Below, in pieces: positions 1-64,000 of a DNA stretch of 64,000 nt (position 1 is the stretch's first letter; each line of letters opens with the position of its first letter). The DNA is from Gammaproteobacteria bacterium (lineage in GTDB: Bacteria; Pseudomonadota; Gammaproteobacteria; SZUA-152). The stretch is from assembly GCA_021647705.1 (NCBI GenBank), contig JAKIUF010000002.1, positions 62,001 through 126,000 on the forward strand, read 5' to 3'. Below the pieces are notes generated by a model. That model was not told where the DNA came from. It saw only the letters and a list, made by a program, of their open reading frames with translations, and did not search any database. A program made the position numbers and the translations under genes.

Positions 1-1
1 C

Positions 2-2761
2 GAAGCCGAGCGCATGCGCACCCGTGCTGAAGAAACCCAGCGTGAAATGGAAGAACAAGCCCGTTTAGCCGCAGACCAGGCACGTTCCGAAGCCGAGCGT
101 GATGCTGCCCAGCAACGCGCAGAAGATCTGGCCGAACAACAGGAAGAACTGGAAGATGCAGTCAGCAAGGCTGAATCAGAAGCCGCACGTGCGCAGGCAG
201 CAGAGAGTGAAGTTGAACGCCTGACAAAACTGGCAAACGAGGCACGACTTCAGGCTGAGGCACAAGCGCGCATGGCAGCGGATCAAGCGCGTAGTGAGGC
301 GGAACGCGAAATGGCTGCACAACGTGCGCAGGAAATGGGGCGTTTGCAGGCCGAGCGGGAAGAAATGGCAAGAAGGGCGGAAGATGAAGCATGTCGAACC
401 CGGGCTGCTGAAGAAGCTCGTTTACAAGCTGAAGCCGAAATTCAGCGACTGAAGGTAGATGCCGAAGTGGCGCGCATGCAACTGGAAGAACAGGCGCAGC
501 GTGTTGCTGATGCTGCACGCTCTGATGCAGAACGCGAAGCCATGCGTGCACAGGCCGCCGAAGAAGCCCGTCTACAGGCGGTGTATGAACTGGAGCGCCT
601 GGAAACTGAAACAGAGCAAACACGTCTGGCCGCTGAGGCACAGGCACGCCTGGCCGTTGATGCTGCACGTAGCGAAGCAGAACGTGCGGCGGCGAGTCTG
701 CGTGCCGAAGAACTGGCGCAACAACAGGCTCAGTTGGAAGAAATTACCCGTCGTGCCGAGGAAGAAGCGACCCGCGCAGAAGAAGCTGATGCCGCACGGC
801 AACGGGCCGAAAATGAAATTATTCGTCGTCAGGCCGAGGCAGAAGAAGCCGAACGACGTGCAGCCGAAGAATCGAATCGAGCCCATGAGGCCGAAGCAGC
901 CCGCCAGCAAATGGAAAATGAAATGGCGCAGTTGCGCGCCGAAGCAGCGGCGGCGCGTGAACAAGTGGAAAAACAGGCGCGACTGTTTGCCGCTGCACAA
1001 AAGGTGGAGGCAGAAGAGGCACAGAAAAACAGTTTGGCAGCCATGGATGCCGAGCGTAAAAAGCGGGAAGCTGCCGAAGCCGTTGCACAACAACAGGCAC
1101 AGCAACAAAAAGAAGTTGAGGTATTGGCCGAGCAGGAGCGTTTGGCTGATGCGGAAGTCACACGACGTAAACAGGAAATGGAAGACGTTGCACGTATCGC
1201 CAAAGAAGAGGCTGTGCGAGCACAACAGGTCGCCGAAAAAATGCGCCAGGAGGCGGAGGAAGAAATCAAACACCTTAAAGCGGAGGCTGAAGCTTCACGC
1301 TTACAAGCTGAGTTGGAGCACAAACGCTCTATTATCGCCGCACGGCGTGAGGTGGATAAAAACAAAATCAAACTGGCGGCACAAGCCAAGGCAAAAAAGG
1401 CTGCCGCCATTCAACAGCGTAAAAAAGCAGATTCTGACAAGGCACGCCGGGCTCGTGAAGCGCGCGAGGCGGCCCTGAAAGCCATTGGAAAAAATGAAGA
1501 AAGTCTGGACGACTTTATGGAGTTGGAAGCGGCGGCGGAAGAAATTGCCGAAGTGGAAAATGCGATCATCGTAGATGAAAAAGAAATTGCTGCACGTGCC
1601 AAAGACCGATCAAACCTGATTGATCCCCGGGAAGTGATGAAGGTCGAAAAACAGGAACAAAAACGCCAGTGGGTATCGGATGATTTTATCTGGGAAGCAA
1701 CACTGGGCTATCGTGATGACCCTCATGTCGATGCCGTTGGTTCACCAGCAGATTCCGTGGGCGTTGAAAACGAGCGCAATCAAAAAGCAGAAAAAATTGC
1801 CGAGGAAAAAGTGCGGCAGGAAACGGTGACACAAAACCCATCAATAGAATTTGAGAATAAACCGGCAGCGCAAAAGCCATTGTTTGAGACGCAGGACATC
1901 AATCGGTCGATTCGGCCGCAGCAGGATGTGACAACACGGAAATCGAAACGTGGCCCAAGTGCGGGATGGATAACAGGCGCTGCGCTGTTTTTGGTGATTA
2001 TTTCCGGAGTGGGTTGGTTTTATCTTTCCGGCGATGATGCGCCGAAAAAATTGAAGGCTGTGGTGAATCAAGGGACAGAGACGCTGAGTGAAATTACCGA
2101 TAAAGTAACCTCAACCATTGGTGAAATAGGTCAGCCTGAGCCTGAAGCATCTGCCAGTTCCGACATACCCGAGATAACGGATACCCAAGGCAAAGAAGCC
2201 ATCGCACGGTTACGTGAACGTCTGGAATCAATCAAGGCCGAAGCAGCCCAAAAAACAAGCGTGGAAACGCCCCCTGTGGTGGCAGCGCCTGCTGTAGCGG
2301 AGCCGCTGATGACTGAGGCTCCTGTCGCTGAGGTATTAGAGGAAACCCCCTCGATACCGAATATCCAGACCGAAGAACCGACAGCAACAGAAGAACACGT
2401 GCTGGAGACGGTTGATGATGTGATGAAAGCGCTGAATGCACCGGAGGCGATTACTGAGGCAATAGAGCCTGAAGCAACGCTGGAAGCTGTTAAACCCGAA
2501 ATAATAGAGTCTGAAACAACGGATGCTGTGATTGAAGAGGGGGGCAGTATAGTGGATCCGGTGGATAACTTGCCGATTGCCGATAAAGTGATTGACGTTG
2601 ATGTGACCGTGACCGAACCCGCTGTAGAAATAGCAGCTCCTGTTGCCATCACAAGTGATATTGTCACGGAAGAATCAGGCGATTCAAACTCAGACGGCAT
2701 GGATGTGCTGGCACCGAAAGAAGAGCCACCGATAGAAAGCGTTATACCCCCCGGTCAGTAA
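2..2761 (+). CDS. Long coiled-coil single-pass membrane protein (5' end outside window)
   Basis: The reading frame is open from the first bases, so the true start lies upstream; the first ATG inside the window is at 14. Numbering from that Met, residues 1 to about 480 are almost continuous Ala/Glu/Arg/Gln-rich heptads typical of a long coiled coil. A block of the type ARSEAER recurs near residues 23, 92, 167 and 221, which suggests internal duplication. A basic stretch (residues about 640-649) precedes one hydrophobic segment at about 650-672, so the coiled coil is probably cytoplasmic. The remaining roughly 240 residues are acidic, Val/Pro/Glu-rich and low in complexity, probably periplasmic. 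I recognise no family. TolA- or FimV-like scaffolds share this general architecture but not obvious sequence. The CDS is real (even codon use, no stops over 2.7 kb); its function is unknown. Confidence 0.85.
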   Translation, partial: EAERMRTRAEETQREMEEQARLAADQARSEAERDAAQQRAEDLAEQQEELEDAVSKAESEAARAQAAESEVERLTKLANEARLQAEAQARMAADQARSEAEREMAAQRAQEMGRLQAEREEMARRAEDEACRTRAAEEARLQAEAEIQRLKVDAEVARMQLEEQAQRVADAARSDAEREAMRAQAAEEARLQAVYELERLETETEQTRLAAEAQARLAVDAARSEAERAAASLRAEELAQQQAQLEEITRRAEEEATRAEEADAARQRAENEIIRRQAEAEEAERRAAEESNRAHEAEAARQQMENEMAQLRAEAAAAREQVEKQARLFAAAQKVEAEEAQKNSLAAMDAERKKREAAEAVAQQQAQQQKEVEVLAEQERLADAEVTRRKQEMEDVARIAKEEAVRAQQVAEKMRQEAEEEIKHLKAEAEASRLQAELEHKRSIIAARREVDKNKIKLAAQAKAKKAAAIQQRKKADSDKARRAREAREAALKAIGKNEESLDDFMELEAAAEEIAEVENAIIVDEKEIAARAKDRSNLIDPREVMKVEKQEQKRQWVSDDFIWEATLGYRDDPHVDAVGSPADSVGVENERNQKAEKIAEEKVRQETVTQNPSIEFENKPAAQKPLFETQDINRSIRPQQDVTTRKSKRGPSAGWITGAALFLVIISGVGWFYLSGDDAPKKLKAVVNQGTETLSEITDKVTSTIGEIGQPEPEASASSDIPEITDTQGKEAIARLRERLESIKAEAAQKTSVETPPVVAAPAVAEPLMTEAPVAEVLEETPSIPNIQTEEPTATEEHVLETVDDVMKALNAPEAITEAIEPEATLEAVKPEIIESETTDAVIEEGGSIVDPVDNLPIADKVIDVDVTVTEPAVEIAAPVAITSDIVTEESGDSNSDGMDVLAPKEEPPIESVIPPGQ

Positions 2762-2782
2762 GCATCCCGACAGATCAGGGAT

Positions 2783-3304
2783 TTATTCTGCGGCAGGTAT
2801 TGTTGCCGCGACATATTCAAATGTGCTGGTGTGTAAGGCTTCACCATTCTCATTGTTTACCACGACCTGCCATGCCCCTGTCCATTCGGGCAACAGGTTT
2901 TTACTGGAATAAACCCGCCAACGTGCCCCGGAACCAACCTTAAAAGTAATCTCAGCCATAACCTGGCCATTGTGTTCCCAGCGATGGGTAACAATTTGTC
3001 CATCAAGCCCACGCAAATCGGTGAAGAAAAAAATCCGGCCGGTATCGGTGGAAAACGTTTCTTGTGTATCTATCGGCTCTCTATCAACAATGGCGGTGGT
3101 GAAAATAGCCCGTGCAACACGGCCAGTTTTGAGTGCTACCTGGTTGGTGGTTGTTGGCGTCATTTCAGCGGATGTTTCAATTTCATCCGCTGCTCTTTCC
3201 ACCGTTTCCGCAAAGCCGGGAGAGCTCATGACCGCCCCGGTCAGTAGCGTCAGCATTGCATTGCGGGTTATTCGTCCAGTGGAAACAAAGTAGGGGGCGA
3301 ACAT
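2783..3304 (-). CDS. DUF2914 domain protein, exported
   Basis: The protein has 173 residues. An N-terminal hydrophobic stretch (about residues 15-31, ending in SPGFAE) looks like a signal peptide. It is followed by a variable linker and a C-terminal DUF2914-type region of about 100 residues, containing FFFTDLRG, THRWEHNGQ and the WRVYSSKNLLPEWTGAW segment typical of that family. The ATG at 3304 is preceded by AAAGGAG at suitable distance. It is convergent with the coiled-coil gene (21 bp between stops). DUF2914 has no established biochemical role; in other bacteria it often accompanies envelope or coiled-coil proteins, so a link with the upstream gene is possible but is inference. Confidence 0.75.
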   Translation of the reverse strand: MFAPYFVSTGRITRNAMLTLLTGAVMSSPGFAETVERAADEIETSAEMTPTTTNQVALKTGRVARAIFTTAIVDREPIDTQETFSTDTGRIFFFTDLRGLDGQIVTHRWEHNGQVMAEITFKVGSGARWRVYSSKNLLPEWTGAWQVVVNNENGEALHTSTFEYVAATIPAAE

Positions 3305-3516
3305 GAGGCGAACTCCTTTGCTGTCTTATTTTGGGTTTTCCAGCCGGTATCGTGATCAGGGCGTTTGGTTATGCACCAACTGGTTGATGGGGGAGTGTAT
3401 CAGAGTTCGCGCATGCGGAAATGGCCGATAGTGTGGTTGGTAAAATTGCCGCTGGGGTAGCTTGTTTTTGAGCAACCTTTGTTATAGAACCATTTCCCGC
3501 TACGTTCCTAATGTTT

Positions 3517-3969
3517 TTATTTGCACCATTGATCGGCGATTTTTTGTGCTTCGATCAGACGTGTCTGAATGTCAGCATCGCTAAGAAAACGGCGCTCACC
3601 CTGATCGGTGATTTCGTATTGACGACCGCCAAGCTTCAGGCTGATGACTCGACGTTTAGCGCTGGAACAATTTTTATCCTGACGTTCTTTTTCTGTCGCT
3701 GCCTTGTTTGCAGCTTCTTTTTTATCTTTGCGTTCTCTGGCAAAGGCATCCAGTAGCTTATTGGTAGCGTCCTGCTGGTTGACCGGGCTAGGAGTTGATG
3801 TGCGTGCCGGGCCTTTGGGTACCTTGATTTGTGTAGCCTTTTGACTGGGTGGGCGTTCGCCATAATGGGTGTTGCCTTCACTGTCCGTCCATTTGTAAAT
3901 CTTACTGGCAAAACTCAGGGGTGACAGGCATAACAGGAAAACAGTTATCAGGATAATCAGATTTTTCAT
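3517..3969 (-). CDS. DUF4124 domain protein, exported
   Basis: The protein has 150 residues. A clear signal peptide (residues 1-21, ending SFA) is followed directly by the DUF4124 signature KIYKWTDSEGNTHYGERPP. The rest is Lys/Ala/Glu-rich, with a C-terminal segment (GGRQYEITDQGERRFLSD) of unknown role. Small periplasmic proteins with this domain are common in gammaproteobacteria and have no known activity. The start is supported by a GAGG element just upstream of the ATG. It is transcribed in the same direction as the DUF2914 gene, 212 bp upstream of it; no hairpin terminator is evident between them. Confidence 0.8.
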   Translation of the reverse strand: MKNLIILITVFLLCLSPLSFASKIYKWTDSEGNTHYGERPPSQKATQIKVPKGPARTSTPSPVNQQDATNKLLDAFARERKDKKEAANKAATEKERQDKNCSSAKRRVISLKLGGRQYEITDQGERRFLSDADIQTRLIEAQKIADQWCK

Positions 3970-4566
3970 GCATAACCTCGTCGAGGGTGGGTGTTGCGGG
4001 AAGCATAGCGTGGAACAGGAAGCCTGTAAATTTAACGGCGTGTCATATCCAGACTTTAGTAGATTGTTGGTCGCCAGGTATTTTCAAAAATACAAATGTA
4101 CTCATAGCGTCTGAGATTTAGGCCTGAATTTCAAAACATTCAATTAAAACCTGATCTTAGCGTTCTGCATATGCTGTGATATAGCCCAGTGCATGCTTTA
4201 TTTTCTGCCTACCGGTATCTCATTCAAGCTGACAATAAAAAGACAAAAACAAGCCGCCTGTTTTTCTAATATGTTAATCGCTAGCATTGCGGATGTTCCG
4301 GGTTTTGATGAGGCAACAAACGTCACCCAGTTTTTTCGGTACGAAGCTGGTTGCTCGCCGGGAGGCGTCAACAACACAATGTTCGCTAAAATAAATGACT
4401 TTATTTGCAATATGGTTTGTATAACGTTTTCGTTTCCCCCAAAAAGACTGGCCAATAAAAACATGTTCGTTTTTGACGGGATGCCATGAAAGCTATTCCG
4501 GTGCGTAGTAAATGGAAAAACAACAATGGAAAACTTGGATGTGAAACTCAACAGACCTTAAAAATA
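3970..4566. other. Intergenic stretch without a recognisable gene
   Basis: About 600 bp of AT-rich sequence. Two overlapping open frames on opposite strands (4193-4489 plus, 4198-4551 minus) show no recognisable protein, signal peptide or good ribosome binding site, so I treat both as chance. Bases 4104-4130 resemble 10170-10196 next to repeat copy A (both contain GATTTAGG then TGAATT), which hints at a decayed repeat. Confidence 0.5.
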
Positions 4567-4571
4567 CCCGC

Positions 4572-4599
4572 AAAAAAAAGCGCCCGGTGAAGGGCGCTT
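4572..4599 (-). terminator. Rho-independent terminator of glnK-amtB
   Basis: The stem AAGCGCCC (4578-4585) pairs with GGGCGCTT (4592-4599) around a 6-nt loop. The A run at 4572-4579 becomes the U tract on the minus strand. It lies 45 bp past the amtB stop codon. Confidence 0.85.
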
Positions 4600-4643
4600 G
4601 AAGTTGTCTGTTTAAGGACAGACTTATTGTTATGTCATTTACA

Positions 4644-5927
4644 CTATTTATTGGTGAACTCGGGATAAGCCTCCATACCGCACTCGGTAAGATCGACTCC
4701 CTCGTATTCTTCCTCTTCCGTGACGCGGACTCCCATGATCATCTTGATAACCATCCAGGTTATGTAGCTGACCACGAATACCCAGACCAGAATGGTGAGC
4801 ATGCCCACGATCTGACCGCCGAAGCTGGCAGCGCTATTGGTAAGTGGTACGGCCAATAGACCCCATATACCGACTACGCCATGCACTGAAATAGCACCCA
4901 CCGGGTCATCAACCTTCAGCTTATCCAGGCCGATGATGGCAAAGACCACCAGCAGGCCACCGAAACCACCAATCAGAGTGGCCTCCAAAGCGGAGGGTGT
5001 GGAGGGCTCAGCAGTAATTGCCACCAATCCAGCTAACGCGCCATTAAGTGTCATGGTCAAATCAGCCTTGCCGAACAGCAGCTTGGCCACAATCAGCGCA
5101 ACAATCACGCCACCCGCAGCGGCGGCATTCGTGTTCAGAAACACCATGGCGACCGAGTTGGCATTGGCAATATCGCCTAGTTTGAGCACGGAACCACCAT
5201 TGAAACCGAACCAACCCATCCACAGGATGAACGTGCCCAATGTTGCCAGAGGCAGATTGGCTCCCGGAATTGCGTTGACTGAGCCATCTTTGCCGTACTT
5301 GCCTTTGCGAGCACCCAGTACCAGCACACCGGCTAAAGCCGCAGCCGCACCTGCCATATGCACAATGCCAGAACCGGCAAAATCGGAGAATCCGAAATCA
5401 TCACCGAGGTTGTACATGCCAAACACAGAGCTGCCACCCCAGGTCCAGCTGCCTTCCATGGGGTAGATGAAACCGGTCATCACTACCGCAAACAACATAA
5501 ATGCCCAAAGTTTCATGCGCTCTGCAACAGCACCGGAAACGATGGACATGGCGGTTGCTACAAAGACCACCTGGAAGAAGAAGTCAGATGCATTGGAATA
5601 CACTGCGCCTCCATCAAAGCCAGCTTCGGCAGATTCTTTTAATACCGCACCGACCATGGCATCTGTATTTTCAGCACCGTCCAATACGATGTTGGCCAGG
5701 AACATGCCGCCGTCGTACATGATGTCGTAGCCGACAGCCAAGTACATGGTGCAGGCAATGGCAAACAATACGACGTTTTTGGTGAGAATTTCGGTGGTGT
5801 TTTTAGAACGAACCAGTCCCGCTTCCAGCATGGCAAAACCTGCTGCCATCCACATCACCAAGGCACCACACACCAGAAAATAAAAGGTGTCCATGGCGTA
5901 CTGCAAATGAAAAATATTAGCTTCCAT
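4644..5927 (-). CDS. amtB: Ammonium transporter AmtB
   Basis: The protein has 427 residues and forms an ammonium channel of the Amt/Mep/Rh family in the inner membrane. About 11 hydrophobic segments are visible. The pore twin histidines are His190 (in SGIVHMAG) and His349 (in ISVHGVVG), and the conserved LEAGLVRSKN segment lies at about 35-43. Unlike E. coli AmtB, no cleavable signal peptide is obvious: the N-terminus is a short MEANIFHLQY stretch before the first membrane segment. A GGGGAG ribosome site precedes the ATG. It lies 18 bp downstream of glnK, the normal pairing in which GlnK plugs the channel when nitrogen is replete. It is expected to share the sigma-54 promoter upstream of glnK, and a hairpin terminator follows the stop. 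Confidence 0.97.
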   Translation of the reverse strand: MEANIFHLQYAMDTFYFLVCGALVMWMAAGFAMLEAGLVRSKNTTEILTKNVVLFAIACTMYLAVGYDIMYDGGMFLANIVLDGAENTDAMVGAVLKESAEAGFDGGAVYSNASDFFFQVVFVATAMSIVSGAVAERMKLWAFMLFAVVMTGFIYPMEGSWTWGGSSVFGMYNLGDDFGFSDFAGSGIVHMAGAAAALAGVLVLGARKGKYGKDGSVNAIPGANLPLATLGTFILWMGWFGFNGGSVLKLGDIANANSVAMVFLNTNAAAAGGVIVALIVAKLLFGKADLTMTLNGALAGLVAITAEPSTPSALEATLIGGFGGLLVVFAIIGLDKLKVDDPVGAISVHGVVGIWGLLAVPLTNSAASFGGQIVGMLTILVWVFVVSYITWMVIKMIMGVRVTEEEEYEGVDLTECGMEAYPEFTNK

Positions 5928-5945
5928 TATTATGTACTCCCCGCT

Positions 5946-6398
<453 letters not shown>

Positions 6399-6480
6399 TT
6401 ATTTGATCTCATTATTTTTTTCATATTTCCTCCCCAAATTAAAGGTGTGTTAATTGATTTGAAAATCTCCAACCACATAT

Positions 6481-6496
6481 AGCACCGACTGTGCCA
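6481..6496 (-). promoter_or_regulatory. Sigma-54 promoter of glnK-amtB
   Basis: Read on the minus strand the sequence is TGGCACAGTCGGTGCT. It matches the consensus TGGCACG-N4-TTGCW at the whole -24 hexamer and at the -12 GC, with correct spacing. The predicted transcript would begin near 6470, leaving a leader of about 185 nt before glnK. rpoN itself is at 19040-20575. Confidence 0.8.
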
Positions 6497-6560
6497 AGAT
6501 ATGTAATGGTACTTTTTTCAGTAAGTTATGATAATTTTACAGACTCAGCCGATCCTGTTG

Positions 6561-6619
6561 TGCACCAAAATGAGGAGGTCGGCAAAGGCGCGCACCATTA
6601 TTGAGCGCTATATTGGTGC
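6561..6619. promoter_or_regulatory. NtrC-type enhancer sites upstream of glnK
   Basis: Three boxes resemble the NtrC consensus GCAC(C/T)A-N3-TGGTGC: TGCACCAAAATGAGG (6561-6575, one good half), GCACCATTATTGAGC (6592-6606, one good half) and GCGCTATATTGGTGC (6605-6619, both halves, one mismatch). They sit about 65-125 bp upstream of the -24 element, the usual enhancer distance. They could also influence the divergent ubiK. Confidence 0.65.
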
Positions 6620-6759
6620 GGGCATTTTTAGGGCACGCAAAAATAAGCCATATTGGGAATTGTGTGTGCGTCACTGGCCAGTACCCGCCTTATCTCGTTA
6701 AGATAATACGTGGCAGATGCAATGCATCTGTTGAGAAAATCATGAAGGAGGTCAGCAAG

Positions 6760-7017
6760 ATGTTTGAAAATCGTTTAGACCCTAAAAAACTGGATGAACT
6801 GGCTCGCGGCGTGTTAGACAAACTGCCGGCCGGTTTTCAGACCCTGCAGCAGGACATGGAAAAAAATCTGCGGGCCGCCCTGCAAGCCGCACTGACTAAA
6901 ATGGAATTGGTGACCCGCGACGAATTTGAAGTACAAAGCGCGGTACTGCAACGTAGTCGTGAAAAACTGGAGGCACTGGAAGCAAGGGTGGCTGAACTGG
7001 AAAAACAACTGAAATAA
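6760..7017 (+). CDS. ubiK: Ubiquinone biosynthesis accessory factor UbiK (YqiC/BMFP family)
   Basis: The protein has 85 residues and starts MFENRLDPKKLDELARGV. The ATG follows AAGGAGG by 7 nt, which fixes the start. A short N-terminal amphipathic region is followed by a central helix with the conserved TRDEFEVQSAVL segment and a C-terminal coiled coil (REKLEALEARVAELEKQLK), the typical brain-membrane-fusion-peptide (BMFP) layout. By family knowledge UbiK forms a complex with UbiJ and supports aerobic ubiquinone synthesis at the membrane/lipid droplet. Its position divergent from glnK-amtB is shared with Pseudomonas-like genomes. The IS1380 element begins 61 bp past its stop. Confidence 0.88.
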   Translation: MFENRLDPKKLDELARGVLDKLPAGFQTLQQDMEKNLRAALQAALTKMELVTRDEFEVQSAVLQRSREKLEALEARVAELEKQLK

Positions 7018-7021
7018 CTTT

Positions 7022-7050
7022 CTTCCCGGTAGATACATAATACCGGGAAG
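7022..7050 (+). terminator. Hairpin just after ubiK
   Basis: The perfect 10-bp stem CTTCCCGGTA / TACCGGGAAG with a 9-nt loop starts 5 bp after the ubiK stop. No T run follows, so it could be an incomplete terminator or an mRNA-stabilising hairpin. Confidence 0.45.
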
Positions 7051-7073
7051 CTCCCGGCACTCCTGCCATAAGG

Positions 7074-7078
7074 TAGAA
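7074..7078. repeat. Left target-site duplication TAGAA
   Basis: It is the direct copy of 8767-8771 on the other side of the IS; 5 bp fits the IS1380 family. Confidence 0.85.
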
Positions 7079-7100
7079 CCTAAATCCTGCAAGCATATAG

Positions 7101-7136
7101 TGCGCTGGGCTATGTCCCAGCGAGTTGGTTGTTTTT
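7101..7136 (+). terminator. Hairpin plus T-rich tail inside the IS left end
   Basis: The stem CGCTGGG / CCCAGCG with a CTATGT loop is followed by a T-rich run (GTTGTTTTTTA). It would stop plus-strand transcripts entering the IS from ubiK, a common way for an IS to shield its transposase from antisense or read-through effects (inference). Confidence 0.6.
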
Positions 7137-7311
7137 TATACAGGCATTGAGCCGATCAGGCTCTGAATTTCAGCTCTACCCTGTAAAACGCCTCTTGCAG
7201 TACTCGCTGATTAAAAATGGTGTATGTTTTTTGTGCAATTCGTACGGGGCAATCAAGGCACCGCCTGCCTGTCTTTTCAAAGCATGCAAAGATTATGGTT
7301 ATACGTGTTCG

Positions 7312-8670
7312 TTAAACGGCAAGCTGTAACCAATCATCCCAAGGGGTAGCATGCAAGTGTTTTTCGGGTAAAACAATGCGAATCTGGTTGCCCCCGGTTA
7401 ATAACTTCCCCGCAACACAAATAAAATAAACACGAATACTTTCGGGTTCCCATTTTTTTAGCTGTGCATTATTACTGGTTAATGCCATCCACCGTAGTGT
7501 GTTGTAAGCTAATATAGCGGATTGAAACAAGACCGCATTGGCAAAAAAATCATTGGTTTTTATATGGGCTAACCCCAATTGGCTCTTCGCTTCTTCAATC
7601 CAGGTTTCACTGGTTGCCCGTTGTCCGTAACATTTATGCGTTTCCCATTCAGTCTTATTTTCCGTGGTGACGTAACAAAAATAATCATAACTCTTCACAT
7701 CCAGCAAGGTGTGTTGAGGCGAATATTCACGGTCTTTTTCTTGCCTGACAGCCACGAAAAGTCGTGAAGCATTCCAGCCCTTCGCACAGTGCCAAAAACG
7801 GCATTGTTCCCATCCGGGTTTTCCATCAATCGCGGTCCACTGTTGGCGGGCCAATAGTGTCGCAAGATTTTTTAGTTTCACTTTGATGAGATAACCATGA
7901 CCGAGTGCGTCAAGATAATCCAGTAATGCACCGACAAAATAGCCACTGTCACCTCGAAAAATGATGCGCTGTGAGGCAGGTAGTTGAGCAAGCAGCTGTT
8001 TCATGAATTCGACCACACCATTACTGGTATAAGCACTCCCCATACGGAGCCAGCCCTGGAGGATTTCTTTTGTATGCGTACAAAAAGCCAATTGTGGGTG
8101 GTACGAATATGCACCTTTTTTATGTGGATTATAGCCTTTGGCAACCCCTTCCTGTTTCCCATAAACGGTTTTCACACTCGAATCGACATCAATCCATAGC
8201 GTCTGCAAGGCTGCAACATTGCTGTTTCCTTCACGCAAGGCTTTTTGCCACACCGTTTTACGTAACACATGTATCAGTGTTTCCATTTCACTGATATGGC
8301 GAGCTCCCACTTCTTTAAATAATCGGCCCAATGTTGTTTCATCGGGAATTCGCAACCATCCAGCAGCTTTTTGTAATACGCGGCAACCTGACCAAAGCAA
8401 CGCACATTTACTGATGCTAAAGGCACCACCGATTAAACCTGTGAGTATGAGAAAAACACCCTCTTCAAGGCGATAAAACGCATTGTCTTTTCGTTCATGG
8501 TTAACGGTTTTTTGAAAGAGTTGATTAAACCCAAGTTTATCCAGAAATTTGATGACAGGAATAAGCCCCGCTTTGCTGGTCATATTTTTTCCGGTTTTCT
8601 GAAAATGGACTTTGGCTGACTTTTGACGGGCTTTACGGGTACTGGCTTTTTTTCTGTTATGCATATTCAT
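7312..8670 (-). CDS. IS1380-family transposase
   Basis: The protein has 452 residues with a basic N-terminus and a DDE (RNase H-like) catalytic region. Candidate acidic residues are Asp161 (LWIDVDSS), Asp241 (FRGDSGYF) and Glu355/Glu359 in YGQRATSETWIEEAK, the family's Y-x2-R-x2-x-E-x-WI-x-E signature. Length and motifs fit IS1380-type enzymes, which move by cut-and-paste. The frame is unbroken, so the enzyme may be functional. It sits inside the two 15-bp inverted repeats, with its start about 80 bp from the right end. No accessory gene is present in the element. Confidence 0.92.
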   Translation of the reverse strand: MNMHNRKKASTRKARQKSAKVHFQKTGKNMTSKAGLIPVIKFLDKLGFNQLFQKTVNHERKDNAFYRLEEGVFLILTGLIGGAFSISKCALLWSGCRVLQKAAGWLRIPDETTLGRLFKEVGARHISEMETLIHVLRKTVWQKALREGNSNVAALQTLWIDVDSSVKTVYGKQEGVAKGYNPHKKGAYSYHPQLAFCTHTKEILQGWLRMGSAYTSNGVVEFMKQLLAQLPASQRIIFRGDSGYFVGALLDYLDALGHGYLIKVKLKNLATLLARQQWTAIDGKPGWEQCRFWHCAKGWNASRLFVAVRQEKDREYSPQHTLLDVKSYDYFCYVTTENKTEWETHKCYGQRATSETWIEEAKSQLGLAHIKTNDFFANAVLFQSAILAYNTLRWMALTSNNAQLKKWEPESIRVYFICVAGKLLTGGNQIRIVLPEKHLHATPWDDWLQLAV

Positions 8671-8766
8671 GAAAATAGTGACTCATCGGTTATGGTTAAA
8701 TCTGGGTAACTGATTGATGAGTTTACCTTTTTCTTTCATTAAGTGTTTCTACTTGCAGGATTTAGG

Positions 8767-8771
8767 TAGAA
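8767..8771. repeat. Right target-site duplication TAGAA
   Basis: It is the direct copy of 7074-7078, immediately outside the right terminal repeat. Confidence 0.85.
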
Positions 8772-8800
8772 TGCCACCACGTTGTGACCGGTGGACTGCC

Positions 8801-10162
8801 ATGCCTAATTCAAACAAAGAACACGAACACCGCATCAAACGATTGCAGGCGTTCACGGATTTGCTCCGTGATAGCACGCTTGCTCGCGTGGAGCGTGAGT
8901 TACGTGAATTGCATCCGGCAGAAATTGCTCATTTGCTGGAAGCCTTGCCGCATGAACAGCGTGATGCGGTATGGGAGCTAGTCTCGGCTGAGCAGGAAGG
9001 CGACGTGTTGTTGCAGGTCAATGATGATGTGCGTGAACGACTGATTCGTGACATGGACAACAGCGAGTTGCTGGCTGCCGCCGAAGGGCTGGAAACCGAT
9101 GATCTTGCCGACATTCTCAGCGACTTTCCCGATGGGGTAACTGACCAGGTATTAGAGGCTATGGATGCCCAGCATCGCGAGCGCTTGGAAGCCGTGATGT
9201 CTTACCCGGAAGACACTGCTGGCGGGTTGATGAATACTGACACTATCACTGTGCGTGCAGACATCAGTCTTGATGTCGTTCTGCGTTACCTGCGACGTAT
9301 CGGTGAAATTCCGGAAATGACTGATCAACTCATCGTCACCAATCGTGAAAATAAATACTTGGGGTTGTTGCCGCTGGCTGCTCTGCTAATCAAGAACCCC
9401 GACACGCTGGTGGCAGAACATATGGATCGCGAACGGGAAGCGATTTTGGCCACCCTGCCTGAGCAGGAAGTGGCCAGTCTATTTGAAAAACGTGATTTGG
9501 TGTCGGCACCGGTCGTGGACGAAGAAGGCAGGCTGCTGGGTCGTATCACCATTGATGATGTGGTGGATGTGATTCGTGATGAGGCTGAGCATTCGCTGAT
9601 GAGCATGGCGGGCCTCTCGGAAGAAGATGACATGTTTGCGCCAGTGGCTACCAGCTCGAAACGCCGGGCCGTTTGGCTGGGCGTGAATCTGCTCACTGCC
9701 CTGCTGGCTTCATGGGTCATCGGCCAGTTCGATGCCACCCTGGAAAAAATGGTAGCACTGGCCATTCTCATGCCCATTGTTGCCAGCATGGGCGGCATTG
9801 CTGGCAATCAGACTCTGACGTTAGTCATTCGTGGTATGGCGCTGGGACAAATCAGCCGTTCCAATGCGCGGCGACTGTTTAACAAGGAGCTGTTGGTAGG
9901 CGGACTCAACGGGGTGATTTGGGCATTGATCGTCGGCGGTATTGTGACGGCCTGGTTTGGCGATGCACAATTAGGTGGCATTATCGCTGCCGCAATGCTG
10001 ATTAATCTGATTGTTGCTGCCATGGCCGGGGCAACCATTCCGCTGATGCTCAAGCGTGTCGGCATTGACCCTGCGTTGGCAGGTGGTGTGTTACTGACTA
10101 CCGTCACGGATGTTATCGGCTTTCTGGCATTCTTAGGGCTGGCAGCCCTACTATTGTATTAA
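8801..10162 (+). CDS. mgtE: Magnesium transporter MgtE
   Basis: The protein has 453 residues when started at MPNSNKEHEH (8801); Mets further upstream (8714, 8771) lie in or at the edge of the IS and are unlikely. Domain order: N-terminal helical MgtE_N domain (about 25-125, with HPAEIAHLLEALP), two CBS domains (about 130-255, EDTAGGLMN and SAPVVDEEGRLLGRI) and a C-terminal MgtE membrane domain with five helices (about 285-450, MPIVASMGGIAGNQ). It forms a homodimeric Mg2+ channel gated by Mg2+ bound between cytoplasmic domains. The IS right end is only 30 bp upstream, so the original promoter has been displaced and expression may depend on IS-derived sequence. In some proteobacteria mgtE ends the rpoN-pts cluster; here it is about 9 kb away. 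Confidence 0.93.
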   Translation: MPNSNKEHEHRIKRLQAFTDLLRDSTLARVERELRELHPAEIAHLLEALPHEQRDAVWELVSAEQEGDVLLQVNDDVRERLIRDMDNSELLAAAEGLETDDLADILSDFPDGVTDQVLEAMDAQHRERLEAVMSYPEDTAGGLMNTDTITVRADISLDVVLRYLRRIGEIPEMTDQLIVTNRENKYLGLLPLAALLIKNPDTLVAEHMDREREAILATLPEQEVASLFEKRDLVSAPVVDEEGRLLGRITIDDVVDVIRDEAEHSLMSMAGLSEEDDMFAPVATSSKRRAVWLGVNLLTALLASWVIGQFDATLEKMVALAILMPIVASMGGIAGNQTLTLVIRGMALGQISRSNARRLFNKELLVGGLNGVIWALIVGGIVTAWFGDAQLGGIIAAAMLINLIVAAMAGATIPLMLKRVGIDPALAGGVLLTTVTDVIGFLAFLGLAALLLY

Positions 10163-10499
10163 TATATCCGTAGCGATTGAGATTTAGGTATGAATTAAGC
10201 ACTAAAAACATTCAACCGAATAAAATCCAACACAGAGGCGCGAAGACGCAAAGAACGCAGAGGGATACCGATAATATTTGAGATTCAGGTATTGACGGAG
10301 CCTGCTGCAATAAAACCAATATCGCAATCGCTACGAGTATCTATCTTTTGCTCATTATCCTCTAAACCCTTTGCGTGCTCTGCGTCTTCGCGTTGGATTT
10401 TCATTATTTATGCTCAGCCAGCATATGCACGAAAACAGGATAATTCAGCCCTTAATTCACATTAATCTTTGTAGTTACAGATAACAGATAATTAAACCA
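10163..10499. other. Gap between mgtE and Nudix gene, filled by repeat copy A
   Basis: There is no gene. Bases 10191-10459 are the dispersed inverted-repeat element listed separately. The GATTTAGG-containing motif at 10181-10196 abuts it. Confidence 0.7.
10191..10459 (+). repeat. Dispersed inverted-repeat element, copy A (about 270 bp)
   Basis: The ends are TGAATTAAG and CTTAATTCA, matching copies B and C. Inside, two long arms carry the GCGAAGACGCAAAGAACGCAGAG type of sequence (10238-10262) and its complement (10369-10394), so the RNA or single strand would fold into a long hairpin. The middle is diverged from the other copies. No coding potential is seen. Confidence 0.7.
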
Positions 10500-10937
10500 A
10501 TGCCTGCACCAGAAACGCCCAAACTGACCGTCGATATTATTATCGAACTCATCGACCGACCCGGCCGACCCATATTGCTCATCGAACGCAAAAACCCACC
10601 GTATGGCTGGGCACTCCCTGGCGGTTTTGTCGATGTGGGCGAAAGCCTGGAGCAGGCTGCTGTGCGCGAAGCGGCAGAAGAAATTTCACTGCCGGTAACA
10701 CTCGTCACTCTGTTGGGGTGTTACTCGGACCCAACCCGTGACCCCCGTGGTCACACTGTCTGTGCCGTATATACCGCCGAGGCCAGCGGTGAACCTCAGG
10801 CTGCTGATGATGCTGCAAACGTGCAGATTTGTTTGCCTGAAGATCTGCCTTCACCCCTGGCTTTTGACCATGCTTTGATTCTTGCGGATTATCTGAATTA
10901 CCGGCAAAACGGCGAACGGACCCCGTTGCGAGGTTAG
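10500..10937 (+). CDS. Nudix hydrolase (ADP-ribose pyrophosphatase-like)
   Basis: The protein has 145 residues. The Nudix box is at 42-64: Gly42, Glu48, then REAAEE at 56-61 (GX5EX7REXXEE); the usual following Gly is Ser63. The signature [15 protein letters not shown] after the box (about 74-88) is typical of COG1051 enzymes that hydrolyse ADP-ribose or related nucleoside diphosphate derivatives to the monophosphate plus phospho-compound. The Met start lies 40 bp after repeat copy A, without a strong ribosome site. It lies apart from an obvious operon; the next gene is an EAL-HDOD regulator. The exact substrate cannot be read from the sequence. Confidence 0.88.
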
Positions 10938-11060
10938 AGGCCAAAAAAACCGCTCTTTAAACACAGGGAATCAAGCTAAAGCCCCTTTGCTGCCTGCCGA
11001 TACACCGGTATTAAACGAGCACTTGGCCCATGCCAGTGACTACTTGCAAGGATTGCCACT

Positions 11061-12269
11061 GTGTCCGATTTTTTCATTGCCCGCCAACCCATCTATGATC
11101 GCAAACTGTATGTGTATGCCTACGAACTGCTGTATCGCTCCAGTGAAAATAATTACGCCGACGTGGTCGATGGTGACGATGCCACTTCCCAGGTACTGAT
11201 CAATGCGCTGATGGAGGTCGGTCTGCCTGAGCTGGTAGGGCAATCACTGGCCTTTATCAATCTTACTGAACGCTACATTGTGGAAGGTCTGCCGCCATCA
11301 CTGGCTGAGGACAATCTGGTGCTGGAGGTATTGGAAGACATAAAACCCACGGAAGCAGTGATCACCGGCCTGAAAAAATTGAAAGCGGCCGGTCACGTCA
11401 TCGTTCTTGACGATTTTATTTGTGATGACAGCAAACGGGCGTTGGTGGAACTGGCAGATATCATCAAATTTGATCTGTTCACTTTGCCGGGAGGCACATT
11501 GACAGAACAGGTCAAAAAACTTCGGCCAACCGGTGTGCGGTTACTGGCAGAAAAAGTCGAAACCCCGGAAGAATACGAATATTGCAAAGCGTTGGGTTTT
11601 GATTATTTTCAGGGCTATTTTTTTTGCAAGCCGAAAATTGTCAAAGGCGCACGGACACTGACAAGCCGCATGGCCATCATGCAATTGCTGAGCAAATTGC
11701 AGAATCCCGAACTGGACTTCGGTGAATTGCAAACATTGGTGGCACAGGATGTTTCCCTGTCATACCGAATTTTGCGTTATATCAATTCCGCACACGTCAG
11801 TATTGGAAGAAAAGTCGAATCCATACAACAGGCCATTAGTTTGTTGGGCCTTAATACCATCAAAACCTGGGTAGCGATCCTGGCCATGTCCAGTGTTGAC
11901 GACAAGCCTTACGAACTGATTCTTACCGCGCTGATTCGTGCGCATATGTGCGAAACATTGTCTGCTGATACGCCTGTATCTGCTGAAAAGGCCTTCACTG
12001 TGGGTCTGTTCTCAGTGTTGGATGCTTTCATCAACAAACCGCTGGATGAAATTCTGGATACCTTACCGTTATCCGATGCGCTGCATCATGCCCTGTTGGA
12101 TAAAACCGGCGAGCTGGGACAATTGTTGTCATTGGTATTGAGCTATGAACGCGGCCAATGGAACAATCTGAGCAATACACAATATGATAGCGGCACTTTG
12201 CGTGCAGCCTATCTGGCATCGATTCGCTGGGCGGGTGAAATCAGTGATTCGCTGATCAGCAAAAAATAA
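11061..12269 (+). CDS. EAL-HDOD signalling protein (YuxH-like)
   Basis: The protein has 402 residues from a GTG start preceded by AAGGA. An EAL-type domain (about 1-195) is followed by an HDOD domain (about 205-390), the COG3434 architecture. The EAL motif reads ELL. Several metal/catalytic positions appear kept (Glu of ELL, Asn in FINLTE, Glu in LEVLE, Asp-Asp in LDDF, Lys in IKFD, Glu in AEKVET, Gln in FQGYF), but the loop normally DDFGTGYSS is DDFICDDSK. It may therefore bind or respond to cyclic-di-GMP without hydrolysing it, or hydrolyse it weakly. HDOD domains act in signalling and regulation of other proteins. The pathway is unknown. Another HDOD gene and a PilZ gene lie at 25.5-26.8 kb. 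Confidence 0.88.
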   Translation: MSDFFIARQPIYDRKLYVYAYELLYRSSENNYADVVDGDDATSQVLINALMEVGLPELVGQSLAFINLTERYIVEGLPPSLAEDNLVLEVLEDIKPTEAVITGLKKLKAAGHVIVLDDFICDDSKRALVELADIIKFDLFTLPGGTLTEQVKKLRPTGVRLLAEKVETPEEYEYCKALGFDYFQGYFFCKPKIVKGARTLTSRMAIMQLLSKLQNPELDFGELQTLVAQDVSLSYRILRYINSAHVSIGRKVESIQQAISLLGLNTIKTWVAILAMSSVDDKPYELILTALIRAHMCETLSADTPVSAEKAFTVGLFSVLDAFINKPLDEILDTLPLSDALHHALLDKTGELGQLLSLVLSYERGQWNNLSNTQYDSGTLRAAYLASIRWAGEISDSLISKK

Positions 12270-12459
12270 CGTTACCTGCCAGTCGATAAAACTCAAGCCA
12301 GCAAAAGTCAGTCATCGCTCGGGTATTCAACAACCTGACGTTCCCAGAGTTCTGGTCTGCACAAAATATGTGCAAAAATAAAAATCCCCGAACGACCCCG
12401 CTCGTAACTTGCGGTACAATCCGTCCTCATTTTAAACCTGACACATCAGTAATATCCTC

Positions 12460-13035
12460 GTGACGAACCTTTCTTTAGGCAAACACCGACTTGAACCCCG
12501 CTGGCGGGTGCAGTCACCTGTTGCCCGTCATGGCGCATCGGCCGAACTATTGGATTGGTTGCTGGACTCTGCTTCGTTAACCCGGCGTTTGCAGCAGACA
12601 TGCCGAGGTCAATTTCGTGTTGAGCCTACTGAGCAACACTGGCAGCGACCAATGTTGAATGAAGCACAGGCGTTGGGCATATTGCCACATGAACGCTGTT
12701 TTGTGCGCGAAGTACGTTTGTTATGTGATGATCAACCGTGGGTGTTTGCGCGTACGGTGATTCCGGTGCGTACCTTGACCGGGCCGCGCCGCCGCCTGTC
12801 ACGGTTGGGTAAAAAGCCATTAGGTGCAGTATTGTTTGCAGATCCTTCTATGGTGCGTAGCGGCATTGAGGTTGCCCAATTATCGCCGGAGCAACCATTG
12901 TTTACGCGTGCCACAGTGGGTTTGTCACAACCACCAGCGAGCATCTGGGGTCGGCGTTCAGCCTTTTTTCTCAATCACCACCCACTGCTAGTGAGTGAAA
13001 TTTTTCTTCCCGCCATCTGCCCACGCCGCGGTTAG
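12460..13035 (+). CDS. ubiC: Chorismate pyruvate-lyase UbiC
   Basis: The protein has 191 residues with a GTG start. It converts chorismate to 4-hydroxybenzoate and pyruvate, the first committed step of ubiquinone synthesis, in the cytoplasm. Family features visible: the [19 protein letters not shown] segment containing the chorismate-binding Arg, a [10 protein letters not shown] strand, and the terminal VSEIFLP with the conserved Glu. It is slightly longer than E. coli UbiC (165 residues). It is followed at once by ubiA (next step of the pathway; 19 bp between the ubiC stop and the chosen ubiA start), so the two are surely co-transcribed. Confidence 0.92.
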
Positions 13036-13054
13036 TCCGCTACAGTATCCGCCC

Positions 13055-13999
13055 ATGAATATACCAACCGTAATATCGGACCTGAGTTGGGAGCGTATCA
13101 AGGATCGCAGTTATCAATATGCGTTGCTGATGCGCCTGCACCGTCCCATTGGCACTTACCTGTTGTTATGGCCGACAGCGTGGGCGTTGTGGATTGCGGG
13201 ACAGGGCAACCCGGATACAGGAGTGACGCTGGTGTTCGTGCTGGGCGTGGTGTTGTTGCGTGCGGCGGGTTGTGTGATTAATGACTACGCCGACCGTGAA
13301 TTTGACCCGCGTGTTGCGCGCACCAAAAGTCGCCCCATCGCGGCGGGCAAGGTAACGCCCCGGGAAGCGTTGATACTGTTTGTGGTGTTATGCCTGATTG
13401 CTTTTATGTTGGTATTGACGACGAATGGGCTCACCATTGCTCTATCTCTGGTTGGTGCAGTGCTGGTGGCCATTTATCCTTTTACGAAACGCCACACCTA
13501 TTTGCCGCAAGTATTTTTGGGGCTGGCTTTCGGCTGGGCGATTCCTATGACATTTGCGGCACAGACTGGCGAGGTGCCGCTGGTGGCGTGGTTGTTGCTC
13601 ATTGCCACCGTATTATGGGCCACAGCTTATGACAGCATGTATGCCATGGTGGATATCGAGGATGATTTAAAAATTGGCGTCAAATCCACGGCGATTTTAT
13701 TTGGCGATGCCGACCGCATGATTATTGGCAGCATTCAGGTGATGTTTCTGCTCACCATGTGGATTGTCGGCAATAAACTGGAATTGGGTGTGTTTTATTT
13801 TCTTGGTCTATTGGTAGCAACGGGGTTGGGTGTGTATCAGCAGCGGCTGATTCGTGATCGCAGTCCCGAGGGTTGCTTCAAGGCTTTTCTTAATAATCAT
13901 TGGTTTGGTGCGGTGATTTTTGCTGGACTGGTGTTGCATTACTGGTTTGCGGAAGGGGCTGCGGAGCCCGTTGTCAGTGCCGTAAGTGGAGGTTTTTAA
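13055..13999 (+). CDS. ubiA: 4-hydroxybenzoate octaprenyltransferase UbiA
   Basis: The protein has 314 residues from [10 protein letters not shown] (13055); an in-frame Met at 12995 lies inside ubiC and gives an atypical N-terminus. This polytopic membrane prenyltransferase (eight to nine helices) attaches the polyprenyl chain to 4-hydroxybenzoate. The two Asp-rich Mg-pyrophosphate motifs are NDYADREFD (about residues 76-84) and DIEDDLKIG (about 200-208). [18 protein letters not shown] near the N-terminus is characteristic. It forms an operon with ubiC upstream; yrbG starts 4 bp after its stop, so transcription probably continues. Confidence 0.95.
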
Positions 14000-14003
14000 A
14001 TAG

Positions 14004-15005
14004 ATGTGGATGTCGTGGTTGGCTGTGGTTGGCGGTTTGGTTTTTTTGGTGTGGAGTGCTGAACGTTTTGTGCATGGCGCGGCAGGGCTGGCGCGTAATC
14101 TGGGGGTGTCGCCACTAATTATCGGTATGACCATTATGGGGTTTGGCACGTCGGCACCCGAGATGCTGGTTTCCGGTATGGCCGCCAGCAGTGGTAATCC
14201 CGGGATAGGGATAGGTAATGCGCTGGGCTCCAATATCGCGAATATTGCGCTAGTTTTGGGGGTAACAGCGCTGATTATGCCGCTAACAGTGGATTCCGGC
14301 ATTTTGCGCCGCGAGTTCCCGGTGTTGTTTGCGGTGACCTTGCTGGCGGGTGCCTTGATGCTTGATGGCGAGCTGGGTGTGCTTGATGGCACTATTCTGC
14401 TGGGGTCCACGGCCTTATTGATTTTCTGGATGATCTGGCTGGGCAAGCGCTCACAAGCTGTGGCCTCTGATCCTCAAATAACGGCCTCGGTGGCAGACCC
14501 GTTAACGGGTGAATTTGAAAGGGAGGTTCCCTCCAGCCTGAGTACCAGACAAGCTGTATTCTGGGCCATATTGGGTCTGGTGGCTTTGGTATTGAGTTCC
14601 AAACTGCTGGTATGGGGCGCTGTAGATATTGCCCGTGATCTGGGTGTCAGTGATTTAGTCATTGGCCTCACTATTATTGCCATCGGCACCAGCCTGCCGG
14701 AACTGGCTGCCTCGGTGATGAGCGCCCTCAAGGGTGAAGACGATATGGCCGTGGGCAATATCATTGGCTCTAATATGTTCAACTTGTTGGCGGTACTGGC
14801 TTTGCCGGGATTGATTGCCCCCAGCGTATTGGAACCGGCAGTGTTACAACGTGATTTTCCTGTCGTGGCAGGATTAACCCTCGTATTATTCTTGATGGCT
14901 TATGGTTTCAGAGGGCCGGGCCGTATCAACCGCCTTGAAGGCGGGTTGTTGCTGGCCTGCTTTGTCGGTTACATGATATGGCTGGGCATGACGGGCCTGG
15001 GCTGA
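14004..15005 (+). CDS. yrbG: Calcium/sodium antiporter, YrbG family
   Basis: The protein has 333 residues; a GGAGG lies 11 nt upstream of the ATG, and a second Met two codons later is possible. It is an inner-membrane cation/Ca2+ exchanger with two inverted alpha repeats: GFGTSAPEMLVS with GNALGSNIANI (about 47-80) and AIGTSLPELAASVMSA with GNIIGSNMFNL (about 215-255), carrying the ion-binding Glu and Asn residues. About ten hydrophobic helices are visible. As in E. coli, it precedes kdsD. Transported ions are inferred from the family. Confidence 0.9.
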   Translation: MWMSWLAVVGGLVFLVWSAERFVHGAAGLARNLGVSPLIIGMTIMGFGTSAPEMLVSGMAASSGNPGIGIGNALGSNIANIALVLGVTALIMPLTVDSGILRREFPVLFAVTLLAGALMLDGELGVLDGTILLGSTALLIFWMIWLGKRSQAVASDPQITASVADPLTGEFEREVPSSLSTRQAVFWAILGLVALVLSSKLLVWGAVDIARDLGVSDLVIGLTIIAIGTSLPELAASVMSALKGEDDMAVGNIIGSNMFNLLAVLALPGLIAPSVLEPAVLQRDFPVVAGLTLVLFLMAYGFRGPGRINRLEGGLLLACFVGYMIWLGMTGLG

Positions 15006-15043
15006 TAGATTCAGGCATAGTATTTAGGTAATAACTAAAAAAT

Positions 15044-16018
15044 ATGAGTCCCGTTAAACTTGAACAAATGGCCCTTGCGGTCATCGATATTGAAGCCAAA
15101 GCCATAGCCGATCTTGCCGGCCGCATTGGCCCGGATTTTGTGCATGCCTGCCGCTTTATGTATGACTGCGAAGGCCGCATTGTGGTGCTGGGCATGGGTA
15201 AGTCAGGCCATATCGGCGAAAAAATTGCCGCCACCCTGGCCAGCACTGGCAGCCCCGCTTTTTTTGTACACCCGGGTGAAGCCAGTCACGGTGACATGGG
15301 CATGATCACCAGCAATGATGTGGTGCTGGCGTTATCCAACTCCGGTGAAACCACTGAAATCCTCACCATTCTGCCACTGATCAAACGCCTGGGAGTCCCA
15401 CTCGTCGCGCTGACGGGCAAGGTGGATTCCACGCTGGCTGAGGCCGCCGATGCACATCTTGATGTCAGTGTGGAAAAAGAAGCGTGCCCGCTGGGATTGG
15501 CACCCACCTCCAGCACCACAGCAGCGCTGGTGATGGGCGACGCGCTGGCGGTATCACTGCTGGAACAGCGTGGATTTACTGCGGATGACTTTGCACTGTC
15601 GCACCCCGGTGGTTCACTGGGGCGACGTTTATTGCTGCATGTGGAAGATATTATGCACGGCAACGATAGTATTCCCTGTGTGAGCGATACCGCCAGTCTT
15701 AGCGAAGCGTTACTGGAAATGACGCAAAAAGGTCTGGGGATGACGGGTATCGTTGATGCCGATGGCAAGCTGGCGGGCATCTTTACCGATGGTGATCTGC
15801 GCCGGGTGCTGGACCATGGCGAGGTTAATGTCCATCAAATTGGTATTGCCGAAGTGATGACACGCCATTGCAAGACAGCGCAGCCTAGGCAATTGGCAGT
15901 AGAAACACTTAGCCTGATGGAGCAGCACAAAATTAATTCACTGATGGTCGTGGACGAACAACAGCAGCCTGTTGGTGCGCTGAATATGCATGACTTGTTG
16001 CGCGCAGGCGTGGTTTGA
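15044..16018 (+). CDS. kdsD: D-arabinose 5-phosphate isomerase KdsD
   Basis: The protein has 324 residues. It interconverts ribulose 5-phosphate and arabinose 5-phosphate, the first step of Kdo synthesis for LPS. An N-terminal SIS domain (about 35-175; VLGMGKSGHIG, HPGEASHGDMG, ALSNSGETTE) is followed by DFALSHPGGSLGRRLL and a CBS pair (about 205-320). Family length is about 325. It is placed between yrbG and kdsC as in enteric bacteria. Repeat copy B occupies the 325-bp gap before kdsC and may weaken transcriptional coupling. Confidence 0.95.
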   Translation: MSPVKLEQMALAVIDIEAKAIADLAGRIGPDFVHACRFMYDCEGRIVVLGMGKSGHIGEKIAATLASTGSPAFFVHPGEASHGDMGMITSNDVVLALSNSGETTEILTILPLIKRLGVPLVALTGKVDSTLAEAADAHLDVSVEKEACPLGLAPTSSTTAALVMGDALAVSLLEQRGFTADDFALSHPGGSLGRRLLLHVEDIMHGNDSIPCVSDTASLSEALLEMTQKGLGMTGIVDADGKLAGIFTDGDLRRVLDHGEVNVHQIGIAEVMTRHCKTAQPRQLAVETLSLMEQHKINSLMVVDEQQQPVGALNMHDLLRAGVV

Positions 16019-16343
16019 TACCAGCTCCTTAAAATGTAAATTAAGGGCTAATCACTCTGTTAACACTTTTTACTGAAAACACCATCGTTTCGTCTGTTTT
16101 TAGCCGGAACCCAGGAATTTAAAGTCTTAGTACAGTCGTTTCAGTGTATTGGGCGGTTATATTATAGTGGTACTGACAAGTGCCGGGTTATAAACGCAGA
16201 GGTCGCAGAGACGCAAAGGACGCAGAGAAAAACACGCAAAAACTTTGCGATCTTTGCGTTAAATGCTCGTTGTTTTTGGATGAAGGTGTTTTAGCCCTTA
16301 ATTCACATTAAAAAAGCCAAGGACCAAATCCAGGACTAACAAT
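16019..16343. other. Gap between kdsD and kdsC, filled by repeat copy B
   Basis: There is no gene; 16033-16309 is the dispersed element. The remaining bases hold an AGGA site for kdsC. Confidence 0.75.
16033..16309 (+). repeat. Dispersed inverted-repeat element, copy B (277 bp)
   Basis: The 19-bp ends AATGTAAATTAAGGGCTAA and TTAGCCCTTAATTCACATT are inverted with one mismatch. The interior has GGTCGCAGAGACGCAAAGGA (16200-16220) and a complementary TTTGCGATCTTTGCGTT arm (16244-16260). If the ends are taken as TGT...ACA, TTAAAA flanks both sides and could be a target duplication. It aligns with copies C and D along the interior. Confidence 0.8.
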
Positions 16344-16868
16344 ATGAAAGATATTCTCGCCCGAGCGGCCCAAATCAAACTGCTGATCTTTGACGTGGAC
16401 GGCGTGCTTACCGATGGTCGTTTGATTTTCGGTGACGATGGCCAGGAATACAAAGCCTTTCATTCCCGTGATGGTCACGGCATGAAAATGCTGCAAAACA
16501 GTGGTGTGGCGGTGGGTATCATCACTGGTCGTACATCAAAAGTGGTGGAACACCGCATGGCCAATCTCGGCATCAAACATGTTTATCAGGGCAAACTGGA
16601 AAAGCTGCCCGCCTTTGAAGAGCTTATTGCCAAACTAGGGCTCGACGCAGAGCAGGTGGCGTACATGGGTGATGATGTGGTGGATTTACCCATTATGCTG
16701 CGGGTGGGGTTAGCCGTAGCCACCAATGATGCCCATGCGCTGGTGAGCAAACACGCTCATTGGCAAGCCCCACACAATGGCGGACAGGGGGCCGCGCGTG
16801 ATCTCTGCGAGCTGATTATGGAGGCACAGGGAACGCTGGATGCCGCTATGCAGCATTATTTGCAGTAG
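16344..16868 (+). CDS. kdsC: KDO-8-phosphate phosphatase KdsC
   Basis: The protein has 174 residues, a HAD-superfamily type C0 phosphatase without cap. Motif I is FDVDGVLTDGRL (about 14-25), a Thr motif lies in GIITGRTS, and motif III/IV is MGDDVVDLP (about 110-118). It removes the phosphate from Kdo-8-P in the cytoplasm. Length and active-site motifs match the family, which works as a tetramer. An AGGA site lies just upstream. It is followed, after an unusual 214-bp spacer containing a possible miniature element, by lptC. Confidence 0.95.
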   Translation: MKDILARAAQIKLLIFDVDGVLTDGRLIFGDDGQEYKAFHSRDGHGMKMLQNSGVAVGIITGRTSKVVEHRMANLGIKHVYQGKLEKLPAFEELIAKLGLDAEQVAYMGDDVVDLPIMLRVGLAVATNDAHALVSKHAHWQAPHNGGQGAARDLCELIMEAQGTLDAAMQHYLQ

Positions 16869-16891
16869 ACCGTTTGCCGGATCAAATATTA

Positions 16892-17076
16892 CCTGGATCC
16901 TGCAAACGCTCGCACTCACTCAGCACACCAACCGTAGGTATTTTAGGCGAGCTCTTAATCCGTATAGCAATATGAAATTTTTCGGCAATCACAATAAAAA
17001 TCACGCTCAAAGGTGTTATTCGCTTTACGAATCAATATCTTGCGCTGTGCAAGCACGACCACTTGCAGGATCTAGG
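16892..17076. mobile_element. Candidate 185-bp miniature element with IS1380-like ends
   Basis: CTTGCAGGATCTAGG at 17062-17076 differs by one base from the right terminal repeat of the IS1380 element at 7079-8766. CCTGGATCCTGCAAA at 16892-16906 is the inverted partner (12/15 to the IS end, 13/15 to its own partner). No transposase and no clear target duplication are seen, and the interior shows no similarity to the IS. It may be a non-autonomous derivative of a related IS. It separates kdsC from lptC, and its right end lies 6 bp before the lptC ATG. Confidence 0.5.
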
Positions 17077-17082
17077 TGTTGA

Positions 17083-17655
17083 ATGTTGTTTCAGCGCCTG
17101 TGGAAATTTTCCGTCCCCCTGCTGGTTGTGCTTGTCGCAGGGCTCAGTGTGTGGCTGTTTCAGAAACAGCCGGATAAGGGGCCCGTAGTGACGCCACAAA
17201 CTCAGGGGGTGCCGGACTCATTCATGGAAAATTTCACCACACAAGTATTAGATGAGCAGGGGCGACCGCAATATCAACTCCGGGCCACACATATGGCACA
17301 CTACGCCGATGATGATCGCAGCGAATTTACGCAACCACAATTTACCGCCTTCCAGTCCGGTGGTCAGCGCTGGACGGCAGTGGCGGAAACCGGTCGTGCG
17401 GAAAAGGGTAATGAGCAGATTTTCCTGGATGGCTCAGTGACCATTCAACGCCACTCTGATGAGGTGGCATCGGCCAATTTACAGATTCGTACCCGCGATG
17501 TGCGAGTGCGGCCAGCGGATGATTATGCAGAAACGGATCAGGCAGCCACCATCGTGCAAAATGAAGACACCCTGAAGACGGTAGGTCTGCAAGTGTATTT
17601 CCGCAAGGGACAGGTGCAATTATTGTCTCAGGTACGGGGGGTTTATGCGCCTTAA
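17083..17655 (+). CDS. lptC: LPS export protein LptC
   Basis: The protein has 190 residues with an N-terminal membrane anchor (about 9-27) followed by a periplasmic beta-jellyroll. It passes LPS from the LptB2FG extractor to the LptA bridge. Recognisable segments are PDSFMENFTTQVLDEQGRPQYQLRA and the later SVTIQRHSD and LKTVGLQVYF strands. The ATG is set close to the candidate miniature element, whose terminal AGGATCTAGG may serve as ribosome site. Its last 11 bp overlap lptA, showing translational coupling. Confidence 0.93.
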   Translation: MLFQRLWKFSVPLLVVLVAGLSVWLFQKQPDKGPVVTPQTQGVPDSFMENFTTQVLDEQGRPQYQLRATHMAHYADDDRSEFTQPQFTAFQSGGQRWTAVAETGRAEKGNEQIFLDGSVTIQRHSDEVASANLQIRTRDVRVRPADDYAETDQAATIVQNEDTLKTVGLQVYFRKGQVQLLSQVRGVYAP

Positions 17656-18169
17656 ACTCTTGTTATTGCTGATGAGTTGTGTGCTCAGCGTACAGGTATT
17701 GGCCAGTAGCGATGACAGCCAACAGCCTGTTCATATTGAAGCTGACCGAGCAGAGATTGACGAAGCCCAGGGAGTAATGACCTACACTGGCCGTGTGATA
17801 GTACGGCAGGGAGGCATTGAGATGCGTGCCGATAAAGTGGTGGTGTACAGCAACGAGGGAGAATTGCAGCGCATTACCGCACAGGGTCAGCCAGCGCATT
17901 ATTTGCAAGAACGGGCGGACGGAAAAATCGTGAAAGGCAGCAGTCAGCGCATGGAATACAATGCGAACAGCAAACAGGTGCTACTGATGGGCAGAGCACA
18001 GTTCTGGCAGGGAGGAAATCGTTTTAGCGGTAATCGCATTCAATATGACCCCGATGCCGAACGAGTGATAGCCAATGCAGGTGGAGCTACCAGCAAGACA
18101 GGCGAGCAGCAGAGAGTGACCGTTACTTTGCAGCCTCGCGCTAAAAAACCGACCTCCGGCCATGAGTAA
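17645..18169 (+). CDS. lptA: LPS transport periplasmic protein LptA
   Basis: The protein has 174 residues. A signal peptide (about 1-20, ending VLAS) precedes the OstA-like beta-jellyroll domain ([20 protein letters not shown], then [15 protein letters not shown] and the [15 protein letters not shown] repeat). It polymerises into the periplasmic bridge for LPS. It overlaps lptC by 11 bp and lptB by 8 bp, so the three genes form one translational unit. Confidence 0.95.
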
Positions 18170-18887
18170 TCTGGTTGCCATCGATCTTGCCAAACAATAC
18201 CAATCACGGCAGGTGGTCAAGAAAGTCTCCGTCACCGTAGGCAGTGGTGAAGTGGTGGGTCTGCTAGGCCCCAACGGTGCAGGCAAGACCACCTGCTTTT
18301 ACATGATCGTTGGGCTGGTAGCGTGTGATCATGGTCAGATTCAACTCAATGATCATGATGTCACTCATTATCCGTTACACGCGCGAGCCCGTTTGGGCAT
18401 CGGTTACCTGCCACAAGAAGCCTCAGTGTTTCGCAAACTCAGTGTTGCAGATAATTTATTGGCCATATTACAGACCCGCACCGATCTGACGCGACAGCAA
18501 CAACAGTGCAAACTGGACGAATTGCTGGGTGAATTGCACATCAGCCACATTCGTGATTCTCTGGGCATGAGCCTCTCGGGGGGAGAGCGCCGACGGGTGG
18601 AAATTGCCCGCGCACTGGCCACTGAGCCCAAATTCATCTTACTAGACGAGCCTTTTGCCGGTGTTGATCCCATTTCTGTGTTGGATATTCAGCGTATAAT
18701 CAACCACTTAACCGAGCGCAATATCGGTGTGCTGATTACTGACCATAATGTAAGAGAAACTCTTGGGATTTGCCACCGTGCCTATATTATGAATGCCGGC
18801 GAAGTGATTGCTCAAGGTGCCCCGGAGGACGTACTTAAAGATTCTCACGTCAGGGACGTTTATCTGGGACAGGATTTCAAGCTTTGA
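18162..18887 (+). CDS. lptB: LPS export ABC transporter ATPase LptB
   Basis: The protein has 241 residues and powers LPS extraction from the inner membrane with LptFG (not in this window). Walker A is GPNGAGKTT (about 36-44), the Q-loop is in YLPQEASVF, the ABC signature is [15 protein letters not shown] and Walker B is [13 protein letters not shown]. Length equals that of E. coli LptB. It overlaps the end of lptA. rpoN follows after 152 bp. Confidence 0.97.
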
Positions 18888-19039
18888 TATATAACCGTGT
18901 CTATTGAAGGCATAAAAAATAAATACCTGCCAAGTCTTCAACATCCCGGGGTTTGGAGTAAACTGACAACAAATAACAGGCAATAAAGATCGCCCCCCTT
19001 TGGGAGAAGCGACTTTGGCCAAGGCCCGACTCGCAATCA

Positions 19040-20575
19040 ATGAAGCAAACTTTACAGCTTAAACTGGGTCAGCACCTGACCATGACCCCTCAGTTGCAAC
19101 AGGCTATCCGCTTGTTACAGCTCTCTACTCTGGAGTTGCAAACGGAGATTCAGGAGGCGCTTGAATCCAATCCGATGCTGGAGGTTACAGAGGAGGCCGC
19201 TGCGGAACGTCGTGAAAACGACAGCGGTGAACGGAATGATGGCGAAGCGAGCACCACCGCTGACAGCACCAGCGGTGAAAATCGTATTGAAAATCGGAGT
19301 GAAGATGGCGAAAACATCGATGTAGCTGACCGTGCTGTGGACAAACAGGAACAGGAAATTCCTAACGACCTGCCTACCGACAGTGAATGGGAAGACTCCT
19401 ACAGTGATACCTACGTCGATTCCTACAGCTCTGTTTCGCGGAACAATAACGATAGCGAGAACTTAAGTTACGAACAAGCGGATAGCAGCAGCGAAAGCCT
19501 GCAAGATCATTTATTATGGCAGCTGAATCTTTCCTCTTGCAGTGAAACCGACCAGGCCATTGCTACAACCATTATTGATGCTGTTGATGACGATGGTTAT
19601 CTCAGTACATCGCTGGAAGAACTGCATCAATCTTTGTCCGAAGGTAACGACATTGAACTGGATGAAGTCGAAGCGGTATTACACCGCGTGCAGAATTTTG
19701 ACCCGCCCGGTATTGCTGCCCGTGATCTTCGCGAATGTATGCTGATCCAATTGAAGTATTACGATGCGGAAACACCCTGGCTGACTGAAGCAAAGGTGTT
19801 GCTCAGAGAGCATTTTGATTCCTTGGCCAAACGTGAATATCCACTGATTATGCGCCGCATGAAATTGGCCGAAACACAAATGCAGCATGTCATTCAGCTG
19901 GTGCAAAGCCTCAATCCGCGACCCGGCGGACATATCACAGAGAGTCAGCCTGAATACATTATTCCCGATGTTTTTGTGAAAAAGATAAAAGGTCAGTGGC
20001 GTGTGGAACTGAACCCGGACATCACACCAAAAATCGGCATTAACAGCCTTTACGCAAAAATGGCACAACGCAATAACAGCAAAGATGCTACTTTTTTGAA
20101 AAATAATTTACAGGAAGCACGCTGGTTTATTAAAAGCCTGCGCAGTCGTAACGAAACGTTGCTAAAAGTAGCAACAACCATTGTTGATCGTCAGCGCGGC
20201 TTTTTTGATCACGGTGAAGAAGCCATGAAGCCTATGGTGATGCACGATATCGCAGAAATTGTGGAAATGCATGAATCAACCATTTCCCGAGTCACCACAA
20301 AAAAATATATGCATACCCCGCGGGGCATATTTGAACTGAAGTTTTTCTTTTCAAGTCATGTGGGAACGACGACGGGCGGTGAATGTTCAGCCACCGCCAT
20401 TCGCGCAATTTTGAAAAAATTGATTGCCGCTGAAAAACCGGGCAAGCCATTGAGTGATAATAAATTGGCAGGTTTGCTGGGTGATCAGGGTATCAATGTG
20501 GCACGTCGCACGGTAGCAAAATACCGTGAAGCAATGTCCATCGCACCATCCAATGAACGTAAACGGCTTGTCTAA
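19040..20575 (+). CDS. rpoN: RNA polymerase sigma-54 factor RpoN
   Basis: The protein has 511 residues. The Gln/Leu-rich activator-interaction domain lies at 1-50 (LKLGQHLTMTPQLQQAIRLL). It is followed by a long acidic Ser/Glu/Asp linker (about 52-155), the core-binding domain, the DNA-binding HTH and the RpoN box ARRTVAKYR at 488-496, which contacts the -24 element. It is somewhat longer than E. coli RpoN (477 residues) because of the acidic linker. The gene order lptB-rpoN-hpf-ptsN is the widely conserved one. A matching promoter is visible at glnK. Confidence 0.97.
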   Translation: MKQTLQLKLGQHLTMTPQLQQAIRLLQLSTLELQTEIQEALESNPMLEVTEEAAAERRENDSGERNDGEASTTADSTSGENRIENRSEDGENIDVADRAVDKQEQEIPNDLPTDSEWEDSYSDTYVDSYSSVSRNNNDSENLSYEQADSSSESLQDHLLWQLNLSSCSETDQAIATTIIDAVDDDGYLSTSLEELHQSLSEGNDIELDEVEAVLHRVQNFDPPGIAARDLRECMLIQLKYYDAETPWLTEAKVLLREHFDSLAKREYPLIMRRMKLAETQMQHVIQLVQSLNPRPGGHITESQPEYIIPDVFVKKIKGQWRVELNPDITPKIGINSLYAKMAQRNNSKDATFLKNNLQEARWFIKSLRSRNETLLKVATTIVDRQRGFFDHGEEAMKPMVMHDIAEIVEMHESTISRVTTKKYMHTPRGIFELKFFFSSHVGTTTGGECSATAIRAILKKLIAAEKPGKPLSDNKLAGLLGDQGINVARRTVAKYREAMSIAPSNERKRLV

Positions 20576-20635
20576 ACCTCAGCTAACAAAAAATAGCAGC
20601 CGAATGGACGTTGGATACAACTAAAGGAGTTAATT

Positions 20636-20980
20636 ATGCAAGTTAATGTTACCGGCCAACATCTTGAAATTACCGATTCGCTTCGTGACTATATTACCAC
20701 CAAGCTGGCCAAGCTGGAGCGACATATCGATACGGTGACCCATGTTCATGCTATTCTCAGTGTGGAAAAGCAGCGGCAAAAAGCGGAGGCCACGATTCAT
20801 ATTAACGGTGCCAATCTTTTTGCGGCCGCTGAAGATGAAAATATGTACACGGCCATTGATGCATTAATCGACAAGCTTGATCGCCAGGTGAAAAAACACA
20901 AAGAAAAACGTTCTAATCACCATCGCGGTAGTAGTTCTGCGTTGCAGGCCTCGTTACAAGAAGAGGCTTCGCAGGAATAA
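20636..20980 (+). CDS. hpf: Ribosome hibernation-promoting factor (short HPF)
   Basis: The protein has 114 residues with a strong AAAGGAG site. The N-terminal S30AE fold starts MQVNVTGQHLEITDSLRDYI, with the KLERHIDTVTHVHAILSVEK region; the basic KKHKEKRSNHHRG tail continues into a short Ala/Gln/Glu C-terminus. It lacks the second domain of long HPF, so it is of the short gammaproteobacterial type that stabilises 100S ribosome dimers in stationary phase. It is located directly after rpoN, as in E. coli. Confidence 0.95.
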   Translation: MQVNVTGQHLEITDSLRDYITTKLAKLERHIDTVTHVHAILSVEKQRQKAEATIHINGANLFAAAEDENMYTAIDALIDKLDRQVKKHKEKRSNHHRGSSSALQASLQEEASQE

Positions 20981-21008
20981 CCCAGAGCTTGTGCAAAAAT
21001 AACATTGT

Positions 21009-21036
21009 GTGTGTGGGAGTGAAAACTCCCACACAC
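21009..21036 (+). terminator. Strong hairpin between hpf and ptsN
   Basis: The perfect 12-bp stem GTGTGTGGGAGT / ACTCCCACACAC is closed by a GAAA tetraloop. The next T run begins about 14 nt later (21050), too far for a classical terminator. It may attenuate read-through into ptsN or protect or process the hpf mRNA. Confidence 0.5.
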
Positions 21037-21076
21037 GCTATTAAACCCATTTTTTATTTATCATTCCGATATTATC

Positions 21077-21541
21077 ATGCAATTTTCTGACATTATTACA
21101 CCTGAACGCATTGCTACGCAGGTGCCTGTTGCCAGCAAAAAACGTGCGCTGGAAACACTCAGCGATCTTTTTGTGAAGTGCTCACCGGATACGCTGGATG
21201 CACACGACATCTTTAACAGTTTGATTGCCCGTGAACGCCTGGGCACCACAGCCATTGATCATGGTGTTGCCATACCACATGGACGCCTCAAAAACAGCGC
21301 AGAGACGATTGGTGCCTTTGTACAACTGGCTGATGGTATTGATTGTGATGCTTTTGATCGCCAATCAGTCAATCTCATGTTTGCATTATTGGTGCCTGAA
21401 AATTCCACCGAAGAGCACCTGCAACTGTTGGCGCGTTTAGCCGAAATGTTCAGTGATAATGAATTGTGTGAAAAATTGAGGGCAGCGGCTAACAGCCAGT
21501 CACTTTATGATTGTCTGATTGATTGGGATCACAGTCACTAA
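21077..21541 (+). CDS. ptsN: PTS IIA-like nitrogen regulatory protein PtsN
   Basis: The protein has 154 residues, an EIIA-Ntr domain over its length. The phosphorylated histidine is His68 in IDHGVAIPHGRLKN. It receives phosphate from NPr/HPr and signals to potassium and nitrogen systems; in E. coli it binds TrkA, and trkA/trkH are also in this window (30.5-33.5 kb). Its position after rpoN-hpf is conserved. Other EIIA-Ntr landmarks (RERLGTTAI, LLVPENSTEEHLQLLARLAEMFSD) are present. Confidence 0.95.
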   Translation: MQFSDIITPERIATQVPVASKKRALETLSDLFVKCSPDTLDAHDIFNSLIARERLGTTAIDHGVAIPHGRLKNSAETIGAFVQLADGIDCDAFDRQSVNLMFALLVPENSTEEHLQLLARLAEMFSDNELCEKLRAAANSQSLYDCLIDWDHSH

Positions 21542-21577
21542 CCTATATCGAACAACTGGAATTTGTACCCCCAGCTT

Positions 21578-22531
21578 ATGAATGACACTGTTACCGTCAA
21601 TCTTTTATTCCAACGTTATCAACAACGACTGGGCTTACAATGGCTTGCTGGACGCGGTGGTGAACAGCGAACATTAAGGTATAGCGCTGATACTTCAGGC
21701 CATTCGCTGATAGGTTACCTCAATGTTATTCACCCCAATCGGCTGCAATTACTGGGGCCAATAGAGCTTGATTATCTCAACAAACTGGATGCCGTATCAC
21801 GCCAACAACTGATTGAACAATTATGTGCAGGTAAACCGGCAGCCGTAGTGATTGCTGAACAGCAATCTGCTCCAGATGATTTATGTCATTTTTGTGAAAA
21901 AACTCAGACACCTTTGTTGCTGTCCAATCTTGGCAGCGCAAAACTGATGAGTAGTCTGCGCCATTATCTCGACGATGAACTGGCAGAAAAAACAGTAGTA
22001 CACGGCGTGTTTCTGGAAGTGCATGGTATGGGTGTATTGCTTACCGGGGAGAGCAGTGTTGGTAAGAGTGAGCTGGCGTTGGAGTTGATCTCTCGTAATC
22101 ATCGATTGATTGCGGATGATGCCCCGGAGTTCTCACGAGTGGGGCCCGATACCGTGCGTGGCCGTTGTCCTGAAGTCTTACGGGATTTTATCGAAGTACG
22201 TGGTCTGGGTATTCTGAATATCCGTGCCATGTACGGTGACAGTGCTATCAAGTTCAATAAAGATTTGCGTTTGATTGTGCATCTACAGCGACTGGCTGCG
22301 GAGGATCTGCATAAAGTAGATCGTTTGAAAGGTAGTTATCGTAAACGCATGATTCTCGATGTCGAAATCCCTGAAGCCACGCTACCGGTAGCTTCAGGGC
22401 GCAACCTCGCCGTGCTGGTGGAGGCCGCAGTGCGGGACCATATTTTATTGCGTAAAGGATACAATGCTGCCGAAGCCTTTAGCCAGCGACAGCGTGAGTT
22501 GATTCAGGCGCAAACGACTACACCTTCTTAA
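21578..22531 (+). CDS. hprK: HPr kinase/phosphorylase HprK
   Basis: The protein has 317 residues from MNDTVTV (an upstream TTG at 21563 is less likely). The N-terminal domain is followed by the catalytic domain with HGVFLEVHGMGVLLTGESSVGKSELA in parts: the catalytic HG(V), Walker A GESSVGKS, the LIADDAPEF acidic pair, and the family signature EVRGLGILNIRAMYG. It phosphorylates HPr on Ser46 and removes that phosphate. Enteric gammaproteobacteria lack it, but it is known from alpha-, beta- and some gammaproteobacteria. The HPr encoded 1.3 kb downstream keeps Ser46. It is inserted between ptsN and rapZ in the conserved cluster. Confidence 0.95.
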   Translation: MNDTVTVNLLFQRYQQRLGLQWLAGRGGEQRTLRYSADTSGHSLIGYLNVIHPNRLQLLGPIELDYLNKLDAVSRQQLIEQLCAGKPAAVVIAEQQSAPDDLCHFCEKTQTPLLLSNLGSAKLMSSLRHYLDDELAEKTVVHGVFLEVHGMGVLLTGESSVGKSELALELISRNHRLIADDAPEFSRVGPDTVRGRCPEVLRDFIEVRGLGILNIRAMYGDSAIKFNKDLRLIVHLQRLAAEDLHKVDRLKGSYRKRMILDVEIPEATLPVASGRNLAVLVEAAVRDHILLRKGYNAAEAFSQRQRELIQAQTTTPS

Positions 22532-22577
22532 CAAACAGAAAATTAACTCAACCTCAAACTAAAGTGCATCACACATT

Positions 22578-23435
22578 ATGAAACTTGTTGTTATCAGCGG
22601 CGTCTCTGGTTCCGGAAAATCCACAGCACTGCATGTGCTGGAAGACCAGGGTTATTATTGCATCGACAATTTACCGGTAGGCTTGCTGCCTGATTTTGCG
22701 GTAAAAATGAACGCCTTTCCCGGGCAGTTGGGTGAGCTGGCCGCTGTGGGCATTGACGCCCGCAACCCACCGATGGATCTCAGTCGTTTCCCGGAAATTC
22801 TCGATACACTGAAAGATGCGGGCGTTGATTGCGAAGTGATTTTCCTCGATGCTAATGATGAAGTGTTATTCAAGCGTTTTAGTGAAACCCGTCGCAAACA
22901 CCCCTTGAGTGGAGAAGAAATGCCTTTGCAGGAAGCCATTCATTATGAGCGACGCCTGCTGCAACCTATTATTGACCGTGCGGACCTGTTTACCGATACC
23001 ACCCGAAGTAATGTACATCAGCTTCGCGACCTTATTCGTGAACGTATACGAGGTGAGCAACAGGTCGGGTTGTCAATTTTGTTTGAATCATTTGGTTTTA
23101 AACATGGTATGGCAGTGGATGCAGATTTTGTTTTCGATGCACGCTGCTTACCTAATCCACACTGGGAAAACAAACTGCGCGCACTGACTGGCCGAGATCA
23201 ACCCGTTGCAGATTTTCTTGAAGGTCAGGAATTGGTAGAAAGTTTTTTTGTACAAATACAAAGCATGATGACCAACTGGATTCCCTGTTTTGAAGCAGAC
23301 AACCGCAGTTATCTTACTATTGGTATCGGCTGCACAGGCGGCCAACACCGCTCGGTATATTTAACCGAACGTCTTGGCCGATACTTTCAGCAACAACGCG
23401 ATAACGTCATCATTCGTCATCGTGACTTGCCCTGA
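22578..23435 (+). CDS. rapZ: RNase adapter protein RapZ
   Basis: The protein has 285 residues. The N-terminal P-loop is GVSGSGKST (about 7-15), with a Walker B-like region (VGIDARN) and a C-terminal domain ending in GIGCTGGQHRSVYLTERL. In E. coli it binds the small RNA GlmZ and delivers it to RNase E to control glucosamine-6-phosphate synthase; it also binds glucosamine-6-P. Length and motifs are standard. It follows hprK and precedes the mannose-type EIIA gene by 13 bp. Confidence 0.95.
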   Translation: MKLVVISGVSGSGKSTALHVLEDQGYYCIDNLPVGLLPDFAVKMNAFPGQLGELAAVGIDARNPPMDLSRFPEILDTLKDAGVDCEVIFLDANDEVLFKRFSETRRKHPLSGEEMPLQEAIHYERRLLQPIIDRADLFTDTTRSNVHQLRDLIRERIRGEQQVGLSILFESFGFKHGMAVDADFVFDARCLPNPHWENKLRALTGRDQPVADFLEGQELVESFFVQIQSMMTNWIPCFEADNRSYLTIGIGCTGGQHRSVYLTERLGRYFQQQRDNVIIRHRDLP

Positions 23436-23448
23436 CTGAGTATCTGTC

Positions 23449-23850
23449 ATGACCATCGGTGTTCTTTTAGTAAGCCACGAATCTCTTGGTTATACTATGC
23501 TGGATATCAGCGTCAAAACACTCAGTGTCTGCCCGCTGGCAACCCGCGTGCTAAGCGTGCCACTGGATGATGACCTGGATATACTGGCCGAACGCGCTGA
23601 AAAAATGGTTATCGAACTGGATAGCGGTGACGGTGTATTAGTTCTCACGGACCTCTGTGGCGCAACACCTTCGAATATTGCTTGCCGACTTGTGCGCGTT
23701 GCTAATGTAATGGTAGTCGCTGGTCTCAATCTGCCCATGCTGATTCGAGTGCTCAACTATCCCGAACTGTCACTCACTGAAATGGCCGAGCGCGCTGTGG
23801 ACGGCGGGCGTCAAGGTGTTATGTTGTTGCCTGGTCGCAACGAAGCCTAA
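23449..23850 (+). CDS. PTS mannose-type EIIA protein
   Basis: The protein has 133 residues, an EIIA-Man fold. The phosphorylation site is His10 (MTIGVLLVSHESLG), and the VLTDLCGATPSNIA motif matches the conserved D-x-x-G-(G/A)-(S/T)-P-x-N. In PTS systems without sugar permeases this protein is thought to be a phosphate acceptor with a regulatory role. No EIIB/C/D partners are found here. It is flanked by rapZ (13 bp) and HPr (30 bp), so all three are likely co-translated. Confidence 0.9.
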   Translation: MTIGVLLVSHESLGYTMLDISVKTLSVCPLATRVLSVPLDDDLDILAERAEKMVIELDSGDGVLVLTDLCGATPSNIACRLVRVANVMVVAGLNLPMLIRVLNYPELSLTEMAERAVDGGRQGVMLLPGRNEA

Positions 23851-23880
23851 AGTAATACCGAATACAGGAATCTCCCGAAT

Positions 23881-24150
23881 ATGATCCGCCGCTCCGTTAC
23901 CATCAACAACAAACTTGGCCTGCATGCTCGTGCTGCCGCCAAACTGGTGGCACTCGCCAGTCAATTTGGCAGTGATATCAAACTGATTAAAACAACCACT
24001 GAAGTTAATGGCAAAAGTATTCTCGGAGTAATGATGTTGGCCGCAGCCAAAGGCACGAAACTGGAGTTGATTGCTGACGGTGCAGATGAAACAAAAGCAC
24101 TGGATGCACTGGAGGATCTTGTCGCGCGACGTTTTGATGAGGCTGAATAA
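23881..24150 (+). CDS. ptsH: Phosphocarrier protein HPr (NPr type)
   Basis: The protein has 89 residues. The active His15 is in NNKLGLHARAAAKLV and the regulatory Ser46 is in VNGKSILGVMMLAA, so both phosphorylation sites are present, in agreement with the hprK gene nearby. Enzyme I (ptsI/ptsP), which commonly follows, is not here: the next gene is convergent. The charge donor for this PTS must be encoded elsewhere. It is the last gene of the plus-strand rpoN cluster. It could equally be called ptsO (NPr). Confidence 0.92.
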   Translation: MIRRSVTINNKLGLHARAAAKLVALASQFGSDIKLIKTTTEVNGKSILGVMMLAAAKGTKLELIADGADETKALDALEDLVARRFDEAE

Positions 24151-24183
24151 GAGTGCACATGAAATAACTTTCCTGTTTTCTGG

Positions 24184-25260
24184 TCAGGGCACAATCCATA
24201 AATGACTAAACCAGAAATAGCGTCCCGGCTGGGATGATGGTGCAGTGCAGTTATAACGACTGCGACCGCGTGGCAAGGAGGCCGGTGCCTGCACTGAAAA
24301 ATGTCGCGTCTTTCGATCCAGCCATTCAACGGCCACCGCACCTTGGCCTGATACAAAACATGATAACTGATCCAGTCGCGCATCACTTTTTGCTAGCTCG
24401 ATCTCCATTCGTGGCGCTTCCTTTACCGTAACCACTGGCTCCCATGGGCGTATTGCCGTAATAGAAAAAGCGAGGCTTTGCAGCTTTTGTTTAAAACCTG
24501 ACAAAGCTGCAAAGCGCTCCGCCATAGGGAAGCGTGGCAAAGCCCGTAAATCTGCACTAAAGCCTATGGGCCCGGATTGCTGACCAAAGGCCACCAACCC
24601 CATCTCACTCACCAGCTCCGCCAAGGCCGCATTATATTCACCGTAGGGATAAGCAAAAAATACAGGTGCCTTGCCCAGTTCTGTTTTAATGCGCTGCTGG
24701 GCACGAGCAATGTCATCTTTCATGCGCTTGTGCCATTGTTCCGCTGTTTCATTTGTCCGGCGTCGAATCAAATAATCATGTGTTGCCGAGTGATTTTCAA
24801 AACTCGCACCATGCTGCTGCATTTCACGCATCTGTTGCCAGTTCATGTAGGCCTGGAAATGTCGGTCAACACCATCAGTGGCAACAAAAACAGTAAACGG
24901 CCAGCCACGTTTACGCAGCCTTGGGTAGGCTTCGTCAAACACCGACTGATAAGCATCATCAATGGTAATAGCCACCACACGCCCGGGAAAAGGTTTTTGC
25001 CTGCGCACATAATTCACCACCTTTGCCAGCGGCCAGACCTGATATTCCGCCTGTGCTAAATAATCCAGGTGGGCATCAAATTGCGCGAGCCGAATATTGG
25101 TTGATGGGTATTTGTCCACACCGAAATGGTGATACATAAGCACCACCGCTTGTGATTCTTCCGCCTGTGTATTGGAAAACATACTGCCCAGTAATAGCGC
25201 CACCAACATGCCGGTCAAATGGAAATGCCGGAGAGCTTTAAGATCTTTCAATGGGGGCAT
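24184..25260 (-). CDS. Polysaccharide deacetylase family protein (exported)
   Basis: The protein has 358 residues from the ATG at 25260. A hydrophobic signal segment lies at about 15-33 (TGMLVALLLGSMFSNTQA). The NodB-type carbohydrate esterase 4 domain has motif 1 TIDDAY (metal and base Asp pair), motif 2 ENHSATHDYL (zinc His residues) and motif 3 FAYPYGEYN. The C-terminal third (about 235-358) is not recognised. Proteins beginning VVLMYHHFGVDKYPSTNI often act on exopolysaccharide such as poly-N-acetylglucosamine; the true substrate is unknown. It is convergent with ptsH. Confidence 0.88.
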   Translation of the reverse strand: MPPLKDLKALRHFHLTGMLVALLLGSMFSNTQAEESQAVVLMYHHFGVDKYPSTNIRLAQFDAHLDYLAQAEYQVWPLAKVVNYVRRQKPFPGRVVAITIDDAYQSVFDEAYPRLRKRGWPFTVFVATDGVDRHFQAYMNWQQMREMQQHGASFENHSATHDYLIRRRTNETAEQWHKRMKDDIARAQQRIKTELGKAPVFFAYPYGEYNAALAELVSEMGLVAFGQQSGPIGFSADLRALPRFPMAERFAALSGFKQKLQSLAFSITAIRPWEPVVTVKEAPRMEIELAKSDARLDQLSCFVSGQGAVAVEWLDRKTRHFSVQAPASLPRGRSRYNCTAPSSQPGRYFWFSHLWIVP

Positions 25261-25494
25261 GGGCAAATTTTATCCGATTTAACGGTGTGTAAACACTATA
25301 GCCTGCGTATTTCTGGCCGCTATGTTCACAAGATTCAAAAACAACGGTGCTACCCATAAACGGTAGGTTGATTGTGCAATATTACCTTGAATACAAACAG
25401 CTACCCGGCTATTTTCCATGAAGGATAGCGCGCACATATATGACACCAATATGGCTGTCGCGTTTTTTGGGAAAACCTAAGAGCAAAGCAAGTC

Positions 25495-25929
25495 ATGCGC
25501 AGCTTCATCCGACATCCTTCAAATATCCCTGTGGATTTTCAACTGGAGGAACTGGTTACTGATGGTGGCGATTATCTTAAAAATGTCAGCCAAGGTGGGC
25601 TTGCCTTTCATTCTACGGTCACACTGAAGCCCGGTACCACTATCCGCATTAAAATCCCATTAGTGTCACCCGTATTTCAAGCTATTGGCAAAGTCACCTG
25701 GTGTCACCCCCTGCAAAATACTTTCGAAATCGGCATCCAGTTTTTGGATGAAAGTGACTCTTTTCGGGCGCGTATGGTTGAGCAAATTTGCCATATTGAA
25801 CAATATAAGCAGGAAGTTTTCGACAAAGACGGGCGTCAGCTCAGCGGTGAACAGGCTGCTGTGGAATGGATTCAGAAATATGCAACAGATTTTCCCAATG
25901 CTGCCGACACAGAAAACAGCAACGATTAA
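25495..25929 (+). CDS. PilZ domain protein
   Basis: The protein has 144 residues. The PilZ cyclic-di-GMP binding signature is present: RxxxR as RSFIR at residues 2-6, then NVSQGGLAF (D/N-x-S-x-x-G) at about 31-39, followed by beta strands to about 90 (VSPVFQAIGKVTWCHPL, FEIGIQF). The C-terminal 50 residues are helical and acidic. It probably acts as a cyclic-di-GMP receptor. It is 45 bp upstream of an HDOD gene in the same direction, so the pair likely forms an operon. Confidence 0.88.
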   Translation: MRSFIRHPSNIPVDFQLEELVTDGGDYLKNVSQGGLAFHSTVTLKPGTTIRIKIPLVSPVFQAIGKVTWCHPLQNTFEIGIQFLDESDSFRARMVEQICHIEQYKQEVFDKDGRQLSGEQAAVEWIQKYATDFPNAADTENSND

Positions 25930-25974
25930 TATTTTTACGATATAAACAATCAGGCAATCCGACAGATACCGACT

Positions 25975-26829
25975 ATGAATGAAAAGATTCAGGATTTACT
26001 GAGCAATGTTGAACAGCTGATTTCACTGCCAGCAGCTTATGTGAGACTTAGCGAGTTGGTGGAAGACCCTTCCAGTAGTGCAGATGATATTGCACACGTT
26101 ATTACCCAGGACGTTGCTCTCACTGCTCGTTTGTTGCGGGTCGCCAACAGCCCGTTGTACGGACTGTCTACACAAATCGATACTGTATCGCGCGCCGTTA
26201 CCGTGCTCGGTACTCAGCAAGTGCGCAGCCTTGCCCTGGCCACATCCGCCTGTAAGTCCTTTGAAGGCATCCCCAACGAACTGATGTCCATGGACAATTT
26301 CTGGGAGCATAGTATTCTCTGCGCCCTGTGCGCACGCACCCTTGCTCTGGAATGCCTCAAACACCAACGCGAGGCCGTGTTCGTCGCGGGTCTGTTGCAT
26401 GATATTGGTCAACTGGTGTTGTATCGCGCTCTGCCAGACCTTTCGCGCCAAACCCTTGAGGCTTGCCTCGATAGCCCGGATGAGCTGGAGTCCCAGGAGG
26501 CTGAGCGGGAAATCATCGGTTTTGACCATGCGGAAATCGGCAGCGAATTGGCGCGCAGCTGGTCTCTACCCACCAGTTTGCAAGCATGCATTGCCTATCA
26601 TCACGACCCGGCACAAGCCACGGAAAACCGCGTGGAAACCGCTATTGTGCATATTGCTAACAGTATTGCCGCCCTGGTCGAATTAAATACTCACGAATTG
26701 GATAATGCACCGCGCATCCACGACATTGCCTGGGAATTGACTGGACTCGACCAGGATATTATTGCGCCGACGATAACCAGTGTGCAGGCACAAATCGACG
26801 GTGCGCGTGCGCTGCTTATGGGCAGTTAA
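25975..26829 (+). CDS. HDOD domain protein
   Basis: The protein has 284 residues with an HDOD domain at about 15-205 (SLPAAYVRLSELVEDP, VITQDVALTARLLRVANSPLYG, AGLLHDIGQLVLY, AYHHDP). The LLHDIG and YHH motifs recall true HD-domain metal ligands, but HDOD proteins generally have no proven phosphohydrolase activity. It is co-oriented with the PilZ gene upstream. A bidirectional terminator lies 250 bp downstream. The likely role is signal output in motility or surface behaviour (inference from the family and neighbour). Confidence 0.88.
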   Translation: MNEKIQDLLSNVEQLISLPAAYVRLSELVEDPSSSADDIAHVITQDVALTARLLRVANSPLYGLSTQIDTVSRAVTVLGTQQVRSLALATSACKSFEGIPNELMSMDNFWEHSILCALCARTLALECLKHQREAVFVAGLLHDIGQLVLYRALPDLSRQTLEACLDSPDELESQEAEREIIGFDHAEIGSELARSWSLPTSLQACIAYHHDPAQATENRVETAIVHIANSIAALVELNTHELDNAPRIHDIAWELTGLDQDIIAPTITSVQAQIDGARALLMGS

Positions 26830-26900
26830 AAAACATATAGTATGTTTCCCCAAAGTTATTAATTTAACAAATTGCGGTGTACGCCTAACAGGAATCGTGG

Positions 26901-27030
26901 CTTAACTTAACATGCCTATGCACTTGGCTCAGCTGGTTCGTTTTTTATCAACATTTGGCGGTTATAACGGGAATTTTCCGCTCAATCTATGGCCAAGCAT
27001 GAGTTAAATGCATAGGCATGTAACTTAATG
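26901..27030. repeat. Inverted-repeat element between HDOD and Sel1 genes
   Basis: The perfect 12-bp inverted copies CATGCCTATGCA (26911-26922) and TGCATAGGCATG (27009-27020) have partly matching TTAAcTTAA flanks outside. The 86-bp spacer has no open frame. The origin is unknown; it could be a small miniature element. Together with the terminator downstream it accounts for the 304-bp gap between the two genes. Confidence 0.5.
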
Positions 27031-27077
27031 ACGTTGCTATACGTCCCCAATCCTTCTCTTTTATTTTCACATCCAAT

Positions 27078-27110
27078 AAAAAACCGCGACCATCATGGTC
27101 GCGGTTTTTT
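27078..27110. terminator. Bidirectional rho-independent terminator
   Basis: The stem ACCGCGACCA (27083-27092) pairs with TGGTCGCGGT (27096-27105). An A run precedes and a T run follows, so it works on both strands, ending the HDOD operon and the Sel1 gene. Confidence 0.9.
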
Positions 27111-27133
27111 GTTCATATCCATCTGCATTAACA

Positions 27134-27967
27134 TTACATAATCAAAGCAACCTTCGTATCTTCATCTGCCTTGAGGTTATTCAGCGCCACAACGGCATCC
27201 TGCGCACCCTGTGCCGCAGCCAGACTCAGCCAATACTGTGCCTGACGGATATCACGCGGCACACCAGTGCCTTCGGCATATAGGCGACCCAGGCTCAACT
27301 GTGCCAGCATATGACCTTGCAAAGCCGATTTTTCCATCCATTTCACGGCTAGCACCATGTTGATTTTCATGCCCAGTCCCTGCTGATACATGCCTGCCAG
27401 CTTGTACTGTGCATCAGCATTCCCTTTTTGCGCATAGACATCAAACTCAGAAGCGGCGACCTGATACAAACGGCGGCTTTCCTGTATGTTAGCACTCACA
27501 CCCTTTGCGCCCTTGGAAAATACAGCGCCTAGTTGATAATAAGCATCAGGGTGGCCTTGTTCTGCGGCCTTGCGGTACCACTCAATAGCCGCTTTTGCAT
27601 CATTCTGTTTTTTTGCGAAATAAATATTCCCCAAAGAAAGCTGCGCGTGAACAACCCCTTTTTCTGCGGCCTTACGTGTCCATTTCAGGGTTTCAGACTG
27701 TATATCCTCAGCATAAAGTTTATTTTCCGCAAACAGGCGCATTAGCATATGCGCTGCTCCGTCATTACCTGCATCCGCAGCGCCCATAAAATGTTGCCCT
27801 GCCTTAACATAATTGCCCACGGCATAAGCCATCAAACCATCCTCATATAAATCAGCTTGCACACTAAAAACCGTAACACTCAATGACAAACCAAGAATGG
27901 CCTTACAAAAAAAACCTGGTGTACTACGTGCTACATTCTGTGTGTGGCGAGATGCAAAAATCATCAT
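27134..27967 (-). CDS. Sel1-repeat (TPR-like) exported protein
   Basis: The protein has 277 residues. A signal peptide spans roughly 20-38 (FCKAILGLSLSVTVFSVQA). At least four Sel1-like repeats of about 36 residues follow (KAAEKGVVHAQLSLGNIYF, KAAEQGHPDAYYQLGAVFS, KGNADAQYKLAGMYQQG, QGHMLAQLSLGRLYAEG, then AAAQGAQDAVVALNNL). These repeats form helical solenoids for protein binding. Two adjacent ATGs (27967, 27964) are possible; AGGAGA upstream favours the second. The partner is unknown. It is a monocistronic gene ended by the bidirectional hairpin. Confidence 0.85.
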   Translation of the reverse strand: MMIFASRHTQNVARSTPGFFCKAILGLSLSVTVFSVQADLYEDGLMAYAVGNYVKAGQHFMGAADAGNDGAAHMLMRLFAENKLYAEDIQSETLKWTRKAAEKGVVHAQLSLGNIYFAKKQNDAKAAIEWYRKAAEQGHPDAYYQLGAVFSKGAKGVSANIQESRRLYQVAASEFDVYAQKGNADAQYKLAGMYQQGLGMKINMVLAVKWMEKSALQGHMLAQLSLGRLYAEGTGVPRDIRQAQYWLSLAAAQGAQDAVVALNNLKADEDTKVALIM

Positions 27968-28253
27968 AGCTCTCCTGCTATCCGGTTAAATGTTGTGGTG
28001 AATGTTTACTGCTTGTTTTGTGATGCGTTGGTCGTGCATCTTTACGGCCACCACCGGGCAGACTGAACCCCTGCGGATTAAAAATGTGATAAAGGTCACC
28101 ACCTAATTCTTATTAAGTGATTTCGGAAAAATTTATCAATATTTAGATGCCCATTGGGGTATTTTTATGGTAAAAAGATAGGTCGGATTTGAAATACGAA
28201 AAAAATATAAAATGGTATAATTTTATCTTGTTTTCATATAAGGGGTGCTTGCG

Positions 28254-29207
28254 GTGAAACTGCAACAACTACGGTATATCTGTGAAGTTGCCAGGCGGGG
28301 ATTGAATGTTACTACGGCAGCTGAACGTCTGTTCACTGCTCAGTCGGGCATCAGCACCCAGATTCGCCTGCTTGAAGAAGAATTAAACACACAAATTTTT
28401 GAGCGGCACGGCAAGCGACTGACTGGCGTTACCCAGGCGGGTGAAAGCATCATCATCATGGCCGAACGTATTCTTACCGAAGCCGAAAATATCCGCCAGG
28501 TCGCTCAGCAGGTCAATGATGATACCAAGGGTACATTGTCTATTGCCACTACACATACACAGGCTTATCACGCCCTGCCAAAAGTTATCGCCAAATTTAC
28601 CGAAATTTATCCCGATGTAAAACTGCGTATCCATCAGGGGAATACACAGCAGATTTATGACATGCTGCTCAGTCGCACGGCCGATGTAGCCGTGACCACT
28701 GCCAGTAAAAATATGCCTAAAGAGCTGGTGATGCTGCCCTATCGGGAATGGAGTTTATCGGCTATCACCCCTCCGGGACACCCGTTGACCCAAGAGCCCG
28801 AACTGACGCTGTCCGCACTGGCAAAATACCCGTTGATTACCTACGACCACGAAGTCGCTGGTCGCGCTGCCATTAACCAAGCTTTTACTGACGAAGGCCT
28901 GCTCACCAACATTGCGCTCACCGCGCTGGACTCTGACATCATCAAAAAATATGTCCGACTGGGACTGGGAGTGGGCTTGATTGCCGAAACTGCACTGGAT
29001 GATAGCGAAGACAACAATCTTGCTGTAATGCCTGCTGGCCACCTGTTTCGTCCCAGCACCAGTTGTGTGTGCGTGCATCGTGGCCGCCACTTACGCAACT
29101 ATGTTTATGCGTTTATCACTCACATCACTCCGCAGCTTACCGAGGATGCCGTGGAAGGCATCCTGCATTGGGAGTCTACCAAGGGTGAAAATCAGACAGC
29201 GCGTTAA
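28254..29207 (+). CDS. cysB: LysR-type regulator, CysB-like
   Basis: The protein has 317 residues. It starts (GTG) KLQQLRYICEVARRG like CysB/Cbl; an upstream in-frame GTG (28245) adds three residues, but an AGGGG site suits 28254. The N-terminal winged HTH (about 1-60, TAAERLFTAQSGISTQIRLLEEEL) is followed by the substrate-binding domain (about 90-300), with THTQAYHALP near its start and a CysB-like GVGLIAE segment. CysB activates cysteine and sulfur-assimilation genes in response to acetylserine. No sulfur genes are in the window, so the assignment to CysB rather than Cbl rests on sequence resemblance alone. The 286-bp upstream region is AT-rich and contains TATAAT at 28216-28221. Confidence 0.82.
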   Translation: MKLQQLRYICEVARRGLNVTTAAERLFTAQSGISTQIRLLEEELNTQIFERHGKRLTGVTQAGESIIIMAERILTEAENIRQVAQQVNDDTKGTLSIATTHTQAYHALPKVIAKFTEIYPDVKLRIHQGNTQQIYDMLLSRTADVAVTTASKNMPKELVMLPYREWSLSAITPPGHPLTQEPELTLSALAKYPLITYDHEVAGRAAINQAFTDEGLLTNIALTALDSDIIKKYVRLGLGVGLIAETALDDSEDNNLAVMPAGHLFRPSTSCVCVHRGRHLRNYVYAFITHITPQLTEDAVEGILHWESTKGENQTAR

Positions 29208-29220
29208 AAGTGCTGGGGAT

Positions 29221-29808
29221 CTACTGTTCTTCGGTTTTTTGTCCAACGAACAGCGCTTCATTACGCAGCCCCTGCGTAATGTCACCCAGGGCACCGGCTT
29301 CGTGATACACCCGCAGCCGCAGCGGCGCAAACATTGTCAGCAATTCATTCTCGGCCAATAAAAAATCGGGATTCGTCGGTCCTTGTTGAGATACCTTGTC
29401 TTTTACAAACGTCTGATAAAACAATAAACCCCCTGGTCGCAATGCGGCACACAACGTCGGAGCCAAAGCTCGTTGCAAAAAATAGCTGACCACAATCACA
29501 TCAAACGATGCTGGCATTGGTGGCTGTTCCTCCACATCACGCACGGCAGCCTGCATTTGCAAACATTCCGTCGCCGCGCGCGATCGTAATGCATCAATCG
29601 CCACTGATGACAAATCCCAGGCTTGTACAGCCAAGCCTGCCTGCGCCAGCAGCAGCGCATTGCCACCCAGACCACAGGCCAGATCCAGCGCATCACCCGA
29701 TGCCGGTAACAAGTGATGGTTTTCCCGTAAAACCTGCGCCACCCGAGGTTTACCCTCTGCGGCTGCATATCGGCAATCCCATTTTTTCTGTTCGTATTTT
29801 GTTGGCAT
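29221..29808 (-). CDS. Class I SAM-dependent methyltransferase
   Basis: The protein has 195 residues from MPTKYEQKKWDCRYA (29808). Motif I is ALDLACGLGGNALLLAQ and an acidic motif II is VQAWDLSSVAI; FDVIVVSYFLQR and LRPGGLLFYQTF complete the Rossmann methyltransferase fold. It resembles the TehB/tellurite-resistance-like group. The substrate is unknown. The gene is convergent with cysB (13 bp between stops), with no terminator seen between them. Confidence 0.82.
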   Translation of the reverse strand: MPTKYEQKKWDCRYAAAEGKPRVAQVLRENHHLLPASGDALDLACGLGGNALLLAQAGLAVQAWDLSSVAIDALRSRAATECLQMQAAVRDVEEQPPMPASFDVIVVSYFLQRALAPTLCAALRPGGLLFYQTFVKDKVSQQGPTNPDFLLAENELLTMFAPLRLRVYHEAGALGDITQGLRNEALFVGQKTEEQ

Positions 29809-29953
29809 TGTTTTCACACACACATTGCTTACGGATTATGGATCCACACTTGACCACAGGCGGCCAATAGCGAAAGATCATCCATTCTAGCCGAAACCTG
29901 CAATCACTATTGATTCAACGGATTAATTCAGCTTCAACCGGAATACCATCACA

Positions 29954-30157
29954 ATGGAAAACAGAATAACTGACTTGGAAATTCGCCTTACCCATCAAGA
30001 GGCAGCACTGGAAGAAATGAACGGCGTGTTGTTGGCGCAACACACGCTGATTGGCAAATTGCAGGATGATCTCACTCGTTTGCGAGGACAACTGCAAGAC
30101 AACAACACAGGTGGTGTGACTGAACAGGTCAACGAACCTCCACCCCCGCATTATTGA
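29954..30157 (+). CDS. slyX: SlyX family protein
   Basis: The protein has 67 residues. The N-terminal coiled coil (MENRITDLEIRLTHQEAALE to about residue 48) is followed by a short tail ending PPPHY, a hallmark of SlyX. The function is unknown even in E. coli. It lies 52 bp upstream of the DUF3301 gene and is probably co-transcribed with it. Confidence 0.88.
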   Translation: MENRITDLEIRLTHQEAALEEMNGVLLAQHTLIGKLQDDLTRLRGQLQDNNTGGVTEQVNEPPPPHY

Positions 30158-30209
30158 ATACGGTGACTTTTTATACACGCACAAAAACCGGCAAGAACGT
30201 TAATCTACG

Positions 30210-30524
30210 ATGATCGATATTCTGTGGCTAATCATTTTAGGGCTGGGCATATGGTATTGGTGGGACAGTGTGCGCACCCAAGAGCTTGCTCGGGATGCCG
30301 GGTTACGTGCCTGCCAACAAGCCGGGGTGCAATTTCTCGATGATACTGTAGAGCGAAAACGGCAATGGTTTCGGCGCAATACACAGGGTAAAACCCAGTT
30401 ATGCCGTTTGTATTTTTTTGAATTCACCAGCGATGGTGCCGAGCGTTATCAGGGACGCATTGTGATGTTTGGGCAAGCCTTGCGCGAAGTGGAAATGGAT
30501 GCTTACCGTATCCCGCAGGAATAA
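30210..30524 (+). CDS. DUF3301 protein
   Basis: The protein has 104 residues. A single N-terminal membrane helix (about 3-18, ILWLIILGLGIWYWW) is followed by a cytoplasmic domain with RDAGLRACQQAGVQFLDDTV, LCRLYFFEFTSDGAERYQG and a final VEMDAYRI, the DUF3301 pattern found in many gammaproteobacteria. The function is unknown. It is convergent with trkH, with only 1 bp between stop codons. Confidence 0.85.
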   Translation: MIDILWLIILGLGIWYWWDSVRTQELARDAGLRACQQAGVQFLDDTVERKRQWFRRNTQGKTQLCRLYFFEFTSDGAERYQGRIVMFGQALREVEMDAYRIPQE

Positions 30525-30525
30525 G

Positions 30526-31977
30526 TTATTTACGCCAGAAAGCCGGTGTCAACAACACCAGTAAAGTGAAGATTTCCAAACGTCCCAACAACATGGCAAA
30601 ACACAAAATCCACTTTGCAGTGGAGTTGATATCACCATAGTGAGCGCCTACATCACCCAGGCCGGGGCCAAGGTTGTTCATTGATGCCGCTACAGCAGAG
30701 AAGGCAGTGACCTGGTCCAGCCCGGTCATCATGATCAATAGCATCATCACTGCGAATGATGCGATATACAGCGCAAAAAACCCCCACACCGCATTGATAA
30801 CCCGTTCGGGCAATGGCTTGTTACCAATTTTAACCGGAATCTGTGCATTAGGATGAATCAACCGAAAGATTTCCCGCAGCCCCTGCTTAACTAGCAACAA
30901 AAACCGGACCACTTTGAGTCCACCACCTGTGGAGCCTGCACAACCACCGATGAAGCTGGTAAACAATAATAATACCGGTAAAAACCCCGGCCAGTTGTAA
31001 TGGTCTGTCGTAGTAAACCCACTGGTCGTACCAATGGACACCGCCTGAAAAATGCCATGATGCAGCGCATTACCAACAGTATCAAAAGTCTTTGTCTGGT
31101 AGAGATAAACAGTAGTAATAACCGCGCTGACTGATAATACAAAAAAGTAGGTACGCACTTCCGGGTCATACAAATAAGGTTTTAAGCTCACTCCGCGCCA
31201 AGCCAAAAAGTGTAACGCGAAGTTGATGCCCGCAAGCAGCATGAAGATCACGGCCACCATTTCGATGAGCATGCTGTCAAAGTAACCAATGCTGGCGTCG
31301 TGCGTGGAAAAACCGCCAATGGCAATAGTGGAAAAACTGTGTGCAATGGCATCAAAGCCGCTCATCCCCGCCAGCCAATAGGACAGGGCGCAGGCGACTG
31401 TTAACCCCAGATAGATGTACCATAACGCCTTGGCTGTTTCGGTGATGCGTGGCGTGAGCTTGCTGTCTTTCATCGGCCCTGGCGTTTCGGCACGATACAG
31501 CTGCATGCCACCGATACCCAGCATAGGCAGAATGGCAACGGCCAGCACGATAATGCCCATACCGCCCATCCATTGCAGTTGCTGTCGGTAAAATAAAATG
31601 GCATGCGGCAAATCATCAAGACCCGTCAGCACGGTTGCACCAGTGGTGGTCAACGCTGAAATGGATTCAAATACGGCATCCGTCAATGACATGTGAGGGG
31701 TTTCCGCCAACAGGAACGGCAACGAACCCGATAGACCCAATACTAGCCAGAACACGGCGACAATAATAAACCCGCCTCGTAAGCGCACTTCCATTTTTAC
31801 CTTGCGTACTGGAAACCACGTCACCAGCCCCATGGTCAGTGTCGCAATAAATGCACCAAGGAAAGGATAAACCGCGCCATCGCCGTACCACAGGCCCACT
31901 GCGGCAGAGGGCAGTGTGGTGAAGCTGAAGACCATCAACAACAGCCCGACGATGCGTTGAATAACAGCGCGTTGCAT
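30526..31977 (-). CDS. trkH: Potassium uptake membrane protein TrkH
   Basis: The protein has 483 residues from MQRAVIQRIVGLLLMVFS (31977), the same length as E. coli TrkH; an upstream GTG at 32025 gives an atypical basic extension. It is a polytopic K+ channel subunit of the Trk/Ktr superfamily with four pore-loop repeats, for example ALTTTGATVLTG, TIAIGGFSTHD, GTTSGFTTTDHYN and SMNNLGPGL. It works with TrkA, encoded 112 bp upstream. Confidence 0.95.
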   Translation of the reverse strand: MQRAVIQRIVGLLLMVFSFTTLPSAAVGLWYGDGAVYPFLGAFIATLTMGLVTWFPVRKVKMEVRLRGGFIIVAVFWLVLGLSGSLPFLLAETPHMSLTDAVFESISALTTTGATVLTGLDDLPHAILFYRQQLQWMGGMGIIVLAVAILPMLGIGGMQLYRAETPGPMKDSKLTPRITETAKALWYIYLGLTVACALSYWLAGMSGFDAIAHSFSTIAIGGFSTHDASIGYFDSMLIEMVAVIFMLLAGINFALHFLAWRGVSLKPYLYDPEVRTYFFVLSVSAVITTVYLYQTKTFDTVGNALHHGIFQAVSIGTTSGFTTTDHYNWPGFLPVLLLFTSFIGGCAGSTGGGLKVVRFLLLVKQGLREIFRLIHPNAQIPVKIGNKPLPERVINAVWGFFALYIASFAVMMLLIMMTGLDQVTAFSAVAASMNNLGPGLGDVGAHYGDINSTAKWILCFAMLLGRLEIFTLLVLLTPAFWRK

Positions 31978-32089
31978 TGGCGTTACAGGGAAAAGAGAAA
32001 AGGAGAAAAGGGGCCGAAAAGACACAAGCCATCAGGCTGAAACAAGGTCACTTTTCTTTCCTTTTTTATCTTTATTTTCTTTTCTGCCT

Positions 32090-33463
32090 TCACAGAAAGG
32101 TAACCCCCACCTGAAACAAACGTTCTACATCAGGAATACGCTCTTTGTCCACGACAAACAAAATGACATGGTCATCTGCTTCAATCACGGTGTCGTGATG
32201 GGCGATGATAACTTTGTCACCTCGCACAATAGCACCGATATTGGTACCCACAGGCAACTTGATGTCTTCAATGGCGCGCCCAACGACTTTGGATGATTTT
32301 TCATCACCGTGTGCCACAGCCTCAATGGCCTCCGCCGCACCCCGGCGCAGGGAATGTACGGCGGTGACATCACCGCGACGCACATGGGTCAACAAACTAC
32401 CGATGGTAGCTTGTTGCGGTGAGATGGCGATATCAATAATACCGCTTTGCACTAGATCAACATAAGCAGCACGGTTAATCAGCGCCATGACTTTTTGTGC
32501 GCCGAGACGTTTGGCCAGCATCGCGGAAAGAATGTTGGCTTCGTCATCGTTGGTGACCGCACAAAACACATCGGTGTGCTCGATATTTTCATCCATCAAC
32601 AATTCTTCATCGGCAGCATCACCATGCAGCACAATGGTTTTTTCCAGATCGACAGAAATACGCTTCGAACGTTCGGCATTGTGGTCAATCAATTTGACCT
32701 GATATTTATATTCCAACGCCTTGGCAAGGCGTGTACCAATGTTACCGCCACCCGCAAGTATGACTCGTTTGACCGGGCGATCCAGGCGTCGCAATTCTTT
32801 CATTACTACACGAATGTGACGCTTTGCCGCAATGAAAAAGACCTCGTCATCAGCTTCAATAACCGTGTCACCGTCAGGCGCAATAGCATGGCCACGGCGA
32901 TAAATGGCAGCGACCCGTGTTTCTATACCCGGCATATGTTCACGCAGGGTTTTTAATGCTTGACCCACCAGTGGGCCGCCATAATAGGCTCGCACGGCTA
33001 CCAGTTGCACTTTGCCACCGGCAAAGTCCAACACCTGCAATGCTCCCGGATGCTCAATGAGTCGTTGCACATAGTCAGTGACCAGTTGCTCGGGACTGAT
33101 GAGCACGTCTACCGGTAGCGCTTCCTGGGTGAACAGTTGGGGATGGGATAAATAACCAACACTGCGCACCCGGGCAATTTTGGTGGGTGTGTGAAACAGG
33201 GTGTAGGCTACCTGACAAGCGACCATGTTGATTTCATCGCTGTTGGTCACGGCCAGAATCATATCTGCATCTTCAGCACCCGCGCGTGCCAGCACTTCAG
33301 GATGAGCGGCTTCTCCCACTACAGTGTTAATATCTAGCCTGTCACGCAGCGTTTCGAGTTTGGTTTCGTCGATATCCACCACGGTGATGTCACTTGCCTC
33401 GGTGGCCAGCACTTCCGCCACCGAGGTGCCTACCTGACCTGCACCCAATATTATTATTTTCAT
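32090..33463 (-). CDS. trkA: Trk system potassium transport regulator TrkA
   Basis: The protein has 457 residues, a peripheral cytoplasmic NAD(H)/ATP-binding gate for TrkH. It has two RCK halves: [19 protein letters not shown] (GxGxxG) at 1-19 and [18 protein letters not shown] at about 233-250, each followed by a TrkA-C domain ([12 protein letters not shown] and the final [15 protein letters not shown]). It is located downstream of ntrX, after 30 bp, and upstream of trkH. In E. coli it follows rsmB directly; here ntrYX and a DUF4390 gene lie between. Confidence 0.96.
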
Positions 33464-33493
33464 AAATCCTTAATCATTAAACGACAGGCTTAT

Positions 33494-34852
33494 TCAGCGG
33501 CCCGCGCGTCGTGTGTCAATTCCCAGGGTACGCAATTTGCGATAAAGGTTTGTCCGTTCCATGCCCACCAGTCTGGCCACTTTACCCACGCTGCCGCCGG
33601 CCTGTTGTAAATGATATTCGAGATAGGCTTTTTCAAATTGCTCACGCGCCTGACGCAAAGGCAAATCAAAATTTGCCGGGTCCATGCCCCCAAATGATAC
33701 CGCGCCAGCATCCAGTGCTGCCTCCACTTCATCCAGTCCAATATCAGTTTCCAGTCCCAACACCAACAAACGCCGTACTAAACCTTCCAATTCGCGGATA
33801 TTGCCCGGCCATTCATAGTGACGCAAGCGATTTTGTGCCGCCACCGTAAAATTACGATAAGGCAAGGCTTCTTTATCTACTAACAGGTTAACGTAATAAA
33901 CCAGCAGCTCGGTGACATCTTCCACATGCTCGCGTAGGGCGGGTACATGTACTGGCACAACATTAAGTAGATGATACAAATCCTCACGAAAACGGCCAGC
34001 GCGGATTTCCTGTTCCAAATCATAGTGAGTAGCGGTGATAATACGCGCATCCAGTGTCAGGGGCTGGATGCCATTCATGCGCACCCATTTGCCTGTGCTC
34101 AAAACAGCAAACAGGCTGTCCTGCATGTCGGCATCCAGCTCGGCAACATCATCCAGAAACAGCGTGCCACTTTGAGCCTGTTCGAGAAAGCCGGGCTGAA
34201 TATCCGTGCCTTCTTCTTTACCAAATAACAATACATCGCCCTGGCCATCGTGAAATTGCCGGGTATGCACATCGACAAACGGGCCATGTTGTCGTGCAGA
34301 ACGCGCATGAATATATTCGGCACTGAATGTTTTCCCGCTGCCGGGCTCACCGTAAAACAACACGGTTCCCGAATGATGTGCCAGTTTTTCCAGTTGTTCG
34401 CGTAACAATTGAATCTGCACGGTTTTACCCACCGGTGGTACAGGCTGTAATGGTGCTCGTTGCAGATTACCCGGTGTATTTTGTTTTGCTTCTGCCAGAG
34501 TGTGTTCAACGGTGTGTAGCAGCTTGGCCAGCGACAGGGGTTTCTCAATAAAATCTTTGGCACCCAGGCGGGTGGCTTCTACCGCCGTTTCCACATTGCC
34601 GTGGCCGGACATCATGATCACCGGGGCTGTCATGGCCATATCGCTGGAAAATTCTTTTAACAGCGTAATACCATCAATGTCAGGCATCCAGATATCCAGC
34701 AAAATCATGTCGGGAACCTTCTGGCGCACCAAATGCCGTGCGGACTCACCATTTTCTGCAATGGCCACCACATAACCTTCATCTTCCAGAATATCTTTTA
34801 CCAATGTACAGATATCCGGTTCATCATCCACCACTAAAATATAGGGTTTCAT
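33494..34852 (-). CDS. ntrX: NtrX-type response regulator without GAFTGA motif
   Basis: The protein has 452 residues from the ATG at 34852 (a TTG three codons upstream is possible). The receiver domain (1-120) has VVDDEPD and phosphoacceptor Asp53 in ILLDIWMP. The central AAA+ domain has Walker A GEPGSGKTF, Walker B TLFLDDVAEL and FREDLYHLLNVV. The segment that normally carries GAFTGA reads LLFGKEEGTDIQPGFLEQA, so the sigma-54 contact loop is missing. The Fis-type HTH is at the C-terminus (SVGKVARLVGMERTNLYRKL). It is the partner of NtrY, encoded just upstream. It may act as a DNA-binding regulator without opening sigma-54 promoters. Confidence 0.9.
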   Translation of the reverse strand: MKPYILVVDDEPDICTLVKDILEDEGYVVAIAENGESARHLVRQKVPDMILLDIWMPDIDGITLLKEFSSDMAMTAPVIMMSGHGNVETAVEATRLGAKDFIEKPLSLAKLLHTVEHTLAEAKQNTPGNLQRAPLQPVPPVGKTVQIQLLREQLEKLAHHSGTVLFYGEPGSGKTFSAEYIHARSARQHGPFVDVHTRQFHDGQGDVLLFGKEEGTDIQPGFLEQAQSGTLFLDDVAELDADMQDSLFAVLSTGKWVRMNGIQPLTLDARIITATHYDLEQEIRAGRFREDLYHLLNVVPVHVPALREHVEDVTELLVYYVNLLVDKEALPYRNFTVAAQNRLRHYEWPGNIRELEGLVRRLLVLGLETDIGLDEVEAALDAGAVSFGGMDPANFDLPLRQAREQFEKAYLEYHLQQAGGSVGKVARLVGMERTNLYRKLRTLGIDTRRAGR

Positions 34853-34910
34853 TGTTTTCAATTTACCTTTACACAGTTTTCCTTGTACCCAAGGAAGTGC
34901 CTATCAGATT

Positions 34911-37145
34911 TTATCTTCCACTGTTCTGTGTTCGTTGCGTTTCCGCCAGTGGTGTCATATCAATTTTTAATGCTGGCAAACGTATTACGATACGTGCGCC
35001 ACCTTCCGTTCGATTTTCTGCATACAACAATCCATTATGCTCTTCGACAATACGCTTAACCACAGCCAAGCCTAAACCGCTGCCTTTTGGTTTATTGGTG
35101 ACATAGGGTTCAAACAGGTTTTCCAGCATGTCAGGTGGAATGCCTGGGCCATTATCTTCAATCTTGATTTCCACAACATGTTCCGAGGCATGCTCCACTT
35201 CCTGTAAATGGATGTCCACCTTGCCCTGCGGCGTGTCAGATAATGACTCGATGGCATTACGAATCAGGTTATGCAACAGTTGACGAATACGTCCGACATC
35301 AGCTTCCACCATTGGTGTTGATTCTTTTTTGCCATGCACGAACAAATTGATGGCCTGTTTTTCCCCCGCATACAAATCCAGTACTTCGCCAATCAAGACC
35401 GCTAGCACCAACGGCAAAGGTTGTAGTTTTGGTGCGCGGGCATATTCAGAAAAAGCCTCTACCATGTCTTTCATTGATTGCACCTGCTGCACAATGGTGT
35501 GCGTGGAACGATCAAGCACTTCAGCGTCTTCCGGTGCCATTTTACCGAGATATTTATGCCGCAGGCGTTCTGCAGAAAGCTGGATGGGGGTTAGCGGGTT
35601 TTTAATTTCGTGGGCCAAACGTCGTGCCACTTCGCCCCAGGCAGCATCACGCTGCGCCTGAATCATCGCCGTCACATCATCAAACACCACGACAAACCCT
35701 GATGTCATGCCTTTTACACCGGGCAGTCTTGCACCCTGACACATCAGGGTTTTGTGTCGCCCAAAACCGGTTAATGTGATTTCTTCGCGCCAATCATCGA
35801 CATCATCATCAATGTGTTTTGCGATGGCGGCGATAAATGTTTTCAGCTCCGGCGCATCATGTTCAATCTGCTCCAGACTCTTGCCCATGGCAGAATCCAT
35901 GTCCTGTTCCAGAATATGGTTGGCCGCAGCGTTGACCGCGCGCATACGTTGATTTTTATCCAGCGTGATAACCCCGGATGAAAGCCGCCCCAGCACGGCA
36001 CGTAAATAGTTTTGCTCACGCTCGGCCCGATGCTGACTTTTTTGCGCATCCCGTTGCGCTTCGGAAACCTTGTTGGTCATATCCATAAAAGACTGCACCA
36101 ATGCACCCAGTTCATCTGTTGTGCGCGTAATCGGCAGCTTTTTCTGATAATTACCCGAAGCCACGGCGCGCGTGCCAATGGCCAGAATGCGTATCGGTGC
36201 AACCAGTCGCTGGGCAAAAAAGAAGGCCGCCCACACCGCTGACAGCAGGGTCACCAATAACACTAGCGCCAGAGTAAAACTAAAACTTTGTTTCAGCGGA
36301 TTACGTAAATACACCAGTTCTTTGTATTGAGTAATGGCCAACTGCACACCGTCTGCCAGTACACTGACCCGCGCATCTATCGGATACAACATAAACAATA
36401 TACGCGGATCAACAGCAGCACTCGATGTGTCAATTTGCACTGCGGCACGAATATGCAACCCCATGTTGTCGATGGGGGCCAGCCCTACATAGTCATGTTT
36501 ATCACGCACTTGTGACAAAATTGAGCCGCCAGGCTTTTGCGGAATAATGGTCATGGTGTCAGCGCTTGAGGAAGCAATTACCCGTCCGCTTTGAAATAAC
36601 AGGGTAAGTTCGCTGGCACCACTTTCATCACGCAATTCATTCAGTCTGAACATGACAATTGCGTTCGGTGTTTCCTGTAGTTCAACAGCAATGGCCCGTG
36701 TCTGTTTGAGTCGATCCCGCATACGCATATCCAGCGATGAGCGACTTAGCTCCAATGAATCTTCCATGGCACGTTCTAATCGCACATCAAACCAGCTGTC
36801 GATGCCTTTTTGCAAAAAACCTAACGAAAAATAGAAAACAATGGAGACGGGCACCAGGGCCATAACGACAAATATTATTACCAGCCTGACGGTCAGTCGC
36901 GAACCCGTGGCGGCACGACGATATTGGCGCACCAGGCGTACCACATCAATACCGATTAAACCCACCAGCACGATCAGCCCTAATACGTTGACCACCACCA
37001 GCGTCACATGCATGCGCCCGAACTGGCCGGAGTTTTCTGTTGCCGCACTCAATAACCATAATGAGCCAAGCATAAAAATGGCCATGATGATGACCGGCAC
37101 CACGCTGGTGGACATGCGCCGCAGCCATACCAGTAATTTACCCAT
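34911..37145 (-). CDS. ntrY: NtrY-type membrane sensor histidine kinase
   Basis: The protein has 744 residues from the ATG at 37145 (a TTG at 37166 is also in frame). There are about four N-terminal membrane segments, two before and two around a large periplasmic loop of about 170 residues. A HAMP domain (about 320-370), a PAS-like domain (about 385-490), the HisKA box LAHEIKNPLTPIQLSAERL with the phosphorylated His, and an HATPase with N box (LHNLIRNAIES), G1 DNGPGIP and G2 GSGLGLAVV follow. By family it senses redox or nitrogen state and phosphorylates NtrX, encoded 58 bp downstream. Confidence 0.92.
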   Translation of the reverse strand: MGKLLVWLRRMSTSVVPVIIMAIFMLGSLWLLSAATENSGQFGRMHVTLVVVNVLGLIVLVGLIGIDVVRLVRQYRRAATGSRLTVRLVIIFVVMALVPVSIVFYFSLGFLQKGIDSWFDVRLERAMEDSLELSRSSLDMRMRDRLKQTRAIAVELQETPNAIVMFRLNELRDESGASELTLLFQSGRVIASSSADTMTIIPQKPGGSILSQVRDKHDYVGLAPIDNMGLHIRAAVQIDTSSAAVDPRILFMLYPIDARVSVLADGVQLAITQYKELVYLRNPLKQSFSFTLALVLLVTLLSAVWAAFFFAQRLVAPIRILAIGTRAVASGNYQKKLPITRTTDELGALVQSFMDMTNKVSEAQRDAQKSQHRAEREQNYLRAVLGRLSSGVITLDKNQRMRAVNAAANHILEQDMDSAMGKSLEQIEHDAPELKTFIAAIAKHIDDDVDDWREEITLTGFGRHKTLMCQGARLPGVKGMTSGFVVVFDDVTAMIQAQRDAAWGEVARRLAHEIKNPLTPIQLSAERLRHKYLGKMAPEDAEVLDRSTHTIVQQVQSMKDMVEAFSEYARAPKLQPLPLVLAVLIGEVLDLYAGEKQAINLFVHGKKESTPMVEADVGRIRQLLHNLIRNAIESLSDTPQGKVDIHLQEVEHASEHVVEIKIEDNGPGIPPDMLENLFEPYVTNKPKGSGLGLAVVKRIVEEHNGLLYAENRTEGGARIVIRLPALKIDMTPLAETQRTQNSGR

Positions 37146-37175
37146 CACAGTTGGTCTGCTGTGCAAAGCGGCTCA

Positions 37176-37760
37176 TCACAAATCCCATGAGTACCATCCA
37201 CTATTTAACCACCACTCACTGGAAATATAGGCTTTAAGCTGCATGGGTACAGGCAAACTGCCCAAGTCCAGACGGGAACGGGCGCGCACCTTGTAATGTT
37301 CTTCTGGTTGCAACAAATGGGCATCCAAAATAGGTAACTGTTCAATTTTGCCCAAGGCATTCAGAGCTGCATCTAACGTGGAATAGACAAATTGAGAACC
37401 ACTGTTGATGTTGCGCAATAAATACTGGTCGGCCAGCGTGTGGTATTGAATTTCGTAGCGCTGCTCCAGGCTGGCCAGCACGCTGTCCCACAGATAACGA
37501 CTGGGCGTATAAACCTCGATATCCAGAATGATGGTGAGCGTAACGCCATTATCCAGCGCCGTCAGTGCCTGCGGTGTGAGTTTTAACTCCAGGTCTGCAT
37601 CCAGGCGATAAATATCACCGACCAACTCTGTTTTTGCATCATGCACGGTAAACAACGGAGTGGCTGCGGTCGCTTCCAGCGCGAGGCCACTGAAAACCAG
37701 CAATGCGACCATTAAGCCGCAATGCCTGTTTTTGGTATTTATGCTGTTTTTTCCAAACAT
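37176..37760 (-). CDS. DUF4390 exported protein
   Basis: The protein has 194 residues from MFGKNSINTK (37760), whose start codon lies inside the end of rsmB (22-bp overlap). A signal segment (about 15-33, LMVALLVFSGLALEATAA) precedes a beta-rich DUF4390 domain (LDADLELKLTPQALTALDNGVTLTI, then KVRARSRLDLGSLPVPMQL and the SSEWWLNSGWYSW end). The function is not known, but it is very often encoded between rsmB and ntrY in this bacterial group, so a role linked to the NtrY periplasmic domain is conceivable. Confidence 0.85.
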   Translation of the reverse strand: MFGKNSINTKNRHCGLMVALLVFSGLALEATAATPLFTVHDAKTELVGDIYRLDADLELKLTPQALTALDNGVTLTIILDIEVYTPSRYLWDSVLASLEQRYEIQYHTLADQYLLRNINSGSQFVYSTLDAALNALGKIEQLPILDAHLLQPEEHYKVRARSRLDLGSLPVPMQLKAYISSEWWLNSGWYSWDL

Positions 37761-39043
37761 GCGTAATAAAACCCGTCCATGCCGTTGTTTCCCGTCAGCA
37801 CTTGTTGTCCCATCATGGCTGGCATCCCCCACGGTACGTTTATCATCTTGAGTTGCACATCCGGTTGCCTGCCCACAAACGCCGTTATTTGTCCGGCGTT
37901 TTCTTCCGACAATACCGAACACGTCGCGTACACCAGCATACCGCCCGGCTTGAGCAAGGGCCAGATGGCATCCAGTATTTGTGCCTGCAACGTCACCAGC
38001 TTTTTGATATCAGATGCACGGCGTAATAATTTGATGTCGGGATGGCGACGGATCACTCCGGTAGCCGAGCAGGGTGCATCCAACAGAATACGGTCAAATA
38101 GCTGACCATCCCACCATTCTTTTGGTGTACAGGCATCACCCACAATGCATCGGGCGGTTTTACCCAAACGTTGCAAATTTTCCTTCACTCGTTGCAGGCG
38201 GGTGGCATCCACATCCACCGCCACCATTTCCACCTCGGCCAGTTCCAGCATGTGCGCGGTTTTGCCGCCAGGTGCTGCGCACACATCAAGCACACGCTGC
38301 CCTGATTTCAGCGCCATCAACCCTGCTGCCTGTTGTGCGGCTTCGTCCTGCACCGATAGCCAGCCCTCGGTAAAGCCCGGCAGTACTGTTACATCCTGCG
38401 GGTGTTCGAGTCGAATGGCGCTTGCGGTGAATTCACTGCAACTGGCTGCAATTTCATTTTTTTTCAATCGCTGCAAGTAATCATCTGTGCTGATTTTTGC
38501 CGTATTGATGCGCAGACACATGGGGGGGCGCTGATTATTGGCTGTCAGTATCGCTTGCCAATCTGTGGGCCAAGCCTCGCGTAGCGTGTTGATCAACCAT
38601 TGCGGGTGTGACCAGAGCCCCTCCTCCGAGGCATCGGCCTGCGCCAATAATTTTTCCTGCTGGCGCTGAAAGTTACGTAACACACCATTCACCATGCCCC
38701 GTGCCCAGACCTTTTTAAAGGTCACCGTAGCGGCGACCGTTTCTGACACAGCGGCATGATCTGGTACCCGCATGTGTATTAACTGATACAGACCCAGTAA
38801 CAATAGCGCCTGCACGTCTGTATCTTTCTCTTTTAGCGGTTTTTTTAGCAGGCTGGCGATTATGACTGACAGACGATGATATTCGCGCAGCACGCCGTAA
38901 CACATCTCCTGAATCAGAGCGCGATCATCGCTTAGTGCAGGTGGCACATCTTCCATGGCTCGGGACAGGGAGCGTCCATCGCGGATGACCTGACTGAGAA
39001 TGCGTGCAGCCGTGGCTCGTGGGTTTTGTTTTGATGGAGCCAT
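37739..39043 (-). CDS. rsmB: 16S rRNA (cytosine-967-C5)-methyltransferase RsmB
   Basis: The protein has 434 residues from MAPSKQNPRATAARIL (39043). In-frame Mets further upstream would run through the palindromic repeat at 39053-39153 and are unlikely. An N-terminal NusB-like RNA-binding domain (about 8-140) precedes the methyltransferase domain with SAM motif I VLDVCAAPGGKTAHML, DAPCSATGVIRRHPDIK (motif IV Cys) and YATCSVLSEEN (catalytic Cys). It modifies C967 of 16S rRNA. It is downstream of fmt with the repeat between. Confidence 0.95.
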   Translation of the reverse strand: MAPSKQNPRATAARILSQVIRDGRSLSRAMEDVPPALSDDRALIQEMCYGVLREYHRLSVIIASLLKKPLKEKDTDVQALLLLGLYQLIHMRVPDHAAVSETVAATVTFKKVWARGMVNGVLRNFQRQQEKLLAQADASEEGLWSHPQWLINTLREAWPTDWQAILTANNQRPPMCLRINTAKISTDDYLQRLKKNEIAASCSEFTASAIRLEHPQDVTVLPGFTEGWLSVQDEAAQQAAGLMALKSGQRVLDVCAAPGGKTAHMLELAEVEMVAVDVDATRLQRVKENLQRLGKTARCIVGDACTPKEWWDGQLFDRILLDAPCSATGVIRRHPDIKLLRRASDIKKLVTLQAQILDAIWPLLKPGGMLVYATCSVLSEENAGQITAFVGRQPDVQLKMINVPWGMPAMMGQQVLTGNNGMDGFYYACLEKTA

Positions 39044-39052
39044 CAAACAGAG

Positions 39053-39153
39053 TCCGCGTGGGCAAAAAAACATGCCCACCCTACGCCTGTGACCCAGGAG
39101 CCTGTTCGTGAGCAGGGGTCGTAGGGTGGGCACGTTTTTTGTGCCCACGCGGA
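39053..39153. repeat. GTAGGGTGGGC palindromic repeat, copy 1
   Basis: The left arm at 39053-39085 and right arm at 39120-39153 are nearly perfect inverted copies of about 33 bp. Each contains CCGCGTGGGC, an A run and TGCCCACCCTACG or the complement. The 34-bp loop is GC-rich. It lies between fmt and rsmB. A second copy is at 60719-60793. Confidence 0.85.
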
Positions 39154-39166
39154 TTCTGGCAATGCA

Positions 39167-40117
39167 CTATCCAAGCTGAACACCCAGCAAACGATGAGCA
39201 TTAAGAAATTGTCCGGCATCGAGTGCCTTGCCGCCGGGTAACTGCAACTGATGAATACGCAACACACCGTCGCCAGTGGCGACATCGATACCCTCACGGG
39301 ATTCGGCCAACACGGTGCCCGGTGTTGCATCACTGCTCCCATCCATGGCCTCAGCCGACCAGATGCGCAGATTTTTATCATCAACACGGGTGAAGGCCAC
39401 AGGCCAGGGATTAAAAGCACGTACAGTACGTGACAACACCTGCGCCGATTGCGCCCAGTCAATTTCCGCCTCAGCTTTTTGCAGCTTCTCGGCATAGTTG
39501 GCATCAGCGTTGTTTTGTTTTTCCGGCACTGCGCTACCATCAGCCAGCAACCTGAGGGTAGCGCAAAGAGCCGTCGCTCCCAAAATAGCCAGCTTGTCGT
39601 GCAGGCTCGCGGCCGTATCGGTGTTTTCAATGGGGCACACGACCTTGTGCAGCATGTCACCGGTATCCAGGCCCACGTCCATTTGCATAATGGTAACGCC
39701 GGTTTGCTCGTCTCCCGCCAGAATTGCCCGCTGAATCGGCGCAGCACCACGCCAGCGTGGCAGCAATGAAGCATGTACATTGATACAACCCAGGCGGGGC
39801 GCAACCAACACCGGCTCGGGCAGGATCAGTCCATAGGCCACCACCACCAGCACATCAGCCTGCCAGTCCGCCAGTATTTGCTGGGCCTGTTCGTCACGCA
39901 GACTCACCGGCTGTAGTACGGGCAGATCATGTGCCTGCGCCAACGCTTTCACCGGACTGGCAGTAAGTTTGCGGCCACGACCGGCCGGCCGATCCGGCTG
40001 GGTGTATACCGCCAGCACGTCATGTTCGGTATTCAACTCGGTATTCAACAACGCCTGCAAACTGCTGGCCGCGAATGCCGGGGTACCGGCAAAAATGATT
40101 TTCAAGCCTTCGGCCAC
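39167..40117 (-). CDS. fmt: Methionyl-tRNA formyltransferase
   Basis: The protein has 316 residues with a GTG start supported by AAGGA. It transfers formyl from 10-formyl-tetrahydrofolate to initiator Met-tRNA. Motifs: [14 protein letters not shown] at the start, the catalytic [22 protein letters not shown] region (Asn, His) and [12 protein letters not shown] (Asp); the C-terminal OB-like domain begins about residue 207. It lies 37 bp downstream of def, the usual pairing. Confidence 0.96.
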
Positions 40118-40154
40118 AGTGTTTCCTTCTGGGGTTTGTCTAAAAATGGCGTCA

Positions 40155-40658
40155 TCACATCGTATGCTGGCGCACTTTTTCCATCTTTTTGCGAATACGG
40201 TTGCGCTTCATTTCCGACAGATAGTCCACAAATAGCTTGCCATCGAGGTGATCTATTTCGTGCTGAACACACACCGCCAGCAGGTCATCTATCGTCGATT
40301 CCTGTGTATTTCCGTCACGATCCAGATAGCGCACAGTGATCTCTTTTGCCCGGGAGACCGGCTCGTAAATACCCGGCACAGACAAACAGCCCTCGTCCAT
40401 TTTTTCATCGCCGTTGCGCTCAACGATTTCCGGGTTGATGAAACATTTCGGCTGACTTTTGTCTTCCGAAATATCGATAACGATCACCCGCTTCAGTACG
40501 TTTACCTGTACCGCCGCCAGGCCAATGCCCGGCGCACTGTACATGGTCTCGAACATGTCATCCACCAATGTGCGGATGCTGTCATCCACCGACACCACCG
40601 GTGCGGCTTTTTGACGTAATTTAGGATCAGGGAACTGTAAAATCGTGAGTATGGACAT
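40155..40658 (-). CDS. def: Peptide deformylase
   Basis: The protein has 167 residues from [15 protein letters not shown] (40658). It removes the formyl group from nascent proteins. All three metal-site motifs are intact: GIGLAAVQV (motif 1), EGCLSVPG with the Cys ligand, and QHEIDHLDG with two His ligands and the catalytic Glu. It heads the minus-strand run def-fmt-rsmB-DUF4390-ntrY-ntrX-trkA-trkH and is divergent from the LysM gene. Confidence 0.97.
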
Positions 40659-40947
40659 GTGAACTCGGTCAAATTCGGGGTAATAGGCAAAAGATATGAT
40701 AATCGCTGCCGACATTATACCCAAAGCAATGAAGATTTAGGTCCGAATCTTCATCACTTTGCACACATATTCGGCAAAGACTTGTGACATCAATAAATGG
40801 CACTGCTCAAAAACGCGCAAAAATGATACATTCAAATCAGGTTTAGCATTTGCGCTTATCCTGTTAATTTTAAAATGCTTCGCTGGAGTCTGGAATATGA
40901 TTCGTCTAAACTCGGGCAAACTGATAAACAGAGGGATCATCGTGTTG

Positions 40948-42027
40948 ATGAAAGTATTATCTGTTAAAAAAAATCTGGTCTTTAAAAAATTTTTGAGCCT
41001 GATCATTCTTGGTCTGGTCGTCACTGGCAGCGTAGCGTTGGCGGATACCATCAAACTCAAAGCTGACCATCCGGATAAATATACGGTGGTAAAGGGAGAT
41101 ACCCTCTGGGATATCTCCGCGCATTTTTTGCAAAGCCCATGGAAATGGCCCGAAGTATGGAGCTATAACCCGCAAATCGAAAACCCGCACCTTATTTATC
41201 CCGGTGATGTGGTGTATCTCGAATATGATGCTCAGGGACGACCGATTTTGCGCGTCAGCCGTGGTCAGGCCACCGTAAAAATGTCGCCACAGGTACATGC
41301 CACTCGGGTTGATACCCCTATTGCCAGCATTCCACTCAACGCCATTGAGCAGTTTTTGGGTGAGCCTCGAGTGCTCAGCCAACGTGAAATCGACAATGCA
41401 GGTTATGTGCTTTCCGGCAAAGATGCGCGCCTGATGTCCGGCTCCGGTGACCGTATTTATGCCCGAGGCTTGATTCCCGGTGAAGACCCCAACTCCACCT
41501 ATGCCGTACTGCGCATCGGTAAACCTTATCGTAACCCCGGTGCTAAGCCTGGAGACATTCTCGGCTACGAAGCCTTGCATGTCGCCGATGCCCGGGTGGA
41601 AGATTTTGGTGATCCCTCTACCCTGCGCGTCAAGGACTCCACCCGAGAAACCCTGGTGGGGGATCGTCTGATTCCCAAAAAGGCCTCGGGACTTGATCAG
41701 GCATTTATTCCCAAACCACCCGAAACTCCAGTGGAAGGCCAGATTATTGCCGTTATTGATGGCGTCTCCCGCGTCGGTCAATTTCAGACCGTAGTGCTGA
41801 ATCAGGGCGAACAGGACGGTCTGGAAACCGGCCATGTGCTGGCAGTATTCCGGGCAGGCAAAGTCGTGCGTGATTACAATGCCAAAAAACGCGGCGAAAA
41901 AGTCACTTTGCCGGATGAGCGCGCCGGTATCGTACTGGTATATCGTACTTTTGACCGCGTCAGCTATGCGCTGGTTATGGAAGCCGAACGCGATATGGCC
42001 GTGTATGATTATGTACGGAACCCTTAA
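40948..42027 (+). CDS. LysM domain peptidoglycan-binding protein
   Basis: The protein has 359 residues from MKVLSVKKNLVFKKF (40948), with AGAGGGA upstream; earlier in-frame Mets (40759, 40897) give no better N-terminus. A signal peptide (about 12-33, ending SVALAD) is followed by a LysM domain (about 45-95, YTVVKGDTLWDISAHFL ... NPHLIYPGDVVYL). The remaining 260 residues are beta-rich and not recognised. It is the usual neighbour upstream of dprA in many gammaproteobacteria. It is presumably periplasmic and bound to murein. Confidence 0.88.
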   Translation: MKVLSVKKNLVFKKFLSLIILGLVVTGSVALADTIKLKADHPDKYTVVKGDTLWDISAHFLQSPWKWPEVWSYNPQIENPHLIYPGDVVYLEYDAQGRPILRVSRGQATVKMSPQVHATRVDTPIASIPLNAIEQFLGEPRVLSQREIDNAGYVLSGKDARLMSGSGDRIYARGLIPGEDPNSTYAVLRIGKPYRNPGAKPGDILGYEALHVADARVEDFGDPSTLRVKDSTRETLVGDRLIPKKASGLDQAFIPKPPETPVEGQIIAVIDGVSRVGQFQTVVLNQGEQDGLETGHVLAVFRAGKVVRDYNAKKRGEKVTLPDERAGIVLVYRTFDRVSYALVMEAERDMAVYDYVRNP

Positions 42028-42077
42028 CGCTTTTCAAAACTAAAACCTCAGCACCCAGCCCATGGAGGGGCTCCGCT

Positions 42078-43271
42078 TTGGACATATTCCGCCATTCTTC
42101 GCGGCCTCTTGGTGCTACACCGTCCCTTGTGTCGCACACAATTGCCGAGCCTGCACCATCCTTGGCTGTACCCGATACCGACACCTTACGTCACTGGCTT
42201 GCCCTGCTGCATGCCCCGGGAGTCGGCGCGATTCGTTTTTTGCGTATTCTCGAACATGAGCCTGATCTCCCCCGGTTTTTTGAGAATCGTGGCACCTCTT
42301 GTAATGCATTAAGCATTCCGCCCAAACTACGCCGCTATCTGGCAAAGCCCAATTGGCAAGCTGCGGATGCTGCGCTGGCCTGGGCCGAAGATAGGCACTG
42401 CTACATTATTGGTTTGCTTGACCCCCGCTATCCTGCACTACTGAAAGAAATTCCTGATCCGCCCCCCATTTTGTTTGTGCGTGGTGATATTGATCTGCTC
42501 ACTCAGCTCCAGTTAGCCATGGTGGGCAGCCGTAATCCCAGCGCCAGCGGTTCCCAGCTCGCTCATGATTTTGCTACTGCGCTCAGTCGTCACGGTTTGA
42601 CAATCACCAGTGGTTTAGCGCTGGGGATTGATGCCGCAAGTCATCAAGGCGCATTAAATGCCGATGGCAAAACCATTGCTGTGGCGGGCACCGGACTGGA
42701 TCGCATTTATCCGGCCCGACACCGGGATTTGGGGTATCACATCGCTGAACAAGGGGCGCTGATCAGCGAATTTCCGCTTGGTACGCCTCCTATCGCCAGT
42801 AATTTTCCGCGCCGCAATCGCATTATCAGCGGACTCAGTCTGGGTACACTGGTGATCGAAGCCGCGCTCAAAAGTGGTTCACTGATTACTGCACGGCTCG
42901 CCGCCGAACAGGGACGTGAGGTATTCGCCATTCCCGGCTCTATTCATAATCCGCTGGCCAGGGGATGCCACATGCTCATTCAACAAGGAGCCAAACTCAC
43001 CATGGAAACCAGTGATATTCTCGAAGAGCTCGCACCATTGGCCAGTTTTGTTCTTGAACATGAAAACACACCCGCAAACGCCACACCGGCCAGTGAACTT
43101 GTATTTTCTGACCATTCGTTTCTTGAAAAAATGGGATTCGAACCCATATCCATTGATGCACTAGTAGAACGCAGCGGATTGACGGCAGAGGCCGTTTCCT
43201 CCATGCTGTTGACACTGGAAATACAGGGAATTGTGGCCTCGTCTGGTGGTTTGTATAGCCGGATAAATTGA
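42078..43271 (+). CDS. dprA: DNA processing protein DprA
   Basis: The protein has 397 residues. The TTG start at 42078 is chosen because GGAGGGG lies 7 nt upstream. DprA binds incoming single-stranded DNA and loads RecA during natural transformation. The Rossmann-like domain has LAMVGSRNPSASG, GLALGIDAASHQGAL, VAGTGLDRIYPARH, FPRRNRIISGLS and VFAIPGSIHNPLARGCH; a small N-terminal helical domain (about 37-95) and a winged-helix C-terminus (about 340-395) flank it. It is consistent with the pilU and pilM genes at the window end and a possible competence capability. Confidence 0.95.
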   Translation: MDIFRHSSRPLGATPSLVSHTIAEPAPSLAVPDTDTLRHWLALLHAPGVGAIRFLRILEHEPDLPRFFENRGTSCNALSIPPKLRRYLAKPNWQAADAALAWAEDRHCYIIGLLDPRYPALLKEIPDPPPILFVRGDIDLLTQLQLAMVGSRNPSASGSQLAHDFATALSRHGLTITSGLALGIDAASHQGALNADGKTIAVAGTGLDRIYPARHRDLGYHIAEQGALISEFPLGTPPIASNFPRRNRIISGLSLGTLVIEAALKSGSLITARLAAEQGREVFAIPGSIHNPLARGCHMLIQQGAKLTMETSDILEELAPLASFVLEHENTPANATPASELVFSDHSFLEKMGFEPISIDALVERSGLTAEAVSSMLLTLEIQGIVASSGGLYSRIN

Positions 43272-43354
43272 GCGGGATTTTCAGTTCAGATAGTTGCCGC
43301 AACCACTAACAACAGCTAATTTTCATCGCGAAAATACGACACAAGTAGGTACCC

Positions 43355-43834
43355 ATGAAAGAAGACGTACTCGACGTACTCATGTATCTCTTCGAGAACT
43401 ATATGGACGACGATATCGCCATGGAGGCGGATCCCGAAACGCTCAAAACCCAGCTCCGCGAAGCAGGCTTTCTCAACGTAGAAATCAACAAAGCCTTTAC
43501 CTGGCTGGAAGATTTATCGGTGCTGCAAGAAGGTACCGACACACATGTCTCATACGGGGGGCGTTCTATTCGTGTTTTCAGTCCAACGGAAGAAAAAAAG
43601 CTGGATGTCGAATGCCGAGGTTTTTTGATCTTTCTGGAACAAATGGGAGTGCTTACCGATGCCAGCCGCGAACTGGTCATCAACCGCATCATGGCGCTGG
43701 AATCACTGGAGATTGATCTCGATCAAGTTAAATGGGTAGTGCTAATGGTGTTATTCAATCAACCGGGATTGGAAGAAGCCTTTACCTGGATGGAAAACAT
43801 GGTAATGGAAGAGTTTCAGCAGCCGCTGCATTAA
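43355..43834 (+). CDS. smg: Smg family protein (DUF494)
   Basis: The protein has 159 residues, starting MKEDVLDVLMYLFENYMDDD as in Smg. It is acidic throughout, with the conserved LREAGFLNVEINKAFTWLEDL and the middle RGFLIFLEQMGVL. It follows dprA as in E. coli and other gammaproteobacteria; topA would be expected next but is absent. The function is unknown. The 254-bp region after its stop, up to the convergent acyltransferase gene, holds nothing I recognise. Confidence 0.92.
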   Translation: MKEDVLDVLMYLFENYMDDDIAMEADPETLKTQLREAGFLNVEINKAFTWLEDLSVLQEGTDTHVSYGGRSIRVFSPTEEKKLDVECRGFLIFLEQMGVLTDASRELVINRIMALESLEIDLDQVKWVVLMVLFNQPGLEEAFTWMENMVMEEFQQPLH

Positions 43835-44088
43835 GCTATAGGCAATCAATATCGGCATCACTTTGCTTAAAAGCGAAAGGCATAAAAGAGTTCGGGTTGC
43901 ATTTTTAATAATATCACTTTGATGAATATAGTTGTCCCTTGGGATTATTTTAATCTCTTGCAGCTTAGCGCTTGTGATGTTTGCCTGCCATCGGCTAGCT
44001 TCTCTTTTAGATAGCCCCTTTCATCCTCTGAAGTTGGGTAGCCTTAACGACAACAGCGGATTAGCGCTGTTCGAGTGCGTAACGCCAA

Positions 44089-44967
44089 TTAATAAAATTT
44101 GTCTTCCCCTTCCGGTCTTGTCTTAAATCGTTTATACGCCCATTGATACTGGGCCGGGCATTGCAACACGCATTGCTCAATAGCCTGATTAAGGTGGGTT
44201 GCTTTTTGCACGTCATCACCCTCTATCAATGGTGCGCCTGTTTTTTGAATATGCAAATGATAACCCCGACCTTTCGGTAAACGCTCTGCATAAATCATAA
44301 ACACCATTGCCCCAGTTTTTGCAGCAAGGCGGGAGATCAAGGTCATCGTATTGGCTTGTACACCAAAAAATGGGGCAAATACACCGGAGGTTTGATCCGG
44401 TTCCTGGTCAGGTAGAATAGCAACCAGTTCTCCACGTCCCAAAGCCTTATAAAGAGTCCGCACGCCACCCGCGTCGGTGCGCGCCAGAGTAGCGCCCGCC
44501 CGTTCGCGGGCATTGCGCATCAGACTGTCCAGTTCCTGAATTCGGGGTGGTCGATACAGGGTGGTCATGGGTCCGCAGCGCGAACAGTAAAGCCCGGCCA
44601 CTTCCCAAGCTCCCAAATGCGGCGCTGCCAGAATCAGGCCTTTGCCACTCGCCATGGCTTCTTTCAGCAATGATGCGCCACTGACGTCCTGTATTTTGGC
44701 CAGAATATTTTCCGCTGGCCACAACCACAGCCCTCCGGTTTCCAATGCTGCCTTGGTCGTTTCCTGCAAGTTTTCACGCACCAGCTGGCTGCGTTGCTGT
44801 GGCGTCCATTCGGGAAAACAGCGGTCAATATTGCAGCGGGCGACATGTCGCATCTGGTTGTTAAAACGATTCAACAAGCTTCCCAGTCCAGCGCCCAAGG
44901 CATGGCTTGCAGGCAAAGGCAGCAGGGACGTAAGCCGCAATAGCAATTTAATGACAATAATGCGCAT
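44089..44967 (-). CDS. Lipid A acyltransferase, LpxL/HtrB family
   Basis: The protein has 292 residues from MRIIVIKLLLRLTSLLP (44967). An N-terminal membrane segment (about 1-30) is followed by the acyltransferase domain, with the catalytic H-x4-E as HLGAWE (about 125-130), a YRPPRIQELDSLM segment and DQEPDQTSGVFAPFFG. It adds secondary acyl chains to Kdo-lipid A in the inner membrane; whether it is LpxL or LpxM cannot be decided. Its start is 2 bp from the ttcA stop, so the two are co-transcribed. Confidence 0.9.
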   Translation of the reverse strand: MRIIVIKLLLRLTSLLPLPASHALGAGLGSLLNRFNNQMRHVARCNIDRCFPEWTPQQRSQLVRENLQETTKAALETGGLWLWPAENILAKIQDVSGASLLKEAMASGKGLILAAPHLGAWEVAGLYCSRCGPMTTLYRPPRIQELDSLMRNARERAGATLARTDAGGVRTLYKALGRGELVAILPDQEPDQTSGVFAPFFGVQANTMTLISRLAAKTGAMVFMIYAERLPKGRGYHLHIQKTGAPLIEGDDVQKATHLNQAIEQCVLQCPAQYQWAYKRFKTRPEGEDKFY

Positions 44968-44969
44968 TG

Positions 44970-45800
44970 TCACACACCGGTTTCCAGTGAGGTGGCCGGG
45001 GTTTTGTTCAGCGCATTTGACCAAACATCAGCGACATTGTTGTCGTCTCGTGAATAAAATCGGGAGTCCATCAGCGGCTTGAGCGTGCTCAACAAACTTT
45101 TGAACAACAGTTTGTTATCTTGCTCTTCGGTGGCCAACAACGTTTTCATGTGCTGGCGTTGTGTGGGCATCTGAAAACAGGCGGGACAACTATCGGGAAT
45201 CACTGGCAATCCGGCAGCTTCGGCAAAAGCGGCGGTTTGCTGTTCTCGCGCATACACCAGTGGACGGATAACCCGTACATCACCGGCATCATTTTGGTAG
45301 CATGCTTTCATGGTGCGCAGTTGTCCGCCATGAAAAGCCGATAGCAAAAAGCTTTCCGCGAGATCATCCAGATGCTGACCCAGTGCCAACACGTTGTAGC
45401 CTTCATCGCGCAAAATGCGATACATAATGCCGCGTTTAATGCGCGAGCAAAACGCACAATAAGAGGGTTTACCCATGTGTTTTTTGGCTTGCTCCATAAT
45501 AGGTTGAGCTTCAAAAAAATACGGAATGCCCAGTCCGGCCAGATAAGGTTTGAGACGGGCAGGCTCAAAGCCTTCCACCATAGGGTCCACTGTCAACGCA
45601 CCCACCTCGAAATGCACAGGGGCACACCGTTGAAAATGCAATAATAAATGCAGCAACGAAAGTGAGTCTTTACCCCCGGAGAGGCCGACCAGAATACGGT
45701 CACCTTCACGGATCATTTTATGATCACTGATCGCTCGTCCCACTGGATGTAACAGGGATTTGGGAAGGAGTGATTCAGGGAGAGAAAATACTTTTTTCAT
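44970..45800 (-). CDS. ttcA: tRNA 2-thiocytidine(32) synthetase TtcA
   Basis: The protein has 276 residues. The ATP-pyrophosphatase PP-loop is SGGKDS (about 41-46), the iron-sulfur Cys pair is CAFCSR (about 116-121) and the third region is SCPACFQMPTQRQHMK (about 205-220). TtcA thiolates cytidine 32 of certain tRNAs using an Fe-S cluster. It is shorter than E. coli TtcA (311 residues) at both ends. It is upstream partner of the acyltransferase gene. Confidence 0.88.
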   Translation of the reverse strand: MKKVFSLPESLLPKSLLHPVGRAISDHKMIREGDRILVGLSGGKDSLSLLHLLLHFQRCAPVHFEVGALTVDPMVEGFEPARLKPYLAGLGIPYFFEAQPIMEQAKKHMGKPSYCAFCSRIKRGIMYRILRDEGYNVLALGQHLDDLAESFLLSAFHGGQLRTMKACYQNDAGDVRVIRPLVYAREQQTAAFAEAAGLPVIPDSCPACFQMPTQRQHMKTLLATEEQDNKLLFKSLLSTLKPLMDSRFYSRDDNNVADVWSNALNKTPATSLETGV

Positions 45801-45982
45801 GGGTGTGTAGTGTACCTTGTCGGCTATAAATTCAGGGAATTACCGGCTTGACCCCGGGTAAAAGTTTGAGGTTTACCTTATTCCAGACTAAAAATCCGCC
45901 GCACATTACATGATTTTGTTTTGTATATATAATAAAGCGCGCGGGGATAGTCCTGTCACGTATAATAAAGAGTGATGCACTA

Positions 45983-46246
45983 ATGGAAATGTTTTACATC
46001 CTGAACCACTGGCATTGGTGGGCGCTGGGTGCGTTATTTGTACTTGGTGAACTTATAACTCCCTGTGTTTATTTTGTCGCCATCGGCATTGCCGCTGTGC
46101 TGGTTGGTCTGGTGACCCGGTTCATGCCCGAAATGGCAGGTGTGTGGCAACTGGGCTTGTTTATCGGACTGACCCTGATCAATACAGGCATTGCACGCAG
46201 TATTCGCAATAAACGGAGTGGCAGCACCCCCCGACAAAAAGCCTGA
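45983..46246 (+). CDS. Small NfeD-like membrane protein
   Basis: The protein has 87 residues with three hydrophobic segments (about 12-30, 33-50 and 57-72) and a basic C-terminus (RSIRNKRSGSTPRQKA). The WWALGALFVLGELITPCVYF start resembles the membrane part of NfeD proteins; the usual C-terminal OB domain is absent. No stomatin gene is nearby. The function is unknown. The rhodanese gene follows after 45 bp in the same direction. Confidence 0.7.
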   Translation: MEMFYILNHWHWWALGALFVLGELITPCVYFVAIGIAAVLVGLVTRFMPEMAGVWQLGLFIGLTLINTGIARSIRNKRSGSTPRQKA

Positions 46247-46291
46247 TAAAGCACCTCTGGCAACGTAAACCTACTGACAAAGGATGGCTCC

Positions 46292-46720
46292 ATGAGTACC
46301 AATAAGCAGGTTAAAAGTATCAGCCCCATCGAGGCGCAAAAGCTGCTGGAAGAGAATCCCAGCGCAGTATTGATCGACGTGCGCTCTGCCATGGAGTTTT
46401 TGTTTGTGGGACACCCGAAAGGTGCTGTGCATGTGGCATGGATTGATGAGCCCGACTGGAAGGTAGACCCTGCTTTTTCTTCCCATGTGCGTCAGGTGAT
46501 GCTCGGCGGACTCAATTGTGACGACGATAGTTGCACACCGGTGGTGCTGATTTGCCGTAGCGGCAAGCGTTCGCATGAAGCAGGGGAGGCTCTGCTCAAA
46601 GAAGGTTTTAATGATGTCTATAACGTGTTGGAGGGGTTTGAGGGTGAGCTGGATGAGGATCATCATCGTTCCACCGTGGGTGGCTGGCGCTTCCATAACC
46701 TGCCTTGGGAACAATGTTAA
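46292..46720 (+). CDS. Rhodanese-like domain protein
   Basis: The protein has 142 residues, one rhodanese domain. The ALLIDVRSAMEFLFVGHPKGAVH-type region is present (VLIDVRSAMEFLFVGHP), and the active-site Cys is in LICRSGKRSHEAG (about residue 90). A rhodanese with a C-R-S-G-K-R loop can accept sulfane sulfur; the physiological partner is unknown. AAGGATG ahead of the ATG serves as ribosome site. It is upstream of metH by 72 bp. Confidence 0.88.
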   Translation: MSTNKQVKSISPIEAQKLLEENPSAVLIDVRSAMEFLFVGHPKGAVHVAWIDEPDWKVDPAFSSHVRQVMLGGLNCDDDSCTPVVLICRSGKRSHEAGEALLKEGFNDVYNVLEGFEGELDEDHHRSTVGGWRFHNLPWEQC

Positions 46721-46792
46721 ATCTTAAGAACGACAACTGAGCAGTCAGCACTTTGATTATCTGGCTATTTTTTCCTGTATACCGGTACCCCC

Positions 46793-49700
46793 ATGACTGA
46801 ATTCGAAAAACGTCTCAAAAACCAAATCCTCATTCTGGACGGTGCCATGGGCACCATGATCCAGCAACACAGTCTGGACGAGGCGGGTTATCGCGGCGAA
46901 CGTTTTGCCGACTGGCACAGCGACGTGAAAGGTAACAACGACCTGCTGTCGTTAACCCAGCCACAGATCATCCGCGACATTCACGAGCAATACCTGGACG
47001 CCGGTGCCGACATTGTAGAGACCAACACTTTCAGCGCCAACGCTGTGTCCATGACCAATTATCACATGCAGGACATAGTCTATGAGTTGAATCTGGAATC
47101 TGCCAGACTGGCCCGGGCCGCCTGTGATTCACGCGCAACGACCGACAAGCCCCGCTTCGTGGCCGGGGTGCTTGGCCCCACTGACCGCACTGCCACTCTG
47201 TCGCCGGATGTCAATCGCCCCGGTTTTCGCAACATCGATTTCGACACGTTGTGTGAAACCTATCTGGAGGCCACCAAAGGTCTGGTGGACGGTGGCTCCG
47301 ATATCATCCTGGTGGAAACTATTTTCGACACACTCAATGCCAAAGCCGCGTTGTATGCCATTGAAGACTACTTTGAAACCAGTGGTAAACGTCTGCCGGT
47401 GATGATTTCCGGCACCATTACTGATGCCTCCGGGCGTACCTTGTCTGGGCAAACTGCTGAGGCTTTCTGGAATTCAATGCGTCATATCGAACCCATTAGC
47501 TTTGGATTCAACTGTGCATTGGGTGCAGCGGAGTTACGTCAGTACGTGGAAGAAATTGCAGGCATCGCCAACTGTCACATCAATAGCCACCCCAACGCTG
47601 GTCTGCCCAATGAGTTTGGTGAGTACGATGAAACGCCGGAAGAAATGGCGGCAGAAATCGAAGAATGGGCAAAAAGCGGTTTTGTAAATATTATCGGTGG
47701 TTGCTGTGGCACCACCCCACCCCACATCAGGGCCATCGCTAATGCTGTAGAAAAACACGCGCCGCGTGTGGTGCCTGAAGACGACCATACCTGCCGTCTG
47801 GCGGGACTGGAACCACTCAATATCACTGCCGAATCGTTATTTGTTAACGTCGGTGAACGCACCAACGTCACTGGCTCCGCCAAATTCAAACGACTGATTC
47901 TCGAAGAGCAATTTGATGAAGCGTTGAGCGTAGCCCGTGAACAAGTGGAAAACGGTGCACAGGTCATCGATATCAACATGGACGAAGCCATGCTTGACGG
48001 CGTCGCTGCCATGCGTGACTTCCTCAACCTCATCGCCTCGGAACCAGACATTTCCCGGGTACCGGTGATGATCGATTCATCCAAATGGGAAATTATCGAG
48101 GCCGGTCTCAAATGTAACCAAGGTAAAGGCATCGTCAACTCCATCTCGCTGAAAGAAGGCGAAGAGGCGTTTATCAAACATGCCAAAAAAGTCCGTCAAT
48201 ACGGCGCGGCGATGATTGTGATGGCCTTTGATGAAGACGGGCAGGCTGATACTGAAGCACGCAAAATTGAAATTTGCACACGCTCGTATAAAGTTCTGAC
48301 GGAAGTTGTTGGCTTCCCGCCGGAAGACATCATCTTCGACCCCAATATTTTTGCCGTTGCCACCGGCATTGAAGAACACAACAACTACGGCGTGGATTTC
48401 ATAGAAGCCACGCGCAAAATCACCGACACCCTGCCCTGGGCCAAGGTGTCCGGCGGCGTATCCAACGTCTCGTTCTCTTTTCGTGGCAACAACCCGGTGC
48501 GCGAGGCAATCCATTCGGTATTCCTGTATCACGCCATCAAGGCAGGCATGGACATGGGTATCGTCAACGCTGGCCAGCTTGCCGTATACGATGACCTGCC
48601 CGCCGAATTGAAAGAGCGCGTGGAAGATGTGGTCCTTAACCGTCGTGACGATGCCACTGACCGTCTGTTGGAAATTGCCGATCAATATCGTGGCGACGGC
48701 ACCACCGCGAAAAAAGAAAATCTCGAATGGCGCGAGCTGCCGGTCGCCAAACGCATCGAACATGCGTTAGTGAAAGGCATTGACACCTATGCCGTGGAAG
48801 ATGCCGAAGAGGCACGGTTGAGTTTTGATCGCCCCATCCATGTTATCGAAGGTCCGCTGATGGATGGCATGAACGTGGTAGGTGACCTGTTTGGCGAAGG
48901 CAAAATGTTTTTGCCGCAGGTTGTAAAAAGTGCGCGTGTCATGAAAAAAGCCGTGGCCCACCTCATTCCCTTTATCGAGGCCGAAAAAGAAGAAGGCCAA
49001 AAAGCCGCAGCCAAAGTGCTGATGGCAACTGTCAAAGGTGACGTGCATGACATCGGCAAGAATATCGTTGGCGTGGTTTTGCAATGCAACAATATTGAAG
49101 TCATCGACATCGGCGTGATGGTGCCCGCACAAAAAATTCTCGACGCCGCGAAAGAACATAATGTGGATATCATCGGTCTTTCCGGTTTGATTACACCATC
49201 GTTAGAAGAAATGTCACACATTTCCAGCGAAATGCAACGCCTGGGTATGGACATCCCATTAATGGTGGGCGGTGCCACAACATCCCGCGCGCACACGGCG
49301 GTAAAAATTGAGCCTAACTATAAGAATGGTCCCAGTGTATGGGTAAAAGATGCCTCGCGCGCTGTGGGTGTCGTACAAAACCTGATTTCTCCAGAGCTGA
49401 AAAAAGATTTTGTTGCCAAACTGCAAGCCGATTACGTGCAAGTTCGTGAGAATCACGCCAACCGCCAGCGCGCCATCAAATGGCTGACCCTGGAACAGGC
49501 ACGCGCCAACAAGGCTCAAATTGACTGGGCCGATTACACGCCACCCGCTCCCGGGAAAACAGGCGTACAGGTATTTGATGATTTCCCGTTGGAAGAGCTG
49601 CGTGATTACATCGACTGGACACCTTTTTTCCATTCCTGGGAATTAAAGGGCAGCTACCCGAAAATTTTTGACGATGCGCAAAAAGGTGAAGAAGCCCGTA

Positions 49701-50461
49701 AACTGTTTGCAGATGCAGAAAGCATGCTGGATAAAATCATCAGCGAAAAATGGCTGCAAGCAAAAGCCGTGGTGGGCATATTTCCCGCTAACAGCGTGGG
49801 TGATGATATCGAAATTTACACCGACGAATCACGCAGCGAAATCCTGACCGTCTTTTGTAATCTGCGCCAGCAGCAACAAAAAGCCGACGGCAAACCCAAT
49901 CGCTGCCTCAGTGACTTTATCGCCCCCAAAGACAGCGGCAAAATCGATTATCTCGGAGGCTTCGCCGTGACTGCTGGCATCGGCATCGACGAACATATCG
50001 CCGAATTTGAAAAAAATCACGATGACTACCATGCCATTATGATCAAGGCACTGGCCGACCGCCTTGCCGAAGCCTTTGCTGAACGTATGCACGAAAAAGT
50101 ACGCCAGGAAATCTGGGCTTACAACACCGAGCAGCTCAACAAAGATCAGCTTATTAAAGAACACTATAAAGGCATACGCCCTGCCGCTGGTTATCCCACC
50201 TCCCCAGACCACACCGAAAAAGACAACTTGTGGACGCTGCTCGATGCGCAAGAAAACACCGGTATCTGGCTTACCGAAGCCAAAGCCATGGTGCCCACTG
50301 CGGCAGTCAGCGGCCTGTATTTTGCGCACCCGGAATCCTGTTACTTTGCCGTGGGTAAAATCAACCAGGATCAGGTAGCCGACTACGCCAAGCGCAAGAA
50401 AATGGATTTGCAGGATGCGGAATACTGGCTGGCACCCAACCTAGGTTACAACAAAACCTGA
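46793..50461 (+). CDS. metH: Methionine synthase, cobalamin-dependent (MetH)
   Basis: The protein has 1222 residues, as in E. coli (1227). Four modules are seen: homocysteine-binding domain (1-325) with zinc Cys in GFNCALG and [11 protein letters not shown]; pterin-binding domain (about 350-620; [24 protein letters not shown]); cobalamin domain (about 645-890; base-off motif [12 protein letters not shown] supplying the Co-binding His, then [10 protein letters not shown] and GGATTSR); SAM activation domain (about 900-1222; [16 protein letters not shown]). It transfers methyl from methyl-tetrahydrofolate to homocysteine. The 72-bp leader is too short for a cobalamin riboswitch, and none is visible. 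Confidence 0.98.
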
Positions 50462-50474
50462 TTATCTCATTTGC

Positions 50475-50503
50475 CTCAGGGGCGTGCATAGCACGTCCCT
50501 GAG
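50475..50503 (+). terminator. Hairpin after metH
   Basis: The stem CTCAGGGGCGTGC / GCACGTCCCTGAG (one G-U pair) has an ATA loop and begins 14 bp after the metH stop. There is no T tract, so activity as a terminator is uncertain. Confidence 0.5.
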
Positions 50504-50510
50504 CAGCTTA

Positions 50511-50789
50511 AATGTGAATTAAGCGCCAAATTATTCTGTTAGTTTTTTACTGAGAATACCGTCATTCCGCCTCGTTTTTTAGCCGGAATCCAGAGGTTTA
50601 CATCCCCGGACAAGCGTTCCAATACAGTGGGAAGTTATGTTGTCGTGGCATTGGTAAGGGTGCGTGTTATAAACACAGAGGTCGCAGAGTGTTTAGTATT
50701 TTTCTCTGTGCCCTCTGCGTCTCTGTGATCTCTGCGTTAAATACTCGGTGTTTTTTAAAATAGCGTGTTTTTAGCGCTTAATTCACATT
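50511..50789 (+). repeat. Dispersed inverted-repeat element, copy C (279 bp)
   Basis: The perfect 16-bp ends are AATGTGAATTAAGCGC (50511-50526) and GCGCTTAATTCACATT (50774-50789). The interior contains CACAGAGGTCGCAGAG and the opposing TCTGCGTCTCTGTGATCTCT arm. Segments such as ttTACTGARAAYACCRTC and TTTAGCCGGAAYCCAG are shared with copy B. It lies between metH and hipB. Confidence 0.88.
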
Positions 50790-51002
50790 TTTCAGGCAGA
50801 TGCTCACAACGCTGCAATCCTCCAGGACTAATCCCAGAGCTTCCTTGAGAGCTGAATAAAACGATCGAAAATTTGAATGCGCTTCCCAGGCAGGATCAGT
50901 GCTTTTCATTGACTCCGCACAATAACCCGCTAATATGGTTTATACATAGACCGTATATATAACATGTGATCTATGTATAGATCATATTGTTGGGAATTCA
51001 AC
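50790..51002. other. hipBA promoter region
   Basis: This non-coding stretch between repeat copy C and hipB contains the operator-like inverted repeat at 50941-50979. It holds no other gene. Confidence 0.6.
50941..50979 (+). promoter_or_regulatory. Operator-like inverted repeat upstream of hipB
   Basis: TATACATAGA (50941-50950) and TCTATGTATA (50970-50979) are perfect inverted repeats centred about 43 bp before the hipB ATG. The second copy overlaps a further dyad, GATCTA-N4-TAGATC (50969-50984). The AT-rich core (GTATATATAAC) may hold the -10. Autorepression by HipB or HipBA is the likely role. Confidence 0.65.
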
Positions 51003-51338
51003 ATGGTAAAACCAATCACCCGAACCTATTCGCGCTACACTCGCAAAGCGACAAAGCTCATCGGGCAGATGATCAGGTTTGGCCGAATTGAGCGCAAACT
51101 TACTGCTCAAGACCTGGCGGACCGAGCTGGAATCTCGCGTGGTATGCTCCAGCGCATTGAAAAAGGCGATCTTAAATGCGAGATTGGCGTTGTTTTTGAG
51201 CTGGCAGCCTTGGTGGGTGTAAAGCTCTTTGATGCTGACACATCCTTGCTGGCCGGGCATATCAGCCGAACAGAGGATAAGCTCGCACTGCTCCCTAAAC
51301 AGGTGCGCAAACCAAAAGCAGTCGATGATGCCTTCTAA
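51003..51338 (+). CDS. HTH-type antitoxin, HipB-like
   Basis: The protein has 111 residues from MVKPITRTYSRYTRKATKL (51003). The XRE-type HTH lies at about 32-85 (ERKLTAQDLADRAGISRGMLQRIEKGDL). It is followed at once by the hipA-like toxin gene, whose start overlaps its stop (ATGATGCC...TAA), the standard antitoxin-first order. By family it neutralises HipA and represses the operon. Perfect inverted repeats upstream are its probable operator. Confidence 0.88.
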   Translation: MVKPITRTYSRYTRKATKLIGQMIRFGRIERKLTAQDLADRAGISRGMLQRIEKGDLKCEIGVVFELAALVGVKLFDADTSLLAGHISRTEDKLALLPKQVRKPKAVDDAF

Positions 51339-52596
51339 CTCCTCATACACCCAGGCCTTTGTCTGGATATGGCTGCCAGACAAAACTGAACCCGTTGTTG
51401 CAGGCAAGTTGAGCCTCGATGGCCAAAGCCTGCTATTTAACTACGGCAAGAGCTATCTGGATCGGGATAACGCGATAGCAATTTATGATGTGGAATTGCC
51501 GCTCAAATCCGGCATTCAGTCCCTATCGACGGGCTTAAGCATGCCTAATTGTATTCGCGATGCCGCGCCCGATGCCTGGGGTCGCCGAGTGCTGATTAAC
51601 CATCTTTTGGGGTTAAAAGGTGCTGATGCGAATAACACTACCCAGCTGGATGAGCTGACTTACCTTCTGGAGTCCGGCTCTGACCGGATTGGGGCGCTGG
51701 ATTTTCAGCATTCAGCCACCGAATACATACCGCGCTCACCCGTAAATGCTCCACTGGAAGAATTGCTGGCTGCCGCTGTTCTCGTTGAAAAAGGCATTCC
51801 ACTGAGCCCCGAACTCGATCAGGCACTACACCATGGCAGTTCTATCGGTGGGGCACGCCCCAAAGTGTTGATCAGGGATGGCGACAAGAAATATATTGCC
51901 AAATTCTCCTCTGGTACAGACTTATACAGCGTGGTGAAAATCGAGTTTATCGCCATGCGGCTAGCCGCACTGGCCGGGTTGCATGTTGCATCGGTTGCGA
52001 TGACGCAAGCCGCCAATAAAGATGTATTGCTGATCAAGCGTTTTGATCGCGCTCATGTGACGAAAGGATGGCAGCGCAAGGCCATGGTTTCCGGCCTGAC
52101 GCTGTTGAGCCTGGATGAGATGATGGCACGCTATGCCAGTTACGAGGATTTAGCCGAAATTATTCGCCACCGCTTCAGGAATGCTTCCTCGACATTGCGG
52201 GAGCTGTTTTCCCGTTTGGTCTTTAATATTTTGTGCGGGAATACAGACGATCACGCCCGCAATCATGCGGCTTTTTGGGATGGAGGAATGCTCTCCCTCA
52301 CACCAGCCTATGATATTTGCCCGCAAGGGCGTATGGGCAATGAGGCCACGCAAGCAATGCTGATTTCGGGTGATAATCGGATGAGCCAGCTTACCGTTTG
52401 CCTGGATGCGGCAGCGCATTTTTTACTTTCCCGTGAAGAGGCCCGCAAAATTATCGAGCATCAAATTGAGATCATCGAAACAAGCTGGGAACTCGTGTGC
52501 GATGAAGCAAGTTTGAGTAAAACGGATCGCGCCTTGTTCTGGAAACGGCAATTCTTCAACCCATTTTCGCTGCAAGGGTTTGCCTTAACACATTAG
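51325..52596 (+). CDS. HipA-type serine/threonine kinase toxin
   Basis: The protein has 423 residues from MMPSNSSYTQAF (51325; ATG at 51328 equally possible), overlapping hipB. The N-terminal HipA domain (about 5-105, LDGQSLLFNYGKSYL, DAAPDAWGRR) is followed by a kinase-like domain with SSIGGARPKVLI (nucleotide-binding region), the catalytic loop NILCGNTDDHARNHA (Asp) and AYDICP (metal-binding Asp). E. coli HipA phosphorylates glutamyl-tRNA synthetase; related HipA toxins target other proteins, so the target here is unknown. No HipS gene is seen. The module is bracketed by repeat copies C and D. Confidence 0.9.
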   Translation: MMPSNSSYTQAFVWIWLPDKTEPVVAGKLSLDGQSLLFNYGKSYLDRDNAIAIYDVELPLKSGIQSLSTGLSMPNCIRDAAPDAWGRRVLINHLLGLKGADANNTTQLDELTYLLESGSDRIGALDFQHSATEYIPRSPVNAPLEELLAAAVLVEKGIPLSPELDQALHHGSSIGGARPKVLIRDGDKKYIAKFSSGTDLYSVVKIEFIAMRLAALAGLHVASVAMTQAANKDVLLIKRFDRAHVTKGWQRKAMVSGLTLLSLDEMMARYASYEDLAEIIRHRFRNASSTLRELFSRLVFNILCGNTDDHARNHAAFWDGGMLSLTPAYDICPQGRMGNEATQAMLISGDNRMSQLTVCLDAAAHFLLSREEARKIIEHQIEIIETSWELVCDEASLSKTDRALFWKRQFFNPFSLQGFALTH

Positions 52597-52875
52597 TTGA
52601 GCTGTAGCGACGGCGAGTAAGTTAGCGCTAAACATGCGGCAGAGTGCTGGCTGCCCAATGGTTGCTTAACCGGCAAAACACGCATTTATTTCTTAGTTTG
52701 CTAATATTGGCCACTCAGGCGGTTCATCGCCGAAATGCTGGGCTAAATGGCTATTTTTTTATGTGATTTTACTGATGTTATGCATTTGAATAATGAATCA
52801 ATGGTAGACGATTTTTATATGACGTGACAACTCACATGCTGACTGAAGCCTGCGCAATATCAGAATCGCTTGGAG
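52597..52875. other. Intergenic DNA downstream of hipA
   Basis: There is no gene and no clear terminator. It is more AT-rich than its surroundings, perhaps brought in with hipBA. Truncated repeat copy D follows. Confidence 0.5.
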
Positions 52876-53065
52876 AATCGCTCCAGTCTATTGGGAGGTT
52901 GTGCTGTCGTGGTACTAACAAGTGGTGTGTGCTAAATACGGAGGCCGCAAAGATGCAAAGGGCACAAAATTTTTAGTGTTTTTCTCTGCGTCCTTTGCGC
53001 CTCTGCGACCTCTGCGCTAAATACTCGGTGATTCTAAAAACAGATATTTTTAGCGCTTAATTCAC
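52876..53065 (+). repeat. Dispersed inverted-repeat element, copy D (5'-truncated)
   Basis: It aligns with the right two thirds of copies B and C, starting at AATCGCTCCAGTCTATTGGG, through GGAGGCCGCAAAGATGCAAA and TTTGCGCCTCTGCGACCTCT to the right end TAGCGCTTAATTCAC. The left end is missing. It has the same orientation as copy C, so hipBA lies between direct repeats. Confidence 0.8.
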
Positions 53066-53118
53066 GCTTGTTGGCTGCGTAACATCAGTGATTTTATACT
53101 TGTGCGGATAGCTATCCT

Positions 53119-55218
53119 CTACGATGACGCTCCATCAGCGAGTCGTTTCTCCCGGCGCAATGCCCACAATGCGGCATATTTATTAAACGCACCTTGTGCA
53201 TAGGTTACCGCCACCACAAACCCCACCGGCCCGTCCAAAAAACCTAACCGTATAAAGTAGATCAAAATAAAATTCCATAATGATCGCAGCGCAGCAATGG
53301 GTAGGCCTCCGCCCCATTTGCCCGCCGCAAACCGTTTCTGTCCACCCAGCCAGGCATATTTGGCGCTTTTTTGTAGGGCATGTCCGTAATGGCGATGCGT
53401 ATAGTGATACAAGCGACCTTCAAGTGTGCCTTTTTTACCCGGTGCCAGCACCACATGTTCGTGTACTTGGGCATCGGTAAAACGCGCGCCTTCGCGTTTG
53501 AATAAGCGTCGTGGCGCGCGGGCGCTGCGGCCAAAATCCATGCGATGTCCGTAGACCATTACGGCCCAGGGTGTGCGATAACCGACACATTCAGGATTGT
53601 CTGTTAATGCCGCATCAATATCGTGACGCAATTCGGGGGAAACACGTTCATCGGCATCAATGGAAAGTACCCAATCACAGCTGGCTTTTTCCAGGGCGCG
53701 CTGTTTTTGCGGGCCATAGCCGGGCCAGTCGGTTTCAAATACCTTGTCGGTATAACGCCGGGCAATGTCTACGGTGTTGTCGGAAGAGCCGCTGTCCAAT
53801 ACGATAATTTCATCCGCCCAGTTGGCGACGGATTGCAAGCAGGGTTCAATGCGGTCGGCTTCATCCTGGGCGATGATGGTGACTGACAGACTTTGTTTAC
53901 GTTGAACAGGTTCGCTGCGTGCCATGCGTGATTGCGTGCAAATAGCCGCGAAAATCACCGCCAGATAAAATGCCAAGAAACTCACCGGGCGCACTCGTTC
54001 CAGAATCGCTTCGGAAAAACCAAAACTCATGTAGGCGACAATCAGCAACAATCCGGCCAGTGCGAGACGTTGTGTATCTGGTGTTTTACCCCGTCGGATA
54101 ACATCCATCAGTAATTTGGCGGGTATCAAAAACAGCAGTAAAATAGCCACGAAAGCTACGCTGCCTCCACCGACCATGGCGGCAAAAAACTGATTATGTG
54201 GATGCCCCCATGTGGCTGCGGAGCGGTTGCGTAGTCCTGCGTCCACCAGTGCTTGCGCATTTTTCTTATAATGCCCCCAGCCTATGCCGAACAGGGGGTT
54301 GTCCAAATAAATCTGCCACGCTGCCTGCCACATTTCCAGGCGGGTACCCACGGAACTCTTACGTGTGACATCGTTGATATCGCTCTGAAAATAGGCGTTG
54401 AGATTATCGGTAGTGCGCGTCACGGTTTTCTGCACGCCTGTGGCAGGAATAAAATAGGCTGATGCCACGGTAATCAACAGCACTGCAACGGCAACCCAAC
54501 GTTGCCATACTGGAATACGGGCGCGGGCATACCAGGCGAAGACCAGAACCAAAAAAGGAATTGCCAGCCAACCGCCACGGGCATGGGAGAGTGCGCTGGC
54601 CAGCAAAGCCAGTAAGACGGCAAGCAGGGGAAGAATGATCTGCCAGCGGGCCCGCTCTCGAAACCAGCCAGCACCTGCCAGAGACATGACTCCCATAGCC
54701 AGCGCCAGATCACCAAAGATGATGGGGTGGGTGATGCCTTTTGCCCGGCCAATATTCACTGGTCCCCATACCTGATACATGGCAACGCCGGCGGCAACCA
54801 CGGAGCCTGCTAACAAGCCATACCAGAATGCAGCGAGACTCACACCGACACGGCGTAAAAATACATAGGCGGGAATCACCAGTAACAAGCGTGCAAACTT
54901 GCTGAGTTTTTTAACACCGGCATCATCGATACCGCCCAGCAGGGTGGTCAGTAATGCCGCCAGAAAAAAGAAACTCACGGCAAAATACAGCAGTTTTTCT
55001 TCGCGGGTTGCCTGGATGCTGCCTCGCTGTTGCCAGGCAATGCCAAACCCGGCCAGTGCCAGTAACCCGAGGCCAAGCCCGTCAGCAGGCCGCAGCACCA
55101 GTATTAATGCGGGAAACAAAAAAACCACAGTGGCGGCAAAGCCGTGTGTGATTCGAGAGGGCGTTGCTTGTGTTGTGAGGTTGTCAGTCACAAAAAGCCG
55201 CGATCGGTGTGGCCGCAA
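53119..55218 (-). CDS. Fused O-antigen-ligase-like and glycosyltransferase 2 protein
   Basis: The frame has 699 codons; an in-frame GTG at 55191 (MTDNLTTQ...) is an alternative to the TTG at 55218. Residues about 25-430 form a polytopic membrane region with the Wzy_C/WaaL features SHARGGWLAIPFLV, GTRLEMWQAAWQIYLDNPLFGIGWG and HPHNQFFAAMVGGG. Residues about 440-690 are a GT-A family 2 domain (SVTIIAQDEADRIEPCLQSV, DSGSSDNTVDIARRY, SIDADERVSPEL) resembling WaaE/KdtX-type LPS core transferases. These are normally two proteins. It probably acts in LPS or glycan assembly at the inner membrane. Confidence 0.85.
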   Translation of the reverse strand: MRPHRSRLFVTDNLTTQATPSRITHGFAATVVFLFPALILVLRPADGLGLGLLALAGFGIAWQQRGSIQATREEKLLYFAVSFFFLAALLTTLLGGIDDAGVKKLSKFARLLLVIPAYVFLRRVGVSLAAFWYGLLAGSVVAAGVAMYQVWGPVNIGRAKGITHPIIFGDLALAMGVMSLAGAGWFRERARWQIILPLLAVLLALLASALSHARGGWLAIPFLVLVFAWYARARIPVWQRWVAVAVLLITVASAYFIPATGVQKTVTRTTDNLNAYFQSDINDVTRKSSVGTRLEMWQAAWQIYLDNPLFGIGWGHYKKNAQALVDAGLRNRSAATWGHPHNQFFAAMVGGGSVAFVAILLLFLIPAKLLMDVIRRGKTPDTQRLALAGLLLIVAYMSFGFSEAILERVRPVSFLAFYLAVIFAAICTQSRMARSEPVQRKQSLSVTIIAQDEADRIEPCLQSVANWADEIIVLDSGSSDNTVDIARRYTDKVFETDWPGYGPQKQRALEKASCDWVLSIDADERVSPELRHDIDAALTDNPECVGYRTPWAVMVYGHRMDFGRSARAPRRLFKREGARFTDAQVHEHVVLAPGKKGTLEGRLYHYTHRHYGHALQKSAKYAWLGGQKRFAAGKWGGGLPIAALRSLWNFILIYFIRLGFLDGPVGFVVAVTYAQGAFNKYAALWALRREKRLADGASS

Positions 55219-55251
55219 AAGGTAAAAGTTATGCTCACGGAATAATGGTAT

Positions 55252-55452
55252 TTAGTTTTTCAGCGTGTAATCTGCACTGCAATACGGGCATTTGGCTTTA
55301 CCGGTTTTTTCGATAGGCAGATACACTTTGGGATGCGAATTCCACAGGCTCATGCCATCCATGGGACAGTGCAGGGGCAAGTCCGCATGGCTCACTTCGT
55401 AGTGATTTTCCGCATTGGGCTGAATTTCAGTGTTGCTTTGTGTTTGGCTCAT
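55252..55452 (-). CDS. CHCC zinc-finger protein
   Basis: The protein has 66 residues. The C-terminal half has the zf-CHCC pattern: a Cys in LHCPMD, a His in NSHPKVYLPI, and the final CPYCSADYTL pair. Small proteins of this type are related to the NDUFS6 subunit and are common in proteobacteria, often near ilvE or waa genes. No function is proven. It lies 34 bp downstream of ilvE and is likely co-transcribed with it. Confidence 0.85.
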   Translation of the reverse strand: MSQTQSNTEIQPNAENHYEVSHADLPLHCPMDGMSLWNSHPKVYLPIEKTGKAKCPYCSADYTLKN

Positions 55453-55486
55453 ATTTTTTCCCTTTCGACAAAATTCACCGTGACAT

Positions 55487-56413
55487 TTATGCCACTGGTG
55501 TTAACCAGTCCTGATGATCTGGGTGCCGACCATGCACTACGTCAAAATACAATGTTTGTAATTTTTCTGTCATCGGGCCACGGCCACCATTGCCAATTTC
55601 ACGGCGGTCCAGTTCACGAATTGGTGTGACTTCTGCGGCTGTGCCGGTAAAAAAGGCTTCATCGGCGACATAGACTTCATCGCGGGTGATGCGTTTTTCA
55701 CGCACTTCATAACCCAGTTCGGCGGCTAACACCAAAATCGTTTCACGGGTGATGCCTTCCAGTGCCGAGGTCAATTCTGGTGTGTAAATCACGCCATTGC
55801 GCACCATAAAAAAATTCTCGCCACTGCCTTCAGCGACAAAACCATCCACATCCAGCAGCAAAGCTTCGTCGTAACCTTCCGCCATAGCTTCCTGTAAAGC
55901 CATGATGGAGTTAATGTAGTTACCGTTAGACTTGGCTTTGCACATGGTGACGTTCACATGGTGCCGGGTGAAGGATGAGGTTTTTATGCGAATACCTTTT
56001 TCCATACCTTCGGCACCCAGATATGAGCCCCAGGCCCATGCGGCAACCATAACGTGGGTTTGCAAATTATCGGCACGCAGGCCCATGCCTTCGGAGCCAT
56101 AAAAACACATAGGGCGCAGATAACCGCTATCGAGCTTGTTTTCGCGCACGGCGGCGCGTTGTGCTTCGTTCAGTGTCTCTTTATCAAAAGGCATGCTCAT
56201 ACCTAGAATTTTCGCCGAGCGAAACAAGCGGTCGGTATGTTCCTGCAAACGAAAAATGGCTGGACCTTTGCTGTCAGTATTGTAGGCGCGTACACCTTCA
56301 AACACGCCCATGCCGTAATGCAGGGTGTGAGTGAGTACATGCACTTTGGCATCACGCCAGGGCACCAGTTCACCATCCATCCAGATGACGCCATCGCGAT
56401 CATCCATCGACAT
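55487..56413 (-). CDS. ilvE: Branched-chain amino acid aminotransferase
   Basis: The protein has 308 residues, a PLP fold-type IV aminotransferase. The PLP lysine lies in CKAKSNGNYINSIMALQEA (about residue 160). The GMGVFEGVRAY substrate segment, MCFYGSEGMG, GFVAEGSGENFFMV and TRETIL are present. It forms leucine, isoleucine and valine from their keto acids. It is downstream of glnE by 81 bp on the same strand. Confidence 0.96.
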   Translation of the reverse strand: MSMDDRDGVIWMDGELVPWRDAKVHVLTHTLHYGMGVFEGVRAYNTDSKGPAIFRLQEHTDRLFRSAKILGMSMPFDKETLNEAQRAAVRENKLDSGYLRPMCFYGSEGMGLRADNLQTHVMVAAWAWGSYLGAEGMEKGIRIKTSSFTRHHVNVTMCKAKSNGNYINSIMALQEAMAEGYDEALLLDVDGFVAEGSGENFFMVRNGVIYTPELTSALEGITRETILVLAAELGYEVREKRITRDEVYVADEAFFTGTAAEVTPIRELDRREIGNGGRGPMTEKLQTLYFDVVHGRHPDHQDWLTPVA

Positions 56414-56494
56414 ACTGCTTTCTTCCGTTCATTTTCATGTGTTTCTGTTTGTTCTCATTTTTATCTAACTTAGGATTAAAAAATATACGTCCGG

Positions 56495-59458
56495 TTAATC
56501 GGCGTTTTTCAGCCATGCATGCCAGATGCGTTGCACAGTGTTGCGTTCTGTCGCAAACCGCTCGTCTGCCACCACCGCGCGCAATTCCTGCAAGGCAAGC
56601 CGATGTACTTCTGCCCGGTAACGTCGGTAAATATCAGCCAAGTGGCGTGCATCTGCGGGGGGCATCAGTGCCTGTCTGGCAAAGCTGTCCAGCACTCGAA
56701 CGTTGTCCGTAAATTCGCTTAATGCGGGATAATGACGTGCCCAATTCAAAACCCCGAATTGAACCATAAATTCGATATCAGCGATACCGCCACGACCCTG
56801 TTTAAGGTCAAATTCATCCTTGCGCGTGCGATCCAGTGATTCACGCATACGTTCGCGCATATCGATGATGTCTTTTTTTAGCGATATAACCTCTCGTGGC
56901 AAAGCGAGTATTTCCTGGCGCAAACCATCAAAAGCCTGTTTCAGTGACAGATCACCCGCGACCACTCGAGCTCGCACCAGTGCCTGATGTTCCCAGGTCC
57001 ATGCCTTGTGATGTTGATATTCGCTGAAACTGCTCAAGCTGGTTACCAGTAGACCGGATGCGCCGCTGGGACGCAGGCGCATATCGGTGTCATAAAGCAC
57101 ACCTGCCGGGGTATGGGCTGTGAGGATGTGAATAATGCGTTGCCCCAGTCGGGCATAAAACACATTGTCTGCCACCGGCTTGGGGCCATCGGTGACTGCC
57201 ATCTGGTTTTCAGCCTGATGCACAAACACCAGATCCAGGTCCGAGCCGTAACCCAGTTCGATACCACCGAGTTTGCCGTAAGCGACAATGGCAAACCCTT
57301 TTGCATCCTTTTTCCGGTTAGACAGACAGGCTGGTCGTCCGTGACGCGCCAGCAAATATTTCCATGCCAGCTCCAATGTTGCCTGCAATATCAGTTCGGC
57401 AATGGTGGTCAATTGGTCGCTGACTTGCATCAGTGGCACAGCTTCCATCACGTCAGCTGCCGCGATGCGCAATACACTCACCTGTTTGAATTGTCGCAGA
57501 CTGTCCATGGTCTGTTCCAGATCTTCGGCAGGTATCTGTTTGAGACTGCGTTGCAGTTCGGTTGTTAATTCGGCTCGATCCGGTGGACTGTAGAGACTGC
57601 GGGGGTCGAGCAGTTCGTCCAGCAACAATGGGTGATGGGCCAGTTGTTGTGCGATCCGGGGACTGGCTGCGCACAAGCGCACCAATTGTGACAACGCCAT
57701 AGGGTGCTCACTCAACAGAGCCAGATAGGCGCTGCGCCGGGCAACGGCTTCCACCAGCGTCAGCAAACGTTGTAACACAACATGCGGTGAATCAGGCCGG
57801 GGCTCCAGTGCCATCACGGCACCCAGCAACAAGGGCATCAGCCTGTCCATACGTGTGCGGCCAATACGCGACAAAGATTGATAATCCCGGGCTGATTTAA
57901 GTACCTGTAAGCGTGACCAACTGGCGGCAGGCTGGTCATAGCCTGCTTGCTGCAACAGGGCAATGGCCTCGTCTTCCTCCGGGTTACCCAACCAGAGCGT
58001 ACTTAAACCTGAGCTGTCTGTATCGGCATGGCGTGTTTGCGGCGATTCAAACACCTGTTCAAAATGGTTATGCACTCGGGTCATGTGACCGCGTAATACG
58101 GGCAAAAATTCGTCCCAGTGATCGAAGCCCATGGCAAAAGCCAGACGCTGTTGGTCCACATCGTTGTCCGGTAATTGATGTGTTTGCTGATCTTGGTATT
58201 CCTGCAAGCGATGCTCGGTATTACGCAGAAATTCGTAAGCAGTCAGTAATTGTTCCACCACATAATCCGGCAGATGTTGCTGCTCTTTTAGCCAGGTCAG
58301 CACACCTTGAATATCACGTCGTTGCAGTGCTGGTTCACGTCCGCCACGCACCAGTTGAAAGGCTTGACCGATAAACTCCACTTCACGGATACCACCTGCG
58401 CCTAGCTTGACGTGATTGTCCATGTTTTTACGTCGGACTTCGGCGGCAACCATTGTTTTCATTTCACGCAGTGCCTCGAAAGCACCGTAATCCAGATAAC
58501 GTCGAAATACGAAGGGCCGCAGAATAGTAAACAGTTGCTCACCGGCTGTTGCATCGCCCGCAACAATACGTGCCTTGATCAGTGCGTAACGCTCCCAGTC
58601 CCGGCCATGAGCCTGATAATAATTTTCCAGTGCGGCAAAACTGCATGCCAGTGCGCCGCTCTGGCCGAAGGGCCGCAGACGCATATCCACCCGAAAGACA
58701 AAACCGTCTGCCGTGTTTTCATCCAGCGCACGTACCAGTTGTTGACCGAGACGGGTGAAAAATTGCTCGTTGCTGACATTTCGAGAAGATCCTCCAGTTG
58801 TATTGCCTGTCTCGGGATAAACAAAAATTAAATCCACATCGGAAGAAAAATTCAGTTCATCTGCACCCAGCTTGCCCATGCCCAGCACTAACAGTTGCTG
58901 CGTTTCACCCTGTTGGTTTTGTGGCTCACCCCATTCTGTGATCAGTGCATTTTGCAGCCAGGCCAATGCACCTTGAATGCAGGCATCTGCCAGTGCAGAA
59001 ACATTGCCCATGGTTTCATTGAGATCAGCCTGTTCATCACCCTGGGAAATATCCCGCCAAGCGATGCGCACCATCTCGCGTTGGCGCACATGGCGTAGTT
59101 GCCGGGCCAAAGATTCAGTATCAGTCACATCCTGCAAAGCCGTTTGTACGCGCTGTTCCATTTCACCTGTTGCATAACGGCGGTGCAGGTCTCCACTGTT
59201 CAGTAAGTCCAACAGTAATGAGGGCTGACGCACACAGCGCTGAGCGATAAATTCGCTACAGGCCCAGGCACGGCACAATTCGCTGAGCAGTTTGTCATTC
59301 CAAACTGGGGGGGGGATTCCATCTGCTGTTATCGCCGTCACAAAATCAGCCCATTGGTATTGTACGGTTTCCCGCAAAACCACAGGCAGTGGTTCCAGAG
59401 CAGTAGTAAGGTCAGGCAGGTTATGAGGCTTTTTTGTCACAGCAAATCTCTCGTCCAT
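56495..59458 (-). CDS. glnE: Glutamine synthetase adenylyltransferase/deadenylase
   Basis: The protein has 987 residues. It carries two nucleotidyltransferase domains: VLGMGKLGADELNFSSDVDLIF (deadenylation, about 190-215) and IVAYGKLGGIELGYGSDLDLVF (adenylylation, about 705-725), each followed by its helical GlnD-PII UR domain. PII (GlnK or GlnB) and glutamine decide which reaction prevails, linking this gene with the glnK locus at 6 kb. It is probably co-transcribed with ilvE and the zinc-finger gene. It is divergent from pilU, with a 100-bp promoter space. Confidence 0.97.
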   Translation of the reverse strand: MDERFAVTKKPHNLPDLTTALEPLPVVLRETVQYQWADFVTAITADGIPPPVWNDKLLSELCRAWACSEFIAQRCVRQPSLLLDLLNSGDLHRRYATGEMEQRVQTALQDVTDTESLARQLRHVRQREMVRIAWRDISQGDEQADLNETMGNVSALADACIQGALAWLQNALITEWGEPQNQQGETQQLLVLGMGKLGADELNFSSDVDLIFVYPETGNTTGGSSRNVSNEQFFTRLGQQLVRALDENTADGFVFRVDMRLRPFGQSGALACSFAALENYYQAHGRDWERYALIKARIVAGDATAGEQLFTILRPFVFRRYLDYGAFEALREMKTMVAAEVRRKNMDNHVKLGAGGIREVEFIGQAFQLVRGGREPALQRRDIQGVLTWLKEQQHLPDYVVEQLLTAYEFLRNTEHRLQEYQDQQTHQLPDNDVDQQRLAFAMGFDHWDEFLPVLRGHMTRVHNHFEQVFESPQTRHADTDSSGLSTLWLGNPEEDEAIALLQQAGYDQPAASWSRLQVLKSARDYQSLSRIGRTRMDRLMPLLLGAVMALEPRPDSPHVVLQRLLTLVEAVARRSAYLALLSEHPMALSQLVRLCAASPRIAQQLAHHPLLLDELLDPRSLYSPPDRAELTTELQRSLKQIPAEDLEQTMDSLRQFKQVSVLRIAAADVMEAVPLMQVSDQLTTIAELILQATLELAWKYLLARHGRPACLSNRKKDAKGFAIVAYGKLGGIELGYGSDLDLVFVHQAENQMAVTDGPKPVADNVFYARLGQRIIHILTAHTPAGVLYDTDMRLRPSGASGLLVTSLSSFSEYQHHKAWTWEHQALVRARVVAGDLSLKQAFDGLRQEILALPREVISLKKDIIDMRERMRESLDRTRKDEFDLKQGRGGIADIEFMVQFGVLNWARHYPALSEFTDNVRVLDSFARQALMPPADARHLADIYRRYRAEVHRLALQELRAVVADERFATERNTVQRIWHAWLKNAD

Positions 59459-59558
59459 ACAACGGGAAGGTTAAAGAATGACCTTGTGTAACCGATATCA
59501 AAGTGACAATCCAATGTGCTTTTTGCGCTGAGCCAACGCTTTTCGGAGCAGGACATCA

Positions 59559-60722
59559 ATGGAAATATCTGATTACCTCAAACTCATGGTCAAGTATGAA
59601 GCCTCTGATCTGTATTTCACAGTCGGCGCACCAGTAAGTGCCAAAATTCACGGTATTCTCAAACCGCTGGAAAAAACCACATTGCCCGCTGGTCGCGTCA
59701 AAGCACTGGCCTATGAGTTGATGAGTGAGGAGCAAGTCGCTCAGTTTGAACTGAAGCCGGAAATGAATCTGGCTCATTCCCTCCCCGGTATCGGCCGTTT
59801 TCGAGTTAACGTATTCAAACAACGCAATCAGGCAGCGATGGTGATTCGTCATATCAAGACCCAGATTCCCAGTGCCCAGGAATTGGGTTTGCCACCCATT
59901 TTGCAAAAAATCATTATGCAGAAACGTGGATTGGTATTGTTTATCGGCGGCACCGGCTCGGGAAAATCCACTTCGCTGGCGGCGTTGATTGATGCCCGTA
60001 ACACCAATACTTCAGGGCATATTATCACCATTGAAGATCCTATCGAATTTATCCATAACCACAAAAAGTCCATCGTTAACCAGCGTGAAGTGGGCTTGGA
60101 TACTGATAGTTATGAAGATGCGCTGAAAAATACTCTGCGCCAAGCACCGGATGTGATTCTTATCGGCGAGGTGCGCGACCGTGAAACCATGGAGCACTGT
60201 ATTGCTTTTGCCGAGACCGGGCATCTGGCTATTTCCACGTTGCACGCCAATAATTCTAATCAGGCGCTGGATCGCATTATCAACTTTTTTCCGGAAGACC
60301 GACGCAACCAGCTGCTCATGGATTTATCACTAAATGTGCGTGCGTTTATTTCCCAACGCCTGATTCCCACCCTGGATGGCAAACGCGCCGTCGCCGTGGA
60401 GGTCATGCTCGGCACACCACTGATTCAGGATTTGATCCTCAAGGGTGACATCCACGGTATTCGTGACATTATGGAAAAATCCACCAACCTGGGCATGCAG
60501 ACCTTCGACCAAGCTATCTTCAAACTCTATAAAGACGGTGTGATCAGCATTGAAGAAGCGTTGCGTAATGCCGACTCACAAAATAATTTACGGTTGAAAA
60601 TCAGTCTGTCGGAAGGTTCTGTGGAAGTGGATGAAAATATGAAAATCGAGGTTGACCCGGATGATGTCAACGCCGTGGCAGGCAGTAAAGGTGGTTTGAA
60701 TCTAACAATAGAGCCCAGGTAG
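59559..60722 (+). CDS. pilU: Type IV pilus retraction ATPase PilU
   Basis: The protein has 387 residues. The N-terminal PAS-like domain (about 1-110, LLKMMVK-type start MEISDYLKLMVKYEASDLYF) is followed by the secretion-ATPase core: Walker A GGTGSGKST (about 130-138), Asp box TIEDPIEF, Walker B ILIGEVRDRETM and His box AETGHLAISTLHAN. The long C-terminal tail after residue 345 marks PilU rather than PilT, its PilT paralogue partner. Its stop codon TAG is formed by the first bases of palindromic repeat copy 2. Confidence 0.94.
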   Translation: MEISDYLKLMVKYEASDLYFTVGAPVSAKIHGILKPLEKTTLPAGRVKALAYELMSEEQVAQFELKPEMNLAHSLPGIGRFRVNVFKQRNQAAMVIRHIKTQIPSAQELGLPPILQKIIMQKRGLVLFIGGTGSGKSTSLAALIDARNTNTSGHIITIEDPIEFIHNHKKSIVNQREVGLDTDSYEDALKNTLRQAPDVILIGEVRDRETMEHCIAFAETGHLAISTLHANNSNQALDRIINFFPEDRRNQLLMDLSLNVRAFISQRLIPTLDGKRAVAVEVMLGTPLIQDLILKGDIHGIRDIMEKSTNLGMQTFDQAIFKLYKDGVISIEEALRNADSQNNLRLKISLSEGSVEVDENMKIEVDPDDVNAVAGSKGGLNLTIEPR

Positions 60723-60793
60723 GGTGGGGGCGTAGTGTGTGCCCACGTGGTGACTTCTGATCTGCGTGGGCAAAAAAGCGTGCCCACCCTACC
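60719..60793. repeat. GTAGGGTGGGC palindromic repeat, copy 2
   Basis: The left arm GGTAGGGTGGGGGCG... (60718-60750) and right arm CTGCGTGGGC...TGCCCACCCTACC (60762-60793) are imperfect inverted copies. The right arm closely matches the left arm of copy 1 (CGTGGGCAAAAAA then TGCCCACCCTAC). It begins in the last codons of pilU. Confidence 0.8.
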
Positions 60794-60815
60794 ACTACAA
60801 CGCGCAATATCTAGA

Positions 60816-63308
60816 TTAAAATAATTCTTCTGGCACACCGCCACCACTGTCCTGTGAAACGGGTGTTGTTTCATCACCACCAATAATCGTTGCCGAGGAG
60901 TTCTCTGTCCGCCGCTGCGGGACATTTTCTAACCGAAAGGTTTCAAAGATCCCCTTGGGATTGTTGGCACCGGCTAGCAAGCCTGTTTCCGGGTCAATGC
61001 GTACCGTCACCAGCCCTGGCGGCTGCTCCAACGGGCGCTCTGGCAAGCCTTGTAAGCCCGTGCGCATAAGCTCAATCCACATGGGCAGGGCAGCACGCCC
61101 CCCTGTTTCCCGCGCACCCAGCGGTTTGGGTTTGTCGAAACCGACCCAGGCCGTGGCCACCAAATCCGGAGTATAACCAGAGAACCAGGCATCTTGCTGG
61201 TCATTACTGGTACCGGTTTTACCGGCTAAATCAGAACGCCCCAACGCTTTTGCTCGTTGTCCCGTACCCCGCTGGATCACCTCCATCATTATTGAGCGCA
61301 TCAGGTAGGCATTTTGTGGTGTCAGTACCCGGGGAGCAATATTGACCGGAAGAAACTCTTCTCGTGAGGGTGGGCCCATAAAAGGTTCGGCATCGATTTC
61401 CTGCTGACGCTTGAGGCGTTCTTCGCAGCCGTCACAGGCAATAAAAGGCTCGGCACGATACAATATTTTGCCTTTAGCATCTTCAATACTGTCAATGAAA
61501 TACGGCACAGTACGGAATCCACCATTGGCGAATACTGCGTAACCACGTACGACTTCCAGCGGTGTCACCACACCACTGCCCAATGCCAGTGACAAATCCC
61601 GGGGCAGGCGTTTTTTGTCAAAACCAAAACGACCGGCGTAGTTAATGGTGTAACCGATACCAATGGCGCGCAACAGGCGAATAGAAACCAAGTTACGTGA
61701 CTTCACCAGTGCTTTACGCAAGCGGGTCGGACCAAACACCTTGCCGCTGTAATTTTCAGGACGCCAGGTAGCTTCCAGTCCTTCATCTTCGAATACCACG
61801 GGAGCATCATTGATAAGACTGGCAAGCGTGAAACCCTTTTCCAATGCGGCGGAATAAAGGAAAGGTTTGAAATTGGAGCCCGGTTGACGTTCCGCCTGGG
61901 TGACACGATTGAATTTGCTGCTGGAAAAATTGAAACCACCCACCAGAGCCCGAATGGCACCGTCATGAGGGTCAAGTGACACCAGCGCACCTTCCACTTC
62001 AGGAATCTGTGCCAGCTGCCAGCCAGCATCGGTTTCTTTTGTGGCGGGTAGTTCGGTGATATAGATAACATCACCTCGGCTCAGTATATCTGCCGCTTGT
62101 TTCGGTGCGGCACCTTTGCCGCCATTTTTTAATGCAGGTGCTGCCCAGGATAATCCCGGCCAATTTATACGCAACACACCACGACGTGGTTCGTAAACTA
62201 CCACCGACTGCTCAACCGTTGCCAATACCAGAGCGGGTAGCAGGCCGTTAATTTCTCGTTGCGTTTTTAACAAAGGCATCCATTGCTCTTCACCACTGTT
62301 TTCCGCCAACACATGTTGCGCAAGCGGGCCACGATATCCGTGACGTCGATCATAGGCCAGCAAGGCATCACGTTGGGCACGATGAGCCGCCATTTGTAAA
62401 CGGGAGCCAATGCTGGCTCTGACTTTGTAACCGGCAGAATAGGCCGCATCACCAAAACGTCGTACCATCTCGGCACGCACCATTTCAGCGACATAGGGAG
62501 CGGTTATTTCCCGGGAAAGATCGTGTAAGCGGGCATCATCCACCATTGCGCGTGCTTCATCGTGGGTTGCCTCATCGATAAACCCCAGGTTGCGCATGCG
62601 GCCCAGCACATAGTTGCGGCGCAACAGAGCCCGGGCGGGATTAATAACAGGATTGTAACGAGAGGGGGCTTTGGGCAGGCCAGCAACCATCGCCAGTTGT
62701 GCCACGTTCAGTTTATCGATAGGGACACCATAATAAACCTGTGCCGCAGCGCCTACGCCATAGGCACGATTACCCAGATAAATTTTGTTGAGATAAAGCG
62801 CGAGGATATCCTCTTTGCTTAATTCACTTTCAATTTTAAGCGCCAACATGATTTCGTTGAGTTTGCGCAAGTAGGTTTTTTCCCGGCTAAGGAAAAAATT
62901 ACGTGCGACCTGCATGGTGATAGTGCTACCGCCCTGGCCTTTTTTGCCGGTGCGTAACAAGTGAAAGGCTGCCCGTAACAAGCCTTGATAATCTACACCC
63001 GGATGCACAAAAAAACGATCATCTTCTGCGGCCAGTACCGCCTGCACCATGAGTTTTGGCACTTCTTCGTATTTAAGGGGTGCCCGTTTTTTTTCACCAA
63101 ACTCCGCAATCAGTCCTCCGTCACGAGAATAAACTCGCAGCGGTACCTGAAATTGCACGTCCTGCAAACTTTGCGTGGAAGGCAAACCGGGTACAATGAA
63201 CAAGTAAAGGCCAGCCAGCACCAAAGTGGTTAAAAAAACACCAATTCCGCCAAGGTAAAGTAACCAGCGTTTTTGGAATTTGGGTTTTTGAAATTTAAAA
63301 GAAGGCAT
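60816..63308 (-). CDS. mrcA: Penicillin-binding protein 1A (bifunctional transglycosylase/transpeptidase)
   Basis: The protein has 830 residues from MPSFKFQKPKFQKRW (63308). A membrane anchor (about 20-42) precedes the GT51 transglycosylase (about 60-235; catalytic Glu in AAEDDRFFVHPGVD, then GQGGSTITMQVARN) and the transpeptidase. Motifs: S-x-x-K as GSNFKPFLYS, SRN, KTGTSNDQQDAWFSGY. It cross-links and polymerises murein in the periplasm. It is divergent from pilM, the common PBP1a-pilM arrangement of pilus-bearing gammaproteobacteria. Confidence 0.96.
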   Translation of the reverse strand: MPSFKFQKPKFQKRWLLYLGGIGVFLTTLVLAGLYLFIVPGLPSTQSLQDVQFQVPLRVYSRDGGLIAEFGEKKRAPLKYEEVPKLMVQAVLAAEDDRFFVHPGVDYQGLLRAAFHLLRTGKKGQGGSTITMQVARNFFLSREKTYLRKLNEIMLALKIESELSKEDILALYLNKIYLGNRAYGVGAAAQVYYGVPIDKLNVAQLAMVAGLPKAPSRYNPVINPARALLRRNYVLGRMRNLGFIDEATHDEARAMVDDARLHDLSREITAPYVAEMVRAEMVRRFGDAAYSAGYKVRASIGSRLQMAAHRAQRDALLAYDRRHGYRGPLAQHVLAENSGEEQWMPLLKTQREINGLLPALVLATVEQSVVVYEPRRGVLRINWPGLSWAAPALKNGGKGAAPKQAADILSRGDVIYITELPATKETDAGWQLAQIPEVEGALVSLDPHDGAIRALVGGFNFSSSKFNRVTQAERQPGSNFKPFLYSAALEKGFTLASLINDAPVVFEDEGLEATWRPENYSGKVFGPTRLRKALVKSRNLVSIRLLRAIGIGYTINYAGRFGFDKKRLPRDLSLALGSGVVTPLEVVRGYAVFANGGFRTVPYFIDSIEDAKGKILYRAEPFIACDGCEERLKRQQEIDAEPFMGPPSREEFLPVNIAPRVLTPQNAYLMRSIMMEVIQRGTGQRAKALGRSDLAGKTGTSNDQQDAWFSGYTPDLVATAWVGFDKPKPLGARETGGRAALPMWIELMRTGLQGLPERPLEQPPGLVTVRIDPETGLLAGANNPKGIFETFRLENVPQRRTENSSATIIGGDETTPVSQDSGGGVPEELF

Positions 63309-64000
<692 letters not shown>

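Follow-up and report, generated by a model that had tools for sequence, protein, structure and literature searches.

The glnK-amt operon of this gammaproteobacterium is very likely transcribed from an NtrC-activated, sigma-54-dependent promoter, as judged from its DNA. Within the window, the stretch of 64,000 nucleotides that was analysed, the operon is preceded by an ordinary, well-conserved control region of the textbook kind, in which an overlap between two NtrC-type sites and the apparent relic of a porin gene are minor variations. The features on which this reading is based are as follows.

4644-5927, minus strand: amt, ammonium transporter (TIGR03644 "marine subtype", 676 bits, cut-off 514)
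5946-6284, minus strand: glnK, P-II regulator (NF007946, 189.4 bits, cut-off 181; ELYRGAEY T-loop stretch)
6285-6470, minus strand: leader of ~186 nt, probably left by the deletion of a torF-type porin gene
6362-6424, minus strand: 20-codon open reading frame with a Shine-Dalgarno-like GGAGG, probable relic of the torF start
6481-6497, minus strand: sigma-54 (-24/-12) promoter element TTGGCACAGTCGGTGCT, top score in the window, kept before glnK in relatives
6516-6528, plus strand: IHF-like box TTTCAGTAAGTTA, degenerate (7 of 9 positions) and by itself not significant, lying between promoter and enhancer
6561-6577, minus strand: weak NtrC-type site C CTCCTCATTTTGGTGCA, 10 of 14 positions with one good half-site, ~99 bp upstream of the expected start
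6591-6607, minus strand: NtrC-type site B CGCTCAATAATGGTGCG, 10 of 14 positions, centre ~129 bp upstream of the expected start
6604-6620, minus strand: NtrC-type site A CGCACCAATATAGCGCT, 11 of 14 palindrome positions, centre ~142 bp upstream of the expected start
6760-7017, plus strand: ubiK (ubiquinone accessory factor), divergent (NF047835, 93 bits, just under the cut-off of 100)
19040-20575, plus strand: rpoN (sigma-54), three sigma-54 Pfam domains, RpoN box ARRTVAKYR
56495-59458: glnE

The sequence-only reading had placed a -24/-12 element on the minus strand here, and one is present. TTGGCACAGTCGGTGCT follows the TGGCAC...TGC pattern, with 10 nt between its GG and GC blocks, and scores 14.0 on a weighted consensus scale (maximum 15.5), ranking first among the 20 sites of at least 13 on both strands of the window. 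Its -12 block reads GTGC, not TTGC, which counts against an NtrC/sigma-54 promoter, and because the 4.44-Mb genome contains 96 matches to TGGCACN6TGC, as compared to 26 for a reversed control pattern, a single match is not decisive. With the GC block taken as -13/-12, glnK transcription would be expected to start near position 6470. A sigma-70-type promoter was dropped as an alternative, since no match was found in 6281-6765, where shuffled sequences average 1.3.

Upstream of this element, GCGCTATATTGGTGC had been noted at a distance of about 110 bp and one base away from an NtrC-type site. It lies at 6605-6619, within site A, is separated from the sigma-54 element by 107 bp, and differs by one mismatch from GCACYAWWWTRGTGC. 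The claimed NtrC-type enhancer is present, but it consists of three sites and not one, those at 6591-6607 and 6561-6577 having been missed. Sites A and B share 4 bp, where their weak inner half-sites meet, and their centres are separated by 13 bp; C lies 30 bp from B. Together the three form the sole triple of NtrC-type sites of at least 10/14 within 60 bp in the window. Two observations count against the enhancer: the window contains no perfect NtrC palindrome, its best single site reaching 11/14, and GCACYAWWWTRGTGC with at most one mismatch is found at six places in the genome, the same number as for the reversed control and thus without enrichment. Because the count equals that of the control it proves nothing, and it is the places of the sites that are informative. 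One of the six lies before ntrB, one between nirB and a narK-type gene, and one before glnK; for the other three no place at a nitrogen gene is obvious, which counts against the reading, as does the lack of a strong sigma-54 element adjoining the ntrB palindrome. The palindrome between nirB and the narK-type gene, both of which are cut by the locus end and fall under their model cut-offs, is accompanied by sigma-54 sites of 15.0 and 14.5. At glnA, CGCACCACCATTGTGCA (12/14) is followed by a sigma-54 site of 12.5 at 136 bp below. A terminator-like match at 6605-6619 was discarded, as it is the NtrC palindrome itself.

The strongest evidence that promoter and enhancer exceed chance is their conservation. 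Upstream regions of glnK were drawn from 110 loci (L024-L133), of which L027 is the window itself, represented by its own sequence, and two (L102 and L105) had no glnK match, leaving 108 regions. A sigma-54 site of at least 13 with an NtrC-type site of at least 10 placed 60-190 bp upstream was found in 54 of these 108 regions, which come from related sequences and are not independent events, as compared to 26 of 2160 first-order Markov shuffles. Removal of five second copies and two wrongly sliced loci gave a cleaned figure of 51 of ~101. About half of this wider set is without the pair at the thresholds used, which counts against the reading; that half pools the effects of search radius and motif strictness with genuine loss. 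Among the 10 other genomes of the same genus with readable upstream DNA, nine have the pair, seven within 700 bp and two (G005 and G010) farther up, ahead of a porin gene, while the tenth, G011, has no recognisable element and counts against it. The outer arms of the overlapping sites, GCACCA and TTGGTGC, are invariant in all nine aligned same-genus sequences, the window included; left out of this alignment were L032, where no element is recognisable, and L034, which has a single palindrome instead of the overlapping pair. In several other genera, a palindrome that is complete or nearly so stands in the place of site B, ~108-112 bp upstream of the sigma-54 element. Site C persists with minor changes in the seven subclade sequences and L033, is altered in L031, and is not evident in L034. 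Gene order is likewise kept: in 102 of the 108 loci, an ammonium transporter gene comes after a PII gene on one and the same strand.

The regulators that such a promoter would need are encoded in the genome. The search for glnG/ntrC that the sequence-only reading had suggested found ntrC on contig C58 (L013; 749.7 bits against a cut-off of 558.6) next to ntrB (397.6 bits, cut-off 240), and GlnD is also present (940.5 bits, cut-off 519.4). The rpoN and glnE genes were both found in the window, as had been stated. Together with the conservation of promoter and enhancer, the presence of ntrC and ntrB supports the predicted response to nitrogen limitation. In the NtrC of the window's genome (G000), the sigma-54-contacting loop reads GSFTGA in place of GAFTGA, a variant common to 8 of the 11 sequences from the genus, which represent 7 of 10 genomes with G000 counted; GAFTGA is found in G001, G005 and G009. 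Two relatives, G010 (99% complete) and G006 (81%), have no NtrC over the cut-off though the sites are kept, which counts against NtrC as the activator; an assembly gap is a possible cause.

Control of the same sigma-54 promoter by a different enhancer-binding protein was weighed against control by NtrC. Candidates exist, as the genome encodes nine strong and three weak sigma-54 activator domains, and one of the nine belongs to an NtrX-like protein encoded in the window (33494-34861, minus strand). However, the sites read as NtrC palindromes, with similar ones before glnA, ntrB and nirB/narK, and the NtrX-like protein is a poor candidate because no GAFTGA loop was found in it. A protein without this loop should not open sigma-54 complexes. 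Activation by the NtrX-like protein or by another AAA+ activator is consequently judged very improbable. Still less credit is given to an enhancer shared with the divergent ubiK as a bidirectional NtrC control region. A sigma-54-like match, GTGGCAGATGCAATGCA (12.5), does lie at 6710-6726 on the plus strand, between site A (~90 bp away) and the ubiK ATG (33 bp away), but it is not kept in relatives: none of the ten other same-genus sequences compared exceeds 11.5, and of the 66 stretches of 220 bp upstream of ubiK just 2 score at least 13. Bidirectional control was rejected on this ground, and ubiK is a neighbour outside the NtrC unit.

Under activation by NtrC, the promoter would work in a familiar manner. 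When nitrogen is limiting, signalling through GlnD and PII would let NtrB phosphorylate NtrC, and phosphorylated NtrC would bind the site cluster centred 99-142 bp upstream of the start and oligomerise there. DNA looping, possibly helped by IHF, would then bring it to the sigma-54 RNA polymerase waiting at 6481-6497, and ATP hydrolysis by phosphorylated NtrC would open the complex, so that GlnK and the ammonium transporter would be made. As to IHF, 8 of 20 family sequences have, at the offset of the box in the window, one that matches at all nine positions, as compared to 1.3% of shuffles; seven of the eight come from one genus.

The leader between the expected start and glnK probably remains from a torF gene that lost its internal part and kept a short open reading frame, which is the simplest reading of its alignments with relatives. 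A gene of 219-235 codons lies between the promoter region and glnK in G005 (L033), G010 (L031) and G011 (L032). For the G010 protein, TIGR02001 (TorF family putative porin) gives 58.8 bits (cut-off 47.15), and the proteins of G005 and G011 are tied to it solely via a model made from two of these three proteins. By that model a similar protein is present at 18 of 107 loci, or 16 minus second copies, with the two source sequences included. The window's genome gave no TIGR02001 match at an E value of 0.001. Counted from the sigma-54 element, the first 80 nt (as far as ATGAAAA) align with the leader that precedes torF in L033, and the last ~110 nt of the leader align with the end of torF and the spacer of L032. 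These two loci carry the argument for the 5' and 3' parts, though no significance was computed for their alignments, whose gap-heavy middles are meaningless; alignment with L031 is clear only near glnK. A search for structured RNA gave no Rfam match at the gathering score in 4500-8800.

The 20-codon frame in this leader could instead encode a working leader peptide. All seven subclade sequences (the window, L024, L025, L026, L028, L029 and L030) keep a Shine-Dalgarno-like stretch and an ATG, with a frame that stays open for 16-20 codons. Across the five sequences of equal length, however, the variable columns are spread evenly over the codon positions (4, 5 and 5), no selection on the peptide was seen, and both length and sequence of the frame differ in L025 and L030. 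The even spread of variable columns makes the frame look like a relic, and a working peptide is considered quite improbable. A more far-reaching version takes the enhancer as a compact unit, GCACCA-N16-TGGTGC, that may seat NtrC in another way than do the separated dimer sites of glnAp2 and that would originally have driven torF-glnK-amt, with the porin later deleted and a translated stub left in the leader; this version is speculative and rather doubtful. If the preferred reading of the leader is correct, it is a minor case of an operon eroding while its promoter is conserved. In relatives, the position of a TorF-type putative porin gene behind an NtrC-type promoter and ahead of glnK hints that nitrogen scavenging may include an outer-membrane step. 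Among the literature matches listed, there was no report of TorF (or TIGR02001, or gcw_chp) beside glnK, a statement that concerns those matches and not print as a whole.

The arrangement can be set beside several known systems. At E. coli glnAp2, the enhancer sites lie ~100-140 bp upstream with a spacing of ~32 bp. The 30-bp spacing of sites B and C is close to this, whereas the overlap of an additional site A with B sets the present enhancer apart from glnAp2. E. coli glnK-amtB is listed as a target of RpoN and NtrC, with an NtrC-box given as TGCACCAnnnTGGTGCA (PMC8743547); measured against that box, the region upstream of glnK here has three imperfect sites of 10-11/14, conserved in relatives. 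For Salmonella glnKamtB, TGGCACATCCTTTGCAAT is given together with a response to nitrogen starvation via NtrC, and enhancers are described as commonly lying 70-150 bp upstream (PMC3844500). The present operon resembles both in its content, in its TGGCAC-type sigma-54 element and in predicted NtrC control through NtrC-box sites (PMC8743547, PMC3844500). It differs from them in having its NtrC-type sites arranged as two overlapping ones with a half-site in addition, in lying next to ubiK and not mdlB, and in encoding a marine-subtype Amt. In P. stutzeri A1501, glnK is NtrC-dependent with a putative NtrC site, amtB1 and amtB2 are cotranscribed in a glnK-amtB1-amtB2 arrangement, and a single PII gene is described (PMC8443478), as apparently in this assembly; in contrast, one amt gene follows glnK here, and the leader carries a probable porin relic. 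At Xylella glnA, too, putative sites for NtrC and IHF are reported together with a sigma-54 promoter (PMC3224663).

The operon had been named glnK-amtB, which stands as far as a glnK gene followed by an ammonium transporter gene behind the promoter, but not for the transporter type. The transporter scores 162 bits against canonical AmtB (PRK10666) and 676 against TIGR03644, and because the latter match is far the higher, it is a marine-subtype Amt and "amt" is the safer name. The analysis provides a sound regulatory annotation of glnK-amt for a gammaproteobacterial genus whose named records, as far as found, are metagenome-assembled genomes. The window's genome yielded a single close GlnB/GlnK-type PII gene, along with three others at 28-38% identity. 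A second PII gene at 72-76% identity is present in 7 of 11 same-genus genomes, and for G000 an assembly gap is possible.

Elsewhere in the window, a gene for an IS1380-family transposase (7312-8670, minus strand) lies directly downstream of ubiK. The gene for the NtrX-like protein has directly upstream of it that of a large histidine kinase (34911-37166, minus strand), and trkA and trkH adjoin. At 14-2761 on the plus strand, a 915-residue open reading frame contains long Ala/Glu/Arg-rich repeats, which by eye resemble a coiled coil, and possibly a membrane segment.
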